From a virus, in the IMG/VR virus record IMGVR_UViG_3300009499_000021, positions 1 to 37,767 of that record: DNA of 37,767 bases. The stretch is one strand, 5' to 3'. The position numbers were made by a program, and so were the translations under genes. The notes below the pieces were generated by a model. It was not told where the DNA came from. It ran no database searches and worked only from the letters and a program-made list of their open reading frames with translations. Shown here one piece after another: positions 1 to 37,767 of this stretch. Numbering within the stretch: position 1 is the stretch's first letter; each line of letters opens with the position of its first letter.

Positions 1-21
1 ATCTGCCAGGTGTTTACGAAG
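1..21. other. Left half of candidate attachment site (attL end / half of attP)
   Basis: Bases 1-9 (ATCTGCCAG) are repeated exactly at the other end of the window. Bases 11-21 (TGTTTACGAAG) are the reverse complement of the 11 bases at 37749-37759. Joining the window ends over the 9-base repeat gives arm, 9-bp centre, arm, as in core sites of tyrosine recombinases, and an integrase gene lies beside it. The repeat and arms are seen directly; that it is the attachment core is inference. A transposon-like reading (TG...CA termini with a target duplication) is an alternative, but no DDE transposase is present. Confidence 0.6.
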
Positions 22-34
22 AAGGGGAGGAGGA

Positions 35-355
35 ATGATGGACTTCTTTGAGGCCTTGAGCAAACGAGCGCATAACAAAGTAGATGTGGACGAGAAGAGA
101 TATGGCAGCCCGCCCTTTGAATTTGCTGTTACTGGCTATGGCGGCATCAAGGCCACCATCGAAGCCCTGAAGGAGATGATGGTGGGGGAGCCACAGATTG
201 GCATAGTTCAACATTGGGGTGATCGCCGCACCTTCATAAACTATACACCGAGAGATTTTGCATACCAATGTTGCACAACGCTTGAGGGTCATCAAGGCAC
301 CAATGGCGAAGAAGTAATGGTCATGGTATTCAGAATCCCCAAAGAGAGCGAATAG
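35..355 (+). CDS. Hypothetical early phage protein, 106 aa
   Basis: First gene of the rightward early operon, with an excellent GGGGAGGAGGA ribosome site just before two consecutive ATGs (35 and 38); either could be used. I do not recognise the family. The protein is a mixed alpha/beta, soluble-looking polypeptide with no membrane segment and no obvious catalytic motif. The next ATG is directly after its TAG, suggesting translational coupling. If the phage is circular, the nearest upstream promoter is the one at 37578-37606, on the other side of the end junction. Confidence 0.7.
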   Translation: MMDFFEALSKRAHNKVDVDEKRYGSPPFEFAVTGYGGIKATIEALKEMMVGEPQIGIVQHWGDRRTFINYTPRDFAYQCCTTLEGHQGTNGEEVMVMVFRIPKESE

Positions 356-655
356 ATGGGCCGACCCAAGACATGGGAAGCGATAGTCCGCGACCTCTGC
401 GTCGAAGAAGGCATGATCCTTGTTAGGGTCGTCAAGTTGCACACCAAGATAGTGCGGCAGATCGGAACGGGCGAACACATCAAGGACCCGGAGGAGTTCC
501 TCGCTAATATAGCGGCTCTTGGGCACGCGATAGGGAAGGTCGAAGCCTTGAGTCAAGCCTCGTCACACATCCTAGAAAATAACAACAGAACCGCCGCGGA
601 CATAGAGAGAGAAGCAATCCGGCGCACTTATAGACACAAGGGAAGGACAGAATGA
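356..655 (+). CDS. Hypothetical early phage protein, 99 aa
   Basis: Starts immediately after the TAG of the preceding gene and overlaps the next one by four bases (ATGA), so it is clearly part of the early operon. It is predicted largely helical, soluble and basic at the C-terminus (RRTYRHKGR). It has no recognisable family motif. Its position before the Gp157- and Rad52-like genes suggests an early or recombination-accessory role, but nothing in the sequence proves that. Confidence 0.65.
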   Translation: MGRPKTWEAIVRDLCVEEGMILVRVVKLHTKIVRQIGTGEHIKDPEEFLANIAALGHAIGKVEALSQASSHILENNNRTAADIEREAIRRTYRHKGRTE

Positions 656-894
656 CCATCGCTCTCAAGCCGCTTCTTGAACGAGGCCATTATTGCAAGG
701 TGTGTGGGCGGGTGACGACTCACTCTTATCTTGGCCCACAACGGGACGGGGATGGACAGATCGCCCTTCATCTGTGGAATTGCGAATGTGGGGCCACGGT
801 ATCTCTGGATTCAGCGGAGGAGGTGGCCCTTCGTTGTTTCAAGAGGGAGACCCGCAGGATGCGGCAGAGGCGGGCCAAAAGAAGGCATGGTTAA
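652..894 (+). CDS. Small zinc-ribbon protein, 80 aa
   Basis: Contains a CxxC knuckle near residues 16-19 (CKVC) and a second CxC pair around residue 45 (CEC), a plausible four-cysteine zinc ribbon, followed by a strongly basic C-terminal tail rich in arginine. This looks like a small nucleic-acid-binding protein. ATG overlaps the upstream stop (ATGA). A different reading frame through the same DNA is also open, but the spacing, coupling and paired cysteines favour this one. The specific function is unknown. Confidence 0.6.
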   Translation: MTIALKPLLERGHYCKVCGRVTTHSYLGPQRDGDGQIALHLWNCECGATVSLDSAEEVALRCFKRETRRMRQRRAKRRHG

Positions 895-910
895 AAAGGA
901 GAGGAGGAAG

Positions 911-1066
911 ATGGAGAAACGACTTCGGTGTAAGGATTGCAGGTGGTTTAGGTGGGGTTTGTGGTACTACTGTCTCAGGCGGGGTATAGGACGAACCGCC
1001 CAAGTGAAGCCCGGCCAATTCGCCTGCAAGAAGTTTGAGGCCAGGAAGAAAGGAGAGAGAAGATGA
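911..1066 (+). CDS. Cys-rich basic small protein, 51 aa
   Basis: Start chosen at 911 because GGAGAGGAGG lies at ideal distance upstream; an in-frame ATG at 887 would place that ribosome site inside the gene. The protein has four cysteines, in the order CxxC (residues 7 and 10), then two separated by long loops, plus many lysines and arginines. It is probably a zinc- or nucleic-acid-binding miniprotein. It overlaps the following Gp157-like gene by four bases (ATGA). No named family is recognised. Confidence 0.6.
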   Translation: MEKRLRCKDCRWFRWGLWYYCLRRGIGRTAQVKPGQFACKKFEARKKGERR

Positions 1067-1584
1067 GTAGCATATTCGAGATCACCGCGGACGTGGAGGC
1101 GCTAGGAACCCTGATAGAGCGTCTCGAAGAAGAGGAGACCCCGGACGAGGAACGGTTAGCCAAACTCGCTGCGTTCCTCACCCACAAGGAGAAACTCCTG
1201 GCGGATAAGGTAGATGGCTACGTGAGTTTCTACCGCCACTTGGAAGCCAGGAAGAAGGCCAGGAGAGAAGAGGCTAGCCATCTATCGGAACTCGCCCGCC
1301 AGGACGAGGCCAAGATGGGACGGCTCAAGGAAGCCGTCAAGTTCGTCTCCGACCAACTCGGCCAGCCCAAACTCGAAGGCAAGACCCGGAGCGTCACCGT
1401 CTCCACCAGCAAGCGCCCGGCCATCGACATCACGGACGAAGAGGCCGTGCCGATGGAGTTCAAGGAAGAGGTTCCGGCCTACTTCAAGGTGCTCAAATCC
1501 GATATCACCAAGTATATCCAGGCCACCGGGGAGATCCCTCCCGGCGTGGAGACGCGCAAGGTCGTATCGGTCCGATTCAAATGA
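1063..1584 (+). CDS. Gp157-like phage protein
   Basis: The 173-residue protein matches the Siphovirus Gp157 pattern: an N-terminal helical half with long Glu/Lys-rich coiled-coil segments (about residues 10-110), then a conserved beta-rich tail with the features KSDITKYI and GVETRKVVSVRFK-like ending. Members of this family are usually encoded next to single-strand annealing proteins in phages, and here a Rad52-like gene follows 0.5 kb downstream. This supports a role in phage recombination or replication. Length is typical. The molecular activity of the family is not established. Confidence 0.8.
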   Translation: MSSIFEITADVEALGTLIERLEEEETPDEERLAKLAAFLTHKEKLLADKVDGYVSFYRHLEARKKARREEASHLSELARQDEAKMGRLKEAVKFVSDQLGQPKLEGKTRSVTVSTSKRPAIDITDEEAVPMEFKEEVPAYFKVLKSDITKYIQATGEIPPGVETRKVVSVRFK

Positions 1585-1742
1585 GCAACGAAGGCGTCCG
1601 TATCCTCTTGGCCCTATACAGCCGCCTAAAACCTCCACCGAGCGAAGCGGAGCGGAATGAATTGTTGGAGTTCTTTAGAAAAAAGGAGAGGGAAGATGAC
1701 GCCGAAGCGGATACTCAAGTGGGAAACCAAGGAATTACTTAG
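1581..1742 (+). CDS. Hypothetical small protein, 53 aa
   Basis: ATG overlaps the TGA of the Gp157-like gene (ATGA), so coupled translation is likely. The protein is acidic and helical, with no cysteines and no membrane segment. Its last 47 bases overlap the next gene, which starts at 1696 in another frame behind its own AGGAGAGGGA ribosome site. The family is not recognised. It may be a genuine small accessory protein or a leader that couples expression of the downstream gene. Confidence 0.45.
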   Translation: MSNEGVRILLALYSRLKPPPSEAERNELLEFFRKKEREDDAEADTQVGNQGIT

Positions 1743-2025
1743 GGCGTTCAAACGACTCGATGGCAAGGTTCCCAAGGTTGCAAGGCCCTACATCGCCGCG
1801 TTCTTGTGGAAATGGAAGAGGGATTTTGGCCGCAAAGATGTCAAGACCATGCTACTCGAATGGCAAAGGATAGACAGCCTTGTTGGAGTCTGGCGCTTGG
1901 TCATCCCAAAGGAGGGGGAAGATGATACCCAAATGTCCGAAGTGCCGAATCTATCTAGTGAAAATGCTCAAGACCACCTGGGCGTGCCCGATATGCGACT
2001 ACAAGATCGAGATAGAGGAAGATGA
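1696..2025 (+). CDS. Hypothetical protein, 109 aa
   Basis: Start placed at 1696 because AAAAGGAGAGGGA precedes it; an earlier in-frame start at 1657 has no ribosome site. The first 75 residues are basic and tryptophan-rich with helical character. The last 35 residues look disordered and overlap, in another frame, a convincing zinc-ribbon gene at 1922-2032. The overlapped tail may therefore be under dual coding constraint, or the annotated stop may not reflect a functional C-terminus. No family is recognised. Confidence 0.5.
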   Translation: MTPKRILKWETKELLRAFKRLDGKVPKVARPYIAAFLWKWKRDFGRKDVKTMLLEWQRIDSLVGVWRLVIPKEGEDDTQMSEVPNLSSENAQDHLGVPDMRLQDRDRGR

Positions 2026-2032
2026 ACTATAA
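1922..2032 (+). CDS. Mini zinc-ribbon protein, 36 aa, overlapping gene
   Basis: This short reading frame has a strong AGGAGGGGGAA ribosome site seven bases upstream and encodes a textbook zinc ribbon: a CPKC knuckle near residues 5-8 and a CPIC knuckle near residues 22-25, followed by an acidic tail. It lies almost completely inside the 3' end of the preceding gene in a different frame. The paired knuckles at regular spacing make chance unlikely. It is probably a metal-binding nucleic-acid or protein interaction module. Confidence 0.55.
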   Translation: MIPKCPKCRIYLVKMLKTTWACPICDYKIEIEEDEL

Positions 2033-2070
2033 GGTGGCCCCAAAAAAGGAGAGGAAAAAGGAGGAGGAAG

Positions 2071-2916
2071 ATGGTAGAGAAAGACCCGTTGGCGGACGAA
2101 ATGGCGCAACAGGAAACGGGGTGGGAGATCACCAAGAGGTTGACCCGGGAAGTGCTAGAGTCCCTTAGCGAGCCCTTCCCCGAAGACGCGATAGGTTGGA
2201 AGGCCCAGGCACTCTACCCCAAGGATAAACCTACCACGGCACTTGCGGTTCCCCACATCACGGCCCGCCATGTGATGAATCGCCTGGATGAAGTCGTGGG
2301 ACCCGCGGGGTGGCAGACGGACTTCGAGTTCATCCCCGGCCTCAAGGCGGCCAAGGTTATGCTAACCGTTTTGGGCGTCACCAAGTCCGACATAGGCTTC
2401 GTGGCTGGGGACGATGACGCGGCCATCAAGGGCTCCGTTAGCGACGGGCTCAAGAGGGCCGCCGTTCTCTTCGGGATCGGGCGTTACCTCTACGAGGCGG
2501 AAGCACAATGGGTGGACTGGGATAACAAGAAGCGGAAATTTGCCAAGGAACCCAGGTTGATATTGAAGAACAGTACACTATCGCAACACAGGGACGGCCG
2601 CAGGCCCGCAGAGGCGAGGCAAGAACTGGAAACCGCCCCACAGCCAGCCCCACTAGCAAAGAAAGCGCGGAAGACGCCCCCACTACCAGGGGAGAAGCCC
2701 GAGAAAGTAAGCGTCGGGCTGATCCAGGAAGAGACCAACGCCCAACTCGAAGCGATGGGCTACGAAGCCCACTACAAGAGCCGCGTTCAGACCATCAAGG
2801 CGATGGAGGCTTGCGGATACGACAAGGGGACGGCACAGAAATATCTGGGTGAGAACTTTGCCGACATCGTGGCTTGCTTGGTGGATCGGGTCGAGGAAAA
2901 GGAGGCAACCGAATGA
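2071..2916 (+). CDS. Rad52/Sak-like single-strand annealing protein
   Basis: The N-terminal about 160 residues carry the Rad52/Rad22 annealing core: IGWKAQ near residues 41-46, PHITARHVMNRLDEVVGPAGW-like segment at 61-81, and a KGSVSDGLKRA...FGIGRYLY-like region at 120-141, which forms the helix and loop conserved in phage Sak proteins. These proteins anneal complementary single strands during phage recombination. Residues 165-281 are a proline-, lysine- and glutamate-rich linker followed by a small helical domain that I do not recognise. AGGAGGA precedes the ATG. The nearby Gp157-like gene supports the assignment. Confidence 0.85.
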   Translation: MVEKDPLADEMAQQETGWEITKRLTREVLESLSEPFPEDAIGWKAQALYPKDKPTTALAVPHITARHVMNRLDEVVGPAGWQTDFEFIPGLKAAKVMLTVLGVTKSDIGFVAGDDDAAIKGSVSDGLKRAAVLFGIGRYLYEAEAQWVDWDNKKRKFAKEPRLILKNSTLSQHRDGRRPAEARQELETAPQPAPLAKKARKTPPLPGEKPEKVSVGLIQEETNAQLEAMGYEAHYKSRVQTIKAMEACGYDKGTAQKYLGENFADIVACLVDRVEEKEATE

Positions 2917-2927
2917 AATGGCATTGT

Positions 2928-2944
2928 CCCGGTTAGCCACCGGG
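2928..2944 (+). other. Hairpin after the Rad52-like gene
   Basis: A perfect 6-bp stem CCCGGT / ACCGGG with a TAGCC loop lies 12 bases after the stop codon. No T-run follows, so it is not a standard intrinsic terminator. It may protect the 3' end of the early message or be part of the structured region that follows. Confidence 0.4.
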
Positions 2945-2975
2945 GCCCGGGGGAGTTTTCTCTCCTTCTCTCCTG

Positions 2976-3118
2976 GGCGGTGGGGATGAGTTTCTTTCTG
3001 TTTTCAATTACGGCCAGGGCGCATAGGCTCTGAGAAGCGGAACGGCCTTATAGAGTATCTGATTACTATGCCGAGTCAGAAAGGGTAATAAGGAAAACGT
3101 GCCGTTGTCCCCACCGCC
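2976..3118 (+). ncRNA. Candidate structured RNA in the longest intergenic gap
   Basis: The 216-base gap between the Rad52-like gene and the next small gene contains nested complementarity. An outer perfect 11-bp stem pairs 2976-2986 (GGCGGTGGGGA) with 3108-3118. Inside it, 3000-3005 (GTTTTC) pairs with 3093-3098, 3007-3011 (ATTAC) with 3085-3089, and GGCC at 3012-3015 with 3044-3047. A small hairpin AGTA/TACT sits at 3054-3067. An alternative pairing joins 2994-3000 (CTTTCTG) with 3077-3083. All pairings are read directly. Whether it is a separate RNA, a leader or a cis-regulatory element is unknown. No clear promoter or terminator is visible. Confidence 0.5.
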
Positions 3119-3132
3119 GAAGGGAGAAGAAG

Positions 3133-3231
3133 ATGAAAAGGCTGATCTGGAGATTGATTTCGCTCATCGGCATTGACCGGCGCAAGCATATCCGGGGCCG
3201 TTGGGCTTATCCGGAAAGGAGATCGGAATGA
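3133..3231 (+). CDS. Basic small peptide, 32 aa
   Basis: A short reading frame right after the structured RNA region, with GGGAGAAGAAG before its ATG and its TGA overlapping the next start (ATGA). It has an N-terminal hydrophobic stretch and an arginine-rich C-terminal half. The coupling suggests it is translated, possibly as a leader peptide for the following gene. No family is recognised. Confidence 0.4.
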   Translation: MKRLIWRLISLIGIDRRKHIRGRWAYPERRSE

Positions 3232-3404
3232 AATGGGGCGGCAATGGCAAATACAAAGTGCCCGGTGACCCAGACTTGTTCACGAGGCTGGGGTGGGCCA
3301 TAGAGGATTGGTGGCGGGAATTGCGCGGCGAAGAGAGATTGCTTTTGGGCCTCATGCTCTTGGCAACGGCCCTAATGGCACTTACCCTGCGGTTTGGTTC
3401 GTAA
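3228..3404 (+). CDS. Small membrane protein, 58 aa
   Basis: Start at 3228 is coupled to the upstream stop and has AAAGGAG ten bases before it. The N-terminal half is soluble with several tryptophans and charged residues; residues about 39-55 (LLLGLMLLATALMALTL) form one membrane segment. It would be a single-pass inner-membrane protein with its soluble part at the N-terminus. Function is unknown; position in the early region argues against a holin, though a superinfection-exclusion type role would be possible. Confidence 0.5.
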   Translation: MKWGGNGKYKVPGDPDLFTRLGWAIEDWWRELRGEERLLLGLMLLATALMALTLRFGS

Positions 3405-3434
3405 GGCTGTCTGGGCCTCATTAACGGCGTTAAT

Positions 3435-3983
3435 ATGGCAAAGCCTAGCAAGATATTACGGAAGGCAATCAACCGTCTAAGGGCCTCGGGGCGCACCTGG
3501 CAGGAGATCGCCGACGAACTCGGGTTTAGGAACCGGGGGCAGGCGTACATGATAGCGACCGGGGGTTGGGCACCCAAGCCCGACAGATTGGAGGAGATAA
3601 TGAGGGAACTACCACGTGAACTCTGGCAGACGAGCAAGACACTCCGGGATGCCATGCTAATCCATCTAAGGACGCAACACATCGGCATCAAGAAGGCCGT
3701 CAAGAGCCGTTATCTGGCTAGGCAGTATTGCACCACGGACAGGAAGGTGCGGGCCGCGATCCATGAACTCCGAAATGAAGGGCACCCGATCTGCTCCTCC
3801 GTGGGCAAATCGTCCGGCTTCTACTGGCCCGCCTCGATGCGGGAATACAAGGAGTTCCGGTTCGGGGATTACGGCTCCCGCATCAAGAAGATGCAGAAGA
3901 CGCTGGATATGATGGATATGGCCGCGGAGGCGATGTTCGAGGGTAGGCCGTTGGCCGTGATGGAGCAACGCGACTTAATCTAG
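3435..3983 (+). CDS. Phage helix-turn-helix regulator, two DNA-binding-like regions
   Basis: The 182-residue protein begins with a helix-turn-helix typical of phage regulators (about residues 8-40, containing TWQEIADELGFRNRGQAY-like helices). A second winged-helix-like region follows at about residues 90-135 (SRYLARQY...DRKVRAAIHELRNEG...GFYW), in which the conserved Gly-Phe-Tyr-Trp end resembles phage replication or regulatory wHTH proteins. A C-terminal helix with methionine-rich content follows. It is likely a transcription regulator or replication-organiser protein of the early region. No ribosome site stronger than TTAACGGCG is apparent. Confidence 0.55.
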   Translation: MAKPSKILRKAINRLRASGRTWQEIADELGFRNRGQAYMIATGGWAPKPDRLEEIMRELPRELWQTSKTLRDAMLIHLRTQHIGIKKAVKSRYLARQYCTTDRKVRAAIHELRNEGHPICSSVGKSSGFYWPASMREYKEFRFGDYGSRIKKMQKTLDMMDMAAEAMFEGRPLAVMEQRDLI

Positions 3984-3994
3984 GAGGAGGACTG

Positions 3995-4162
3995 ATGAAT
4001 ATAGATGTAGCAAAAGAAGCGGAGTGTGGTTCGATTCATGTCGTGATTGAGTACAAATCTGAATACAAGCCAAGTCTAATTCTTGCGCTATGGAAGCAAG
4101 TTAGTGATCATGCCAATAGAATTTTGGCTTCGCTAGAGTCAGCGGAGGAGATAAAGAACTAG
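3995..4162 (+). CDS. Hypothetical protein, 55 aa
   Basis: Found behind a very strong TAGGAGGAGG ribosome site. It encodes a soluble, acidic, probably alpha/beta protein with no cysteine pair or membrane segment. Base composition is more AT-rich than the genes around it. No family is recognised. The gap that follows (4163-4236) holds no clear gene or RNA. Confidence 0.5.
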   Translation: MNIDVAKEAECGSIHVVIEYKSEYKPSLILALWKQVSDHANRILASLESAEEIKN

Positions 4163-4236
4163 AATTGGCCCTATAACTTTTAGCAGGTTCACCCGACACC
4201 TACCGGTGCGTTCTCCTACACGGACTGGACGCGGAA

Positions 4237-4458
4237 GTGCGGGTAAATGTGGGCGGGAAATTTTGGGAGGGTTCTCTGGCAACTAATAAGAGATTCCTAT
4301 ACTGCAAGAAGTGTGACGAAAGAGTGCTCCATGTTCTGGTGAGAAGGATGAACGACTGGGCGAGTTGGAGATGTCTTGGATGCCTTCGGGAAAGATCGGG
4401 ACCATTACCAGAGAGGCCGGATAAGAGATGGCCGAAGAATCAATTGAGGTTGTTCTAA
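4237..4458 (+). CDS. Zinc-ribbon protein, 73 aa
   Basis: Two CxxC knuckles, CKKC near residues 23-26 and CLGC near 46-49, separated by about 20 residues with a Trp-rich strand, form a classic zinc ribbon, followed by a basic C-terminus. The GTG start at 4237 is the longest option and lacks a clear ribosome site; a GTG at 4249 is also possible, so the exact start is uncertain. It overlaps the next gene by 31 bases. Confidence 0.5.
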   Translation: MRVNVGGKFWEGSLATNKRFLYCKKCDERVLHVLVRRMNDWASWRCLGCLRERSGPLPERPDKRWPKNQLRLF

Positions 4459-4628
4459 CCAAATCCATGCAACCTTACCTCGTCATCACCGCCCACGGGG
4501 TGTTCAAGGTCAAAGACGGCAAGATGAAGGAGTTAGAGCCGGACCCCGAGTTGGGTTGGGTCAACAGGGCCTTCTGGCTCTCGCACGCGCTGGATAAGGA
4601 TTTCGACCCGGCTAAGGATATACGATGA
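4428..4628 (+). CDS. Hypothetical protein, 66 aa
   Basis: A soluble acidic protein overlapping the zinc-ribbon gene at its 5' end and the DNA methyltransferase gene at its 3' end (ATGA), so it is embedded in an operon. It contains a beta-rich N-terminal half and an AFWLSHALDKDFD-like helix. It is possibly a partner of the methyltransferase, based on coupling alone. No family is recognised. Confidence 0.5.
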   Translation: MAEESIEVVLTKSMQPYLVITAHGVFKVKDGKMKELEPDPELGWVNRAFWLSHALDKDFDPAKDIR

Positions 4629-6076
4629 ATCTATTCTACGAGACCCCAGACGGAAGGGCGAAACTATATCTAGGCGATTCACGCCATCTCGACATTCCAG
4701 ATGAAAGCATAGATATGATCGCCACCTCTCCGCCTTATTGGGGGAAAAGAGATTATGGCGAAGATGTGGTAACGATATGGGGTGGAGATAATGGGTGTGA
4801 GCATGAGTGGGGCGGAGAAGTTATCCGTCCTGGTTCCACACAGGGTTGGAGTGACAAGAGCGGGCTTAAACGAGATGGTCGGCCAGAGGAATCACGGGTA
4901 AAAACCATACAATCTTCACCCAAGCGGGATACCCAACCAGGCGATGTTTCAGGGGGTTCCTACTGTTCCCTATGCTCCGCTTGGCGCGGCCAACTAGGGC
5001 TCGAACCCACCTGGCAAGAATACATATCTCATCTCTGCGAGTGCGCTAAAGAATGGATGAGAATTTTGAAGCCGACGGGGAATCTGTTTGTGAATATGGG
5101 GGATACGTTTCACGGTGGCAAGGGACAGAGCGGACACGGTTCGCCAGAATATCAAGCCGCTAGAGAGGGTATTTCGATAAACAAGCCTCAAGATCACATA
5201 GCGGGACCTGGGCTGACAAGGCCACAAGATGGAAGGGCAGGCATCCCCAAAATGAAACTCGGCATCCCCTACCGCCTCCGCTTCGCCCTCAACGACATGG
5301 GCTGGGTGAGCAGGGATGACATCATCTGGTACAAGGGCAAAGAATATCCCGATGGTCACATTACAAAGGTAGCCATGCCAGAGAGCGTGAAGGATAGGAT
5401 GTCGTGTTCGTATGAGATGGTCTTTCACTTTGTCAAAGAGCCGAAGGGGTACTGGTTTGATTTAGATGCGGTGAGAAGGCCACACACTAGCATGGAGGCG
5501 GGTCATAAAGAGTATATCCCCCGAAATGACAAGATAGTTCAATCTGTGGGCGTTAGCGAGAAGAGCAACATTCGAGGAGGCCATACCGCAGGAGCCAACC
5601 CTGGCGATGTTTGGATCATCCAACCAGAGCCTTTCAAGGAAGCCCACTATGCCGTCTGGCCCTCCAAACTCTGCGAGAGGATGATAAAGGTGGGATGCCC
5701 TAAAGAGGTATGCCCTAAGTGTGGGAAGCCGAGGGAGAGGATAACTGTGGGAAAAAGCCCAAACGCATTCAATGTTCGAGTGGCCGATGTGAAGGCGGGT
5801 CGTATCAAACATACAGACAGGGTGGCAAGCAAGGCCGAAGTTGAGGCTTATGATCCTAAAACCTATAGCGGACAAGGGAAACGAACCATCGGCTGGTCAG
5901 ACTGCGGATGCGGAGAGGGCTTTGTTCCTGGCGTCATTCTAGACCCCTTCTTTGGTGGAAGCGGAAGGATAGCAGAGAGGGCATTGTATTTTGGTAGGAA
6001 TGTCATCGGCGTAGATATGAAAGAAGAATACCTGGAGATGGCCAAGAAGCGGTTACTACAAGGGGTGCTTTTGTGA
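4625..6076 (+). CDS. Beta-class DNA methyltransferase, probably N4-cytosine
   Basis: The catalytic motif TSPPYW lies at residues 34-39, preceded by an LYLGDS motif at 14-19. The SAM-binding motif LDPFFGGSG is near residues 439-447, followed by IGVDMKEEYLEMA. Catalytic motif before SAM motif defines the beta class. SPPY/W is usual in N4-cytosine enzymes, though N6-adenine cannot be excluded. Central target-recognition sequence includes cysteine clusters (CSLC...CEC, then CPKEVCPKCGK and CGC), likely zinc-binding insertions. At 483 residues it is long for the class. No restriction gene is adjacent, so it probably protects phage DNA from host restriction. Confidence 0.88.
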   Translation: MNLFYETPDGRAKLYLGDSRHLDIPDESIDMIATSPPYWGKRDYGEDVVTIWGGDNGCEHEWGGEVIRPGSTQGWSDKSGLKRDGRPEESRVKTIQSSPKRDTQPGDVSGGSYCSLCSAWRGQLGLEPTWQEYISHLCECAKEWMRILKPTGNLFVNMGDTFHGGKGQSGHGSPEYQAAREGISINKPQDHIAGPGLTRPQDGRAGIPKMKLGIPYRLRFALNDMGWVSRDDIIWYKGKEYPDGHITKVAMPESVKDRMSCSYEMVFHFVKEPKGYWFDLDAVRRPHTSMEAGHKEYIPRNDKIVQSVGVSEKSNIRGGHTAGANPGDVWIIQPEPFKEAHYAVWPSKLCERMIKVGCPKEVCPKCGKPRERITVGKSPNAFNVRVADVKAGRIKHTDRVASKAEVEAYDPKTYSGQGKRTIGWSDCGCGEGFVPGVILDPFFGGSGRIAERALYFGRNVIGVDMKEEYLEMAKKRLLQGVLL

Positions 6077-6582
6077 TCCGCCTAGTACAACACAGCGCCC
6101 TTATCATAGCCTTCCTTGGACTATCCCTAATTCAGAAGATGAACTGGGAATGGCGGGTTGCTGGTTTGCCGCCGGGACCGCCACCCCAGTGCGTCGAAGT
6201 CGTGCTTCCGCCCCTTCCTACGCGAGAAGCCTGGTTGGCAAAGCGGGTCCAACCCCTTACGCAACCGGCATCGCCAATGGAGGGGGCGGAGGCCGAATTC
6301 TACATCGTTACGGGCTATGCCGTGGGGGATGAATACACTCCCCGGGAGATCACCGCGGATGGAAGGAAGGTGAGGCCGGGGATTACCATAGCCTGCCCCG
6401 AGGAGTTGGCGCTGGGGATCATGGTTTACATCGAAGGAATCGGCGCGAGGGTCTGCGAGGATCGGGGATCTGCCATCGTGGGGAAGCATTTGGATATAGC
6501 CTTTAAGACGCCGGAGGCTGCGATGCTTTTCGGCAAGCAAAGGTTGGCAGTAGCCGTGATAAAGGAGTCCACCAATGACTGA
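6073..6582 (+). CDS. 3D-domain cell-wall protein with N-terminal membrane anchor
   Basis: GTG start overlaps the methyltransferase stop. Residues about 6-22 form a hydrophobic signal or anchor, then a proline-rich linker, then a 3D domain from about residue 74: FYIVTGYAVGDEYTPREIT, a GITIACPEEL strand, and the EDRGSAIVGKHLDIAF segment containing the conserved aspartates, ending AMLFGKQRLAVAV. 3D domains are double-psi beta-barrel folds found in lytic transglycosylase-like MltA/YabE/RpfB-type proteins. It is predicted to act on peptidoglycan outside the membrane. Its location far from the late lysis cassette is unusual. Confidence 0.75.
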   Translation: MIRLVQHSALIIAFLGLSLIQKMNWEWRVAGLPPGPPPQCVEVVLPPLPTREAWLAKRVQPLTQPASPMEGAEAEFYIVTGYAVGDEYTPREITADGRKVRPGITIACPEELALGIMVYIEGIGARVCEDRGSAIVGKHLDIAFKTPEAAMLFGKQRLAVAVIKESTND

Positions 6583-6796
6583 TTTTCTCCTCTTGACCAA
6601 AGAAGAGGTAAGAGAGGCGAGGGAAGGCGATAGAAAATATATGTGTAAACGTTTCCTCCACTATAAGCCCGACAATTTTGGTTGTGTTGCTAAACAATCA
6701 TTATCACCAATCTGCCGTTTCTGCAAGGTTCTCACAGAGTTTGCGTCCCAGGGGGATCCCAAGGGGAAGGGAGGGGAAGATGATGTTTCCAAGTAA
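6575..6796 (+). CDS. Cys-containing hypothetical protein, 73 aa
   Basis: Overlaps the preceding stop by eight bases and the following start at 6780. It has four cysteines (C24, C37, then a CRFC pair near 47-50), suggestive of a small metal-binding fold. It begins with a short hydrophobic stretch but no full membrane segment. No family is recognised. Confidence 0.5.
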   Translation: MTDFLLLTKEEVREAREGDRKYMCKRFLHYKPDNFGCVAKQSLSPICRFCKVLTEFASQGDPKGKGGEDDVSK

Positions 6797-7214
6797 AGCG
6801 GACATAAAGTGCTTCACCTCAGAGGAGGTGAAGCGGATACAGGAGTTGTGGGAGCCGAAGTATGGGGATTGGGTATATTTGCCTCGAAGTGAGCAGGTTC
6901 GTGTGGTAACTGGCCTAGATAGAATGGGCGAAGTTAGGCTTGTAGAGGTACGCACCCATTGGCTAGAAACCAGAGACCTGATCTTCCTCCCCCGCCAAGG
7001 CCAACTCCAGGAGATGCTGGAGGAGAGGGGGTATGGGCTTTACCATCTTGGCGATGAGCGATTACAGCCAGATTTCGAGGGTAGAGACTGGAATCCAGAA
7101 GAGCCATATATTGCATTCGCAGTGAGAGAACCTAGCGATCACGTGGAAGGCATAGGCCCCACGCCCGCCATCGCCTTGGCGAGGGCCTTGATAGAGGTGA
7201 TAAAGGAGGAATAG
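6780..7214 (+). CDS. Phage hypothetical protein, ABA-sandwich-like
   Basis: Start at the ATGATG at 6780, which has GGGAGGGGAAG directly upstream; the frame is open further up but lacks a ribosome site. The C-terminal part with PYIAFAVRE...GPTPAIALARALIEVIK resembles the phage ABA-sandwich family of small early proteins, which typically end in a conserved helix of this kind. The N-terminal part has LIFLPRQGQLQEMLEERG. Function of that family is unknown. The stop is one base before the next gene. Confidence 0.5.
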   Translation: MMFPSKADIKCFTSEEVKRIQELWEPKYGDWVYLPRSEQVRVVTGLDRMGEVRLVEVRTHWLETRDLIFLPRQGQLQEMLEERGYGLYHLGDERLQPDFEGRDWNPEEPYIAFAVREPSDHVEGIGPTPAIALARALIEVIKEE

Positions 7215-7215
7215 C

Positions 7216-7650
7216 ATGGAGAAGTTGATAGAGGAGATACGCAAAGAACATTGTAAGACGTGCCTATTTCTGAGGTCTCTTGCCGAAGACAAATGCGGGG
7301 CATCTATTGAGCGTTGTAAGAAAGGAATAAACCGTGATGTCACTCTCGTCCTCTCCGCCGTCCGTGATGGGCGGTTGGATGAGGAGTTGGGGGTGGTTGG
7401 GCGAACCCCCTATAGAGCAAGGGTAATTTGGGATGAATGGGTAATAAAAGTGCTCAGAGATGGGGCAACCGAGTTTATCGCCCTTTCAGGGAGAGGGCAA
7501 AGAGGAGGAGGAATGAAAAGGCTACGGCACTTTCTATGGCGCATCTGCGGGATAAAATCCCAACAGCCGACGGTTTTCGAGGAGATTTTGGACTGGATGG
7601 ATGCTATATGTTCTTACAAAGTGGGGACAGGCAAAGAGGAGGAGGCGTGA
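7216..7650 (+). CDS. Hypothetical protein, 144 aa, with internal start signal
   Basis: GGAGGAATAGC precedes the ATG. The N-terminal third has cysteines CKTC at 13-16 and two more at 27 and 34, a possible metal site. An in-frame ATG at 7513 lies behind a very strong AGAGGAGGAGGA site and could make a separate 45-residue basic C-terminal product. The gene ends inside the GTG of the first glycosyltransferase (GTGA), so translation of the two is coupled. No family is recognised. Confidence 0.5.
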   Translation: MEKLIEEIRKEHCKTCLFLRSLAEDKCGASIERCKKGINRDVTLVLSAVRDGRLDEELGVVGRTPYRARVIWDEWVIKVLRDGATEFIALSGRGQRGGGMKRLRHFLWRICGIKSQQPTVFEEILDWMDAICSYKVGTGKEEEA

Positions 7651-8468
7651 GCAAAGCCCCGAAGACGACGGTCGTGCTGGCTTGCTACAATGGCGAGGAC
7701 TTCCTGCACAAACTTCTCTTTCTCTTATCGCATGAACCCTGCGAGGTCGTGGCAGTCGATGACAATAGTCGCGATGGCACCTGGCAGATCCTAGACCAGT
7801 ACGACTTCGTCCGGAAACTCAGGAACAACCAAAACAAAGGTTTTGCCGTAGTAAACAACCTGGGTGGATTCTTGGCGGACACCAAATATATTCTCTTCCT
7901 AAACCAAGACACGGAGCCCGAGCCGAGATTCATAAAGGCGATGGAAGAGCGGATGGAGGCAACCCCGGAATGCGCCGTCGTGGGGGCCAAGTTGATCTTC
8001 CCCGTGTCTAGTATCCGGCACATCGTTCTCGGAGAGCGTCCTCATGTTCTTACGAGAATCGCAGGAAGACTTGATAGTGCGGGGATCGATTTGAACCAAC
8101 AGTTCCTCCCCTACGAGGTCGGCAGGAACAACCATCCGGATATACCGGTCTTTAATGTAGCCAAGATGTGGCCGGCGGTGACGGGGGCGTGCATGCTGAT
8201 CAAGAGGAAAGCGTTCGGGGAATTGGGGGGGTTCTATGAAGACTTCATCAACGGCTGGGAAGATACCGATTTATGCTTGAGAGCCTGGGAATTGGGTTAC
8301 CAGGTGTGGTACACCCCGGAAGCAGTCGTGATGCACTACCACTCTACATCCGATGCCCGGTTTGTCAATGAGGATGCCAATATCGATCTCTGGGTCAAAC
8401 GCTGGTTTACAGAGGAGAGAATCGAGAGATTGGTTGGGAAATATAGAAAGGAGTGGGAAGAACAATGA
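7647..8468 (+). CDS. GT2-family glycosyltransferase (rhamnosyltransferase-like)
   Basis: Start is the GTG at 7647 with AGAGGAGGAG seven bases upstream; longer versions run into the previous gene. The GT-A fold is clear: nucleotide-binding VDDNSRDG at 37-44, a NQDTE metal-site motif at 86-90, GACMLIKR near 180, and a GWEDTDLCLRAWELGY acceptor/catalytic segment at 203-218. The pattern matches bacterial GT2 enzymes such as WbbL-like rhamnosyltransferases, which add a sugar from a nucleotide donor to a glycan or lipid carrier. 273 residues is normal. It opens the glycan operon and overlaps the next gene by four bases. Confidence 0.88.
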   Translation: MSKAPKTTVVLACYNGEDFLHKLLFLLSHEPCEVVAVDDNSRDGTWQILDQYDFVRKLRNNQNKGFAVVNNLGGFLADTKYILFLNQDTEPEPRFIKAMEERMEATPECAVVGAKLIFPVSSIRHIVLGERPHVLTRIAGRLDSAGIDLNQQFLPYEVGRNNHPDIPVFNVAKMWPAVTGACMLIKRKAFGELGGFYEDFINGWEDTDLCLRAWELGYQVWYTPEAVVMHYHSTSDARFVNEDANIDLWVKRWFTEERIERLVGKYRKEWEEQ

Positions 8469-9268
8469 TTAGCGTAATTATTCCAATCTACAACCGCAAG
8501 GACAATCTCCGCCTCGTCTTGGCGGCTCTCGAACGACAGACATACAAGGATTTCGAGGTCGTAGTCTCAGACGACGGCTCCACCGATGACCCTGAGCAAG
8601 TTCTTCGCGAGTTTGATACCCTCTTGGACCTTAAATTTGTGTCGCAACTCCACCGTGGTTATAGACTAAGTAAGGTCCGAAACAACGGAGTAGAGTTTGC
8701 TACCGGGTTTGCTCTCCTCTTTGACGATTCGGACGTGATGCTTAACCAATATGCTCTGGAGCACTACAAGAACATTTTTGAGGCGAACCCAACCATTATC
8801 ATAGGAGGTCGCTATGACTGGTTGCCTCCCATAAGGGAATATGAACTGGGGCAGGAGTTGGTTGGTATCGTCGGACTGGACCCAAGATGCGGGATTCCCG
8901 GCTTCTGGGACGATTCAGAAGCAGGACTTCGTACACGATACTGTCTGGACCTCTATGGCGGGAACCAGTTGATTCCTAGAGATGTCTACGAAATGTTGGG
9001 TGGTTATGACGAGAACATGGTAGGTCACGGGGGAGAGGATGCGGAGTTCGGCATACGAGCGCAGAAGGCGGGCGTCAGGGCGCTCTTCTCTCAAAAGGTC
9101 ATTGGCTGGCACCTGTATCATCACCGCGACCAGCAAAAGAACGAAGAGGAAGTTGCGAGAAACATTGAGTACATAGAGAAGAAGCACGACCTGGCGGAAT
9201 TAGGAATAGTCAGAGGTAAGGCGGGCCAGTTGCCCCTGGTGTACGAGGAGGTCGAAGATCATGTATAG
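8465..9268 (+). CDS. GT2-family glycosyltransferase with galactosyltransferase-like C-terminus
   Basis: Canonical GT-A motifs: SVIIPIYNR at the N-terminus, DDGST at 36-40, a DDSD metal site at 87-90, then GGYDENMVGHGGEDAEFGIRAQ at about 179-200, which is the galactosyltransferase-type C-terminal signature with the GGED catalytic segment, and histidines at 216-220. A distinctive GRYDWLPP motif at 115-122 recurs in the glycosyltransferase at 9604, so the two are paralogues. ATG overlaps the previous stop. Donor and acceptor cannot be told from sequence. Confidence 0.88.
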   Translation: MISVIIPIYNRKDNLRLVLAALERQTYKDFEVVVSDDGSTDDPEQVLREFDTLLDLKFVSQLHRGYRLSKVRNNGVEFATGFALLFDDSDVMLNQYALEHYKNIFEANPTIIIGGRYDWLPPIREYELGQELVGIVGLDPRCGIPGFWDDSEAGLRTRYCLDLYGGNQLIPRDVYEMLGGYDENMVGHGGEDAEFGIRAQKAGVRALFSQKVIGWHLYHHRDQQKNEEEVARNIEYIEKKHDLAELGIVRGKAGQLPLVYEEVEDHV

Positions 9269-9587
9269 ATGCGTCTATTGCGGCAATGAATACGAAGAGA
9301 AGGTTGGGCAATGCGAGGGTTGTGGGAGTAGGAAGTTTGAACAGGCACCACAGGGCTTGATAATCTTGGACCCAGGCGTTTCCTTCGTTCCCAAGCGATT
9401 GCCCCTTCGCACCATCTACAAGGGCCAGAAGCCGCCCCCCAAGCCCCTACCGCCACCGTTGCGACTTGAGGAGACGTACAAGGGCCTCATGCCAAGAGAT
9501 GGGTTTTGGGGCCCATTAGTCATAGTGCCCATTATAGTCATATTCTTGATGCTCCTGCCTTGGCTTATTTCGCTTCTTAGTTCCTAA
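9261..9587 (+). CDS. Zinc-ribbon membrane protein, 108 aa
   Basis: An N-terminal zinc ribbon (CVYC at 4-7 and CEGC at 18-21) is followed by a basic, proline-rich linker (PPPKPLPPP) and a strong C-terminal membrane segment (about residues 86-106). It would be tail-anchored with the ribbon in the cytoplasm. Start overlaps the preceding glycosyltransferase by eight bases. In a glycan operon it could be a membrane tether for the enzymes, an idea resting only on context. A similar ribbon-plus-membrane design occurs at 36307-36480. Confidence 0.6.
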   Translation: MYRCVYCGNEYEEKVGQCEGCGSRKFEQAPQGLIILDPGVSFVPKRLPLRTIYKGQKPPPKPLPPPLRLEETYKGLMPRDGFWGPLVIVPIIVIFLMLLPWLISLLSS

Positions 9588-9603
9588 TTTGAGGGGATGG
9601 AAG

Positions 9604-10434
9604 ATGTCCAAAATCGCGGTAGTGATCCCTACGTACAATCGAAAGAACATTCTAGCCCTGACCCTCGTAGGTTTGGTGAACCAGACTGTCCACGACTTCG
9701 AGATAGTCATTTGCGACGATGGAAGCACGGATGGGACGCACGGAATGGTGATGGGCTTCCATTACGTGCATTCCGCGGTTCACCTCAAATACTATTGGCA
9801 CAAGCATGAAGAAGGGGTCGAGAGGCAAGTGTCGCTCGCGCGCAATCAAGGAGCGAGGCTAGTCGCCAAAGAGACAACCCATATTCTCTTCCTGGATGGT
9901 GAAGTCGTCCTGAATCCCCAGGCCATAGAGAATTATTACGAACTCATCGCGGAGAAGCCCGGCGTCGTTATCTGCGGGAGGTACGACTGGTTGCCTCCCA
10001 TGGAGATCGATCTCCGTGACATAAGGCTTAGATGGGACGATTTCATTTCCGCGAACCTGCCGCGGTTGACACCCGAAGGCCCACGCGCTCCCGTCGGGAA
10101 GGACTTCCGAGGTGTCGTCTGGGATGATGGGGTGGAACACGAAGTATTCGCCGGGGCGGCGTTAAGCGGAAATCTCTTGATCCCTATTGAAGCCTTCTAT
10201 AAGACAGGCGGGTTCGATGAAGATTTGAAGGAGCGCGGGCAGGATTGCGAACATGGCTATGCTCTGCAATTCGCAGGTTTCAAGGCGATCTTCACCGCCA
10301 AGACGATCGGCTACCACGTCAACCATCCGGCAGCAGGAAGTGAAGGGAGATTGAGCGAAATCAGGGCGATTAGGTACATCCATGCCAAATACGACATTCC
10401 GCTTGATGAGAAAGATCTGCCCCCGGTGATATGA
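9604..10434 (+). CDS. GT2-family glycosyltransferase, paralogue of the gene at 8465
   Basis: Start at 9604 with GAGGGGATGGAAG upstream. GT-A motifs are IAVVIPTYNR at the N-terminus, DDGST at 38-42, LDGE at 97-100 in the metal-site position (a departure from the usual DxD), GRYDWLPP at 125-132, and GNLLIPIEAFYKTGGFDEDL near 195. In the catalytic segment the usual GGED is replaced by GQDCEHG. It shares the GRYDWLPP motif and overall layout with the gene at 8465, indicating duplication and divergence. The altered acidic residues suggest a changed donor, acceptor or activity. Confidence 0.85.
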   Translation: MSKIAVVIPTYNRKNILALTLVGLVNQTVHDFEIVICDDGSTDGTHGMVMGFHYVHSAVHLKYYWHKHEEGVERQVSLARNQGARLVAKETTHILFLDGEVVLNPQAIENYYELIAEKPGVVICGRYDWLPPMEIDLRDIRLRWDDFISANLPRLTPEGPRAPVGKDFRGVVWDDGVEHEVFAGAALSGNLLIPIEAFYKTGGFDEDLKERGQDCEHGYALQFAGFKAIFTAKTIGYHVNHPAAGSEGRLSEIRAIRYIHAKYDIPLDEKDLPPVI

Positions 10435-10435
10435 A

Positions 10436-11029
10436 ATGAGAGAATGGCCGGAAGAGTGCCCCACTGATCTTAAGGGCTGTAGCCAAGAGTGGTATGACGC
10501 CCAATGGATTTATGGTTTCGGGCACGATTCAGTCGAGATGAAAAAGCACATCTACACGGCCACCGCTACGGGTTGGATCGAGCCCCTGATGCCCTACGTG
10601 GTGGGCAAGGTCCTGGACATGGGATGCGGGATAGGTATAGCGGCACAATTCTGTGAGGAATATTGGGGAGTTGACTGGGCTTGGTCGGCGCTCAGAATAG
10701 CCAAAGAAGATTACCCGCACGGCACCTATCATTGTCTCAACTTGGAGACTGATAAGATCCCTTACCCTGACAAGTTCTTCGATACGGTGATCCTCTCAGA
10801 GATCCTTGAGCACCTGGAGGACTACACCCATTGCTTAGAAGAGACAAAGCGGTTAGCCAAGACCCGGGTCGTCGCCAACGTGCCCGTGGACATGCCCATT
10901 CCGATACACTATCACCCGACGTGGTCGGAGGAAGACTGTTATAGGGTGTTCGGTTATCTCGGCAAAGTGGAAAAAGTTTTCCCAATCGGCCACATGTTTC
11001 ATGGGGTAATAATCAGATGCTCAAAATAG
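10436..11029 (+). CDS. SAM-dependent methyltransferase, class I
   Basis: The Rossmann SAM-binding motif VLDMGCGIG occurs near residues 59-67, followed by a motif II region (YWGVDWAWSALRIAKE) and the motif IV/V region FDTVILSEILEHLEDY near 115-130. This is the Methyltransf_11-like pattern of small-molecule or sugar methyltransferases. The 197-residue size is compact and lacks an obvious substrate-binding cap. It lies between glycosyltransferase genes and overlaps the next methyltransferase by 13 bases, suggesting O-methylation of a sugar product. Substrate is inferred from context only. Confidence 0.82.
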   Translation: MREWPEECPTDLKGCSQEWYDAQWIYGFGHDSVEMKKHIYTATATGWIEPLMPYVVGKVLDMGCGIGIAAQFCEEYWGVDWAWSALRIAKEDYPHGTYHCLNLETDKIPYPDKFFDTVILSEILEHLEDYTHCLEETKRLAKTRVVANVPVDMPIPIHYHPTWSEEDCYRVFGYLGKVEKVFPIGHMFHGVIIRCSK

Positions 11030-11499
11030 ATGTGGGGTGCGGGACAGAGAGGCACAAGGATTGCAACATCGGCCTGGACAAACACGACTTCTCGGCCCAC
11101 TACGAAGAGGGGACGTTCCTTCAGCACGATATCCTTGACCCGCTTCCCTTTGAAGACGACTCCGTGGATTGGCTATATTGCCATCACGTTCTCGAACACC
11201 TGGTGCATAGGCATCCAACTAAAGATATTGATGCACTTATCTATGTGATCAACGAGTTCAATCGCGTGCTCAAAGTTGCTGAAGAAGCGTATATCGTTGT
11301 GCCCTGGATTGAGCACACGAACGCCTGGAGGCATCCTACCCATTACCGCTTCTTCAACTATGAGATCTTCCATTGGTTCGACTTCAGGAATCCTACCCCG
11401 GATCACGTGGCCGAGGGCTTGATAGGGGAGTGGTGGGTTACAAGACACGACATTGTGGATGAGTGCCATGTGGTTGCAGTTCTAAGGAAAGTGAAATGA
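11017..11499 (+). CDS. Second SAM-dependent methyltransferase-like protein
   Basis: Starts directly with the SAM motif LKIDVGCGTERH at residues 2-13, followed by NIGLDKHDF and the DSVDWLYCHHVLEHL segment (residues 48-62) that corresponds to the conserved LEHV motif of methyltransferases. 160 residues is short. Histidine-rich sequence around 85-110 is unusual. Overlap with the preceding methyltransferase gene and the next small gene indicates one translational unit. It may methylate a sugar or cap a glycan, as non-reducing-end methyltransferases do in O-antigen systems. Confidence 0.75.
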   Translation: MLKIDVGCGTERHKDCNIGLDKHDFSAHYEEGTFLQHDILDPLPFEDDSVDWLYCHHVLEHLVHRHPTKDIDALIYVINEFNRVLKVAEEAYIVVPWIEHTNAWRHPTHYRFFNYEIFHWFDFRNPTPDHVAEGLIGEWWVTRHDIVDECHVVAVLRKVK

Positions 11500-11654
11500 G
11501 CGGGCTTATTATTCCCGAGCCTCACGCAAGTAAGTTGAAAGAAGCATTCCACAAAGCCCGAGTTATTAAGGGGAAGGATATCATGTTAAAGATGAAGCGG
11601 TCAATTCTTGCTTGGGAGAAATTACTTGTAGAATTAAAGGACAAAGAAAAATGA
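11496..11654 (+). CDS. Small basic helical protein, 52 aa
   Basis: Coupled by four-base overlaps to both the methyltransferase upstream and the glycosyltransferase downstream. It is lysine-rich and probably one or two helices, with no cysteines and no membrane segment. The sequence is more AT-rich than its neighbours. No family is recognised; it may be a small partner of the enzymes. Confidence 0.45.
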   Translation: MSGLIIPEPHASKLKEAFHKARVIKGKDIMLKMKRSILAWEKLLVELKDKEK

Positions 11655-12400
11655 AATTCGCCAGCATCGTCGTGCTCAGTTTCAACCGGCCGGAGTTCCT
11701 TGCGAACAGCATAGCGAGTCTTCATGGCAACACACTCTATCCCTACGAACTGATTATCGTGGACGATGGGTCGGGTTGTTTGGAAACGATCGATTACATC
11801 TGGGGCTTAGTGGCTGAACGACGAATCTCAACGGTTATCTTTAACTGTGGTAGGAACATAGGGATCGGCGCCGGGCTCAATCGGGGTTTTGGCATCGCAA
11901 AAGGCGATTACCTCGTCAAAGTCGATGCGGACTTCGAATATAAGGAAGGTTGGCTTACCGAAGCGGTCGACCTACTTGAGACCTTCCCAGAGGTCGGGGT
12001 CCTTGGCTTCTTCCACTACCATTGGGACCCCTGTGACCACAAGAAAAAGTACATCGAGTACAAGGAGCGGGAAGGTAGGTATGTGGAGATCGTCGAGGAC
12101 TTCGTGGGCTTTGGTGCGATGAAGTGCGAGGTTTATGAGGAGAACGGCCCGTTCACCGAAGACGGGCGGGCCTTCGCCGAGGACGTGGACTACAAATTGC
12201 GGTTGCAGGACCGGGGCTATCTCCTCGGGTTGCCTATTGAGGACAAAGTGGTGAACACAGGCTTCGGCGAGACGAAGTCATCACTTATCAAGAGCGTGGG
12301 CACTCCCGGGGATCCTTCGACCTATGTTTACAATGTCCCCATACAGGAGAGGTTGATCTTCGTGCAGGGGAAGCCCGTGCCGTATGATGGAGGCGAATAA
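11651..12400 (+). CDS. GT2-family glycosyltransferase, fourth in the operon
   Basis: Clear GT-A signatures: ASIVVLSFNRPEFL at the N-terminus, VDDGS at 37-41, the metal-binding VDAD at 91-94, and AFAEDVDYKLRLQDRGY at 174-190 as the acidic catalytic segment. The middle (EIVEDFVGFGAMKCEVYEE) resembles GT2 enzymes of surface-polysaccharide clusters. It lacks GRYDWLPP, so it is more distant from the 8465/9604 pair. No membrane segment is present, so it would act in the cytoplasm, on a nucleotide sugar and a lipid, protein or glycan acceptor. Confidence 0.85.
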   Translation: MKFASIVVLSFNRPEFLANSIASLHGNTLYPYELIIVDDGSGCLETIDYIWGLVAERRISTVIFNCGRNIGIGAGLNRGFGIAKGDYLVKVDADFEYKEGWLTEAVDLLETFPEVGVLGFFHYHWDPCDHKKKYIEYKEREGRYVEIVEDFVGFGAMKCEVYEENGPFTEDGRAFAEDVDYKLRLQDRGYLLGLPIEDKVVNTGFGETKSSLIKSVGTPGDPSTYVYNVPIQERLIFVQGKPVPYDGGE

Positions 12401-12594
12401 TGGAGAGACGTGTTAGGGAATTGGTGAAGATCATGCCTCGCCGATATAGGACCTTGCGGGAGTGTGTCTTTGCGAGTTTTGTCGCTAATGGCCCGATGAC
12501 CGATGAGGAATTATACCGGTCTCTGCCGCATTTCAAGAGGGACCATATCAAAAGGATGGTGGCGGAATTGCCGGATGAGTTGACGGGGAGGTGA
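12400..12594 (+). CDS. Small winged-helix-like protein, 64 aa
   Basis: Directly overlaps the last base of the glycosyltransferase stop. It is basic; residues about 17-60 form a compact helix-turn-helix with the pattern GPMTDEELYRSLPHFKRDHIKRMVAELPDEL-like, in which a recognition helix can be predicted. It probably binds DNA and could regulate the operon or the downstream packaging genes. Family not identified. Confidence 0.5.
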   Translation: MERRVRELVKIMPRRYRTLRECVFASFVANGPMTDEELYRSLPHFKRDHIKRMVAELPDELTGR

Positions 12595-13005
12595 ATGATT
12601 AAGCCCGCTGTCTTGACCAAGCAAGAGAAGAAAGACCTGGATGAGATCAACAAGGCGAATCTTCACATAGCCCTTCAAGAACGCTCGGGGGCTTTAGAGA
12701 GGGGCATCCTTCTTAGCGAGATCACCGGGCGGCCCGGATACAAGGTCGAACTCCACCATATCCTCGGCCGAGGGATTCCCGACGGATTTGAAAAAGCCCC
12801 CGATATCATCAAAGAGTTCTGGCCCCACATTCCTCCCGGGTGCGTCTTCTTGACCACGGCGGAGCACCAACACGCTGCGGGCAATTCCAAGATGATGAGG
12901 CGCTTGCTATTGAGGTGGGTTTTGATAGAATACATGGAAGAGGTCTGGCAAGGGCGGCCCTATTGGGAGTGGCTGAACGAACCGCCATTTCGAGAATGGT
13001 TATGA
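12595..13005 (+). CDS. HNH-like endonuclease, putative
   Basis: Residues about 50-90 contain VELHHILGRG followed by GCVFLTTAEHQHAAGNS, matching the His-His ... Asn/His arrangement of ββα-metal (HNH) nucleases, without the zinc knuckles. Such small nucleases are common near terminase genes and can assist packaging, and terS lies 0.7 kb downstream. The C-terminal part is tryptophan-rich. The match to HNH is by motif shape only; a non-catalytic relative cannot be excluded. ATG follows immediately after the upstream TGA. Confidence 0.5.
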   Translation: MIKPAVLTKQEKKDLDEINKANLHIALQERSGALERGILLSEITGRPGYKVELHHILGRGIPDGFEKAPDIIKEFWPHIPPGCVFLTTAEHQHAAGNSKMMRRLLLRWVLIEYMEEVWQGRPYWEWLNEPPFREWL

Positions 13006-13017
13006 AAGGAGGGAGAG

Positions 13018-13128
13018 ATGAGCCAGGAGAGGAAGATGATAGAATTGCTTGAGGAAATCGCGGAGCGGCTAGGCTTTATTGAAGAGGCATTGGCAGAGAT
13101 CATCAAGTTGCTCAAGCGAAAGAAATGA
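13018..13128 (+). CDS. Small coiled-coil peptide, 36 aa
   Basis: AAAGGAGGGAG upstream of ATG is a perfect ribosome site. The product is an amphipathic helix with heptad-like leucines and isoleucines and charged residues on the other face, ending in basic residues. It may oligomerise or bind a partner. It is too short for family recognition. Confidence 0.45.
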   Translation: MSQERKMIELLEEIAERLGFIEEALAEIIKLLKRKK

Positions 13129-13139
13129 AATCTATCCCC

Positions 13140-13158
13140 TTGACAACCACAAAGGATA
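13140..13158 (+). repeat. TTGACAACC repeat, copy 1
   Basis: The 19-base sequence TTGACAACCACAAAGGATA occurs here and again at 13413, with a two-base-shorter version at 13462. It contains a -35-like TTGACA but no good -10 at the right distance. It also ends in the ribosome site of the next gene. It may be an operator or a duplicated promoter element. Confidence 0.6.
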
Positions 13159-13167
13159 GGAGGAGGA

Positions 13168-13416
13168 ATGGCGGACGATAGAATGGCTATAGTTTGTAAA
13201 GAGTGCCAATCGGGCATCGCAATTGCGAAATTCTGGCATAGGGGGGGATGGACGAGCCCTTTGTTGAACGAGGGAAGGCTCAATGCGTTCTTTGCCAAGC
13301 ATGCAGATTGTGTTGGTGAGGAAGGATATGGTGGACGCCACTATTACTTGGGTTATGAGATGGATGGGAGTGATTGGGTATATGACGAGCCAGAAGTGCC
13401 AGTTTCAAGGGCTTGA
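13168..13416 (+). CDS. Hypothetical protein, 82 aa, Cys/His-containing
   Basis: Preceded by AGGAGGA. It has CKEC at residues 10-13 and later His and Cys residues (HADC), which could bind a metal, followed by a Gly/Tyr-rich middle and an acidic tail. It lies between two copies of the TTGACAACC repeat; its stop codon overlaps the second copy. The context suggests a regulated, separately expressed gene. Family is unknown. Confidence 0.5.
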   Translation: MADDRMAIVCKECQSGIAIAKFWHRGGWTSPLLNEGRLNAFFAKHADCVGEEGYGGRHYYLGYEMDGSDWVYDEPEVPVSRA

Positions 13417-13431
13417 CAACCACAAAGGATA
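13413..13431 (+). repeat. TTGACAACC repeat, copy 2
   Basis: Exact 19-base copy of the element at 13140. The TGA stop of the preceding gene lies inside it. No convincing TATAAT-like hexamer is found 16-18 bases downstream, so it may act as a binding site rather than a promoter. It is 49 bases upstream of copy 3, which is a full promoter. Confidence 0.6.
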
Positions 13432-13461
13432 AAGGGGCTGATATTTCATCTTTCTAACTAT

Positions 13462-13490
13462 TTGACAACCAAAGGATAGTATGCTATAAT
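13462..13490 (+). promoter_or_regulatory. Consensus sigma-70 promoter (repeat copy 3)
   Basis: TTGACA at 13462-13467 and TATAAT at 13485-13490 are both perfect consensus and separated by exactly 17 bases. The start of transcription should be near 13497. It carries the third, shortened copy of the TTGACAACC repeat (13462-13478). It reads toward the small gene at 13513, a terminator and the packaging/structural operon. Confidence 0.88.
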
Positions 13491-13512
13491 GCGAGAGAAG
13501 GTAGAATCCCTA

Positions 13513-13662
13513 ATGGCCGACGGTGATCGCGTTGAGCGGTTGCACCGTTGGTTAGATGAACACGGGGATTGGATTCGCCGACAGCAAAAGGTCAAGATTG
13601 TGATTAACATAGCGGGGAAAATTGTCGAAGTAGAGATAGGGCTGGGCAAGGAAAAAATCTAA
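13513..13662 (+). CDS. Small protein downstream of promoter, 49 aa
   Basis: Starts at 13513; an in-frame ATG at 13489 lies inside the -10 box and cannot be on this transcript. It is a mostly helical N-terminal half followed by a beta-strand-like VKIVINIAGKIVEVEIG. Located on a roughly 230-base transcript between a consensus promoter and an intrinsic terminator, it is likely the main protein product of a short message, perhaps a regulator of the late genes. Family is unknown. Confidence 0.55.
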   Translation: MADGDRVERLHRWLDEHGDWIRRQQKVKIVINIAGKIVEVEIGLGKEKI

Positions 13663-13668
13663 TATCTA

Positions 13669-13683
13669 GGGCCGCATAGGCCC
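13669..13683 (+). other. GGGCC/GGCCC hairpin before terminator
   Basis: A 5-bp stem with a GCATA loop lies directly upstream of the intrinsic terminator. It may be the partner in an attenuation or antitermination structure, because it is only about 20 bases before the terminator stem. Confidence 0.4.
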
Positions 13684-13703
13684 GTTGGTTAGGGATAAAA
13701 ACC

Positions 13704-13730
13704 GCCGACATCGAAAGGTGTCGGCTTTTT
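13704..13730 (+). terminator. Intrinsic terminator upstream of terS
   Basis: Stem GCCGACA (13704-13710) and TGTCGGC (13719-13725) around an eight-base loop, followed by TTTTT (13726-13730) and preceded by AAAAA, so it could work in both directions. It lies seven bases before the first possible terminase start, so the packaging genes would need readthrough, antitermination or another promoter. Confidence 0.82.
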
Positions 13731-13736
13731 GCGTTT

Positions 13737-14210
13737 ATGGGCAGAAAAAAGGCAGAAATGGCGAGGTACAACTGGACGAAGAAGAGGAAGAAGGCACTCG
13801 AATGCCTCGTCCGGGCAGGGGGCAATGTGCGCCTTGCCGCGGAAATAAGTGGCGACGAGGTGAGCGAGGCATACATACATAATCTGAAATATGACGATGA
13901 GCACACCCTCTTCCGGGAGCAATTCTATCGCTTGACCCAGAAGTTGCTCAACGAGATGGAGGTGGACGTTCAATTCGTCATTAGCCGATTAGTGAATATA
14001 TCTGATACGTTCCCTGCTCCCCAAAGGATACAAGCCCTTAAACTATTAGGTGACTATTTGGGCATTTGGGCTCCCGAGAAGAGGGAATTGTCGGTCGAGG
14101 TCATCTATCGGATAAAGGAGTTGGGCTTAGATGCCGAGGAGGTCGTTGCCGAGGCGGAACGGATTGTCCGAGACGCATATCGCGGAAGTGGCGGTTTGGC
14201 AGGCGATTGA
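13737..14210 (+). CDS. terS: Terminase small subunit
   Basis: Placed directly before the large terminase. The 157-residue protein opens with basic residues and a helix-turn-helix (about residues 14-50: RKKALECLVRAGGNVRLAAEISGDEVSEAYIHNL), typical of DNA recognition by small terminases, then a helical oligomerisation region and an acidic C-terminal helix that could bind the large subunit. ATG at 13737 lacks a ribosome site because it follows the terminator; ATG at 13758 with AAAAGGCAG is an alternative. The start is uncertain. The gene overlaps the large subunit by 80 bases. Confidence 0.72.
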   Translation: MGRKKAEMARYNWTKKRKKALECLVRAGGNVRLAAEISGDEVSEAYIHNLKYDDEHTLFREQFYRLTQKLLNEMEVDVQFVISRLVNISDTFPAPQRIQALKLLGDYLGIWAPEKRELSVEVIYRIKELGLDAEEVVAEAERIVRDAYRGSGGLAGD

Positions 14211-15474
14211 AAACCTGGCCGCCAGGCGGGAATGGCCCCTCAACGAACATGGGTGGGTTGCACATTACCAACCGAATCTAGGAGGCCAGGAAGCCTTCCA
14301 CGCGAGCCAAGCGAGGTTCAGGGCACTCATAGGCTCCAGGGGATCGGGCAAAACCGCCTGCGGCGTCCAGGAGGCTCTGCGGATGGTTAGGGAGCGCCCA
14401 GGTATGCCTGGGGCGATGGTGGCACCCGATCATCCGCAATGGCTAAAGGCCGCAGAGGAATTCTGGCGATGGGCGCCGGAAGACCGCGTCGTACAGCACC
14501 ACAAAACCGAGAACTGGATACTCTTCGACAATGGCTCGAAGGTTTGGTACGGGGGGATACACGACCCTGATTCCTGGCGGGGGCCGAATCTTAACTGGGT
14601 CTGGTTCGACGAGGCGGCGAGAAGTCCCGAGAAGGCGTGGTTGATTTTGCTGGCCACAGTGCGCGTGCCTCCCGATCCGATGGTGTGGATTACGACCACG
14701 CCAAGAGGGATGCGCCATTGGGTTTACGACTTCTTCGTCAAGAAGAACTGGCCGGAGGAAGTGCTCGATCTTTACGGGGGTGAAGTCCCGGTTGAACGGT
14801 TCCACGCCACCATAGAGGAGAACAAGGAGCACGTTGATCCGGGGTTCTACGCCTCGCTCCTAACGGCTTACACTGGCTCGTTCAAGCGCCAAGAGGTCGG
14901 CGGGGAGTTCGTCGAAGAAGGCGGGGCGTTGGCCGAGCGGTCATGGTTCGATATCGTAGACGTAGCCCCTTCGGATGCGCACAGGGCGAGATTCTGGGAC
15001 TTTGCGGCCACGGAAAAGAAGGCGGCAAAAGAAGACCCGGATTACACCGCTGGGGGCAAGGTAGCCCTCAAAGACGGGATTTACTATATCGAGCACATCA
15101 TCAAGGGGCAATGGAGAGCACACGATATCGAAAAGTTCATCAGGCGGACGGCGGATGAAGATGGGTCGGGGACATGGATAGGTGTGGAACAGGAGCCCGG
15201 GGCATCGGGCAAGATATTAGTCGCCCATTATGTGCGTGTGTTGGCGGGTTTCCATTGCGAGGGATACCGGCCAACTGGTGATAAGGTTGCGAGGGCCATG
15301 CCCTGGTTTGGCCAAGCGAAGGCAGGCAACGTGAAATTAGTCAGGGGGCCTTGGAACGAGGCTTTCTTGGATGAGGTGGAGGAGTTCCCGCTCGGCAAGC
15401 ATGACGACCAAGTGGACGCTGTGAGCGGGGGATTCGGGATGTTGCTTGAGCATAAGCCCGCATTCTATACGTGA
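14131..15474 (+). CDS. terL: Terminase large subunit
   Basis: ATPase motor plus nuclease that packages DNA into the prohead. Walker A GSRGSGKT at 68-75, Walker B VWFDEA at 157-162 and a coupling TTTPRG at 188-193 define the ATPase. The RNase H-like nuclease half has RFWDFA with D290, E353 in GVEQEPG, and HDDQVDA at 424-430, providing the acidic metal ligands. 447 residues is normal. The ATG at 14131 overlaps the small-subunit gene extensively; in-frame TTG (14164) or GTG (14188) are alternatives, since the first 20 residues are basic and not conserved-looking. Confidence 0.93.
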   Translation: MPRRSLPRRNGLSETHIAEVAVWQAIENLAARREWPLNEHGWVAHYQPNLGGQEAFHASQARFRALIGSRGSGKTACGVQEALRMVRERPGMPGAMVAPDHPQWLKAAEEFWRWAPEDRVVQHHKTENWILFDNGSKVWYGGIHDPDSWRGPNLNWVWFDEAARSPEKAWLILLATVRVPPDPMVWITTTPRGMRHWVYDFFVKKNWPEEVLDLYGGEVPVERFHATIEENKEHVDPGFYASLLTAYTGSFKRQEVGGEFVEEGGALAERSWFDIVDVAPSDAHRARFWDFAATEKKAAKEDPDYTAGGKVALKDGIYYIEHIIKGQWRAHDIEKFIRRTADEDGSGTWIGVEQEPGASGKILVAHYVRVLAGFHCEGYRPTGDKVARAMPWFGQAKAGNVKLVRGPWNEAFLDEVEEFPLGKHDDQVDAVSGGFGMLLEHKPAFYT

Positions 15475-15482
15475 GGCAAATC

Positions 15483-15626
15483 GTGGGTGAAGCCTTCTTG
15501 ATAGGATTCGGTGGAACACTGGGTGTCTTGGCGGCTCTCATAGTGATAGCGGGCATAGCGAGCATTGGATTCATTCTTCAATTACTCGCCAGGGCAACCC
15601 TGACGGTTTGGAGAAGGCGTAGATGA
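15483..15626 (+). CDS. Small membrane protein, 47 aa
   Basis: GTG start nine bases after the terminase stop, ending in ATGA overlap with the next gene. Residues about 4-37 are glycine- and leucine-rich hydrophobic sequence forming one long or two short membrane helices, followed by an arginine cluster (RRRR) that would stay in the cytoplasm. Such a protein between terminase and portal genes is unusual. It may insert in the inner membrane; no family is recognised. Confidence 0.5.
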   Translation: MGEAFLIGFGGTLGVLAALIVIAGIASIGFILQLLARATLTVWRRRR

Positions 15627-16015
15627 CCGTTTGGGTTATTCGGGATGGCGAGATAGTGGGCTATGAACGATTTGGCGAATGCCTTCGTTGCGGGGAGTGT
15701 TGTGAAAGACTTGCCTATAAGTGCCAAAAGGCCGAATCACCCAAAGAGGCCACAAATGGAAAGTACGCGGATCTAACAAAGTATGAGGATTGGGTTATAG
15801 AAGATTGGGATGACCCGAATACATGGAGATGGTGGGGGCCATTCAAGATTACCGAAAGGGAAAAACCTTGTGAGCGTTATGAACCCAATACCAAGTCTTG
15901 CTCGGAATTTGGGGAGGAGGGGTGGAAAGAAGTATGCCGCAAGTTCCCATTGAGGCTAGAGGACTTAGAAGGCTTATCCAACTGCGGGTTTAGGTTTGAG
16001 AGGCTTGAGGCGTAG
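15623..16015 (+). CDS. YkgJ-like cysteine-cluster protein
   Basis: Contains the signature CLRCGECC at about residues 20-27, then cysteines at about 34, 83, 92 and 105 in the order expected for the YkgJ/CxxCGxCC family (a predicted zinc- or iron-chelating fold), ending in the family-typical C-R-K-F-P motif (VCRKFP). Members are found in bacteria, sometimes fused to or near methyltransferase-like proteins such as FliB; function is not known. The 130-residue length fits. Encoded between terminase and portal genes with overlapping start, in a place where such a protein is not usual. Confidence 0.72.
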   Translation: MTVWVIRDGEIVGYERFGECLRCGECCERLAYKCQKAESPKEATNGKYADLTKYEDWVIEDWDDPNTWRWWGPFKITEREKPCERYEPNTKSCSEFGEEGWKEVCRKFPLRLEDLEGLSNCGFRFERLEA

Positions 16016-18064
16016 ATGATAGGCGACATCTTCAAAGAGATGCGAAGGCAACTAGTGGGCGAAACGAAGGGCATCGTAGGACTGCCTACCGGAACGGAAG
16101 GTTGGGCCGGTTGGGGGACCAGCGTGAGGACGGACTTCCAATCCCTCTCCAGGGAGGGCTACGAGAAGAACGCCCTCATCAATGCCTGCGTCAACGAACT
16201 CGCCTCCTCGGCCTCCGAAGCCAAGTTGGTCGTGGAACAGAAGAGGGGAAAGGAGTGGATACCGAACCCCGACCACGGCCTTCAAATCTTGCTAGACGAC
16301 CCCAATCCGTTGATGTCGGCCTACGAGTTCTGGTTCAATACGATCATGTACCTCTCGATCGCTGGCAAATGCTTCTGGGAGATGGAGCCGAGCGGTGCCG
16401 GAAGGATCGTCGGCCTTTGGTTGATGCGGCCTGACCTCGTGGAGATAGAGGCGATGAGGGTGAAACTCGGCGAACGGACCAGGAAGAAGATAGCGGGATT
16501 CAGGTGGTTGGGCTTGGGTGAGGGCTCGATAACGTTCCCGTCGGAGGGGGTGCTCTACTTCAAGCATCCCCATCCCCGGGACGAGATAGAAGGGTTTCCC
16601 CCGTTGGCGGCGGCCGCCAGGGACGGCGACACCGACAACTTCGCCACCGACTTCGTCCAGTCCTTCTTCAAGAATGCCGCCGTGCCGTTCGGCATATTCA
16701 AGATGAAGGGCTACCAGGACGAAGCCATGATCGCGCAGGCCAAAGCCAAACTAAAGGCCATGTACGGTGGTCCGGCGCAGATGTGGCACGATCCCCTATT
16801 TCTCGGCGAGGAATCTGAGTGGGTCCAAATGGGTTCCACGTTCACGGACATGGACTTCCCTCAACTCCGGAGAATCACCGAGTCCAGGATATGCGCGGTC
16901 TTCCAGGTTCCCCCCATCCTGGTCGGCGCTTTCGTCGGGTTGGAAAAGGGATCGCTTGGCACTCCGGCCTACACGATGGCTCGCAAGTCGTTCTGGATGG
17001 AAACCTTGATGCCGGCATATAAGAAGAATGCGGGGATCATCAACCGACAATTAGCCCCCCTCTTCGGCAAAGATGTAAGAGTCGTGTGGGACTTCTCGGA
17101 AGTCGAGGCGCTTCAAGAAGAACAGAGCGCGGTGTTTACCAGGGCGAATGACAGCATAGCCGCGGGGTGGGTCACCGTGAACGAAGCGCGGAATATGGCG
17201 GGCCTAGAGGAAGTTCCTGCTGGCGACGTTTTCCTCCGGCCCATGATGCTCTTGCCGGTCTCCGCGGAGGAGAAGCCGCCACCCCCCGGGGCCAAGGCCC
17301 TCGAATTGAAGGGCGCCCATGTCCCCGAGGAAGCGAAAGAGCGGTGGGCGAAGGCCATCGACATGGTGGCCCAAGCCTGGGAGGGCATATTCAAGAAGAC
17401 GGCCGGGGGACGCTTCAAGGCAGAGAAGGAAGCGTTGTTGAAGATTTTAAGGAAAGAGGGCAAGGCGACCAAGCAGGGGGACCCGTTCGAAAAGTTCCTA
17501 GAAGAAGGGACGGCCTACTTGATGGTCGATAAGGAAGTATGGGTGGAGGAATTCAACCCCCTCTTCGCGGGAGTCATGGAGGCCCAGGCGGACAATATCC
17601 TAGCAGCCTACGGGATCTCCTTCGACATCAACCGCCCGGAAGTCCAGGAATTCCTGAAGGCTTACACCTTCGAGTTCGCCAAGGGCATCGAGGGGGTGAG
17701 CGAGAAGGGGCTGCGGGAACTGGTGGCGGAAGCCCAGAGGGAAGGGTGGTCGGTCCCGACGCTCCGTAAGGCCATAGAGGAGGACACGGGGCACTACTAC
17801 GACAAGGTGCGGTCAACACGGATCGCTAGGACCGAGACGATAAGATCTTCCAACGCAGGGGCCGAGGAAGCGTGGAAGCACGCGGGCATCGAATACAAGC
17901 AATGGTACGCCACCTTGGACGGGCGGCAATGCCCAGAATGCGAAGCAGAGTATGAATATTCGAAGGACAACCCGACCATCATGGGGGGGCTTTTCAGGTG
18001 TGGTCTAGCCTATCCCACCCTGCACCCCAATTGCAGATGTACGATATTGGCCTATTTCGAATGA
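16016..18064 (+). CDS. Portal protein fused to a MuF-like domain
   Basis: Residues about 1-430 are an HK97/SPP1-type portal: NALINACVNELASSASEAKLVVE near the N-terminus, DDPNPLMSAYEFWFNTIMYLSIAGKCFWEM, and a clip/wing region with FQVPPILVGAF near 300. Residues about 435-530 are a charged helical linker. The C-terminal 150 residues are a phage Mu gpF-like domain: STRIARTETIRSSNAG, a CPECEAEY knuckle, and HPNCRC at 670-675, probable metal ligands. MuF proteins are minor head proteins and are usually separate; here it is fused, giving 682 residues. DNA enters and leaves through this ring. Confidence 0.88.
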   Translation: MIGDIFKEMRRQLVGETKGIVGLPTGTEGWAGWGTSVRTDFQSLSREGYEKNALINACVNELASSASEAKLVVEQKRGKEWIPNPDHGLQILLDDPNPLMSAYEFWFNTIMYLSIAGKCFWEMEPSGAGRIVGLWLMRPDLVEIEAMRVKLGERTRKKIAGFRWLGLGEGSITFPSEGVLYFKHPHPRDEIEGFPPLAAAARDGDTDNFATDFVQSFFKNAAVPFGIFKMKGYQDEAMIAQAKAKLKAMYGGPAQMWHDPLFLGEESEWVQMGSTFTDMDFPQLRRITESRICAVFQVPPILVGAFVGLEKGSLGTPAYTMARKSFWMETLMPAYKKNAGIINRQLAPLFGKDVRVVWDFSEVEALQEEQSAVFTRANDSIAAGWVTVNEARNMAGLEEVPAGDVFLRPMMLLPVSAEEKPPPPGAKALELKGAHVPEEAKERWAKAIDMVAQAWEGIFKKTAGGRFKAEKEALLKILRKEGKATKQGDPFEKFLEEGTAYLMVDKEVWVEEFNPLFAGVMEAQADNILAAYGISFDINRPEVQEFLKAYTFEFAKGIEGVSEKGLRELVAEAQREGWSVPTLRKAIEEDTGHYYDKVRSTRIARTETIRSSNAGAEEAWKHAGIEYKQWYATLDGRQCPECEAEYEYSKDNPTIMGGLFRCGLAYPTLHPNCRCTILAYFE

Positions 18065-18075
18065 GGAGGTGAACG

Positions 18076-18954
18076 ATGGCTGAGAGATGGGAACCCAAAG
18101 AGCGCAAATCCTTCCCCTTCGAGTTGGATGAAAAGGAGGGGGTTGACATCGAGGAGCGGAGAATCAAAGGCTACTTCGCCGTGATGGGTAATTTCGATGG
18201 TTACGACATCATCGAGAAAGGCGCTTTCAATAAGACGCTCAAGGAGCAGGGCGATAGGGTCAAGAGTTTCTGGATTCACGAATTTCGTGAGCCCATCGGC
18301 AAGCCCGTGGAAATGAAGGAAGTATCGAGGGGCAGATTGCCAGCGAAATTGCTGAAGAGGGCTCCCGATGCCACGGCTGGGCTTTACGCGGATTTGAAGA
18401 TCAGCCGCACCAGGCGGGGCGATGAGGCGCTTGAACTCGCCAAGGACGGTGTACTCGACGAGGGTTCGATAGGGTTTGATTCCATCAAAGAGGAATGGCA
18501 GGAACACGAGGAACTGGGTGGCAAGAAGGTTCGCCATATCAAGGAATTGAGGCTTTACGATCTCTCCCCTGTCCCGATAGGCATGAATCCTGGTGCGATC
18601 ATCACCGAGGTCAAGAGCGAGGAGGAAAAGGTCGAGCAGACCGATGATTTCATCTACATCCCCGCCCCGGGCGAGGCCGGGAAGCACGAAGGTGACGATC
18701 ACCGGATCCGCTACATCGATATAGACGCAGACAAGGGCATCCGAGCCAAGTATTGCGGGTCTTGCAAGAAGATCGCCACCTATGTCTTCACCAAGGAGAA
18801 GACCTGGACGGTGGCGAAGGCGAAAGCCTGGGTCAAGGAGCATCACGAGAAGGCGACCGACAAGGCTGTCTTCCTGCTCGACCTGGAAAGGATAGACTTG
18901 AAAGCCCGCATCCAGGCAGCGGAGATCCAAAGGCAACAGATAGAAGCACTTTAA
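18076..18954 (+). CDS. HK97-type prohead protease with C-terminal extension
   Basis: Serine protease of the U35/S78 class that matures the capsid. Key features are RIKGYFAVMGNFDGYDIIEKGAF at 29-51, the catalytic histidine in WIHE (H68), the catalytic serine in DEGSIGF (S131), and KELRLYDLSPVPIGMNPGA at about 175-195. Residues about 215-292 are an extra domain with a CGSC pair and a KTWTVAKAKAWVKEHHEK-like helix, absent from the minimal protease and possibly a scaffold-like portion. GGAGGTG precedes ATG at 18076. It should cleave the N-terminal region of the capsid protein encoded next. Confidence 0.87.
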   Translation: MAERWEPKERKSFPFELDEKEGVDIEERRIKGYFAVMGNFDGYDIIEKGAFNKTLKEQGDRVKSFWIHEFREPIGKPVEMKEVSRGRLPAKLLKRAPDATAGLYADLKISRTRRGDEALELAKDGVLDEGSIGFDSIKEEWQEHEELGGKKVRHIKELRLYDLSPVPIGMNPGAIITEVKSEEEKVEQTDDFIYIPAPGEAGKHEGDDHRIRYIDIDADKGIRAKYCGSCKKIATYVFTKEKTWTVAKAKAWVKEHHEKATDKAVFLLDLERIDLKARIQAAEIQRQQIEAL

Positions 18955-18989
18955 CATAGCGGAATAGGTCATTAAGACGGCAGGTGAAG

Positions 18990-19023
18990 CCGAAGCCGCC
19001 CGCTGGCGGGCACTCTACTTCGG
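18990..19023 (+). other. Stem-loop pair upstream of the capsid gene
   Basis: In the 145-base gap before the capsid gene, an outer stem CCGAAG (18990-18995) / CTTCGG (19018-19023) encloses an inner GCCCG/CGGGC hairpin (18998-19011, loop CTGG). No T-run follows. It may be an mRNA processing or stability element that raises capsid expression. Nothing else was recognised in this gap. Confidence 0.5.
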
Positions 19024-19099
19024 TCATCTCCTTAACTTGGGTTATGGGGGCGACAAGCCATGTATGACCCCATATCTACAAAGAAAAGGAGGTATCAAA

Positions 19100-20392
19100 G
19101 TGGATATAGGAAAGTTGAGAGAAGAGGCGTTGGTTCTGACCAAGAAAGGCCAGGATCTCATAGAGAAGATCATGGCCGGGGAAGAGCCTGCCGAGAAGTT
19201 GGAACAGGCCCAGGCTTTCGTCGATGAAGGCGGGGCCAAGATGGACCTTGCAGGTGCGGCTGTCAAAGCCTCGGCACAGGAGGTGCTCCTAATCGACGGG
19301 TTGGGTTCCTTGACGGTAGCCACCCCCAAGGACGTCGTCGTCGACAAGACGGGAGTCGCGTGGAAGTCCCTTGAGGAATACCTGGTGTCGATCGCCGCTA
19401 TGGGCGACCCTGCTGTTAGGGCGCAGGTGGAAGCCAAGGGATACTTGGGCGAGGGATGGCAGACGAAGTTGCTCTCCGAGGCTGTGGGAGCGGCTGGGGG
19501 ATTCTTAGTTCCGATCGAGTATCGACCGGAGATCTTCCAGAAGGCGTATGAGGACAGCATCGTTCGGCCCCTGGCCACGGTGCTCCCGATGAGCGTGCGC
19601 CAACTCCAGATGCCGTCCCTGGACCAGACCATTACCCCCGACGCGCCGAAGTCGGCGTTCCAGGGCGGAATGGTGTTCTTCTGGACGGAGGAAGGCGCTC
19701 CCAAGACGGAAGTCGACTTGAAGTTTAAGTTGATTGACCTCGTGTGCCACGAATACTCCGGCTATCTGCCCGTCACCAACATCCTGATCGCCGACTCCCC
19801 CATCTCGCTGGAGACACTGATCCGCACTCAGTTCGGCAAAACCTCCGCCGGCTACGAGGACTGGCACTTCCTCAATGGCTCTGGCGTAGGCCAGCCGCAG
19901 GGAGTGATCTCCGCGGGTGCCACCCTCCAGCCGAACAGGGCGGGAGCGAACCACATCGTGTGGGCGGACATCATGGCCATGCTCCACAACTTCCAGCCCG
20001 GTGCTAACGGCAGGTGGGTCATACACCACTGTTGCCTGGAGGAACTCTTGCAGTTGCAGGACGGTCTCGGCAACTACATGTGGATCCCCAACATGCGGGA
20101 CGGCATACCGACCTATCTAATGGGCTATCCGATCATCTGGACGGAGAAGGTTCCCGCCCTCGGCACCAAGGGGGACATCGGGTTGTACGACTTCTCCTAC
20201 TACCTGATCGGCGACCGCCAGCAGCCGACCATCGACTCCAGCATCCACTACAAGTTCATCGAGAACCAGACGACCTTCCGTCTGGCCGCTAGAGTGGATG
20301 GGCAGCCCTGGCTGACGGCCCCCATCATGTTGATGCCGGCGGGAACGTCGAGCATCAGCCCGTTCGTGTCGCTGGACGTGCCAGCAGCGTAA
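19100..20392 (+). CDS. Major capsid protein, HK97 fold
   Basis: The GTG at 19100 is chosen because AAAGGAGGT lies seven bases upstream; an in-frame ATG at 19037 has no such site. The first about 120 residues are helical and acidic, as expected for a delta domain cleaved by the adjacent protease. The mature part (from about residue 130) has the Phage_capsid pattern: GGFLVPIEYRPEIFQKAYEDSIVRPLATVLPM, DWHFLNGSGVGQPQGVISAGA, and GYPIIWTEKVPALGTKGDIGLYDFSYYLIGDR, then ARVDGQPWLTAPIML. 430 residues is typical. Copies assemble into the icosahedral head. Confidence 0.9.
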   Translation: MDIGKLREEALVLTKKGQDLIEKIMAGEEPAEKLEQAQAFVDEGGAKMDLAGAAVKASAQEVLLIDGLGSLTVATPKDVVVDKTGVAWKSLEEYLVSIAAMGDPAVRAQVEAKGYLGEGWQTKLLSEAVGAAGGFLVPIEYRPEIFQKAYEDSIVRPLATVLPMSVRQLQMPSLDQTITPDAPKSAFQGGMVFFWTEEGAPKTEVDLKFKLIDLVCHEYSGYLPVTNILIADSPISLETLIRTQFGKTSAGYEDWHFLNGSGVGQPQGVISAGATLQPNRAGANHIVWADIMAMLHNFQPGANGRWVIHHCCLEELLQLQDGLGNYMWIPNMRDGIPTYLMGYPIIWTEKVPALGTKGDIGLYDFSYYLIGDRQQPTIDSSIHYKFIENQTTFRLAARVDGQPWLTAPIMLMPAGTSSISPFVSLDVPAA

Positions 20393-20397
20393 AACCA

Positions 20398-20421
20398 GGG
20401 AGGGGACTAACCTCCCCTCCC
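20398..20421 (+). other. Twin hairpin A (GGA-CTAACC-TCC)
   Basis: Perfect 9-bp stem GGGAGGGGA / TCCCCTCCC with a six-base loop CTAACC, six bases after the capsid stop. No T-run. A second hairpin with the same design, loop CTAATC, lies after the next gene at 20941. This is probably an mRNA element that separates or stabilises segments of the capsid message. Confidence 0.65.
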
Positions 20422-20443
20422 GTAACCATAAGGAGGTAGCACA

Positions 20444-20935
20444 ATGTGTGAAAGATTCATAATCGAGAGGGATCGGCACGACGGCGACCACCAGGCGTGT
20501 TTGCTGGAACCGCAAACCTTTGCCGCAGGAGCACAGAATACACCAACCATCCACATGAAGGGCTTCGAGCGAGCGCTCTTCTGCATCCTGGGTGGGGCAA
20601 TCGGTGCTGCGGCTGCTACACTGGACATTGAGGTGTTCCAGTGCACGACCCGTGACAACAGCCTGGGGGATGCCAAGGTGCTGGCCGGCTTGTATGGCAC
20701 GAAGGCCATCGCCACCGAGACGGCCGGGACCGACTACGCGGGGATGAACCAGAAATGGTTGATCGAGGTGAAGACCGAGGAGATGGACGTCGACGCTCAT
20801 TTCGACTTCCTCTTCATACGGATCACCACGACCGCCCAGACCTGGCTGTTGGCAGTCGAGGCCGTCCGGAGCGTGGCGCACTACGAGCCCACCGTGCATC
20901 CGAACATCGATCAAGTCGTGCCGACGACCCTGTGA
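20444..20935 (+). CDS. Capsid-associated protein, decoration-like, 163 aa
   Basis: Lies between the two similar hairpins directly after the capsid gene, with AAGGAGG before the ATG. It is beta-rich, with repeats of Thr-Val-hydrophobic strands, a central glycine/alanine segment (ILGGAIGAAAATLDIEVFQCTTRD) and the pattern ATLDIEVFQ...GTKAI...WLIEVKTEEMDVDAHFDFLFIRITTT found in phage proteins encoded just after capsid genes and believed to decorate heads. The identification as decoration protein comes from position and general form. Confidence 0.55.
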   Translation: MCERFIIERDRHDGDHQACLLEPQTFAAGAQNTPTIHMKGFERALFCILGGAIGAAAATLDIEVFQCTTRDNSLGDAKVLAGLYGTKAIATETAGTDYAGMNQKWLIEVKTEEMDVDAHFDFLFIRITTTAQTWLLAVEAVRSVAHYEPTVHPNIDQVVPTTL

Positions 20936-20940
20936 TCGAA

Positions 20941-20964
20941 GGGGGCGGACTAATCTCCGCCCCC
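20941..20964 (+). other. Twin hairpin B (GGA-CTAATC-TCC)
   Basis: Perfect 9-bp stem GGGGGCGGA / TCCGCCCCC with loop CTAATC, five bases after a stop codon. The stem sequence differs from hairpin A, but the GGA/TCC closing pairs and the loop CTAAYC are the same, which suggests selection on the loop rather than shared ancestry by simple copying. Confidence 0.65.
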
Positions 20965-20987
20965 ACAACACTTATCAGGAGGGCAAC

Positions 20988-21221
20988 ATGCGAGTCCAAG
21001 TGACGACCCCATTCCATGGCAAAGAGGAGGAACGCCTCCTCAGGGTAGGACAGATCATAACTGTTACTCAGGATCGAGGCGAGCGTATGATAGCCAGGGG
21101 GTTGGGGATTATAGCCCCCGATCTCCCAGAGCCCAAACCAAAGGCCAAGAAGCGCAAGAAGGCAAAGAAGCCCGCCGAGGACAAGGCGCAGAGACCCACC
21201 GAGGATAAGACTGAGAGATAA
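20988..21221 (+). CDS. Small protein, member 1 of a three-copy family
   Basis: Resembles the proteins at 22065 and 26860: a start of MRVxV, then F...G, a RVGQIITV-like strand, then an ERMIARGLGII-like helix. This copy has a C-terminal tail rich in lysine, proline, alanine and glutamate (residues about 45-77), probably disordered. The conserved core looks like a small beta-strand plus helix fold, as in phage head-completion or tail accessory proteins. It overlaps the glycosyltransferase-like gene by one base. The role is unknown. Confidence 0.55.
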   Translation: MRVQVTTPFHGKEEERLLRVGQIITVTQDRGERMIARGLGIIAPDLPEPKPKAKKRKKAKKPAEDKAQRPTEDKTER

Positions 21222-22075
21222 TGCGCGTACTTGTCGCTTACCCGATCCAGCGAGGAAGACTGTTCCGCCATTCCCTCGATTCTGTCATGGGCCAGGAATG
21301 GGACGGGCAACTGGACTTCTTCCACCTCTTGGGGGGCGATTTCCCGATACCTTCTGTGAACAACGTCGTCCGCAAGTATAACCAGGCCCGGGAGGTGGTT
21401 CTCAAGTGTGGCTATGACGCTTTGTTCACGGCGGAATGCGACATCATCATGCCGAGGGACGCCCTGAAGCGTCTTGCCGCCGTGGATGCAGATGTAGTGT
21501 ATGGGCTCTACGTCTGGCGTCGCGGCCACCCTTCCTGGAACGCCTATTCCTACGTGGGCGGCAGGACCGCGAGGTCGTTCAGTAGAGACTTAGCGTTGGC
21601 TAAAGCATCGTGGGGAAAAGTCGTCGGGGTCAAGGGTCTCGGGAATGGATGCACATTGATACACCGCCGCGTCCTTGAAAAGTTCCCGTTCAGGAAGATG
21701 CCCGTGCAACAGCACAGTTGTGACTGGGCGTTGTCCGTGGATTGCCAGGAGGCCGGGTTCGTGCAGAAGTGTGATCTTTCGGTCATCTGCGGGCACATCG
21801 ACCACTTTCATAATGAGCAAGTGCCCTTCATCCGTTGGCCTGATATTACGCAGAGGGGGCTTTATCGGATTTCAGACGTTGGTCCCATACCGGAGGATCT
21901 CGAAACCAACGCGCTCGTTTACCTGAAAGATATGACCGGGGACATGAAGGTCAAGATGCTGGAACGCGCCCACCTGGGGAATAGCGCCATGGCGCAGGCC
22001 GGCGAGGTGATCGAGTTGGCGAAGGCGCAGGCCAAACAAATGGTTTGGGACGGGGTAGCAGAACGTGCGGGTTAA
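21221..22075 (+). CDS. Glycosyltransferase-like protein in the capsid operon
   Basis: Resembles GT-A glycosyltransferases of phages encoded beside capsid genes: N-terminal MRVLVAYPIQRGR, an AECDIIMPRDAL metal-site-like motif at 71-82, VVGVKGLGNGCTLIHRRVLEKFPF near 125-147, and CDWALSVDCQEAGF...CGHIDHFHNEQ near 167-200 as the acidic/histidine-rich catalytic end. The DxD-like motif is weaker than in the 7.6-12.4 kb enzymes. The C-terminal 70 residues are helical. Because it is flanked by capsid genes it may modify the virion, but the substrate is unproven. Confidence 0.7.
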   Translation: MRVLVAYPIQRGRLFRHSLDSVMGQEWDGQLDFFHLLGGDFPIPSVNNVVRKYNQAREVVLKCGYDALFTAECDIIMPRDALKRLAAVDADVVYGLYVWRRGHPSWNAYSYVGGRTARSFSRDLALAKASWGKVVGVKGLGNGCTLIHRRVLEKFPFRKMPVQQHSCDWALSVDCQEAGFVQKCDLSVICGHIDHFHNEQVPFIRWPDITQRGLYRISDVGPIPEDLETNALVYLKDMTGDMKVKMLERAHLGNSAMAQAGEVIELAKAQAKQMVWDGVAERAG

Positions 22076-22280
22076 GGTTCTCGACCGGTTCATCGCCAAG
22101 GGGCGGGTCATCAAATATCCCGGGGAGATCATCGATGTGTCCCTGGAGATGGCGCACAGACTCATCCAGAGAGGCATTGTGGAGCCCGCTGACGGCCAGC
22201 CCTTCGAGACGACCGCCGAATATGCTCAGCAGGTCTTAGAGCAGAAGGCCAAGAATGGTGGTTGTAAAGGCTGCCCGTAG
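22065..22280 (+). CDS. Small protein, member 2 of a three-copy family
   Basis: GTG start overlaps the glycosyltransferase-like gene by 11 bases. It shares with the copy at 26860 the pattern VLxRFxxxGxxxxxPGExxxVSxExxxRLxxRGIxxP. Its C-terminal tail is different and ends in cysteines (GCKGC). About half of the core positions match between these two copies. It is a small alpha/beta domain of unknown function, located in the head gene region. Confidence 0.6.
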   Translation: MRVKVLDRFIAKGRVIKYPGEIIDVSLEMAHRLIQRGIVEPADGQPFETTAEYAQQVLEQKAKNGGCKGCP

Positions 22281-22291
22281 AGGAAAAATTG

Positions 22292-22507
22292 ATGCCAATT
22301 TTGAAACATAGGCCATATTATCTCAGGCTTAAAAAGGGTCGAATAGGATGGGAGGCCCACGACGTGCATCTCATAGATGATAACCTTGCTGGCGATGTAA
22401 TTATCTTATCCGTGCCACCACCTGGCAAGTGCAAGATTTTGAATGTTTATTGGGACCCAGACACCGAAAAGGCAGTTTTTGAATACGAGGATGTGCCAGT
22501 AGAGTAA
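22292..22507 (+). CDS. Hypothetical protein, 71 aa
   Basis: Start at ATG 22292, with GAGGAAAAA upstream. It is a beta-rich soluble protein, with no cysteine motif and no membrane segment. The stop is 13 bases before the next gene, behind AAAGGAGGTAAGGC. Base composition is a little lower in GC than the neighbours. No family is recognised. Confidence 0.5.
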   Translation: MPILKHRPYYLRLKKGRIGWEAHDVHLIDDNLAGDVIILSVPPPGKCKILNVYWDPDTEKAVFEYEDVPVE

Positions 22508-22520
22508 AAGGAGGTAAGGC

Positions 22521-22997
22521 ATGGCAACGGCAAGTTTCCAACTAGACCCCAACGCTCAATCATACACCGACGACGAGATCGTGGGGAAGGTGAACACGGC
22601 CACGGCGAACATCAGCCGAGCAAGTTCGGTTGATGCTGCTGCCAGGCCCATTGCGGCTGGCGAAATCGGTGATAACGAGATCGAGGCTGCCGCAGGGATC
22701 GCCAAGTCCAAGTTGGCCGCACTCGACATCGTTGATGCCGATGTCGCCGCAGGAGCGGCTATCGTGAAGACCAAGTTGGCTGCACTTGATATCGTCGATG
22801 CGGATGTTGCGGCTGGTGCCGCCATCGTCGGTACCAAGTTGGCGTCTACCGCTGCCAAGGATAACTTGGATGCCCTGGCTGATACGGCGCGAGGCTACGT
22901 GAAGACGGATCCGCAGTCTGGCGAGTTCAAGGTCATCTCTGTTCAGCGCGACGTTGCTGGCAAACTGGACGTAGACTACGACGACGTTGCTGTCTAG
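22521..22997 (+). CDS. Repeat-containing fibre-like protein, 158 aa
   Basis: Residues about 56-115 have two and a half copies of a 21-residue repeat of the form AAGAAIVKTKLAALDIVDADV, encoded by 63-base direct repeats (anchor positions 22710, 22773, 22836). Similar Ala-Ile-x-x-(S/T)-Lys-Leu repeats are found in phage fibre and head-fibre stalks. The N-terminal part is Asp/Ala-rich, the C-terminal part (FKVISVQRDVAGKLDVDYDDVAV) is beta-rich. It is probably a head or tail fibre shaft protein. AAAGGAGGTAAG precedes ATG. Confidence 0.6.
   Translation: MATASFQLDPNAQSYTDDEIVGKVNTATANISRASSVDAAARPIAAGEIGDNEIEAAAGIAKSKLAALDIVDADVAAGAAIVKTKLAALDIVDADVAAGAAIVGTKLASTAAKDNLDALADTARGYVKTDPQSGEFKVISVQRDVAGKLDVDYDDVAV
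22710..22843 (+). repeat. 63-bp tandem coding repeats
   Basis: The motif beginning AAGTTGGC recurs at 22710, 22773 and 22836, exactly 63 bases apart, with silent and conservative changes. The repeats encode 21-residue units of the fibre-like protein. Copy-number change by slippage would alter the length of the fibre without breaking the frame. Confidence 0.8.
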
Positions 22998-23006
22998 GAG
23001 GTCTAG

Positions 23007-23225
23007 ATGGCAAAACAAGGCGAACAGGTCGCTCACTCCGAATTGGTGGGTGGGGCTGAGACGACCAAGCATTCCCATGCCGCACCCAAACTGAGCGACT
23101 GTGCGGCACCGGACGCCGCTGTGGATTTCAGTCAACAGCAGGCGACCTCTTTGGTCATCGAGAACCGGACGGATGATCCCGTGTCGCCCATGGACGGGCA
23201 GATCTGGCTAAGGACGGATTTGTGA
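23007..23225 (+). CDS. Hypothetical head-region protein, 72 aa
   Basis: Preceded by AGGAGGTCTAG. It is a polar, mostly loop-like sequence with a HSH near residue 24 that could bind metal, and a C-terminal beta-strand region ending in GQIWLRTDL. Such C-termini are typical for phage structural peptides that end a fibre or decorate a head. No family is recognised; function uncertain. Confidence 0.45.
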   Translation: MAKQGEQVAHSELVGGAETTKHSHAAPKLSDCAAPDAAVDFSQQQATSLVIENRTDDPVSPMDGQIWLRTDL

Positions 23226-23226
23226 T

Positions 23227-23817
23227 ATGGGTTGGGTAAGTCCTACTGGCTTTGTTGATGGTGGTGGAACTTGGGCTAGCGAGACGCTTGCCTACGATGA
23301 AGATACTGGAACCTATGCCTACGAAGATATCGGGGCTGCTGGTTGGGGTAATTATCTTGAATTGACCCATTCGGCCATTGATTGCGACAAGGTTCAAATA
23401 TGGTCGGGCAGATCAACGGGCAACATAACCGATATAGAAGTTGATGTCTATTACGATAGTGCCTGGCACAACATTTACTCCGGGCCTGGAACCTTTGATG
23501 CGTGGGTAGAATACCCCGTAGGTAGTACGCAATCCATTAGTGCCTTGAGGGCAAGGTACTACACAGACAAGAAAAGCAGGCAAGCAAGGATTCACGAAGC
23601 CGATTTTAACGAGTTTGAGGCGGCAGCCTATTATCACGGCCTGAAAGTCCAAGGGGAAGGGGAATTGGCTTTGTGCGACGTGGGGAATCATCCATTACGT
23701 TTTCGCAAAGGTGGAACAACCTACGGCATCGAGTTGGTCGCCACCGATGACCCCAACGCCAGCAGGATTCGGATAAAGACGCCCACGGGGATCAAGGCGA
23801 TAAGGAAATACACTTAG
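23227..23817 (+). CDS. Discoidin-like (galactose-binding-like) structural protein
   Basis: Residues about 20-125 have the features of an F5/8-type beta-sandwich: GNYLELTHSAIDCDKVQIWSGR-like strand pairs, ITDIEVDVYYDSAWHNIYSG, then SALRARYYTDKKSRQARIHEADFNEF. Residues 130-196 are a second, compact beta-rich part ending IRIKTPTGIKAI, typical of a structural base. Discoidin-like domains bind sugars. It lies among head and fibre genes, so it may be a capsid decoration or fibre tip binding glycans on cells. Assignment is by motif shape, not a close family match. Confidence 0.55.
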   Translation: MGWVSPTGFVDGGGTWASETLAYDEDTGTYAYEDIGAAGWGNYLELTHSAIDCDKVQIWSGRSTGNITDIEVDVYYDSAWHNIYSGPGTFDAWVEYPVGSTQSISALRARYYTDKKSRQARIHEADFNEFEAAAYYHGLKVQGEGELALCDVGNHPLRFRKGGTTYGIELVATDDPNASRIRIKTPTGIKAIRKYT

Positions 23818-23826
23818 GGGGCATAA

Positions 23827-24927
23827 ATGAACGCTATACTGAACGGCTACCTTGAGGATTGGAGCAGCGGGGTCGTAGACGCCCAGCCCGATGCCTGGGC
23901 CGATTACGAAGCCATCACTGTCGGCGTAGGTTCCAACAACCAAGAATCAACCCAGGTTAAAGAGGGAGTCTATGCCCTGCGAATTGATGTTGCTGGATTA
24001 GCCGCCGCCGATTACAAAGGGATAGAGCAACCCATTCTAGCCAGGCTTATCAAGGGCGATTCCTATATCTTGTCGGGCTGGGTAAAGAATGCGTTAATAA
24101 CGAACGGCAAGGTGCAATTCTACGTGGTCGGCGCAGTGTTGGGAACCGCCTATGCGTTGGATTCCGGGGTAGCCAATGCCGATTATACCCTTTGTTCCAT
24201 TGCCTTCACCGTGCCCCTTCTTGAAACTTCGCTTTCTGTCTTTTGTGTAGTGAAACCGACCGCCCCAGCGTGTTCGGGCACGGCCTATTTCGATAACCTG
24301 ATTATTGAGGCAAGAGTCGAATGCAACTACTGCGAGCCAGCCGACATTAAGGCTCACATGGAAGTGCAATGGACGAGCGGGGGTAAGGTCGATGTGTTGC
24401 TAGATGACCTCATTGCCTCCGCCTCGCGCCTGATAGACAACGAACTCCATTGGCCCGATTGCCACTTTGCCGCGGGCGACCTCACGGACCAGACACGATA
24501 CTTCGACACTCAGGCCGGATCCGAGATGTGGATACCCCGGTGCATAAGCATCACCACATTCAAGATAGATACGAACGGCGACGGGACGTATGACCAAACC
24601 TGGACGCAAGGCACCCACTTCGTGGTCTGGCCTTACGACCAGACTTACTTCGACAAGATCATCGTCAAGGAAGGCGCGAGCAGGTCATTCCCCACCGGCC
24701 AGAGGCGCTTGGAGATAGTGGGCAAATTCGGAGGCTATAGCGTGCCGCCCCAGAAGATCAAGGAGGCCTGCGTCATCACCGTCGCCCGTTGGCTCAAACG
24801 GGCACAGCAGATGTACCAGGACACGGGGGCCATCGTGGAGTTGGGCCAGTTGACCTACACCAAGGCACTCGATCCCGATGTGCAGGAGATACTGCGGGTG
24901 ACGGCGAGGAGGATTGTCATTGGCTGA
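23827..24927 (+). CDS. Head-tail connector with fused carbohydrate-binding-like domain
   Basis: Residues about 1-165 form a beta-sandwich with the pattern ILNGYLEDW...PDAW...NNQESTQVKEGVYALRIDV...YILSGWVKN...YTLCSIAFTVP...CSGTAYFDNLIIEA, which matches the CBM4/9-like domains that also occur twice in the tail protein at 29132. Residues about 170-366 look like a gp6-type head-tail connector: EPADIKAHMEVQW...LLDDLIASASRLIDNELHW...GQRRLEIVGKFGGYSVPPQKIKEACVITVARWLKRAQQMY. Connectors normally lack any sugar-binding domain; this fusion would place it at the neck of the virion. Confidence 0.72.
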   Translation: MNAILNGYLEDWSSGVVDAQPDAWADYEAITVGVGSNNQESTQVKEGVYALRIDVAGLAAADYKGIEQPILARLIKGDSYILSGWVKNALITNGKVQFYVVGAVLGTAYALDSGVANADYTLCSIAFTVPLLETSLSVFCVVKPTAPACSGTAYFDNLIIEARVECNYCEPADIKAHMEVQWTSGGKVDVLLDDLIASASRLIDNELHWPDCHFAAGDLTDQTRYFDTQAGSEMWIPRCISITTFKIDTNGDGTYDQTWTQGTHFVVWPYDQTYFDKIIVKEGASRSFPTGQRRLEIVGKFGGYSVPPQKIKEACVITVARWLKRAQQMYQDTGAIVELGQLTYTKALDPDVQEILRVTARRIVIG

Positions 24928-25306
24928 ACCGGGTATCGTTCTCGAAGTGGAAGGGCTCAAGGAATTACAAGAAGCCCTAAAGAAGTTTCCGAAGGATTGG
25001 GAAAAGATAGCCAGGCAATCGTTGGGGCCCGGGCTAAGTGTGTTTGAAGCAGAAGCCAAGGTAGAAGCCCCGGTAGACGAGGGCACGCTGCAATCTAGCA
25101 TCGGCTCTGAAATAGTCCGTGGGCCTGGCTCGGAGATCATCGGGAAGGTCGGAAGTAGCCTTGACTATGCAATCCACCAAGAATACGGCACGATCTACCA
25201 GCCAGGCAAGCCTTATCTACGACCCACTCTGAAGAAGTATGGGGGCAAGGTAGTCAAGATGTTCGAGGAAGGCATCTCTAAGGCGCTCAAGAGGCTTCTA
25301 GGATGA
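24920..25306 (+). CDS. HK97 gp10-like tail/neck protein
   Basis: Predicted structural protein with the gp10-family form: LEVEGLKELQEALKKFPKDWEKIARQSLGPGLSVFEAEAKVEAPVDEGTLQSSIG, then ALDYAIHQEYGTIYQPGKPYLRPTL, where the VDEGTLQSSI and EYGT...PYLRP features are characteristic. Start is the TTG at 24920, seven bases after AGGAGG; another TTG at 24914 is too close to that site. It overlaps the connector gene by eight bases. These proteins help close the neck or join the tail. Confidence 0.8.
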   Translation: MAEPGIVLEVEGLKELQEALKKFPKDWEKIARQSLGPGLSVFEAEAKVEAPVDEGTLQSSIGSEIVRGPGSEIIGKVGSSLDYAIHQEYGTIYQPGKPYLRPTLKKYGGKVVKMFEEGISKALKRLLG

Positions 25307-25755
25307 GCCTACCTTTGATATTGACGGCGAGTGCAGCCCTGGAGAATGCGAACCTGGCTGCCTTGGGTATCAACTACGCCTACGACGAGCCGCCGGAGGC
25401 GTTGGATGTCCACAACCTGCCCGTCGCCGTGCGGTACTCGGAAGGGGCTCCACAGATGTCGGCTTCCCGCCTACTGGGGCGCTACAACATCTACCATTTC
25501 AAGATAGAGGTGCATTTCCCCAGGGGGGTCTTGCAAGAAGCGGTGAAATTGACCTTGCCGTGCATCAGGGCATACCAGGACCTCTATGCTGGGAACCTGA
25601 GCATCAGCACGACATGCGATGTGAGTGGCTTCAGGGAGCCCGCCTTCGAGGGGCCGGTGCTTTTGAGGTATAAGGAAGGAATGCCCGTGACGGTAGGCAT
25701 AATCTTCTACCTATGGGCCAAAGAGATGTTGGACGATATAACGGTCAACCTATAA
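25303..25755 (+). CDS. Tail terminator/completion-like protein
   Basis: A 150-residue protein in the place where tail terminator or minor tail U-like proteins are encoded, between gp10-like and major tail protein genes. It has an alternating alpha/beta pattern with a central region LGRYNIYHFKIEVHFPRGVLQEAVKLTLPCIRAYQDLYAG typical of these ring-forming proteins. Start overlaps the upstream stop by four bases. The identification is largely by position and form. Confidence 0.65.
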   Translation: MSLPLILTASAALENANLAALGINYAYDEPPEALDVHNLPVAVRYSEGAPQMSASRLLGRYNIYHFKIEVHFPRGVLQEAVKLTLPCIRAYQDLYAGNLSISTTCDVSGFREPAFEGPVLLRYKEGMPVTVGIIFYLWAKEMLDDITVNL

Positions 25756-25773
25756 CAGAAAGGAGGTGACAAG

Positions 25774-26850
25774 ATGACTACAGGAGTGAGGGACCTACGG
25801 CACATCGAGATTTCATTTCAGGATACGGTAGTGCCACCCGCGGCGGGCTGGGATACCTGTCAAGTCGCCATGACCGACCGGCTCCTGGGCACCTGCGGGA
25901 TGAAGAAAGTGATTGACCGGGTCTTTCCCACCGAGGCGACGGGGCTGATGTCCGACCACATCATCAATAGGTATTACGATAAGTCGGTCTTGGCCGAACT
26001 GCCCATCAGCACGGGGGACGAGGGGCTGACCTTTATGCAACTCCCCTGGTACTTGAACATGGGCGCGGTTGGGGTCCTTGCGGGCGCAGGCGGGCTTTGG
26101 ACGTTCGCGCCGACATTGACGGCCGCCGACGTGCCCTACCCGGCCACCATCCGCTACGGGGACAACGTCACACCCGCGTGGGAATCGTGCTGCTGCTTCG
26201 CCAGGCAGTTGGTGATAAGCGGGGCGTTCCAAGGACCCTGGAACATGGAGGCCGACATTGTCGGCAGGGACATGGTGGAGCACGCCTTTGAGAGCCCGCT
26301 TCTCCCCTATCCGACGACGACGGCGGGTGCTCCGCTGGAGACTATCCTGGGGCAGATGACGGTGCTCAATCAAGATACGACTTGCGCCTTCGCCGCCCCC
26401 GGGAAGATAGACGGCTACCTCATCGATTGGAGGCTGACTATACCAGGCTTCCACGCCAAGTTCTTCCAAGATGGCCGCCTCGACTTTTCGATCATGGGTT
26501 TGGCCTCCCGGCATTTGACCTTCGAGGCCACGGTCGAGTGGGACAGCGTATTCGCGGCCACGGAACACGCGATCTGGGCAACGAGCCACATGGTGACCCC
26601 AGTCAGCGCGCCGCGCTACTTCCAATTGGTGGCTACTGGCGGCACCCCGGTCGCCATACCACCAGCCGCGGCGAAGGATGTCACCATCAACATGGTGTTG
26701 ATGTACGAGTCCTTCGAGACGCTGGAGGAGCGGGACGGTAATGACATCATCAAGTTCACGGCCCGAACCGCCTACGACGTGGCTTGTGCCGTGGCGAACG
26801 TTGCAGAGTGGGAGATCATAGTCAACAACACCGAGATTACGCTGCCATAG
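25774..26850 (+). CDS. Major tail tube protein
   Basis: 358 residues, beta-rich, between the tail terminator-like gene and the tail assembly chaperone, which is the standard place for the tail tube protein. It has strands such as RHIEISFQDTVVPPAAGWDT and WRLTIPGFHAKFFQDGRLDFSIMG, and a C-terminal region NMVLMYESFETLEERDGNDIIKFTART typical of tube proteins. AAAGGAGGTGACAAG upstream is a near-perfect ribosome site, consistent with high expression. It should form the tube between neck and tip. Confidence 0.75.
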   Translation: MTTGVRDLRHIEISFQDTVVPPAAGWDTCQVAMTDRLLGTCGMKKVIDRVFPTEATGLMSDHIINRYYDKSVLAELPISTGDEGLTFMQLPWYLNMGAVGVLAGAGGLWTFAPTLTAADVPYPATIRYGDNVTPAWESCCCFARQLVISGAFQGPWNMEADIVGRDMVEHAFESPLLPYPTTTAGAPLETILGQMTVLNQDTTCAFAAPGKIDGYLIDWRLTIPGFHAKFFQDGRLDFSIMGLASRHLTFEATVEWDSVFAATEHAIWATSHMVTPVSAPRYFQLVATGGTPVAIPPAAAKDVTINMVLMYESFETLEERDGNDIIKFTARTAYDVACAVANVAEWEIIVNNTEITLP

Positions 26851-26859
26851 GAGGACAGC

Positions 26860-27015
26860 ATGAAAATCGAAGTGCTTAAACGCTTCGTGGAAGGGGGCGT
26901 TCTCGTCAGGCATCCTGGGGAAGTCTTGGAAGTTTCCCCGGAGGTGGGGGAACGACTCGTCGAAAGGGGCATCGCTAAACCTGTCAAGCCCCCCAAGCGT
27001 AAGGAAGTAGAGTGA
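26860..27015 (+). CDS. Small protein, member 3 of a three-copy family
   Basis: 51-residue protein that starts MKIEVLKRFVEGG, with PGEVLEVSPEVGERLVERGIAKP, closely matching the core of the protein at 22065 and more loosely that at 20988. This is the minimal form, with only a short basic tail. GGAGGACAGC precedes ATG. It sits between the major tail gene and the chaperone gene. Three copies in head and tail parts suggest a structural or assembly role. Confidence 0.6.
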   Translation: MKIEVLKRFVEGGVLVRHPGEVLEVSPEVGERLVERGIAKPVKPPKRKEVE

Positions 27016-27038
27016 GAACCGCCTATTAGGAGGGTAGG

Positions 27039-27494
27039 ATGACTAAGAAGAAAACAAAGGCCAAGGCTCGTTCGGTTTCGGTCAAGGCGGGGGTTGTTCG
27101 TATTCCATCGAATGGCCTTGAAACCCAAGAGGAAGGGTGGGTAGAAATGCACGCCTATCTTAAGACTATCCACCTTCCCTACTTCCAAGGTTTGGATTTG
27201 AGTATTTTACAGAAAGTCCTCGATGAGGAGGTATCGCCCTTTGATGAAGACTATGAGCCTGCCCTGGAGCGCAAAGAACGGGCGATGCGCGTTATTCACC
27301 GGTTGCTTTCGGTCTTCGTCTTGGACTGGAACTGGGTTTATCCCGATGGCGCGGCATATCCGGGCCCGTGCAAGAACATAGAGGCGTTCGAACTTCTCCA
27401 ACTTAACGAGTTCGAGTGGCTGTTCGCACGGATGGGCGAAGTGATTGCCGAAGAGGAAATCGCCATCCCAAAATCGAGCGACATGCCCTCATAG
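27039..27494 (+). CDS. Tail assembly chaperone, gpG-like
   Basis: Lies just before the tape measure, as chaperones do. Residues 1-25 are basic; the rest is helical and acidic, with ERAMRVIHRLLSVFVLDWNWVYPDG in the middle. A slippery CCCAAAA at 27467-27473 is in the correct frame (ATC CCA AAA), so a fraction of ribosomes should shift -1 and make a longer protein. It binds the tape measure during tail assembly. The unshifted product is 151 residues. Confidence 0.75.
   Translation: MTKKKTKAKARSVSVKAGVVRIPSNGLETQEEGWVEMHAYLKTIHLPYFQGLDLSILQKVLDEEVSPFDEDYEPALERKERAMRVIHRLLSVFVLDWNWVYPDGAAYPGPCKNIEAFELLQLNEFEWLFARMGEVIAEEEIAIPKSSDMPS
27467..27473 (+). promoter_or_regulatory. -1 ribosomal frameshift site CCCAAAA
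   Basis: The heptamer C CCA AAA is in frame 0 of the chaperone gene, with CCA at 27468-27470 and AAA at 27471-27473. After a -1 slip, the second reading frame is open to 27670. A GGCG...CGCC stem is possible about 35 bases downstream. The pattern X XXY YYZ fits classical phage G-GT frameshifts. Confidence 0.72.
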
Positions 27495-27670
27495 CGTGGC
27501 TTGACGGCGCGAAGGGCGTGTCGCCGCCGGATTGGGTGATAACCCGGACACTCGCCGAGTTGTGGGGGATTCCGCCCTGGCAAGTGGAACAGGAAGCCCC
27601 CCTAAGATGGGTCATTCGAGAAGTAGAGTTTCTGAGCCTTAGACAAAGGATAAGGGATGCCAGACGTTAA
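27473..27670 (+). CDS. Frameshifted extension of the tail chaperone (GT product)
   Basis: This frame, entered by a -1 shift at CCCAAAA, adds 65 residues (IERHALIAWLDGAKG..., ending RIRDARR) to the first 145 of the chaperone, giving a fusion of about 210 residues. It has tryptophans and a helical C-terminus with LRQRIRDARR. It overlaps the tape-measure start by 14 bases, as is typical. The frame is also open upstream of 27473, so a separate start cannot be completely excluded. Confidence 0.68.
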   Translation: MERHALIAWLDGAKGVSPPDWVITRTLAELWGIPPWQVEQEAPLRWVIREVEFLSLRQRIRDARR

Positions 27671-29135
27671 TATCTTCGTTAAGGCGAAAGACCAGGCTAG
27701 TGCTACTCTAGGCAAGGTCGGCGGTAGCCTTGGGAAATTGGGGAAGGTGGCCGCCGTAGCAGGGGCGGCTGGCGTTGCCGCCCTTGGCGCCATAGCCGTG
27801 GGCGCTACCAAACTAGCCTTAGATGCAGCCAAGTTGGAGCCCGTGCGCATTACCTTTGACAACCTGACGGCTTCGATAGGATCGACCGCCGACGCCATGC
27901 TTCAGAAACTCCGACCCGCGACGATGGGCGTGGTGAGCGATGCCGAGTTGATGAAGGCAGCCAACAAGTTCATGGCCATGGGTTTGGCCGAGAGCGAGGA
28001 CGAAGCGGCCCAACTCGCCGAGATGGCCGTGAAATTGGGCATGGCTATGGGCGAAGAGGCGGGGCCTGCTATGGAGAACTTCGCCTTGATGTTGGCAAAC
28101 CAGTCGATCCCCCGCATGGATACCTATGGCATGTCTTCTGGCAAGGCACGGGAACGCATCGCAGAACTCATGGCCGCCACAGAGGGGATGACCCGCGAAG
28201 AGGCTTTCAAGATCGCCGTGATGGAACAGGGCGCGGAGACTATGAAAAAAGTGGGGGACATCTCGGGCACAAGCGCGGTCACGATGCAGCGCTTCAGCGC
28301 GACTATCTCCAACATCAAAATGGTCATAGGCGAAGCCCTCCTGCCCATCCTCAAAAAGTTCCTAGATTTCCTTGAACCCCTTATAAAATACATCTCTTTC
28401 ACGGTCCAGGAAGGCGATGCGATGAATGATTTTCTCACGAATTTACCCGGACCCATCCAGGCGGTCATCAAAGCGGGTATGCGATTCGGCGAAGTCCTAC
28501 AATCAGTTGCCGCATGGATAAGGGACACCTTGGTTCCCGCCATTCAACGATTGTTTGAATGGCTCGCGGATAATTTGAGACCTGTCTTCAAGGAATTTGC
28601 CGAAGAGATGGGGCCCCGCTTCAAGGCCACACTTGAAACCATCGGCACCTTCATTCGTGAAACCCTCGTCCCCGCATTGAGAAACTTCTGGGAACGCACA
28701 GAGGGTATCCGCGAATCCATCATCTCGTTCATGGGCTCTGCCGCCGTCCAGGGGCTCAGGGCGTTCTTGAAGGGCCTGGTAATACTTTGGGACGCGATTG
28801 CGGCTGGCATAAGGGGAGTGGGTAATGTCATCGCTTGGTTGGTAGACAAGATCCGGGAAGTCATCGCCTGGTTCCAGACATTGGGTGACCGGATCCCCGA
28901 TTGGCTCAAGCCTGGTAGCGCATCTCCCCTTGAAATAAGCATCAAGGGCATCGCTGATGCGTTCAGCGAACTCAACACCCAGATGATGCTCCAGCCCTAC
29001 ACGGCTAGCCCCGTGACCATCGTGGGTGGGGGAGACAGAACCACGAACATCAATCTAGGAGGGGTTTACGGAGCCTGGGGTCCCGAAGATGCCATAGAAC
29101 AAGCCGTCAGGGACGCTGCGAGGTATAGTCTATGA
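27657..29135 (+). CDS. Tape measure protein
   Basis: 492 residues: N-terminal helical region with KDQASATLGKVGGSLGKLGKVAAVAGAAGVAALGAIAVGATKLAL (hydrophobic segment at about 23-55), a conserved AAQLAEMAVKLGMAMGEEAGPAMENFALMLANQS-like middle, then helical segments and a C-terminal WFQTLGDRIPDWLKPGSASPLEIS motif. The length would fit a tail of roughly 75 nm if about 0.15 nm per residue applies. It sits inside the tube and sets its length. Start overlaps the chaperone extension and its stop overlaps the next gene. Confidence 0.85.
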   Translation: MPDVNIFVKAKDQASATLGKVGGSLGKLGKVAAVAGAAGVAALGAIAVGATKLALDAAKLEPVRITFDNLTASIGSTADAMLQKLRPATMGVVSDAELMKAANKFMAMGLAESEDEAAQLAEMAVKLGMAMGEEAGPAMENFALMLANQSIPRMDTYGMSSGKARERIAELMAATEGMTREEAFKIAVMEQGAETMKKVGDISGTSAVTMQRFSATISNIKMVIGEALLPILKKFLDFLEPLIKYISFTVQEGDAMNDFLTNLPGPIQAVIKAGMRFGEVLQSVAAWIRDTLVPAIQRLFEWLADNLRPVFKEFAEEMGPRFKATLETIGTFIRETLVPALRNFWERTEGIRESIISFMGSAAVQGLRAFLKGLVILWDAIAAGIRGVGNVIAWLVDKIREVIAWFQTLGDRIPDWLKPGSASPLEISIKGIADAFSELNTQMMLQPYTASPVTIVGGGDRTTNINLGGVYGAWGPEDAIEQAVRDAARYSL

Positions 29136-31723
29136 CCGAGATATTCAGGATCATCGGGAAGAACGATATACACTTCGACGCGGGCGCTACGAGCAATTAT
29201 CTATTCACGCAAGGCAAACCGCCTCGGAAGTTGAGCACGATTCTAACCAGGCAGGAAGTGCTAGCCGTCCTCCCCCGGCTCCCGCTGGGTGTCAGACCGA
29301 TGGCCTTAAAGCACGGCCTCTCGGTCATCACTATGGAATTGAACATCCACGGCTTTGCGGACGCAGGTGCTGGAATCACGGGCGATATGGACATGGAAGC
29401 CAAGGAACACGCCCTGATAGAGACGTTGGTGGAGACCGACGTATTCTTCTCCAACGGCGGGACGATGGGCACTAAGGCCGAATTGCAGGTCAAGTCCGAT
29501 GGGGCCTCAGAGGTTAGTTTCAAGAGTGTCTTCTTTGCCGTACTGGACGAACTGGATGCCAGAGATGTCCTGGGAGCGGTGATAAAGTCGCATAGTATGT
29601 ACGGGCTTAGGCTGACCCTCTATTGCGAAGAGAACTGGCGGCCTGGGACTTTCAACCACCTCTTCAACGGGGGCTTCGAGTTCTGGGACAGGGTGCCCTA
29701 CGGAGGGGCGGGGGCGGATACGGAGCCGGATGGGTGGATTGATACGGAAGACCCTAACATTACTGGCACGAACAATAGGGAACCAGCCACGGTGCAACAG
29801 GGCTCTTATGCCTTACGGCTAGAAGTAACCAATAGTGTCGGTGCCGGCAGCAAGGGAGTTCTGCAGGACATTCTACCGTACTTAATACCAGGTGTAACAT
29901 ATACCTTGATTGTTTGGCTTAGGAATACCACAATTACGAACGGTCTAGTGCAAATTATCGCTTGGGGAGACATTTCTGGATCCTTTGTTGCTTATAATAA
30001 TGGTGCTGCAAATGCCGATTATACCCGATATACTGTAGCCTTCACTCCTAGCACAGCAGACACGTTTTTTAATGTAAGGACGACGATTTATGCTCTTGGC
30101 GCTAACTGCTCCGGCACCGCCTACTTCGACGGCATGATGGTGGTGCGGGGCACAGTCATCCCCGATGACTTCATAGAGTGGCATCCGAACCCAGGAATAA
30201 GGATCGGGCCTGATCTCTTATCCAATGCTGGCTTTGAGGAATGGCCCGCGGACGTTACGGATAACGAGCCTGATTGTTGGGAAAACCACGAGAGCATTAT
30301 AGGCGGCACACATACTAACAATCAGGAGTCAATCGAGGTCTTGCAGGGTTGCCATGCGTTAGAGATTCAAGTCGGTGGCATCAGTAACGGGGACGAAAAG
30401 GGGGTTGAACAGGAAATCTCCGCGAGGCTTGTGGCAGATAGAGAATATGTTTTGATAGTTTGGATCAAAAATCCTGTCGCCATCGTGAATGGGGACCTGC
30501 ACGTCGAGGCGTACGGTTCGGTGTCGTTCTCGTTGGGCATCGCATACCATGACAGAACGGCGCATCTTTCGTACACTAGGTATGCTTGCACTTTCACCCC
30601 CGCCGCCGGCGACATAGCAGGCACGGTTCATATCTATGCCTACATTGTGGCCGACGCCGACTTTTGCACGGGCATAGTTTACATCGACAAGATGATGGTC
30701 ATAGAAGCCTCCGTCTACAACGGCCACAGTTTCGCCCCGGAGGAGTGGACGGGGTGTGGGTACGTCTGGAACCACTTGGATAAGGCTTGCGGCCCAGCCC
30801 CGCCGGAAAATGAATGCGGTCACGTGAACTACCTCAACATAGCCGACCTAAGAGGAGATGTGGACGGTAGGCCCCGCATCGAGATGCAATCGCTGTATGC
30901 TAATAGTTATGGCCCAGGCGAATTGACGGTGGCTCGGAGAACCGATCCCTGCTTGCCCTGCCAGTTCGTTCACTTCCTGGAGGCCGAGGATGCCACGACG
31001 CAGACTCGTTGGGGAGATGTTGTCAATAATGACCGTTCTGGTTGCGACGAGGTGGAAAACACTGGGGCAGACCTGGATGGGCATATTATCTGGGATTATA
31101 CAACATTAGGATACGATTTGGCCTGCCAGAAGGGGCGGTTCCGGGTCTTGGGGGCTGTGTATGTGGATTATGATGGCGTCGCGGACGAGAACATCAAATT
31201 CAGGCTTACACATGGCCCAGCAGCCTACCAGCAAAGCAGATGGCTCCAACCGCTCATCGACTCTACCTGGCATTGGCTGGATTTCGGCGTCTTCGAAGTC
31301 ACGGGCCAGTTCTGGGGAGATGAATTGCCTTCCACGCTATATTGGCGGGTCGATTACCTGAAAGAGGCCAACGATGATGTGGCATTGGATTTCCTGCTCC
31401 TCTTGCCGGAGGACGAATCGATGCTCAGGATTCCTCTGGGTGAATACCTCCTCGCGACTAACGAAGATGTCCTTTGGGATGACACGTTCGACTTTATCCT
31501 GGCTATGAAGAGGAATACCGCAGACGCCTTCGTGTGGCATCCTCCGATTCAGGCGGAACCCCTGGCCCTGAAGCCTGAGGAGCAGAACCGCCTAATCTTC
31601 GCCATCGGTCATTGGATCTCGGATACCTTCCCCTACAAGGGGTGCTTCGTCCATGAATATAACGGTGAGCACATGTTGGTCAGCCTGAAATATCTGCCTC
31701 AGTTTGTCAGCCCATTGGAGTGA
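29132..31723 (+). CDS. Large tail protein with two carbohydrate-binding-like domains
   Basis: 863 residues. The N-terminal 170 (with RKLSTILTRQEVLAVLPRLPLGVRP) are likely a tail-tip structural base. Residues about 175-344 and 359-527 are two related beta-sandwich domains with the shared frame NGGFEFW/NAGFEEW...PDxW...NNxE...QGSYALRLEV...YTLIVWLRN...YTRYTVAFTP...CSGTAYFDGMMV, as in CBM4/9-like modules. The C-terminal 330 residues are beta-rich with a further glycan-like face. The two domains match the one fused to the head-tail connector. Some of domain 1 is more AT-rich than flanks, a sign of transfer. Predicted to bind host sugars. Confidence 0.72.
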   Translation: MTEIFRIIGKNDIHFDAGATSNYLFTQGKPPRKLSTILTRQEVLAVLPRLPLGVRPMALKHGLSVITMELNIHGFADAGAGITGDMDMEAKEHALIETLVETDVFFSNGGTMGTKAELQVKSDGASEVSFKSVFFAVLDELDARDVLGAVIKSHSMYGLRLTLYCEENWRPGTFNHLFNGGFEFWDRVPYGGAGADTEPDGWIDTEDPNITGTNNREPATVQQGSYALRLEVTNSVGAGSKGVLQDILPYLIPGVTYTLIVWLRNTTITNGLVQIIAWGDISGSFVAYNNGAANADYTRYTVAFTPSTADTFFNVRTTIYALGANCSGTAYFDGMMVVRGTVIPDDFIEWHPNPGIRIGPDLLSNAGFEEWPADVTDNEPDCWENHESIIGGTHTNNQESIEVLQGCHALEIQVGGISNGDEKGVEQEISARLVADREYVLIVWIKNPVAIVNGDLHVEAYGSVSFSLGIAYHDRTAHLSYTRYACTFTPAAGDIAGTVHIYAYIVADADFCTGIVYIDKMMVIEASVYNGHSFAPEEWTGCGYVWNHLDKACGPAPPENECGHVNYLNIADLRGDVDGRPRIEMQSLYANSYGPGELTVARRTDPCLPCQFVHFLEAEDATTQTRWGDVVNNDRSGCDEVENTGADLDGHIIWDYTTLGYDLACQKGRFRVLGAVYVDYDGVADENIKFRLTHGPAAYQQSRWLQPLIDSTWHWLDFGVFEVTGQFWGDELPSTLYWRVDYLKEANDDVALDFLLLLPEDESMLRIPLGEYLLATNEDVLWDDTFDFILAMKRNTADAFVWHPPIQAEPLALKPEEQNRLIFAIGHWISDTFPYKGCFVHEYNGEHMLVSLKYLPQFVSPLE

Positions 31724-31730
31724 GGGAGAA

Positions 31731-31907
31731 ATGTTATCGTTTGCTCAAAACGCAAAGTATTATCTGGCTCAGGAGAAATCCGCTCACGATGCACAAGGCA
31801 AACCATCTTCCAGCGTTGACCCCATCCCACCATTCGTAGATTCTGGTAAACCAGTTACGCATTTTCTCCTCCACTATCTAATTGCGTTCAGTATATTACA
31901 GACTTAG
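31731..31907 (+). CDS. Hypothetical protein, 58 aa, doubtful
   Basis: Fills the 194-base gap between two large tail genes. A GAGGGAGAA site precedes the ATG. The product has a C-terminal hydrophobic stretch (FLLHYLIAFSILQT) but otherwise no features. Base composition is more AT-rich than nearby genes. It may be real or a chance reading frame in a spacer; a longer start at 31704 lies inside the upstream gene. Confidence 0.3.
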   Translation: MLSFAQNAKYYLAQEKSAHDAQGKPSSSVDPIPPFVDSGKPVTHFLLHYLIAFSILQT

Positions 31908-31917
31908 AGGTTTGTCA

Positions 31918-34152
31918 ATGCTACCCTTAACTATCGAGATAACCGACCAAAACGGGATACAATGGCGACCTGCCTATCGTAATTTGCGTTTTGCGAAATC
32001 ATTTTTCGGCGGCGAAGACTTGTGGATGGCTTTCGTTCTAGACAGGTCGGGCAAACTCGACTATCCCGACGTGGCCTACGGCAACGATGTGGTCTTGAGG
32101 TGCGGTCTGGAGCCCATCTGGAAGGGGGAGATTCGCCAGATAGAAAGCGATGTAGAGACGGTGAGCGTCGGCTGCCTCGGGATGTGGGTTTATCTCGATG
32201 ATTATGGCTACGGGGGGGACGGGAAACTTTGGTGTGATTCGAGGTATGGGAAGTGGAAGCCGATTACCCGCAATATGGATAGTTCATGCTGGCCCGAACT
32301 GTTCGAGATGGACCAAACGAATCGGCTCTATATCGCCCCTAGAAAGCATGAGGTTTTTTCACTTACTACTACTTTCGGTCGTTACTATTATTGGTGTCCC
32401 TACGACCTCATACTCCGGATTTCCTTCGACTACGAGTTCGTGGACCCCGACGACTGGAGATTGAACCTTTACACCAACGACGGGACCCCGATGGTCATAG
32501 GCACGGACTTCCTTGAGTGGCAGGTGACCGCTACCTCATCCGGGGTGAAGGATATCACCTTCCCAACGCCTAGATCGTTGATAATTTTTAGTGTTCAGTA
32601 TGGCTTATTGGGGCCAACGCAATACAATGGCGAAACCGGTGCTTGCCGCGGTGTCATCACCAACCTCCGCGTCTGGGGCGAGAAAGGCTTCCTCAGCCGG
32701 GCCATCGAATCCCCTTCCGTCATCCACATTGCCGAAAGTATGATTAAGACGGTGCCGCCCTCCGACGATTTCGACCTGGTACGGGAATCGCTTTATGTAC
32801 GAGATACGTTCACGGATACTCCTGGCACCTTGCTAACCGCCCACGGCCCAGACATAGATAAAGAGAGGGGTGGTTGGGCCTTTGGTTCGGGCCAAGCCGA
32901 TATTCAGGCTCCTGGAGAGGCCAATGTTACAGTGGTTAATCTGGCGGCTGTTGTAGATGCCGGCGTTTCGGACGGAATAGTGTGTGTGGACGCACGCACG
33001 CAGGCGGCAACTGCTTGGAAGGGTCCTGCATTGATTTTCCGCTATCAGGATATTAACAACTTTTGGGCCTGGATAGTTGAGCCAACCAACGGAGAGGCTC
33101 AACTTTGGCGCATACAGGCGGGATGGAATTTGGAATGGCAAGGCGTTCTCGGCGTCCAATATTCATACTGGTACAATCTAATGGTCAAATTGCGGGGTGA
33201 TAGAATCGATTGTTATATTGGAGGAATTTGGCGGCATGGGCTGAATAATAGCACCTTTCAGACCGAGACAGAACATGGCATACGAGGAATCGAGATTGGT
33301 ATTCGCTTCGACAACTTCGAGGTCTTCCAGGCCCTCCCGCTCTGGCCTCTATTCTATGAAAAAGGGGAATCGTGCCACAAAGCCCTGGTGGATGTGGCTT
33401 CCTACGGTGACTGGGACTTCCGAGCCTTGGGCTGGGGAATCGAGCCAGGGGGTAACAGGTTGTACCTCAAGCGGGCAGACCGTGACAGGGTGCGCTACAT
33501 GATACCCCCTCACCACGCTTCCAGGCTGTCCGCCAGGGGGCAAACTGACAAGGGCTTCATCACTGAGGCATGGGGGCAGTTCATCGACGAGGACGGGGTG
33601 GAACGATTGACGGCCAAATACTATGCGCACGTCACGTCCACGGGCATCGTAGCCAACACGACCGTACCCGCGGCCGGCGACTCTTCTGCTCAGACCGTGT
33701 ATGGGGTAATAAGGGAAAGGGTTATCAACTTCGGTCGTGTGGATGCGATTCTCGCTGTCGAATATCTTCGGCAATACCTGGAGGAGCACGCCCATCCACA
33801 GGTCAAATCTTCGTTCGAGATATTCGGCCCCGTGCAAGACCGTTTCAAAGGCGGAGCCTGGATTCAGCCTTACGAGTTAGAGATGGGCTACGTGGTGCAG
33901 ATCCCCTACTTCCGAGCGGTGGAAGTGGAAGGCACGGCGGGTAGTGACATCAGGTGGGGCGTGGGCGGGGGATCTGATACGACCTTCCTCTTGGTGGGCA
34001 TGGAATATGACATGGAGAAGGGAAGGGCCAACCTTATCCCCGAAGGAGCGTCCGAGGATTTGGAACGCTTGATGAAATACACCAGGGAGTTCGAGCGGGG
34101 GGAGGAGAAATCTCTAACCGACAAGAGACGGGAGGCATCGTTTAATCGATGA
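31918..34152 (+). CDS. Tail tip/hub protein with LamG-like insertion
   Basis: 744 residues from ATG 31918 (weak site TTAGAGG). The N-terminal part (LTIEITDQNGIQW...YPDVAYGNDVVLRCGLEPIWKGEIRQIE) and C-terminal part (QTDKGFITEAWGQFIDEDGV...PYELEMGYVVQIPY) resemble phage baseplate-hub proteins. Residues about 297-470 look inserted: DTFTDTPGTLLTAHGPD...ALIFRYQDINNFWAWIVEP...YNLMVKLRGDRIDCYIGG...IGIRFDNFEVF, the concanavalin-like LamG pattern of sugar-binding sandwiches. That insert has lower GC than the rest, suggesting acquisition. Likely at the tail tip, contacting the host surface. Confidence 0.65.
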   Translation: MLPLTIEITDQNGIQWRPAYRNLRFAKSFFGGEDLWMAFVLDRSGKLDYPDVAYGNDVVLRCGLEPIWKGEIRQIESDVETVSVGCLGMWVYLDDYGYGGDGKLWCDSRYGKWKPITRNMDSSCWPELFEMDQTNRLYIAPRKHEVFSLTTTFGRYYYWCPYDLILRISFDYEFVDPDDWRLNLYTNDGTPMVIGTDFLEWQVTATSSGVKDITFPTPRSLIIFSVQYGLLGPTQYNGETGACRGVITNLRVWGEKGFLSRAIESPSVIHIAESMIKTVPPSDDFDLVRESLYVRDTFTDTPGTLLTAHGPDIDKERGGWAFGSGQADIQAPGEANVTVVNLAAVVDAGVSDGIVCVDARTQAATAWKGPALIFRYQDINNFWAWIVEPTNGEAQLWRIQAGWNLEWQGVLGVQYSYWYNLMVKLRGDRIDCYIGGIWRHGLNNSTFQTETEHGIRGIEIGIRFDNFEVFQALPLWPLFYEKGESCHKALVDVASYGDWDFRALGWGIEPGGNRLYLKRADRDRVRYMIPPHHASRLSARGQTDKGFITEAWGQFIDEDGVERLTAKYYAHVTSTGIVANTTVPAAGDSSAQTVYGVIRERVINFGRVDAILAVEYLRQYLEEHAHPQVKSSFEIFGPVQDRFKGGAWIQPYELEMGYVVQIPYFRAVEVEGTAGSDIRWGVGGGSDTTFLLVGMEYDMEKGRANLIPEGASEDLERLMKYTREFERGEEKSLTDKRREASFNR

Positions 34153-34177
34153 GCAAAGACAAAGAAAGGAGGCACAA

Positions 34178-34387
34178 ATGACGGGCATAGAAACGGGGAT
34201 AATTGTAACTATGTTCTTGGCGATTATCGGTTGCTACGCGTTCACGTTCACGGCCTGGAGGGGCGTCAATAACCACGTCTATTCAAAACTTGACAAACTA
34301 GCAAGGAAGTTCGACAAGTTTTGCCTAGAGGTAACAGACCGATTAGCCAGAATTGAAACGACGCTTGGAGTAAAGAAGAAGGAATGA
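34178..34387 (+). CDS. Small membrane protein with coiled coil, holin/XhlA-like
   Basis: AAAGGAGG is at the right distance before ATG 34178. Residues about 8-28 are a membrane helix; residues 30-69 are a charged helix with heptad character (YSKLDKLARKFDKFCLEVTDRLARIETTLGVKKKE). This is the form of XhlA-like lysis accessory proteins. The stop overlaps the start of the lysin gene (ATGA). It may help release or position the lysin. Confidence 0.6.
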   Translation: MTGIETGIIVTMFLAIIGCYAFTFTAWRGVNNHVYSKLDKLARKFDKFCLEVTDRLARIETTLGVKKKE

Positions 34388-35772
34388 GCAAACTAGGGCT
34401 CCACATCCACTCTTGGAATCATGCGATCTTTCAATACTGCAAGAACGTGGGCGGCGCCGTTCACTTCATCCTTGACTTCAACGAGATGATGATAAACCAA
34501 GTCAAGCAGGCGCAGCCCAAGAGTCTCTTGATCGCTCGGCTATGGGTCGATGAGCAGAAGTTGGATGATCCTATCAGGAACGCCCGGGAGTTCACCGACC
34601 TGCTATTGCTACACATAGACGGTTGCCATGTTGACGGAGCCAGTGGATACAACGAGTGGGACGGAGACTTGGCTTATCATAAGGGGGGGCCACAGGGCCT
34701 AGAGATCTTTAAGCGATATGCAGACTTCGAGGCAGAGCGGAGCCGGATACTCCATAGAGAGGGGCTATTGTCTGTGGTGGGTGGCTGCTCGGTGGGCACT
34801 CCCCCGGAGCATTGGTTCTCTGCCTTCAAGCCTGCGCTGGAGGAGGGGGACTTTCTACACCTTCACGAATACTCAGCGCCGGCCATGTGGGATGCCGTAA
34901 ACTGGCATTGTTTGAAGTACCGCCATGTTTACGACTATCTCAAGGAACACAACCTACCGATGCTGCCCCTCATCATCTCCGAGTGCGGCATAGACGGCGG
35001 GGTTTGTGGAAGGCCAAGAGAGGGATGGAGGAAGTTCACCCCTGCTTGGAATTATATGCAACAATGGAAGTGGATGGATGCAGAGTGGATGAAGAACTGG
35101 TATGTAGTGGGTGGTTGCGCTTTCGATTGTGGCGGAGGCGGTGGCTTAGGCTGGGCCTCATTCAACATGGACCCAGAGATGCTACGTTTATGGGCTCCTT
35201 ATGTGCAGGCTCAGGGCGTATCCTACTGGGAGCCGAAGGAGGAACCAATGGGAATTTGGGAGAATGTACCATCGCAAATCAGCCAGTGGAAGGAACTCAT
35301 CGGGAAATGTACGAGAGAGTGCCATGTACCGATCCCCGATTATCAAGGGGTTCCCGTATCTCCCGCCAAAGTGGTTGCCTGCATCATCAGGAGAGAAAGC
35401 AACGGCGACCCAGACATCGTGAATCCGGACTCGGGAGCGACGGGGCTGATGCAAATTATGCCCTTCCACTTTGAGGAGGGACAAGATCCCTGTGAGCCAG
35501 AATGGAATATCAGGAAAGGACTCTCGATCTTTGAGGAGAAGATAACCAAGGCCAAAGACCTATATAGGGCTCTATTTTGGTATAGCGGAAAGGCGGATCG
35601 GCCAGAGGCTCCGTTCATCCAGGACTATTGGGAGCCTTTCGTCGCCTGGTACAAGGCTTTCTGGGGCGTTGACCTGCAGCCAAGCGAGGTGGATTATAAG
35701 AAGAAGTACGACGACCTGCGAAACGGAGCGGTGGCCGCCATAAACACGTTGCAGGCGGTGTTGGATGCGTGA
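34384..35772 (+). CDS. Two-domain lysin: TIM-barrel glycosidase-like plus lytic transglycosylase
   Basis: Residues 1-290 look like a clan-A TIM barrel: N90-E91 in YNEWDGD as acid/base and E200 in ISECGIDGG as nucleophile fit glycoside hydrolases, and strand-like segments HIHSW, HFILDF and LLHIDGCHVDG follow in order. Residues about 325-425 are an SLT-type lytic transglycosylase, with catalytic E338 in RRESNGDP and GLMQIMP at 354-360. The last 30 residues are helical. It would cut peptidoglycan, with the first domain perhaps removing other wall sugars. No signal peptide, so export would need the holin. Confidence 0.75.
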   Translation: MSKLGLHIHSWNHAIFQYCKNVGGAVHFILDFNEMMINQVKQAQPKSLLIARLWVDEQKLDDPIRNAREFTDLLLLHIDGCHVDGASGYNEWDGDLAYHKGGPQGLEIFKRYADFEAERSRILHREGLLSVVGGCSVGTPPEHWFSAFKPALEEGDFLHLHEYSAPAMWDAVNWHCLKYRHVYDYLKEHNLPMLPLIISECGIDGGVCGRPREGWRKFTPAWNYMQQWKWMDAEWMKNWYVVGGCAFDCGGGGGLGWASFNMDPEMLRLWAPYVQAQGVSYWEPKEEPMGIWENVPSQISQWKELIGKCTRECHVPIPDYQGVPVSPAKVVACIIRRESNGDPDIVNPDSGATGLMQIMPFHFEEGQDPCEPEWNIRKGLSIFEEKITKAKDLYRALFWYSGKADRPEAPFIQDYWEPFVAWYKAFWGVDLQPSEVDYKKKYDDLRNGAVAAINTLQAVLDA

Positions 35773-35776
35773 GGCC

Positions 35777-35857
35777 ATGCTTCTGCTGATACTCCTACTT
35801 TGTGTAACGGCCATCTATTGGCTACTTTGCGGGGCGCCGCATTGGGAAATGGTGTAA
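35777..35857 (+). CDS. Tiny membrane peptide, 26 aa
   Basis: Four bases after the lysin stop. The product is almost one membrane helix (LLLILLLCVTAIYWLL) with a short hydrophilic tail. The only ribosome site is weak (GTGAGG). Small membrane peptides of this kind are common in lysis cassettes. It could also be chance, because it is short. Confidence 0.4.
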   Translation: MLLLILLLCVTAIYWLLCGAPHWEMV

Positions 35858-35885
35858 ATCCAAACGAAAGGAGGTGAGAAAGGAC

Positions 35886-36227
35886 ATGGGCTTTTTGGAG
35901 AACCCCCTGATCCTGGGCACGATAGTCTTCGCCCTGGTATGGCTCTTCAGGAAGTTGGGCTTGGATGTCGAGGGCCTAAAGGCACTCTGGTTCACCATGA
36001 TCGTTGCGGTTGCCTTGGCCATTGCCGGGCGCTTACTCGCAACGGGGATTCCAAACTTCCTCGTGTGCGAGATGGTGCCCGAACCCGTCGGCTTCCTGAC
36101 CTGCCTCTTCGCCATTCTACGAACGATACTAGAAGAGGCTAGCGTGACCTTCGTGGCCGCCGAGATGATCTACCAACTGCTGCGACGAGAGATCGCGGGC
36201 CGGACTATCCTGGGCGAAAAGATCTAA
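35886..36227 (+). CDS. Putative holin, 113 aa
   Basis: AAAGGAGGTGAG before ATG 35886 is optimal; an in-frame GTG at 35874 is inside that site. Three hydrophobic segments at about residues 8-24, 35-55 and 64-80, followed by a charged helix with EEASVTFVAAEMIYQLLRREIAG at the C-terminus, match a multi-pass phage holin. It follows the lysin genes and closes the rightward transcription unit. It would make the membrane holes that let the lysin reach the wall. Confidence 0.65.
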   Translation: MGFLENPLILGTIVFALVWLFRKLGLDVEGLKALWFTMIVAVALAIAGRLLATGIPNFLVCEMVPEPVGFLTCLFAILRTILEEASVTFVAAEMIYQLLRREIAGRTILGEKI

Positions 36228-36238
36228 CCGCTAATACC

Positions 36239-36301
36239 TGCGCCAGCAGGCGCATCATCTTCCTCCTGGGGCGGCGAGGGTCTAGGCAACCCTGCCGCCC
36301 C
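36239..36301. terminator. Paired hairpins between convergent genes
   Basis: Two stems lie between the rightward holin gene and the leftward zinc-ribbon gene: TGCGCC/GGCGCA (36239-36254, loop AGCA) and GGGGCGGC+AGGGT with ACCCT+GCCGCCCC (36268-36301, one bulged G, loop CTAGGCA). Neither has a T-run. Position between converging genes supports transcription ending here, perhaps factor-assisted. Confidence 0.5.
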
Positions 36302-36306
36302 AATTC

Positions 36307-36480
36307 CTATGCCCACTTTGCGCCACAAGAGAGACAGGCGTATTCTCTCGGCGCGAGTGCCAGCCAAACGAACCAGCCGATGAAGAGGAAGAGGAAGCCC
36401 AAGACGCCGGCCCATTTGTGCTGACGGCTCGATTTGATCTTCTTCGAGCCGCACTTCGGGCATTCGTTTATCAAAGCCAT
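36307..36480 (-). CDS. Zinc-ribbon membrane protein, 57 aa
   Basis: Reads leftward, 15 bases after the integrase stop, behind a perfect AAAGGAGGTGAGAAA ribosome site. Residues 7-10 are CPKC, residues 49-52 are CLSC, forming a zinc ribbon interrupted by a membrane helix at about residues 24-43 (AGVLGFLFLFIGWFVWLALA). Because both knuckles flank the helix, they cannot form one site unless the helix folds back, or two partial sites dimerise. It may be co-transcribed with the integrase and expressed in the prophage. Function is unknown. Confidence 0.65.
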   Translation of the reverse strand: MALINECPKCGSKKIKSSRQHKWAGVLGFLFLFIGWFVWLALAPREYACLSCGAKWA

Positions 36481-36495
36481 TTTCTCACCTCCTTT

Positions 36496-37488
36496 CTATA
36501 AGATCATCCTATCCACCGGCGATGCTTTCCGGTGGGCTTCCGCTAAGTCCTCCTCGGCCAGCATAACGTATCTTCTCGTCATGTCAAGTTTCGAGTGACC
36601 GAGCAGCCTTTGGAGTGCGAAGACGTTGCCGCCGCCCCTTATGAAATTCGTGCCGAAAGTGTGCCTAAGCCGATGGCCACTACTGTTACACCTGGGGATT
36701 CTTGCCTCGTCCATCTTGTTGCGGATGATCTCCGAGAGATAATGGGGGCGCATGGTGGCATAGGTCGAGCGGGTCGTCGGAGGGAAGAGCGTGCCGTGGC
36801 CGTTGGCGATGCCTGGGCGGCAGTTCTCGATATAAGTGCGTAGCATCCTTTCCATCTTCTGCCCTATGTAGACGGTCCTATGCTTGCGGCCCTTGCCGTC
36901 CACCGCGATGCTGGAACGGTCGAAGTCGATATCGGCTGTCGAGAGCCGAACCACCTCACTGACTCGAAGGCCGGTATCCAGAATGAGCAGGCAGATCACT
37001 TGGTCTCGTTGCTGGGATGGCTTGTCGAGGTCGAAGGAATCGAGGAGGCGGTGGACTTGCTCGCCAGTCAACGGGAGAATGTCGCGCATCGGTCCCCTGG
37101 GGTTCGGAACGAGGCGCATGGGGTTTTCGTCCCGGGCGATCACTTCGTCGAGCACCAGGAACGTGAAGAGTGCCCGCAGGGCTGTCAACTCGGCGCGAGC
37201 CGTCAAATGGCTTTTGCCGCTGGCCAGCCTGTGGGCGACGAACTCCCGGATGCGTCGGGCGGTTATCTCGGCTTCCTCGCCGTGTGCTTGCGTGAACCAC
37301 CGGTAGAAGCGTCGAAGTCCATCTCCGTACGTGATGAGGGTTCTTGGTGAGAGGTTTCTTGCGAGGTTGTAGGCATGGAAAGCGTCGAGGTGCCGCCGGA
37401 GATTCTGCGCTTTCACTAACCCACTATACAGCATATTCGAGCCCGCCTTGAAAGTAAACAGTACCTTTGTCCTATCCGCTATTTCCAT
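36496..37488 (-). CDS. int: Tyrosine-family site-specific integrase
   Basis: 330-residue XerC/D-like tyrosine recombinase. The N-terminal core-binding domain covers about 30-125 (LSPRTLITYGDGLRRFYRWF). The catalytic residues are R175 in TGLRVSE, a lysine in GKGRKHR (199-202), H272 and R275 in GHRLRHTF, H298 in LGHS, and the nucleophile Y307 in RRYV. It should cut and rejoin DNA at the attachment site found at the ends of the window, 270 bases away. No additional N-terminal arm-binding domain is obvious. It is transcribed leftward, divergently from the RHH gene. Confidence 0.93.
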   Translation of the reverse strand: MEIADRTKVLFTFKAGSNMLYSGLVKAQNLRRHLDAFHAYNLARNLSPRTLITYGDGLRRFYRWFTQAHGEEAEITARRIREFVAHRLASGKSHLTARAELTALRALFTFLVLDEVIARDENPMRLVPNPRGPMRDILPLTGEQVHRLLDSFDLDKPSQQRDQVICLLILDTGLRVSEVVRLSTADIDFDRSSIAVDGKGRKHRTVYIGQKMERMLRTYIENCRPGIANGHGTLFPPTTRSTYATMRPHYLSEIIRNKMDEARIPRCNSSGHRLRHTFGTNFIRGGGNVFALQRLLGHSKLDMTRRYVMLAEEDLAEAHRKASPVDRMIL

Positions 37489-37577
37489 TCTATCACGTTC
37501 TTTGTGATTCTATGGGTTATTGCACCGCAACTGGAAAAGTCGCTGTTTGTAGGCGTAAAACTTTAAGGTTGCAGCAC

Positions 37578-37606
37578 TTGACAAGGGGATAGAAAGATAG
37601 TATAAT
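37578..37606 (+). promoter_or_regulatory. Consensus sigma-70 promoter for the RHH gene
   Basis: TTGACA (37578-37583) and TATAAT (37601-37606) are both perfect, separated by 17 bases. A GGATAG follows the -35 as in the TTGACAACC promoter at 13462. Transcription should start near 37613 and run through the RHH gene toward the end of the window. No promoter was clearly seen for the leftward integrase. Confidence 0.88.
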
Positions 37607-37615
37607 AAGGGTGAG

Positions 37616-37756
37616 ATGGGAAACGACGAACTGAAGAACCTCAAGATAGACCCTGAATTGCACCAGCAAGTCAAGATTAGGGCGGCGGAGACCAATAGGA
37701 AGATCCGTGAAGTGGTCGAGGCGGCCCTCCGTCTTTTTTTAGCACAGCCTTCGTAA
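37616..37756 (+). CDS. Ribbon-helix-helix DNA-binding protein, 46 aa
   Basis: Beginning LKNLKIDPELHQQVKIRAAETN and continuing RKIREVVEAALRLFL, it has the beta-strand, helix, helix pattern of Arc/MetJ-type regulators, which bind DNA as dimers. It lies next to the integrase and divergent from it, and its own promoter is consensus. It could be a repressor of early genes, an excisionase-like factor or a self-regulator. The stop codon lies inside the right arm of the attachment core. It ends with a T7 run within CTT TTT TTA. Confidence 0.75.
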   Translation: MGNDELKNLKIDPELHQQVKIRAAETNRKIREVVEAALRLFLAQPS

Positions 37757-37767
37757 ACATCTGCCAG
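37748..37767. other. Right half of candidate attachment site (attR end / half of attP)
   Basis: CTTCGTAAACA at 37749-37759 is the inverted partner of 11-21. ATCTGCCAG at 37759-37767 repeats bases 1-9. When joined, arm (11), centre TCTGCCAGG (9), arm (11) forms a perfect palindrome-type core next to the integrase. The arms are seen directly and the core-site role is inferred from the arrangement. Confidence 0.6.

Follow-up and report, generated by a model that had tools for sequence, protein, structure and literature searches.

Introduction

Virion glycosylation has been demonstrated in just a few phages. The virions of Che8, Corndog and Myrna are glycosylated by phage-encoded glycosyltransferases (GTs), and glycosylation changes the recognition of mycobacteriophages by antibodies (summarised in PMC11256854 and PMC12363180). 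Corndog-type phages possess an O-methyltransferase gene and three GT genes between the portal and protease genes, and a role in glycosylation and methylation of the capsid has been suggested for the cluster O block (PMC4351075); Firecracker (L039) carries a block of this type. In Che8 (L038), the cassette begins with a GT–O-methyltransferase fusion and two further GTs, continues with a small gene and then an HNH gene, and ends directly before cos and the TerS and TerL genes.

Here we analyze the entire record IMGVR_UViG_3300009499_000021 (37,767 nucleotides, hereinafter the window), in which a cassette of GT and methyltransferase genes is located upstream of the terminase genes. The reading that we prefer, with a probability of about 0.48, is that the enzymes of the cassette would glycosylate a virion protein stepwise in the cytosol and cap the glycan with methyl groups.

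The cassette and its proteins

The cassette comprises the following genes:

7647..8468, +, GT_A, GT2-family glycosyltransferase, 273 aa (PF00535, 4.5e-21)
8465..9268, +, GT_B, GT2-family glycosyltransferase, 267 aa (PF00535, 6.4e-24)
9261..9587, +, zinc-ribbon-like/transmembrane (TM) protein, 108 aa (N-terminal CxxC...CxxC, C-terminal hydrophobic helix)
9604..10434, +, GT_C, GT2-family glycosyltransferase, 276 aa (PF00535, 3.8e-18)
10436..11029, +, MT1, class I SAM-dependent methyltransferase, 197 aa (PF08241, 1.9e-12)
11017..11499, +, MT2, short class I SAM-dependent methyltransferase, 160 aa (PF08241, 9.5e-6)
11496..11654, +, small helical protein, 52 aa (homologues in related phages L014 and L015)
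11651..12400, +, GT_D, GT2-family glycosyltransferase, 249 aa (PF00535, 5.9e-22)

Together, these genes form one compact operon (7647-12400), with the gene content and boundaries given in a preliminary description, which are borne out by the open reading frames and the Pfam matches. That description also had the genes joined mostly by four-base overlaps, but such overlaps occur at only four of the nine junctions; at the rest, the genes overlap by 8, 13 and 1 bp or are 16 and 1 bp apart.

All four GTs are members of the GT2 family, with PF00535 matches that, like those of MT1 and MT2 to PF08241, are above the curated Pfam cut-offs. By sequence, GT_A resembles rhamnosyltransferase/MftF-type GT2 enzymes (TIGR03965, 2e-21; TIGR01556, 3.3e-12; both under the curated cut-offs). 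The structure prediction that the preliminary description had suggested as a check yielded, for GT_B, a chondroitin-synthase-like GT-A fold (AlphaFold, pLDDT 70, pTM 0.76); the best PDB match of the model is E. coli K4 chondroitin polymerase (K4CP; Foldseek, E 6e-16), which is also matched by sequence (2z86/2z87; phmmer, 1.6e-31), and its structural neighbors include the wall-teichoic-acid enzymes TarS, TarP and RmlT. K4CP is matched by GT_C (1.5e-26) and by GT_D (6e-10) as well, the latter also matching SpsA (7e-6). Both motifs are present in GT_B (DSD and ED) and in GT_D (DAD and ED); GT_C has DGE at the usual DxD position and QD, not ED, as the acidic C-terminal motif. GT_C is a paralogue of GT_B (33% identity, E 4.8e-38), so the two might share one step, and the initial proposal that four GTs correspond to four successive sugars is not supported.

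MT1 weakly matches the MftM oligosaccharide methyltransferase (1.4e-8) and has no relatives in the viral genome scan, and MT2 matches the phrog_6636 methyltransferase (9.9e-6). The 108-aa protein could be a membrane tether: it is assigned to zinc ribbons mainly on the CxxC...CxxC pattern, with sub-threshold Pfam matches (Zn_Ribbon_1, 0.014; Zn_ribbon_LapB, 0.012), and its TM helix is predicted from hydropathy (maximum 2.84 at residue 87). The 52-aa protein has no match in Pfam, PHROG or PADLOC; in L014 and L015, its homologue is encoded directly 3' of the portal gene (43% over 53 aa, E 1e-10). A role in anti-phage defense or counter-defense was considered and rejected: in the PADLOC scan of GT_A, GT_E (see below), MT1 and MT2, the methyltransferase domain of MT1 gave a weak MADS-2 match and the other three proteins gave none.

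Families absent from the record

Among the families searched for in the near-complete record, no match was found for the flippase (PF01943), polyprenyl-phosphate sugar transferase (PF02397), NDP-sugar epimerase (PF01370), NTP transferase (PF00483) or thymidylate-synthase-fold hydroxymethylase (PF00303), whereas each of these was detected in 9-14 control genomes. The lack of a flippase and of a hydroxymethyl-nucleotide enzyme had been stated in the preliminary description and holds under these positive controls. The window thus does not encode the set expected for Wzx/Wzy polysaccharide synthesis, as judged by the first four families.

The same searches bear on the possibility that the GTs glycosylate modified bases of the phage DNA. 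Phage GTs capable of such a reaction are cited in PMC12619734, and an N4/N6-type DNA methyltransferase is encoded in the same phage (4625-6076). Nevertheless, T-even-type DNA glucosylation combines a hydroxymethylase with a DNA GT, and neither PF00303 nor any other recognizable base-hypermodification gene is present among the scanned genes (the Tet_JBP search, which gave no match in any control genome either, is uninformative); furthermore, the GTs are similar to GT2 enzymes acting on polysaccharides or proteins, and the methyltransferases to small-molecule or sugar types. DNA hypermodification therefore appears highly improbable.

Related phages and the head module

The closest relative of the phage, G001, has a terminase 80% identical to that of the window and a syntenic virion module (major capsid protein about 68%, tail proteins 64-74% identical) but no GT2 gene, which makes the cassette accessory. 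A megablast search against phages gave no match, and the TerL genes returned by a TerL scan of genome contigs, from a Calditrichaceae MAG and a Brocadia MAG, were all distant and isolated.

The absence from G001 raises the possibility that the cassette was acquired from a host polysaccharide locus as passing cargo and does little or nothing for the phage, and the altered metal-binding motif of GT_C and a GC content (0.50-0.53) slightly below that of the virion module are compatible with such an origin. However, none of the eight tightly packed frames is disrupted, GC content and strand are like those of the adjoining early genes, and sets of GT and methyltransferase genes also recur in unrelated phage contigs. 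We consider this explanation quite unlikely.

In a survey of 38 terminase clusters, chosen by the terminase alone, sugar genes downstream of the terminase, directly after the putative capsid gene, were found in 9 of 23 clusters and upstream in none of 24, so that the cassette is oddly placed for this lineage. Full sugar-gene modules occupy the capsid position in G002, G016 and G017. The window itself contains a candidate at this position:

19037-20392, capsid gene
21221..22075, +, GT_E, putative GT-A-like protein (51% identical to its G001 homologue, L028:8408-9217, E 7e-81)
25774-26850, tail tube gene

GT_E follows the major capsid gene and precedes the connector genes, as does its counterpart in G001, the only genome with a relative in the viral scan; the phage collection contains no homologue. 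It is putatively a fifth, weakly GT-like gene, in the head module, judging by matches to the phrog_12406 glycosyltransferase (0.008) and, weakly, to the GT2 set (hhalign, probability 3.8%, E 0.011); the predicted structure has a pLDDT of 30, from a shallow alignment. We infer that GT_E might be a functional partner of the cassette. A Ser/Thr-rich C-terminal extension was sought as a glycan site, and none peculiar to the capsid or tail-tube protein of the window was seen in comparison with G001.

G001 encodes a LicD/cytidylyltransferase, possibly for a decoration of the phosphocholine or polyol-phosphate type. One might speculate, with considerable doubt, that the virion surface is an exchangeable coat in this terminase lineage, with cassettes swapped between related phages at sites beside the capsid gene or directly before the terminase. 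If so, otherwise similar particles would display different chemical surfaces, a methylated oligosaccharide in the window phage and a LicD-type decoration in G001.

Lifestyle and possible host targets

The preliminary description placed the cassette in the lytic part of the genome. A simply lytic lifestyle is not supported, in view of a tyrosine integrase gene (36496-37488, minus strand, E 1e-52) and att-like record ends (core ATCTGCCAG, arms CTTCGTAAAC and GTTTACGAAG), which indicate that the phage, an uncultured siphovirus, is probably temperate and that the record is probably near-complete. One regulatory element is relevant to the timing of expression:

13462..13490, +, consensus promoter TTGACA-17-TATAAT with extended -10, kept in G001, downstream of the cassette and in front of the terminase genes

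Because the cassette is upstream of this conserved promoter, it is possibly not expressed late.

These features are most relevant to the main rival of virion glycosylation, namely the transfer of methylated sugars onto a host cell-wall polymer, glycolipid, or S-layer or pilus glycan, a scenario that we regard as rather unlikely although it accommodates several observations. Lysogeny is likely, the cassette is accessory and precedes the terminase promoter, one of its members is predicted to be membrane-anchored, the structural neighbors of GT_B include TarS, TarP and RmlT, a phage-borne TarP is among the matches, and several PHROG matches, all weak, are to GtrB-like O-antigen conversion proteins. 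The benefit, tentatively, could be superinfection exclusion through blocked adsorption of other phages, avoidance of progeny re-adsorption to debris, or lysogen conversion. Conversely, the window lacks a GtrA-type flippase, a GtrB with TM helices and a multi-TM Gtr enzyme; the cassette lies within the rightward operon and not beside attP (about 24 kb from the integrase directly, about 13 kb across the joined ends); no promoter of its own is convincing (10 promoter-like sites versus 6.9 expected); and relatives place sugar genes with the capsid gene.

Proposed role in virion glycosylation

Under the virion glycosylation scenario, cytosolic GT2 enzymes would draw on host nucleotide sugars to build a short oligosaccharide stepwise, directly on an abundant virion protein (capsid, capsid decoration or tail tube). 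GT_E could be responsible for a more conserved step, e.g., the transfer of the first sugar onto the protein, with GT_A to GT_D then extending the glycan and MT1 and/or MT2 O-methylating sugars as capping or identity marks; the zinc-ribbon/TM and 52-aa proteins might be a tether or scaffold for the enzymes. The decoration would alter adhesion, stability or recognition of the particle.

This scenario is supported by (i) the Che8 and cluster O precedents, along with the capsid-adjacent sugar genes of the terminase lineage, (ii) the four intact GT2 and two SAM-dependent methyltransferase genes in one operon, (iii) the missing export and sugar-synthesis genes, and (iv) the post-capsid position of GT_E in both the window and G001. 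Several observations argue against it: the location of the cassette upstream of the terminase promoter rather than at the capsid position, so that its expression may be early; the lack of GT2 genes in G001 despite closely similar virion proteins; the absence of a distinctive Ser/Thr-rich extension; the lack of orthology to Che8 gp110 or Firecracker gp36; the weak GT-likeness of GT_E; and the membrane-anchored member, which is no less suited to a substrate in a membrane or the host envelope. The preliminary preference for virion or host-protein glycosylation over surface polysaccharide synthesis or DNA glucosylation is upheld in part, by the precedents and the lineage, while host-surface modification continues to compete with it.

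If capsid-adjacent sugar-assembly genes recur in environmental phages and vary from one close relative to the next, this would point to a wide occurrence of glycosylated particles beyond mycobacteriophages, and such genes would serve as a simple genomic marker for these particles. In practical terms, the window offers eight defined genes that tell apart two phages whose virion proteins are otherwise alike, one having the set and the other not.

Comparison with known systems

Gtr modules (gtrA, gtrB and a type-specific gtr) resemble the cassette in being phage-borne and including a GT2 enzyme, but the window GTs are soluble, PF01943 is absent and the only TM protein of the cassette is the single-helix 108-aa protein. 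TarP, TarS and RmlT share the GT-A fold and GT2 membership, and TarP occurs on phages; these are single enzymes with C-terminal trimerisation domains, whereas the window encodes four short GTs alongside methyltransferases. In Chlorovirus PBCV-1, the capsid protein bears a methylated glycan built by GTs and a methyltransferase of the virus, but this is a eukaryotic virus with multidomain enzymes.

The mycobacteriophage systems are closer. As in Che8 and Firecracker, several GTs, with or without an O-methyltransferase, are encoded in consecutive genes. The Corndog/Firecracker block (gp33-gp36 type) similarly combines a methyltransferase with three GTs in a compact arrangement, but lies in the virion operon, and its sequences are not orthologous to those of the window. 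No window GT, including GT_E, significantly matches the capsid-initiating GT (Che8 gp110/Corndog gp38, with Firecracker gp36 as a stand-in), and the cassette enzymes were accordingly rejected as orthologues of those of Che8 or Firecracker; given that the Myrna GT belongs to another structural cluster, the missing match bars orthology but not analogy. Alignment gave no support for homology between the HNH-like gene at 12595 and the Che8 HNH gene. In Che8, gp108-gp110 are, as in the window, consecutive GT2-type and O-methyltransferase genes (fused in gp108) before the terminase, with no dedicated sugar-export genes adjoining. The differences are that Che8 has three genes against eight, that the window methyltransferases are separate and unrelated, that the window GTs show only weak GT2-level similarity to gp109 and gp110, and that capsid glycosylation is established for Che8 only. 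By analogy, the cassette most likely represents the kind of virion glycosylation already known in mycobacteriophages, implemented with a different gene set.

Genome organization

A single virus record, 37,767 bp long, makes up the window, and its gene content reads as that of a siphovirus-like genome. The gene order begins with Gam, Erf, an HTH protein, an N4/N6 DNA methyltransferase, a 3D/peptidase-like protein and the sugar cassette, continues with an HNH-like gene (identified by motif only), TerS/TerL, portal, protease, major capsid protein and connector, and ends with tail genes, an SLT-domain lysin-like gene and a tyrosine integrase (minus strand). Both window ends (1-21 and 37749-37767) contain the 9-nt direct repeat ATCTGCCAG; when joined, they form a 10-bp perfect inverted repeat with an 11-bp spacer (CTTCGTAAAC-ATCTGCCAGGT-GTTTACGAAG), each arm of which occurs once in the window. 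Lying beside the integrase, the joined ends look like an attP core. The record thus probably holds the nearly complete genome of a temperate phage, which corrects the label "lytic" of the preliminary description and gives meaning to the absence of other sugar genes.

Genes of the cassette

The cassette (7647-12400) consists of eight genes, all in one direction:

7647-8468, GT_A, GT2 glycosyltransferase
8465-9268, GT_B, GT2 glycosyltransferase
9261-9587, 108-aa protein with CxxC pairs and a single C-terminal hydrophobic helix
9604-10434, GT_C, GT2 glycosyltransferase with DGE in place of DxD
10436-11029, MT1, class I SAM methyltransferase
11017-11499, MT2, class I SAM methyltransferase
11496-11654, 52-aa helical protein
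11651-12400, GT_D, GT2 glycosyltransferase

The junctions, counted from the upstream neighbor of the first gene (negative values are overlaps), are -4, -4, -8, +16, +1, -13, -4 and -4 bp, with -1 bp to the gene that follows. The four glycosyltransferases all match PF00535 (1e-18 to 1e-24), and for each of the two methyltransferases the PF08241 match exceeds the cut-off, in agreement with the four GT2 and two SAM-dependent enzymes originally described. GT_B is a paralogue of GT_C (33% identity), and their closest solved relatives are the domains of the E. coli K4 chondroitin polymerase; given the DGE motif, the activity of GT_C is less certain. GT_A most resembles rhamnosyl/MftF-type GT2 enzymes and MT1 weakly matches the mycofactocin oligosaccharide methyltransferase MftM; with scores far below the curated cut-offs, both similarities serve as hints only. 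A homologue of the 52-aa protein, 43% identical, lies directly after the portal gene in the related phages L014 and L015 (L015:13961-14119), which marks the cassette member as a phage protein rather than a sugar-pathway component.

Comparison with a related phage

The related phage record G001 (IMGVR_UViG_3300024263_000002; 40,864 bp) has a TerL 80% identical to that of the window and a syntenic virion module (major capsid protein about 68%, tape measure 74%, tail proteins 64-74%). No PF00535 match was found anywhere in G001, and in its corresponding interval, between the 3D and HNH-like genes, all ORFs are small and none is a sugar gene; one is homologous to the window 6678 ORF. The cassette is accordingly accessory. 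GT_E, a putative, weakly GT-like gene (window 21221-22075), is common to both genomes (51% identity) and lies between capsid and connector in each. In G001 this interval also encodes LicD, a cytidylyltransferase, a PhnD-like phosphonate-binding protein and an ABC permease (L028:5861-8403), an insertion that separates the capsid-side genes from the GT_E homologue and is a possible module for phosphocholine/polyol-phosphate decoration or phosphonate uptake.

The DNA-methylation genes are exchanged at one locus between the two phages, with the N4/N6-type enzyme at window 4625-6076 and a C5-cytosine methyltransferase at L015:3505-4746. The ends of G001 (L015, L028) carry diverged portal gene copies, 71% and 59% identical to the window portal, and second copies of the portal neighbors, which suggests redundant ends assembled from strain variants.

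Position of sugar genes in the terminase lineage

We compared 64 viral loci recruited by TerL alignment alone which, together with L026, fall into 38 TerL clusters (90% identity), using HMMs for GT2, GT4, epimerase, DegT, methyltransferase and fucosyltransferase. Upstream of TerL, where 24 clusters have 5 kb of sequence or more, none had a match; downstream, where 23 clusters have 8 kb or more, 9 had matches, all on the TerL strand. Flanks end at 10 kb, and part of the HMM seeds came from the same downstream modules that are counted. The sugar genes of this lineage start directly after the capsid candidate. PHROGs gives strong support for its identity in L068 and L077 and weak support in L024, L025, L017 and L061; in the L026/L047/L052/L053 type it has no PHROG match and is assigned by position. 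In larger neighborhoods (G002, G016, G017), as well as in two unrelated contigs recruited by their glycosyltransferases (L007, L009), entire modules lie between capsid and connector-like genes, the latter being assigned in several contigs from position and sequence character, with no database match.

Sugar modules directly downstream of a putative major capsid gene were seen in L024, L025/L032, L026/L033, L030, L047, L052, L053, L057, L061, L068, L077, L007 and L009, and such modules of environmental phages extend to the connector genes wherever the locus is long enough. An unrelated phage contig (L012:9944-16049) has several GT2-like paralogues with methyltransferases between them, after tail-type genes.

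Predicted substrate and transcription

Neither genes for an initiating polyprenyl-phosphate transferase or a flippase (the latter already noted as absent in the preliminary description) nor NDP-sugar enzymes were found in the window record. The soluble GT2 enzymes would accordingly add sugars in the cytosol, from host NDP-sugars, and suitable acceptors there would be virion proteins, host proteins, or precursors of host wall polymers or lipid-linked precursors. Virion proteins are favored by precedent and by the lineage position of sugar genes, and we assign this reading a probability of roughly one half (0.48). Modification of a host glycan, to which the membrane-anchored cassette member, the likely lysogeny and TarP/TarS-like structural neighbors point, is less probable, yet a serious competitor. 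DNA glucosylation, already disfavored in the preliminary description, is unlikely, the required base-modification enzyme not being found.

Window 13462-13490 holds a promoter that fits the consensus perfectly (TTGACA-17-TATAAT with TG) and is conserved in G001 (L015:9154-9182; chance expectation 0.01); a terminator-like stem is present at 13704-13725. Since the cassette lies upstream of this promoter, and GT_E downstream, the cassette may be transcribed together with early/middle genes, which weakens but does not overturn the case for a virion substrate. The motif TTGACAACCACAAAGG is repeated at 13140-13155, 13413-13428 and 13462-13490, the third copy being degenerate and inside the perfect promoter; a similar arrangement is kept in G001 (L015:8645, 8920, 9154), and L014 has two copies. 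This region ahead of the terminase genes is possibly regulatory.

Comparison with known virion-glycosylation systems

According to the summaries in PMC12363180 and PMC11256854, virion proteins are glycosylated in mycobacteriophages Che8, Corndog and Myrna, and specific phage glycosyltransferases, gp110 in Che8 and gp38 in Corndog, are required for capsid glycosylation. Cluster O phages, of which Firecracker was the example examined, encode an O-methyltransferase and three glycosyltransferases between portal and protease, for which capsid modification has been proposed (PMC4351075). In Che8, a small gene, an HNH gene, cos and TerS/TerL come after the cassette, an arrangement matched in the window. 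None of the window glycosyltransferases is an orthologue of the mycobacteriophage enzymes; judged from its genes, the window cassette would therefore work like the Che8, Corndog and Myrna systems while belonging outside their family.
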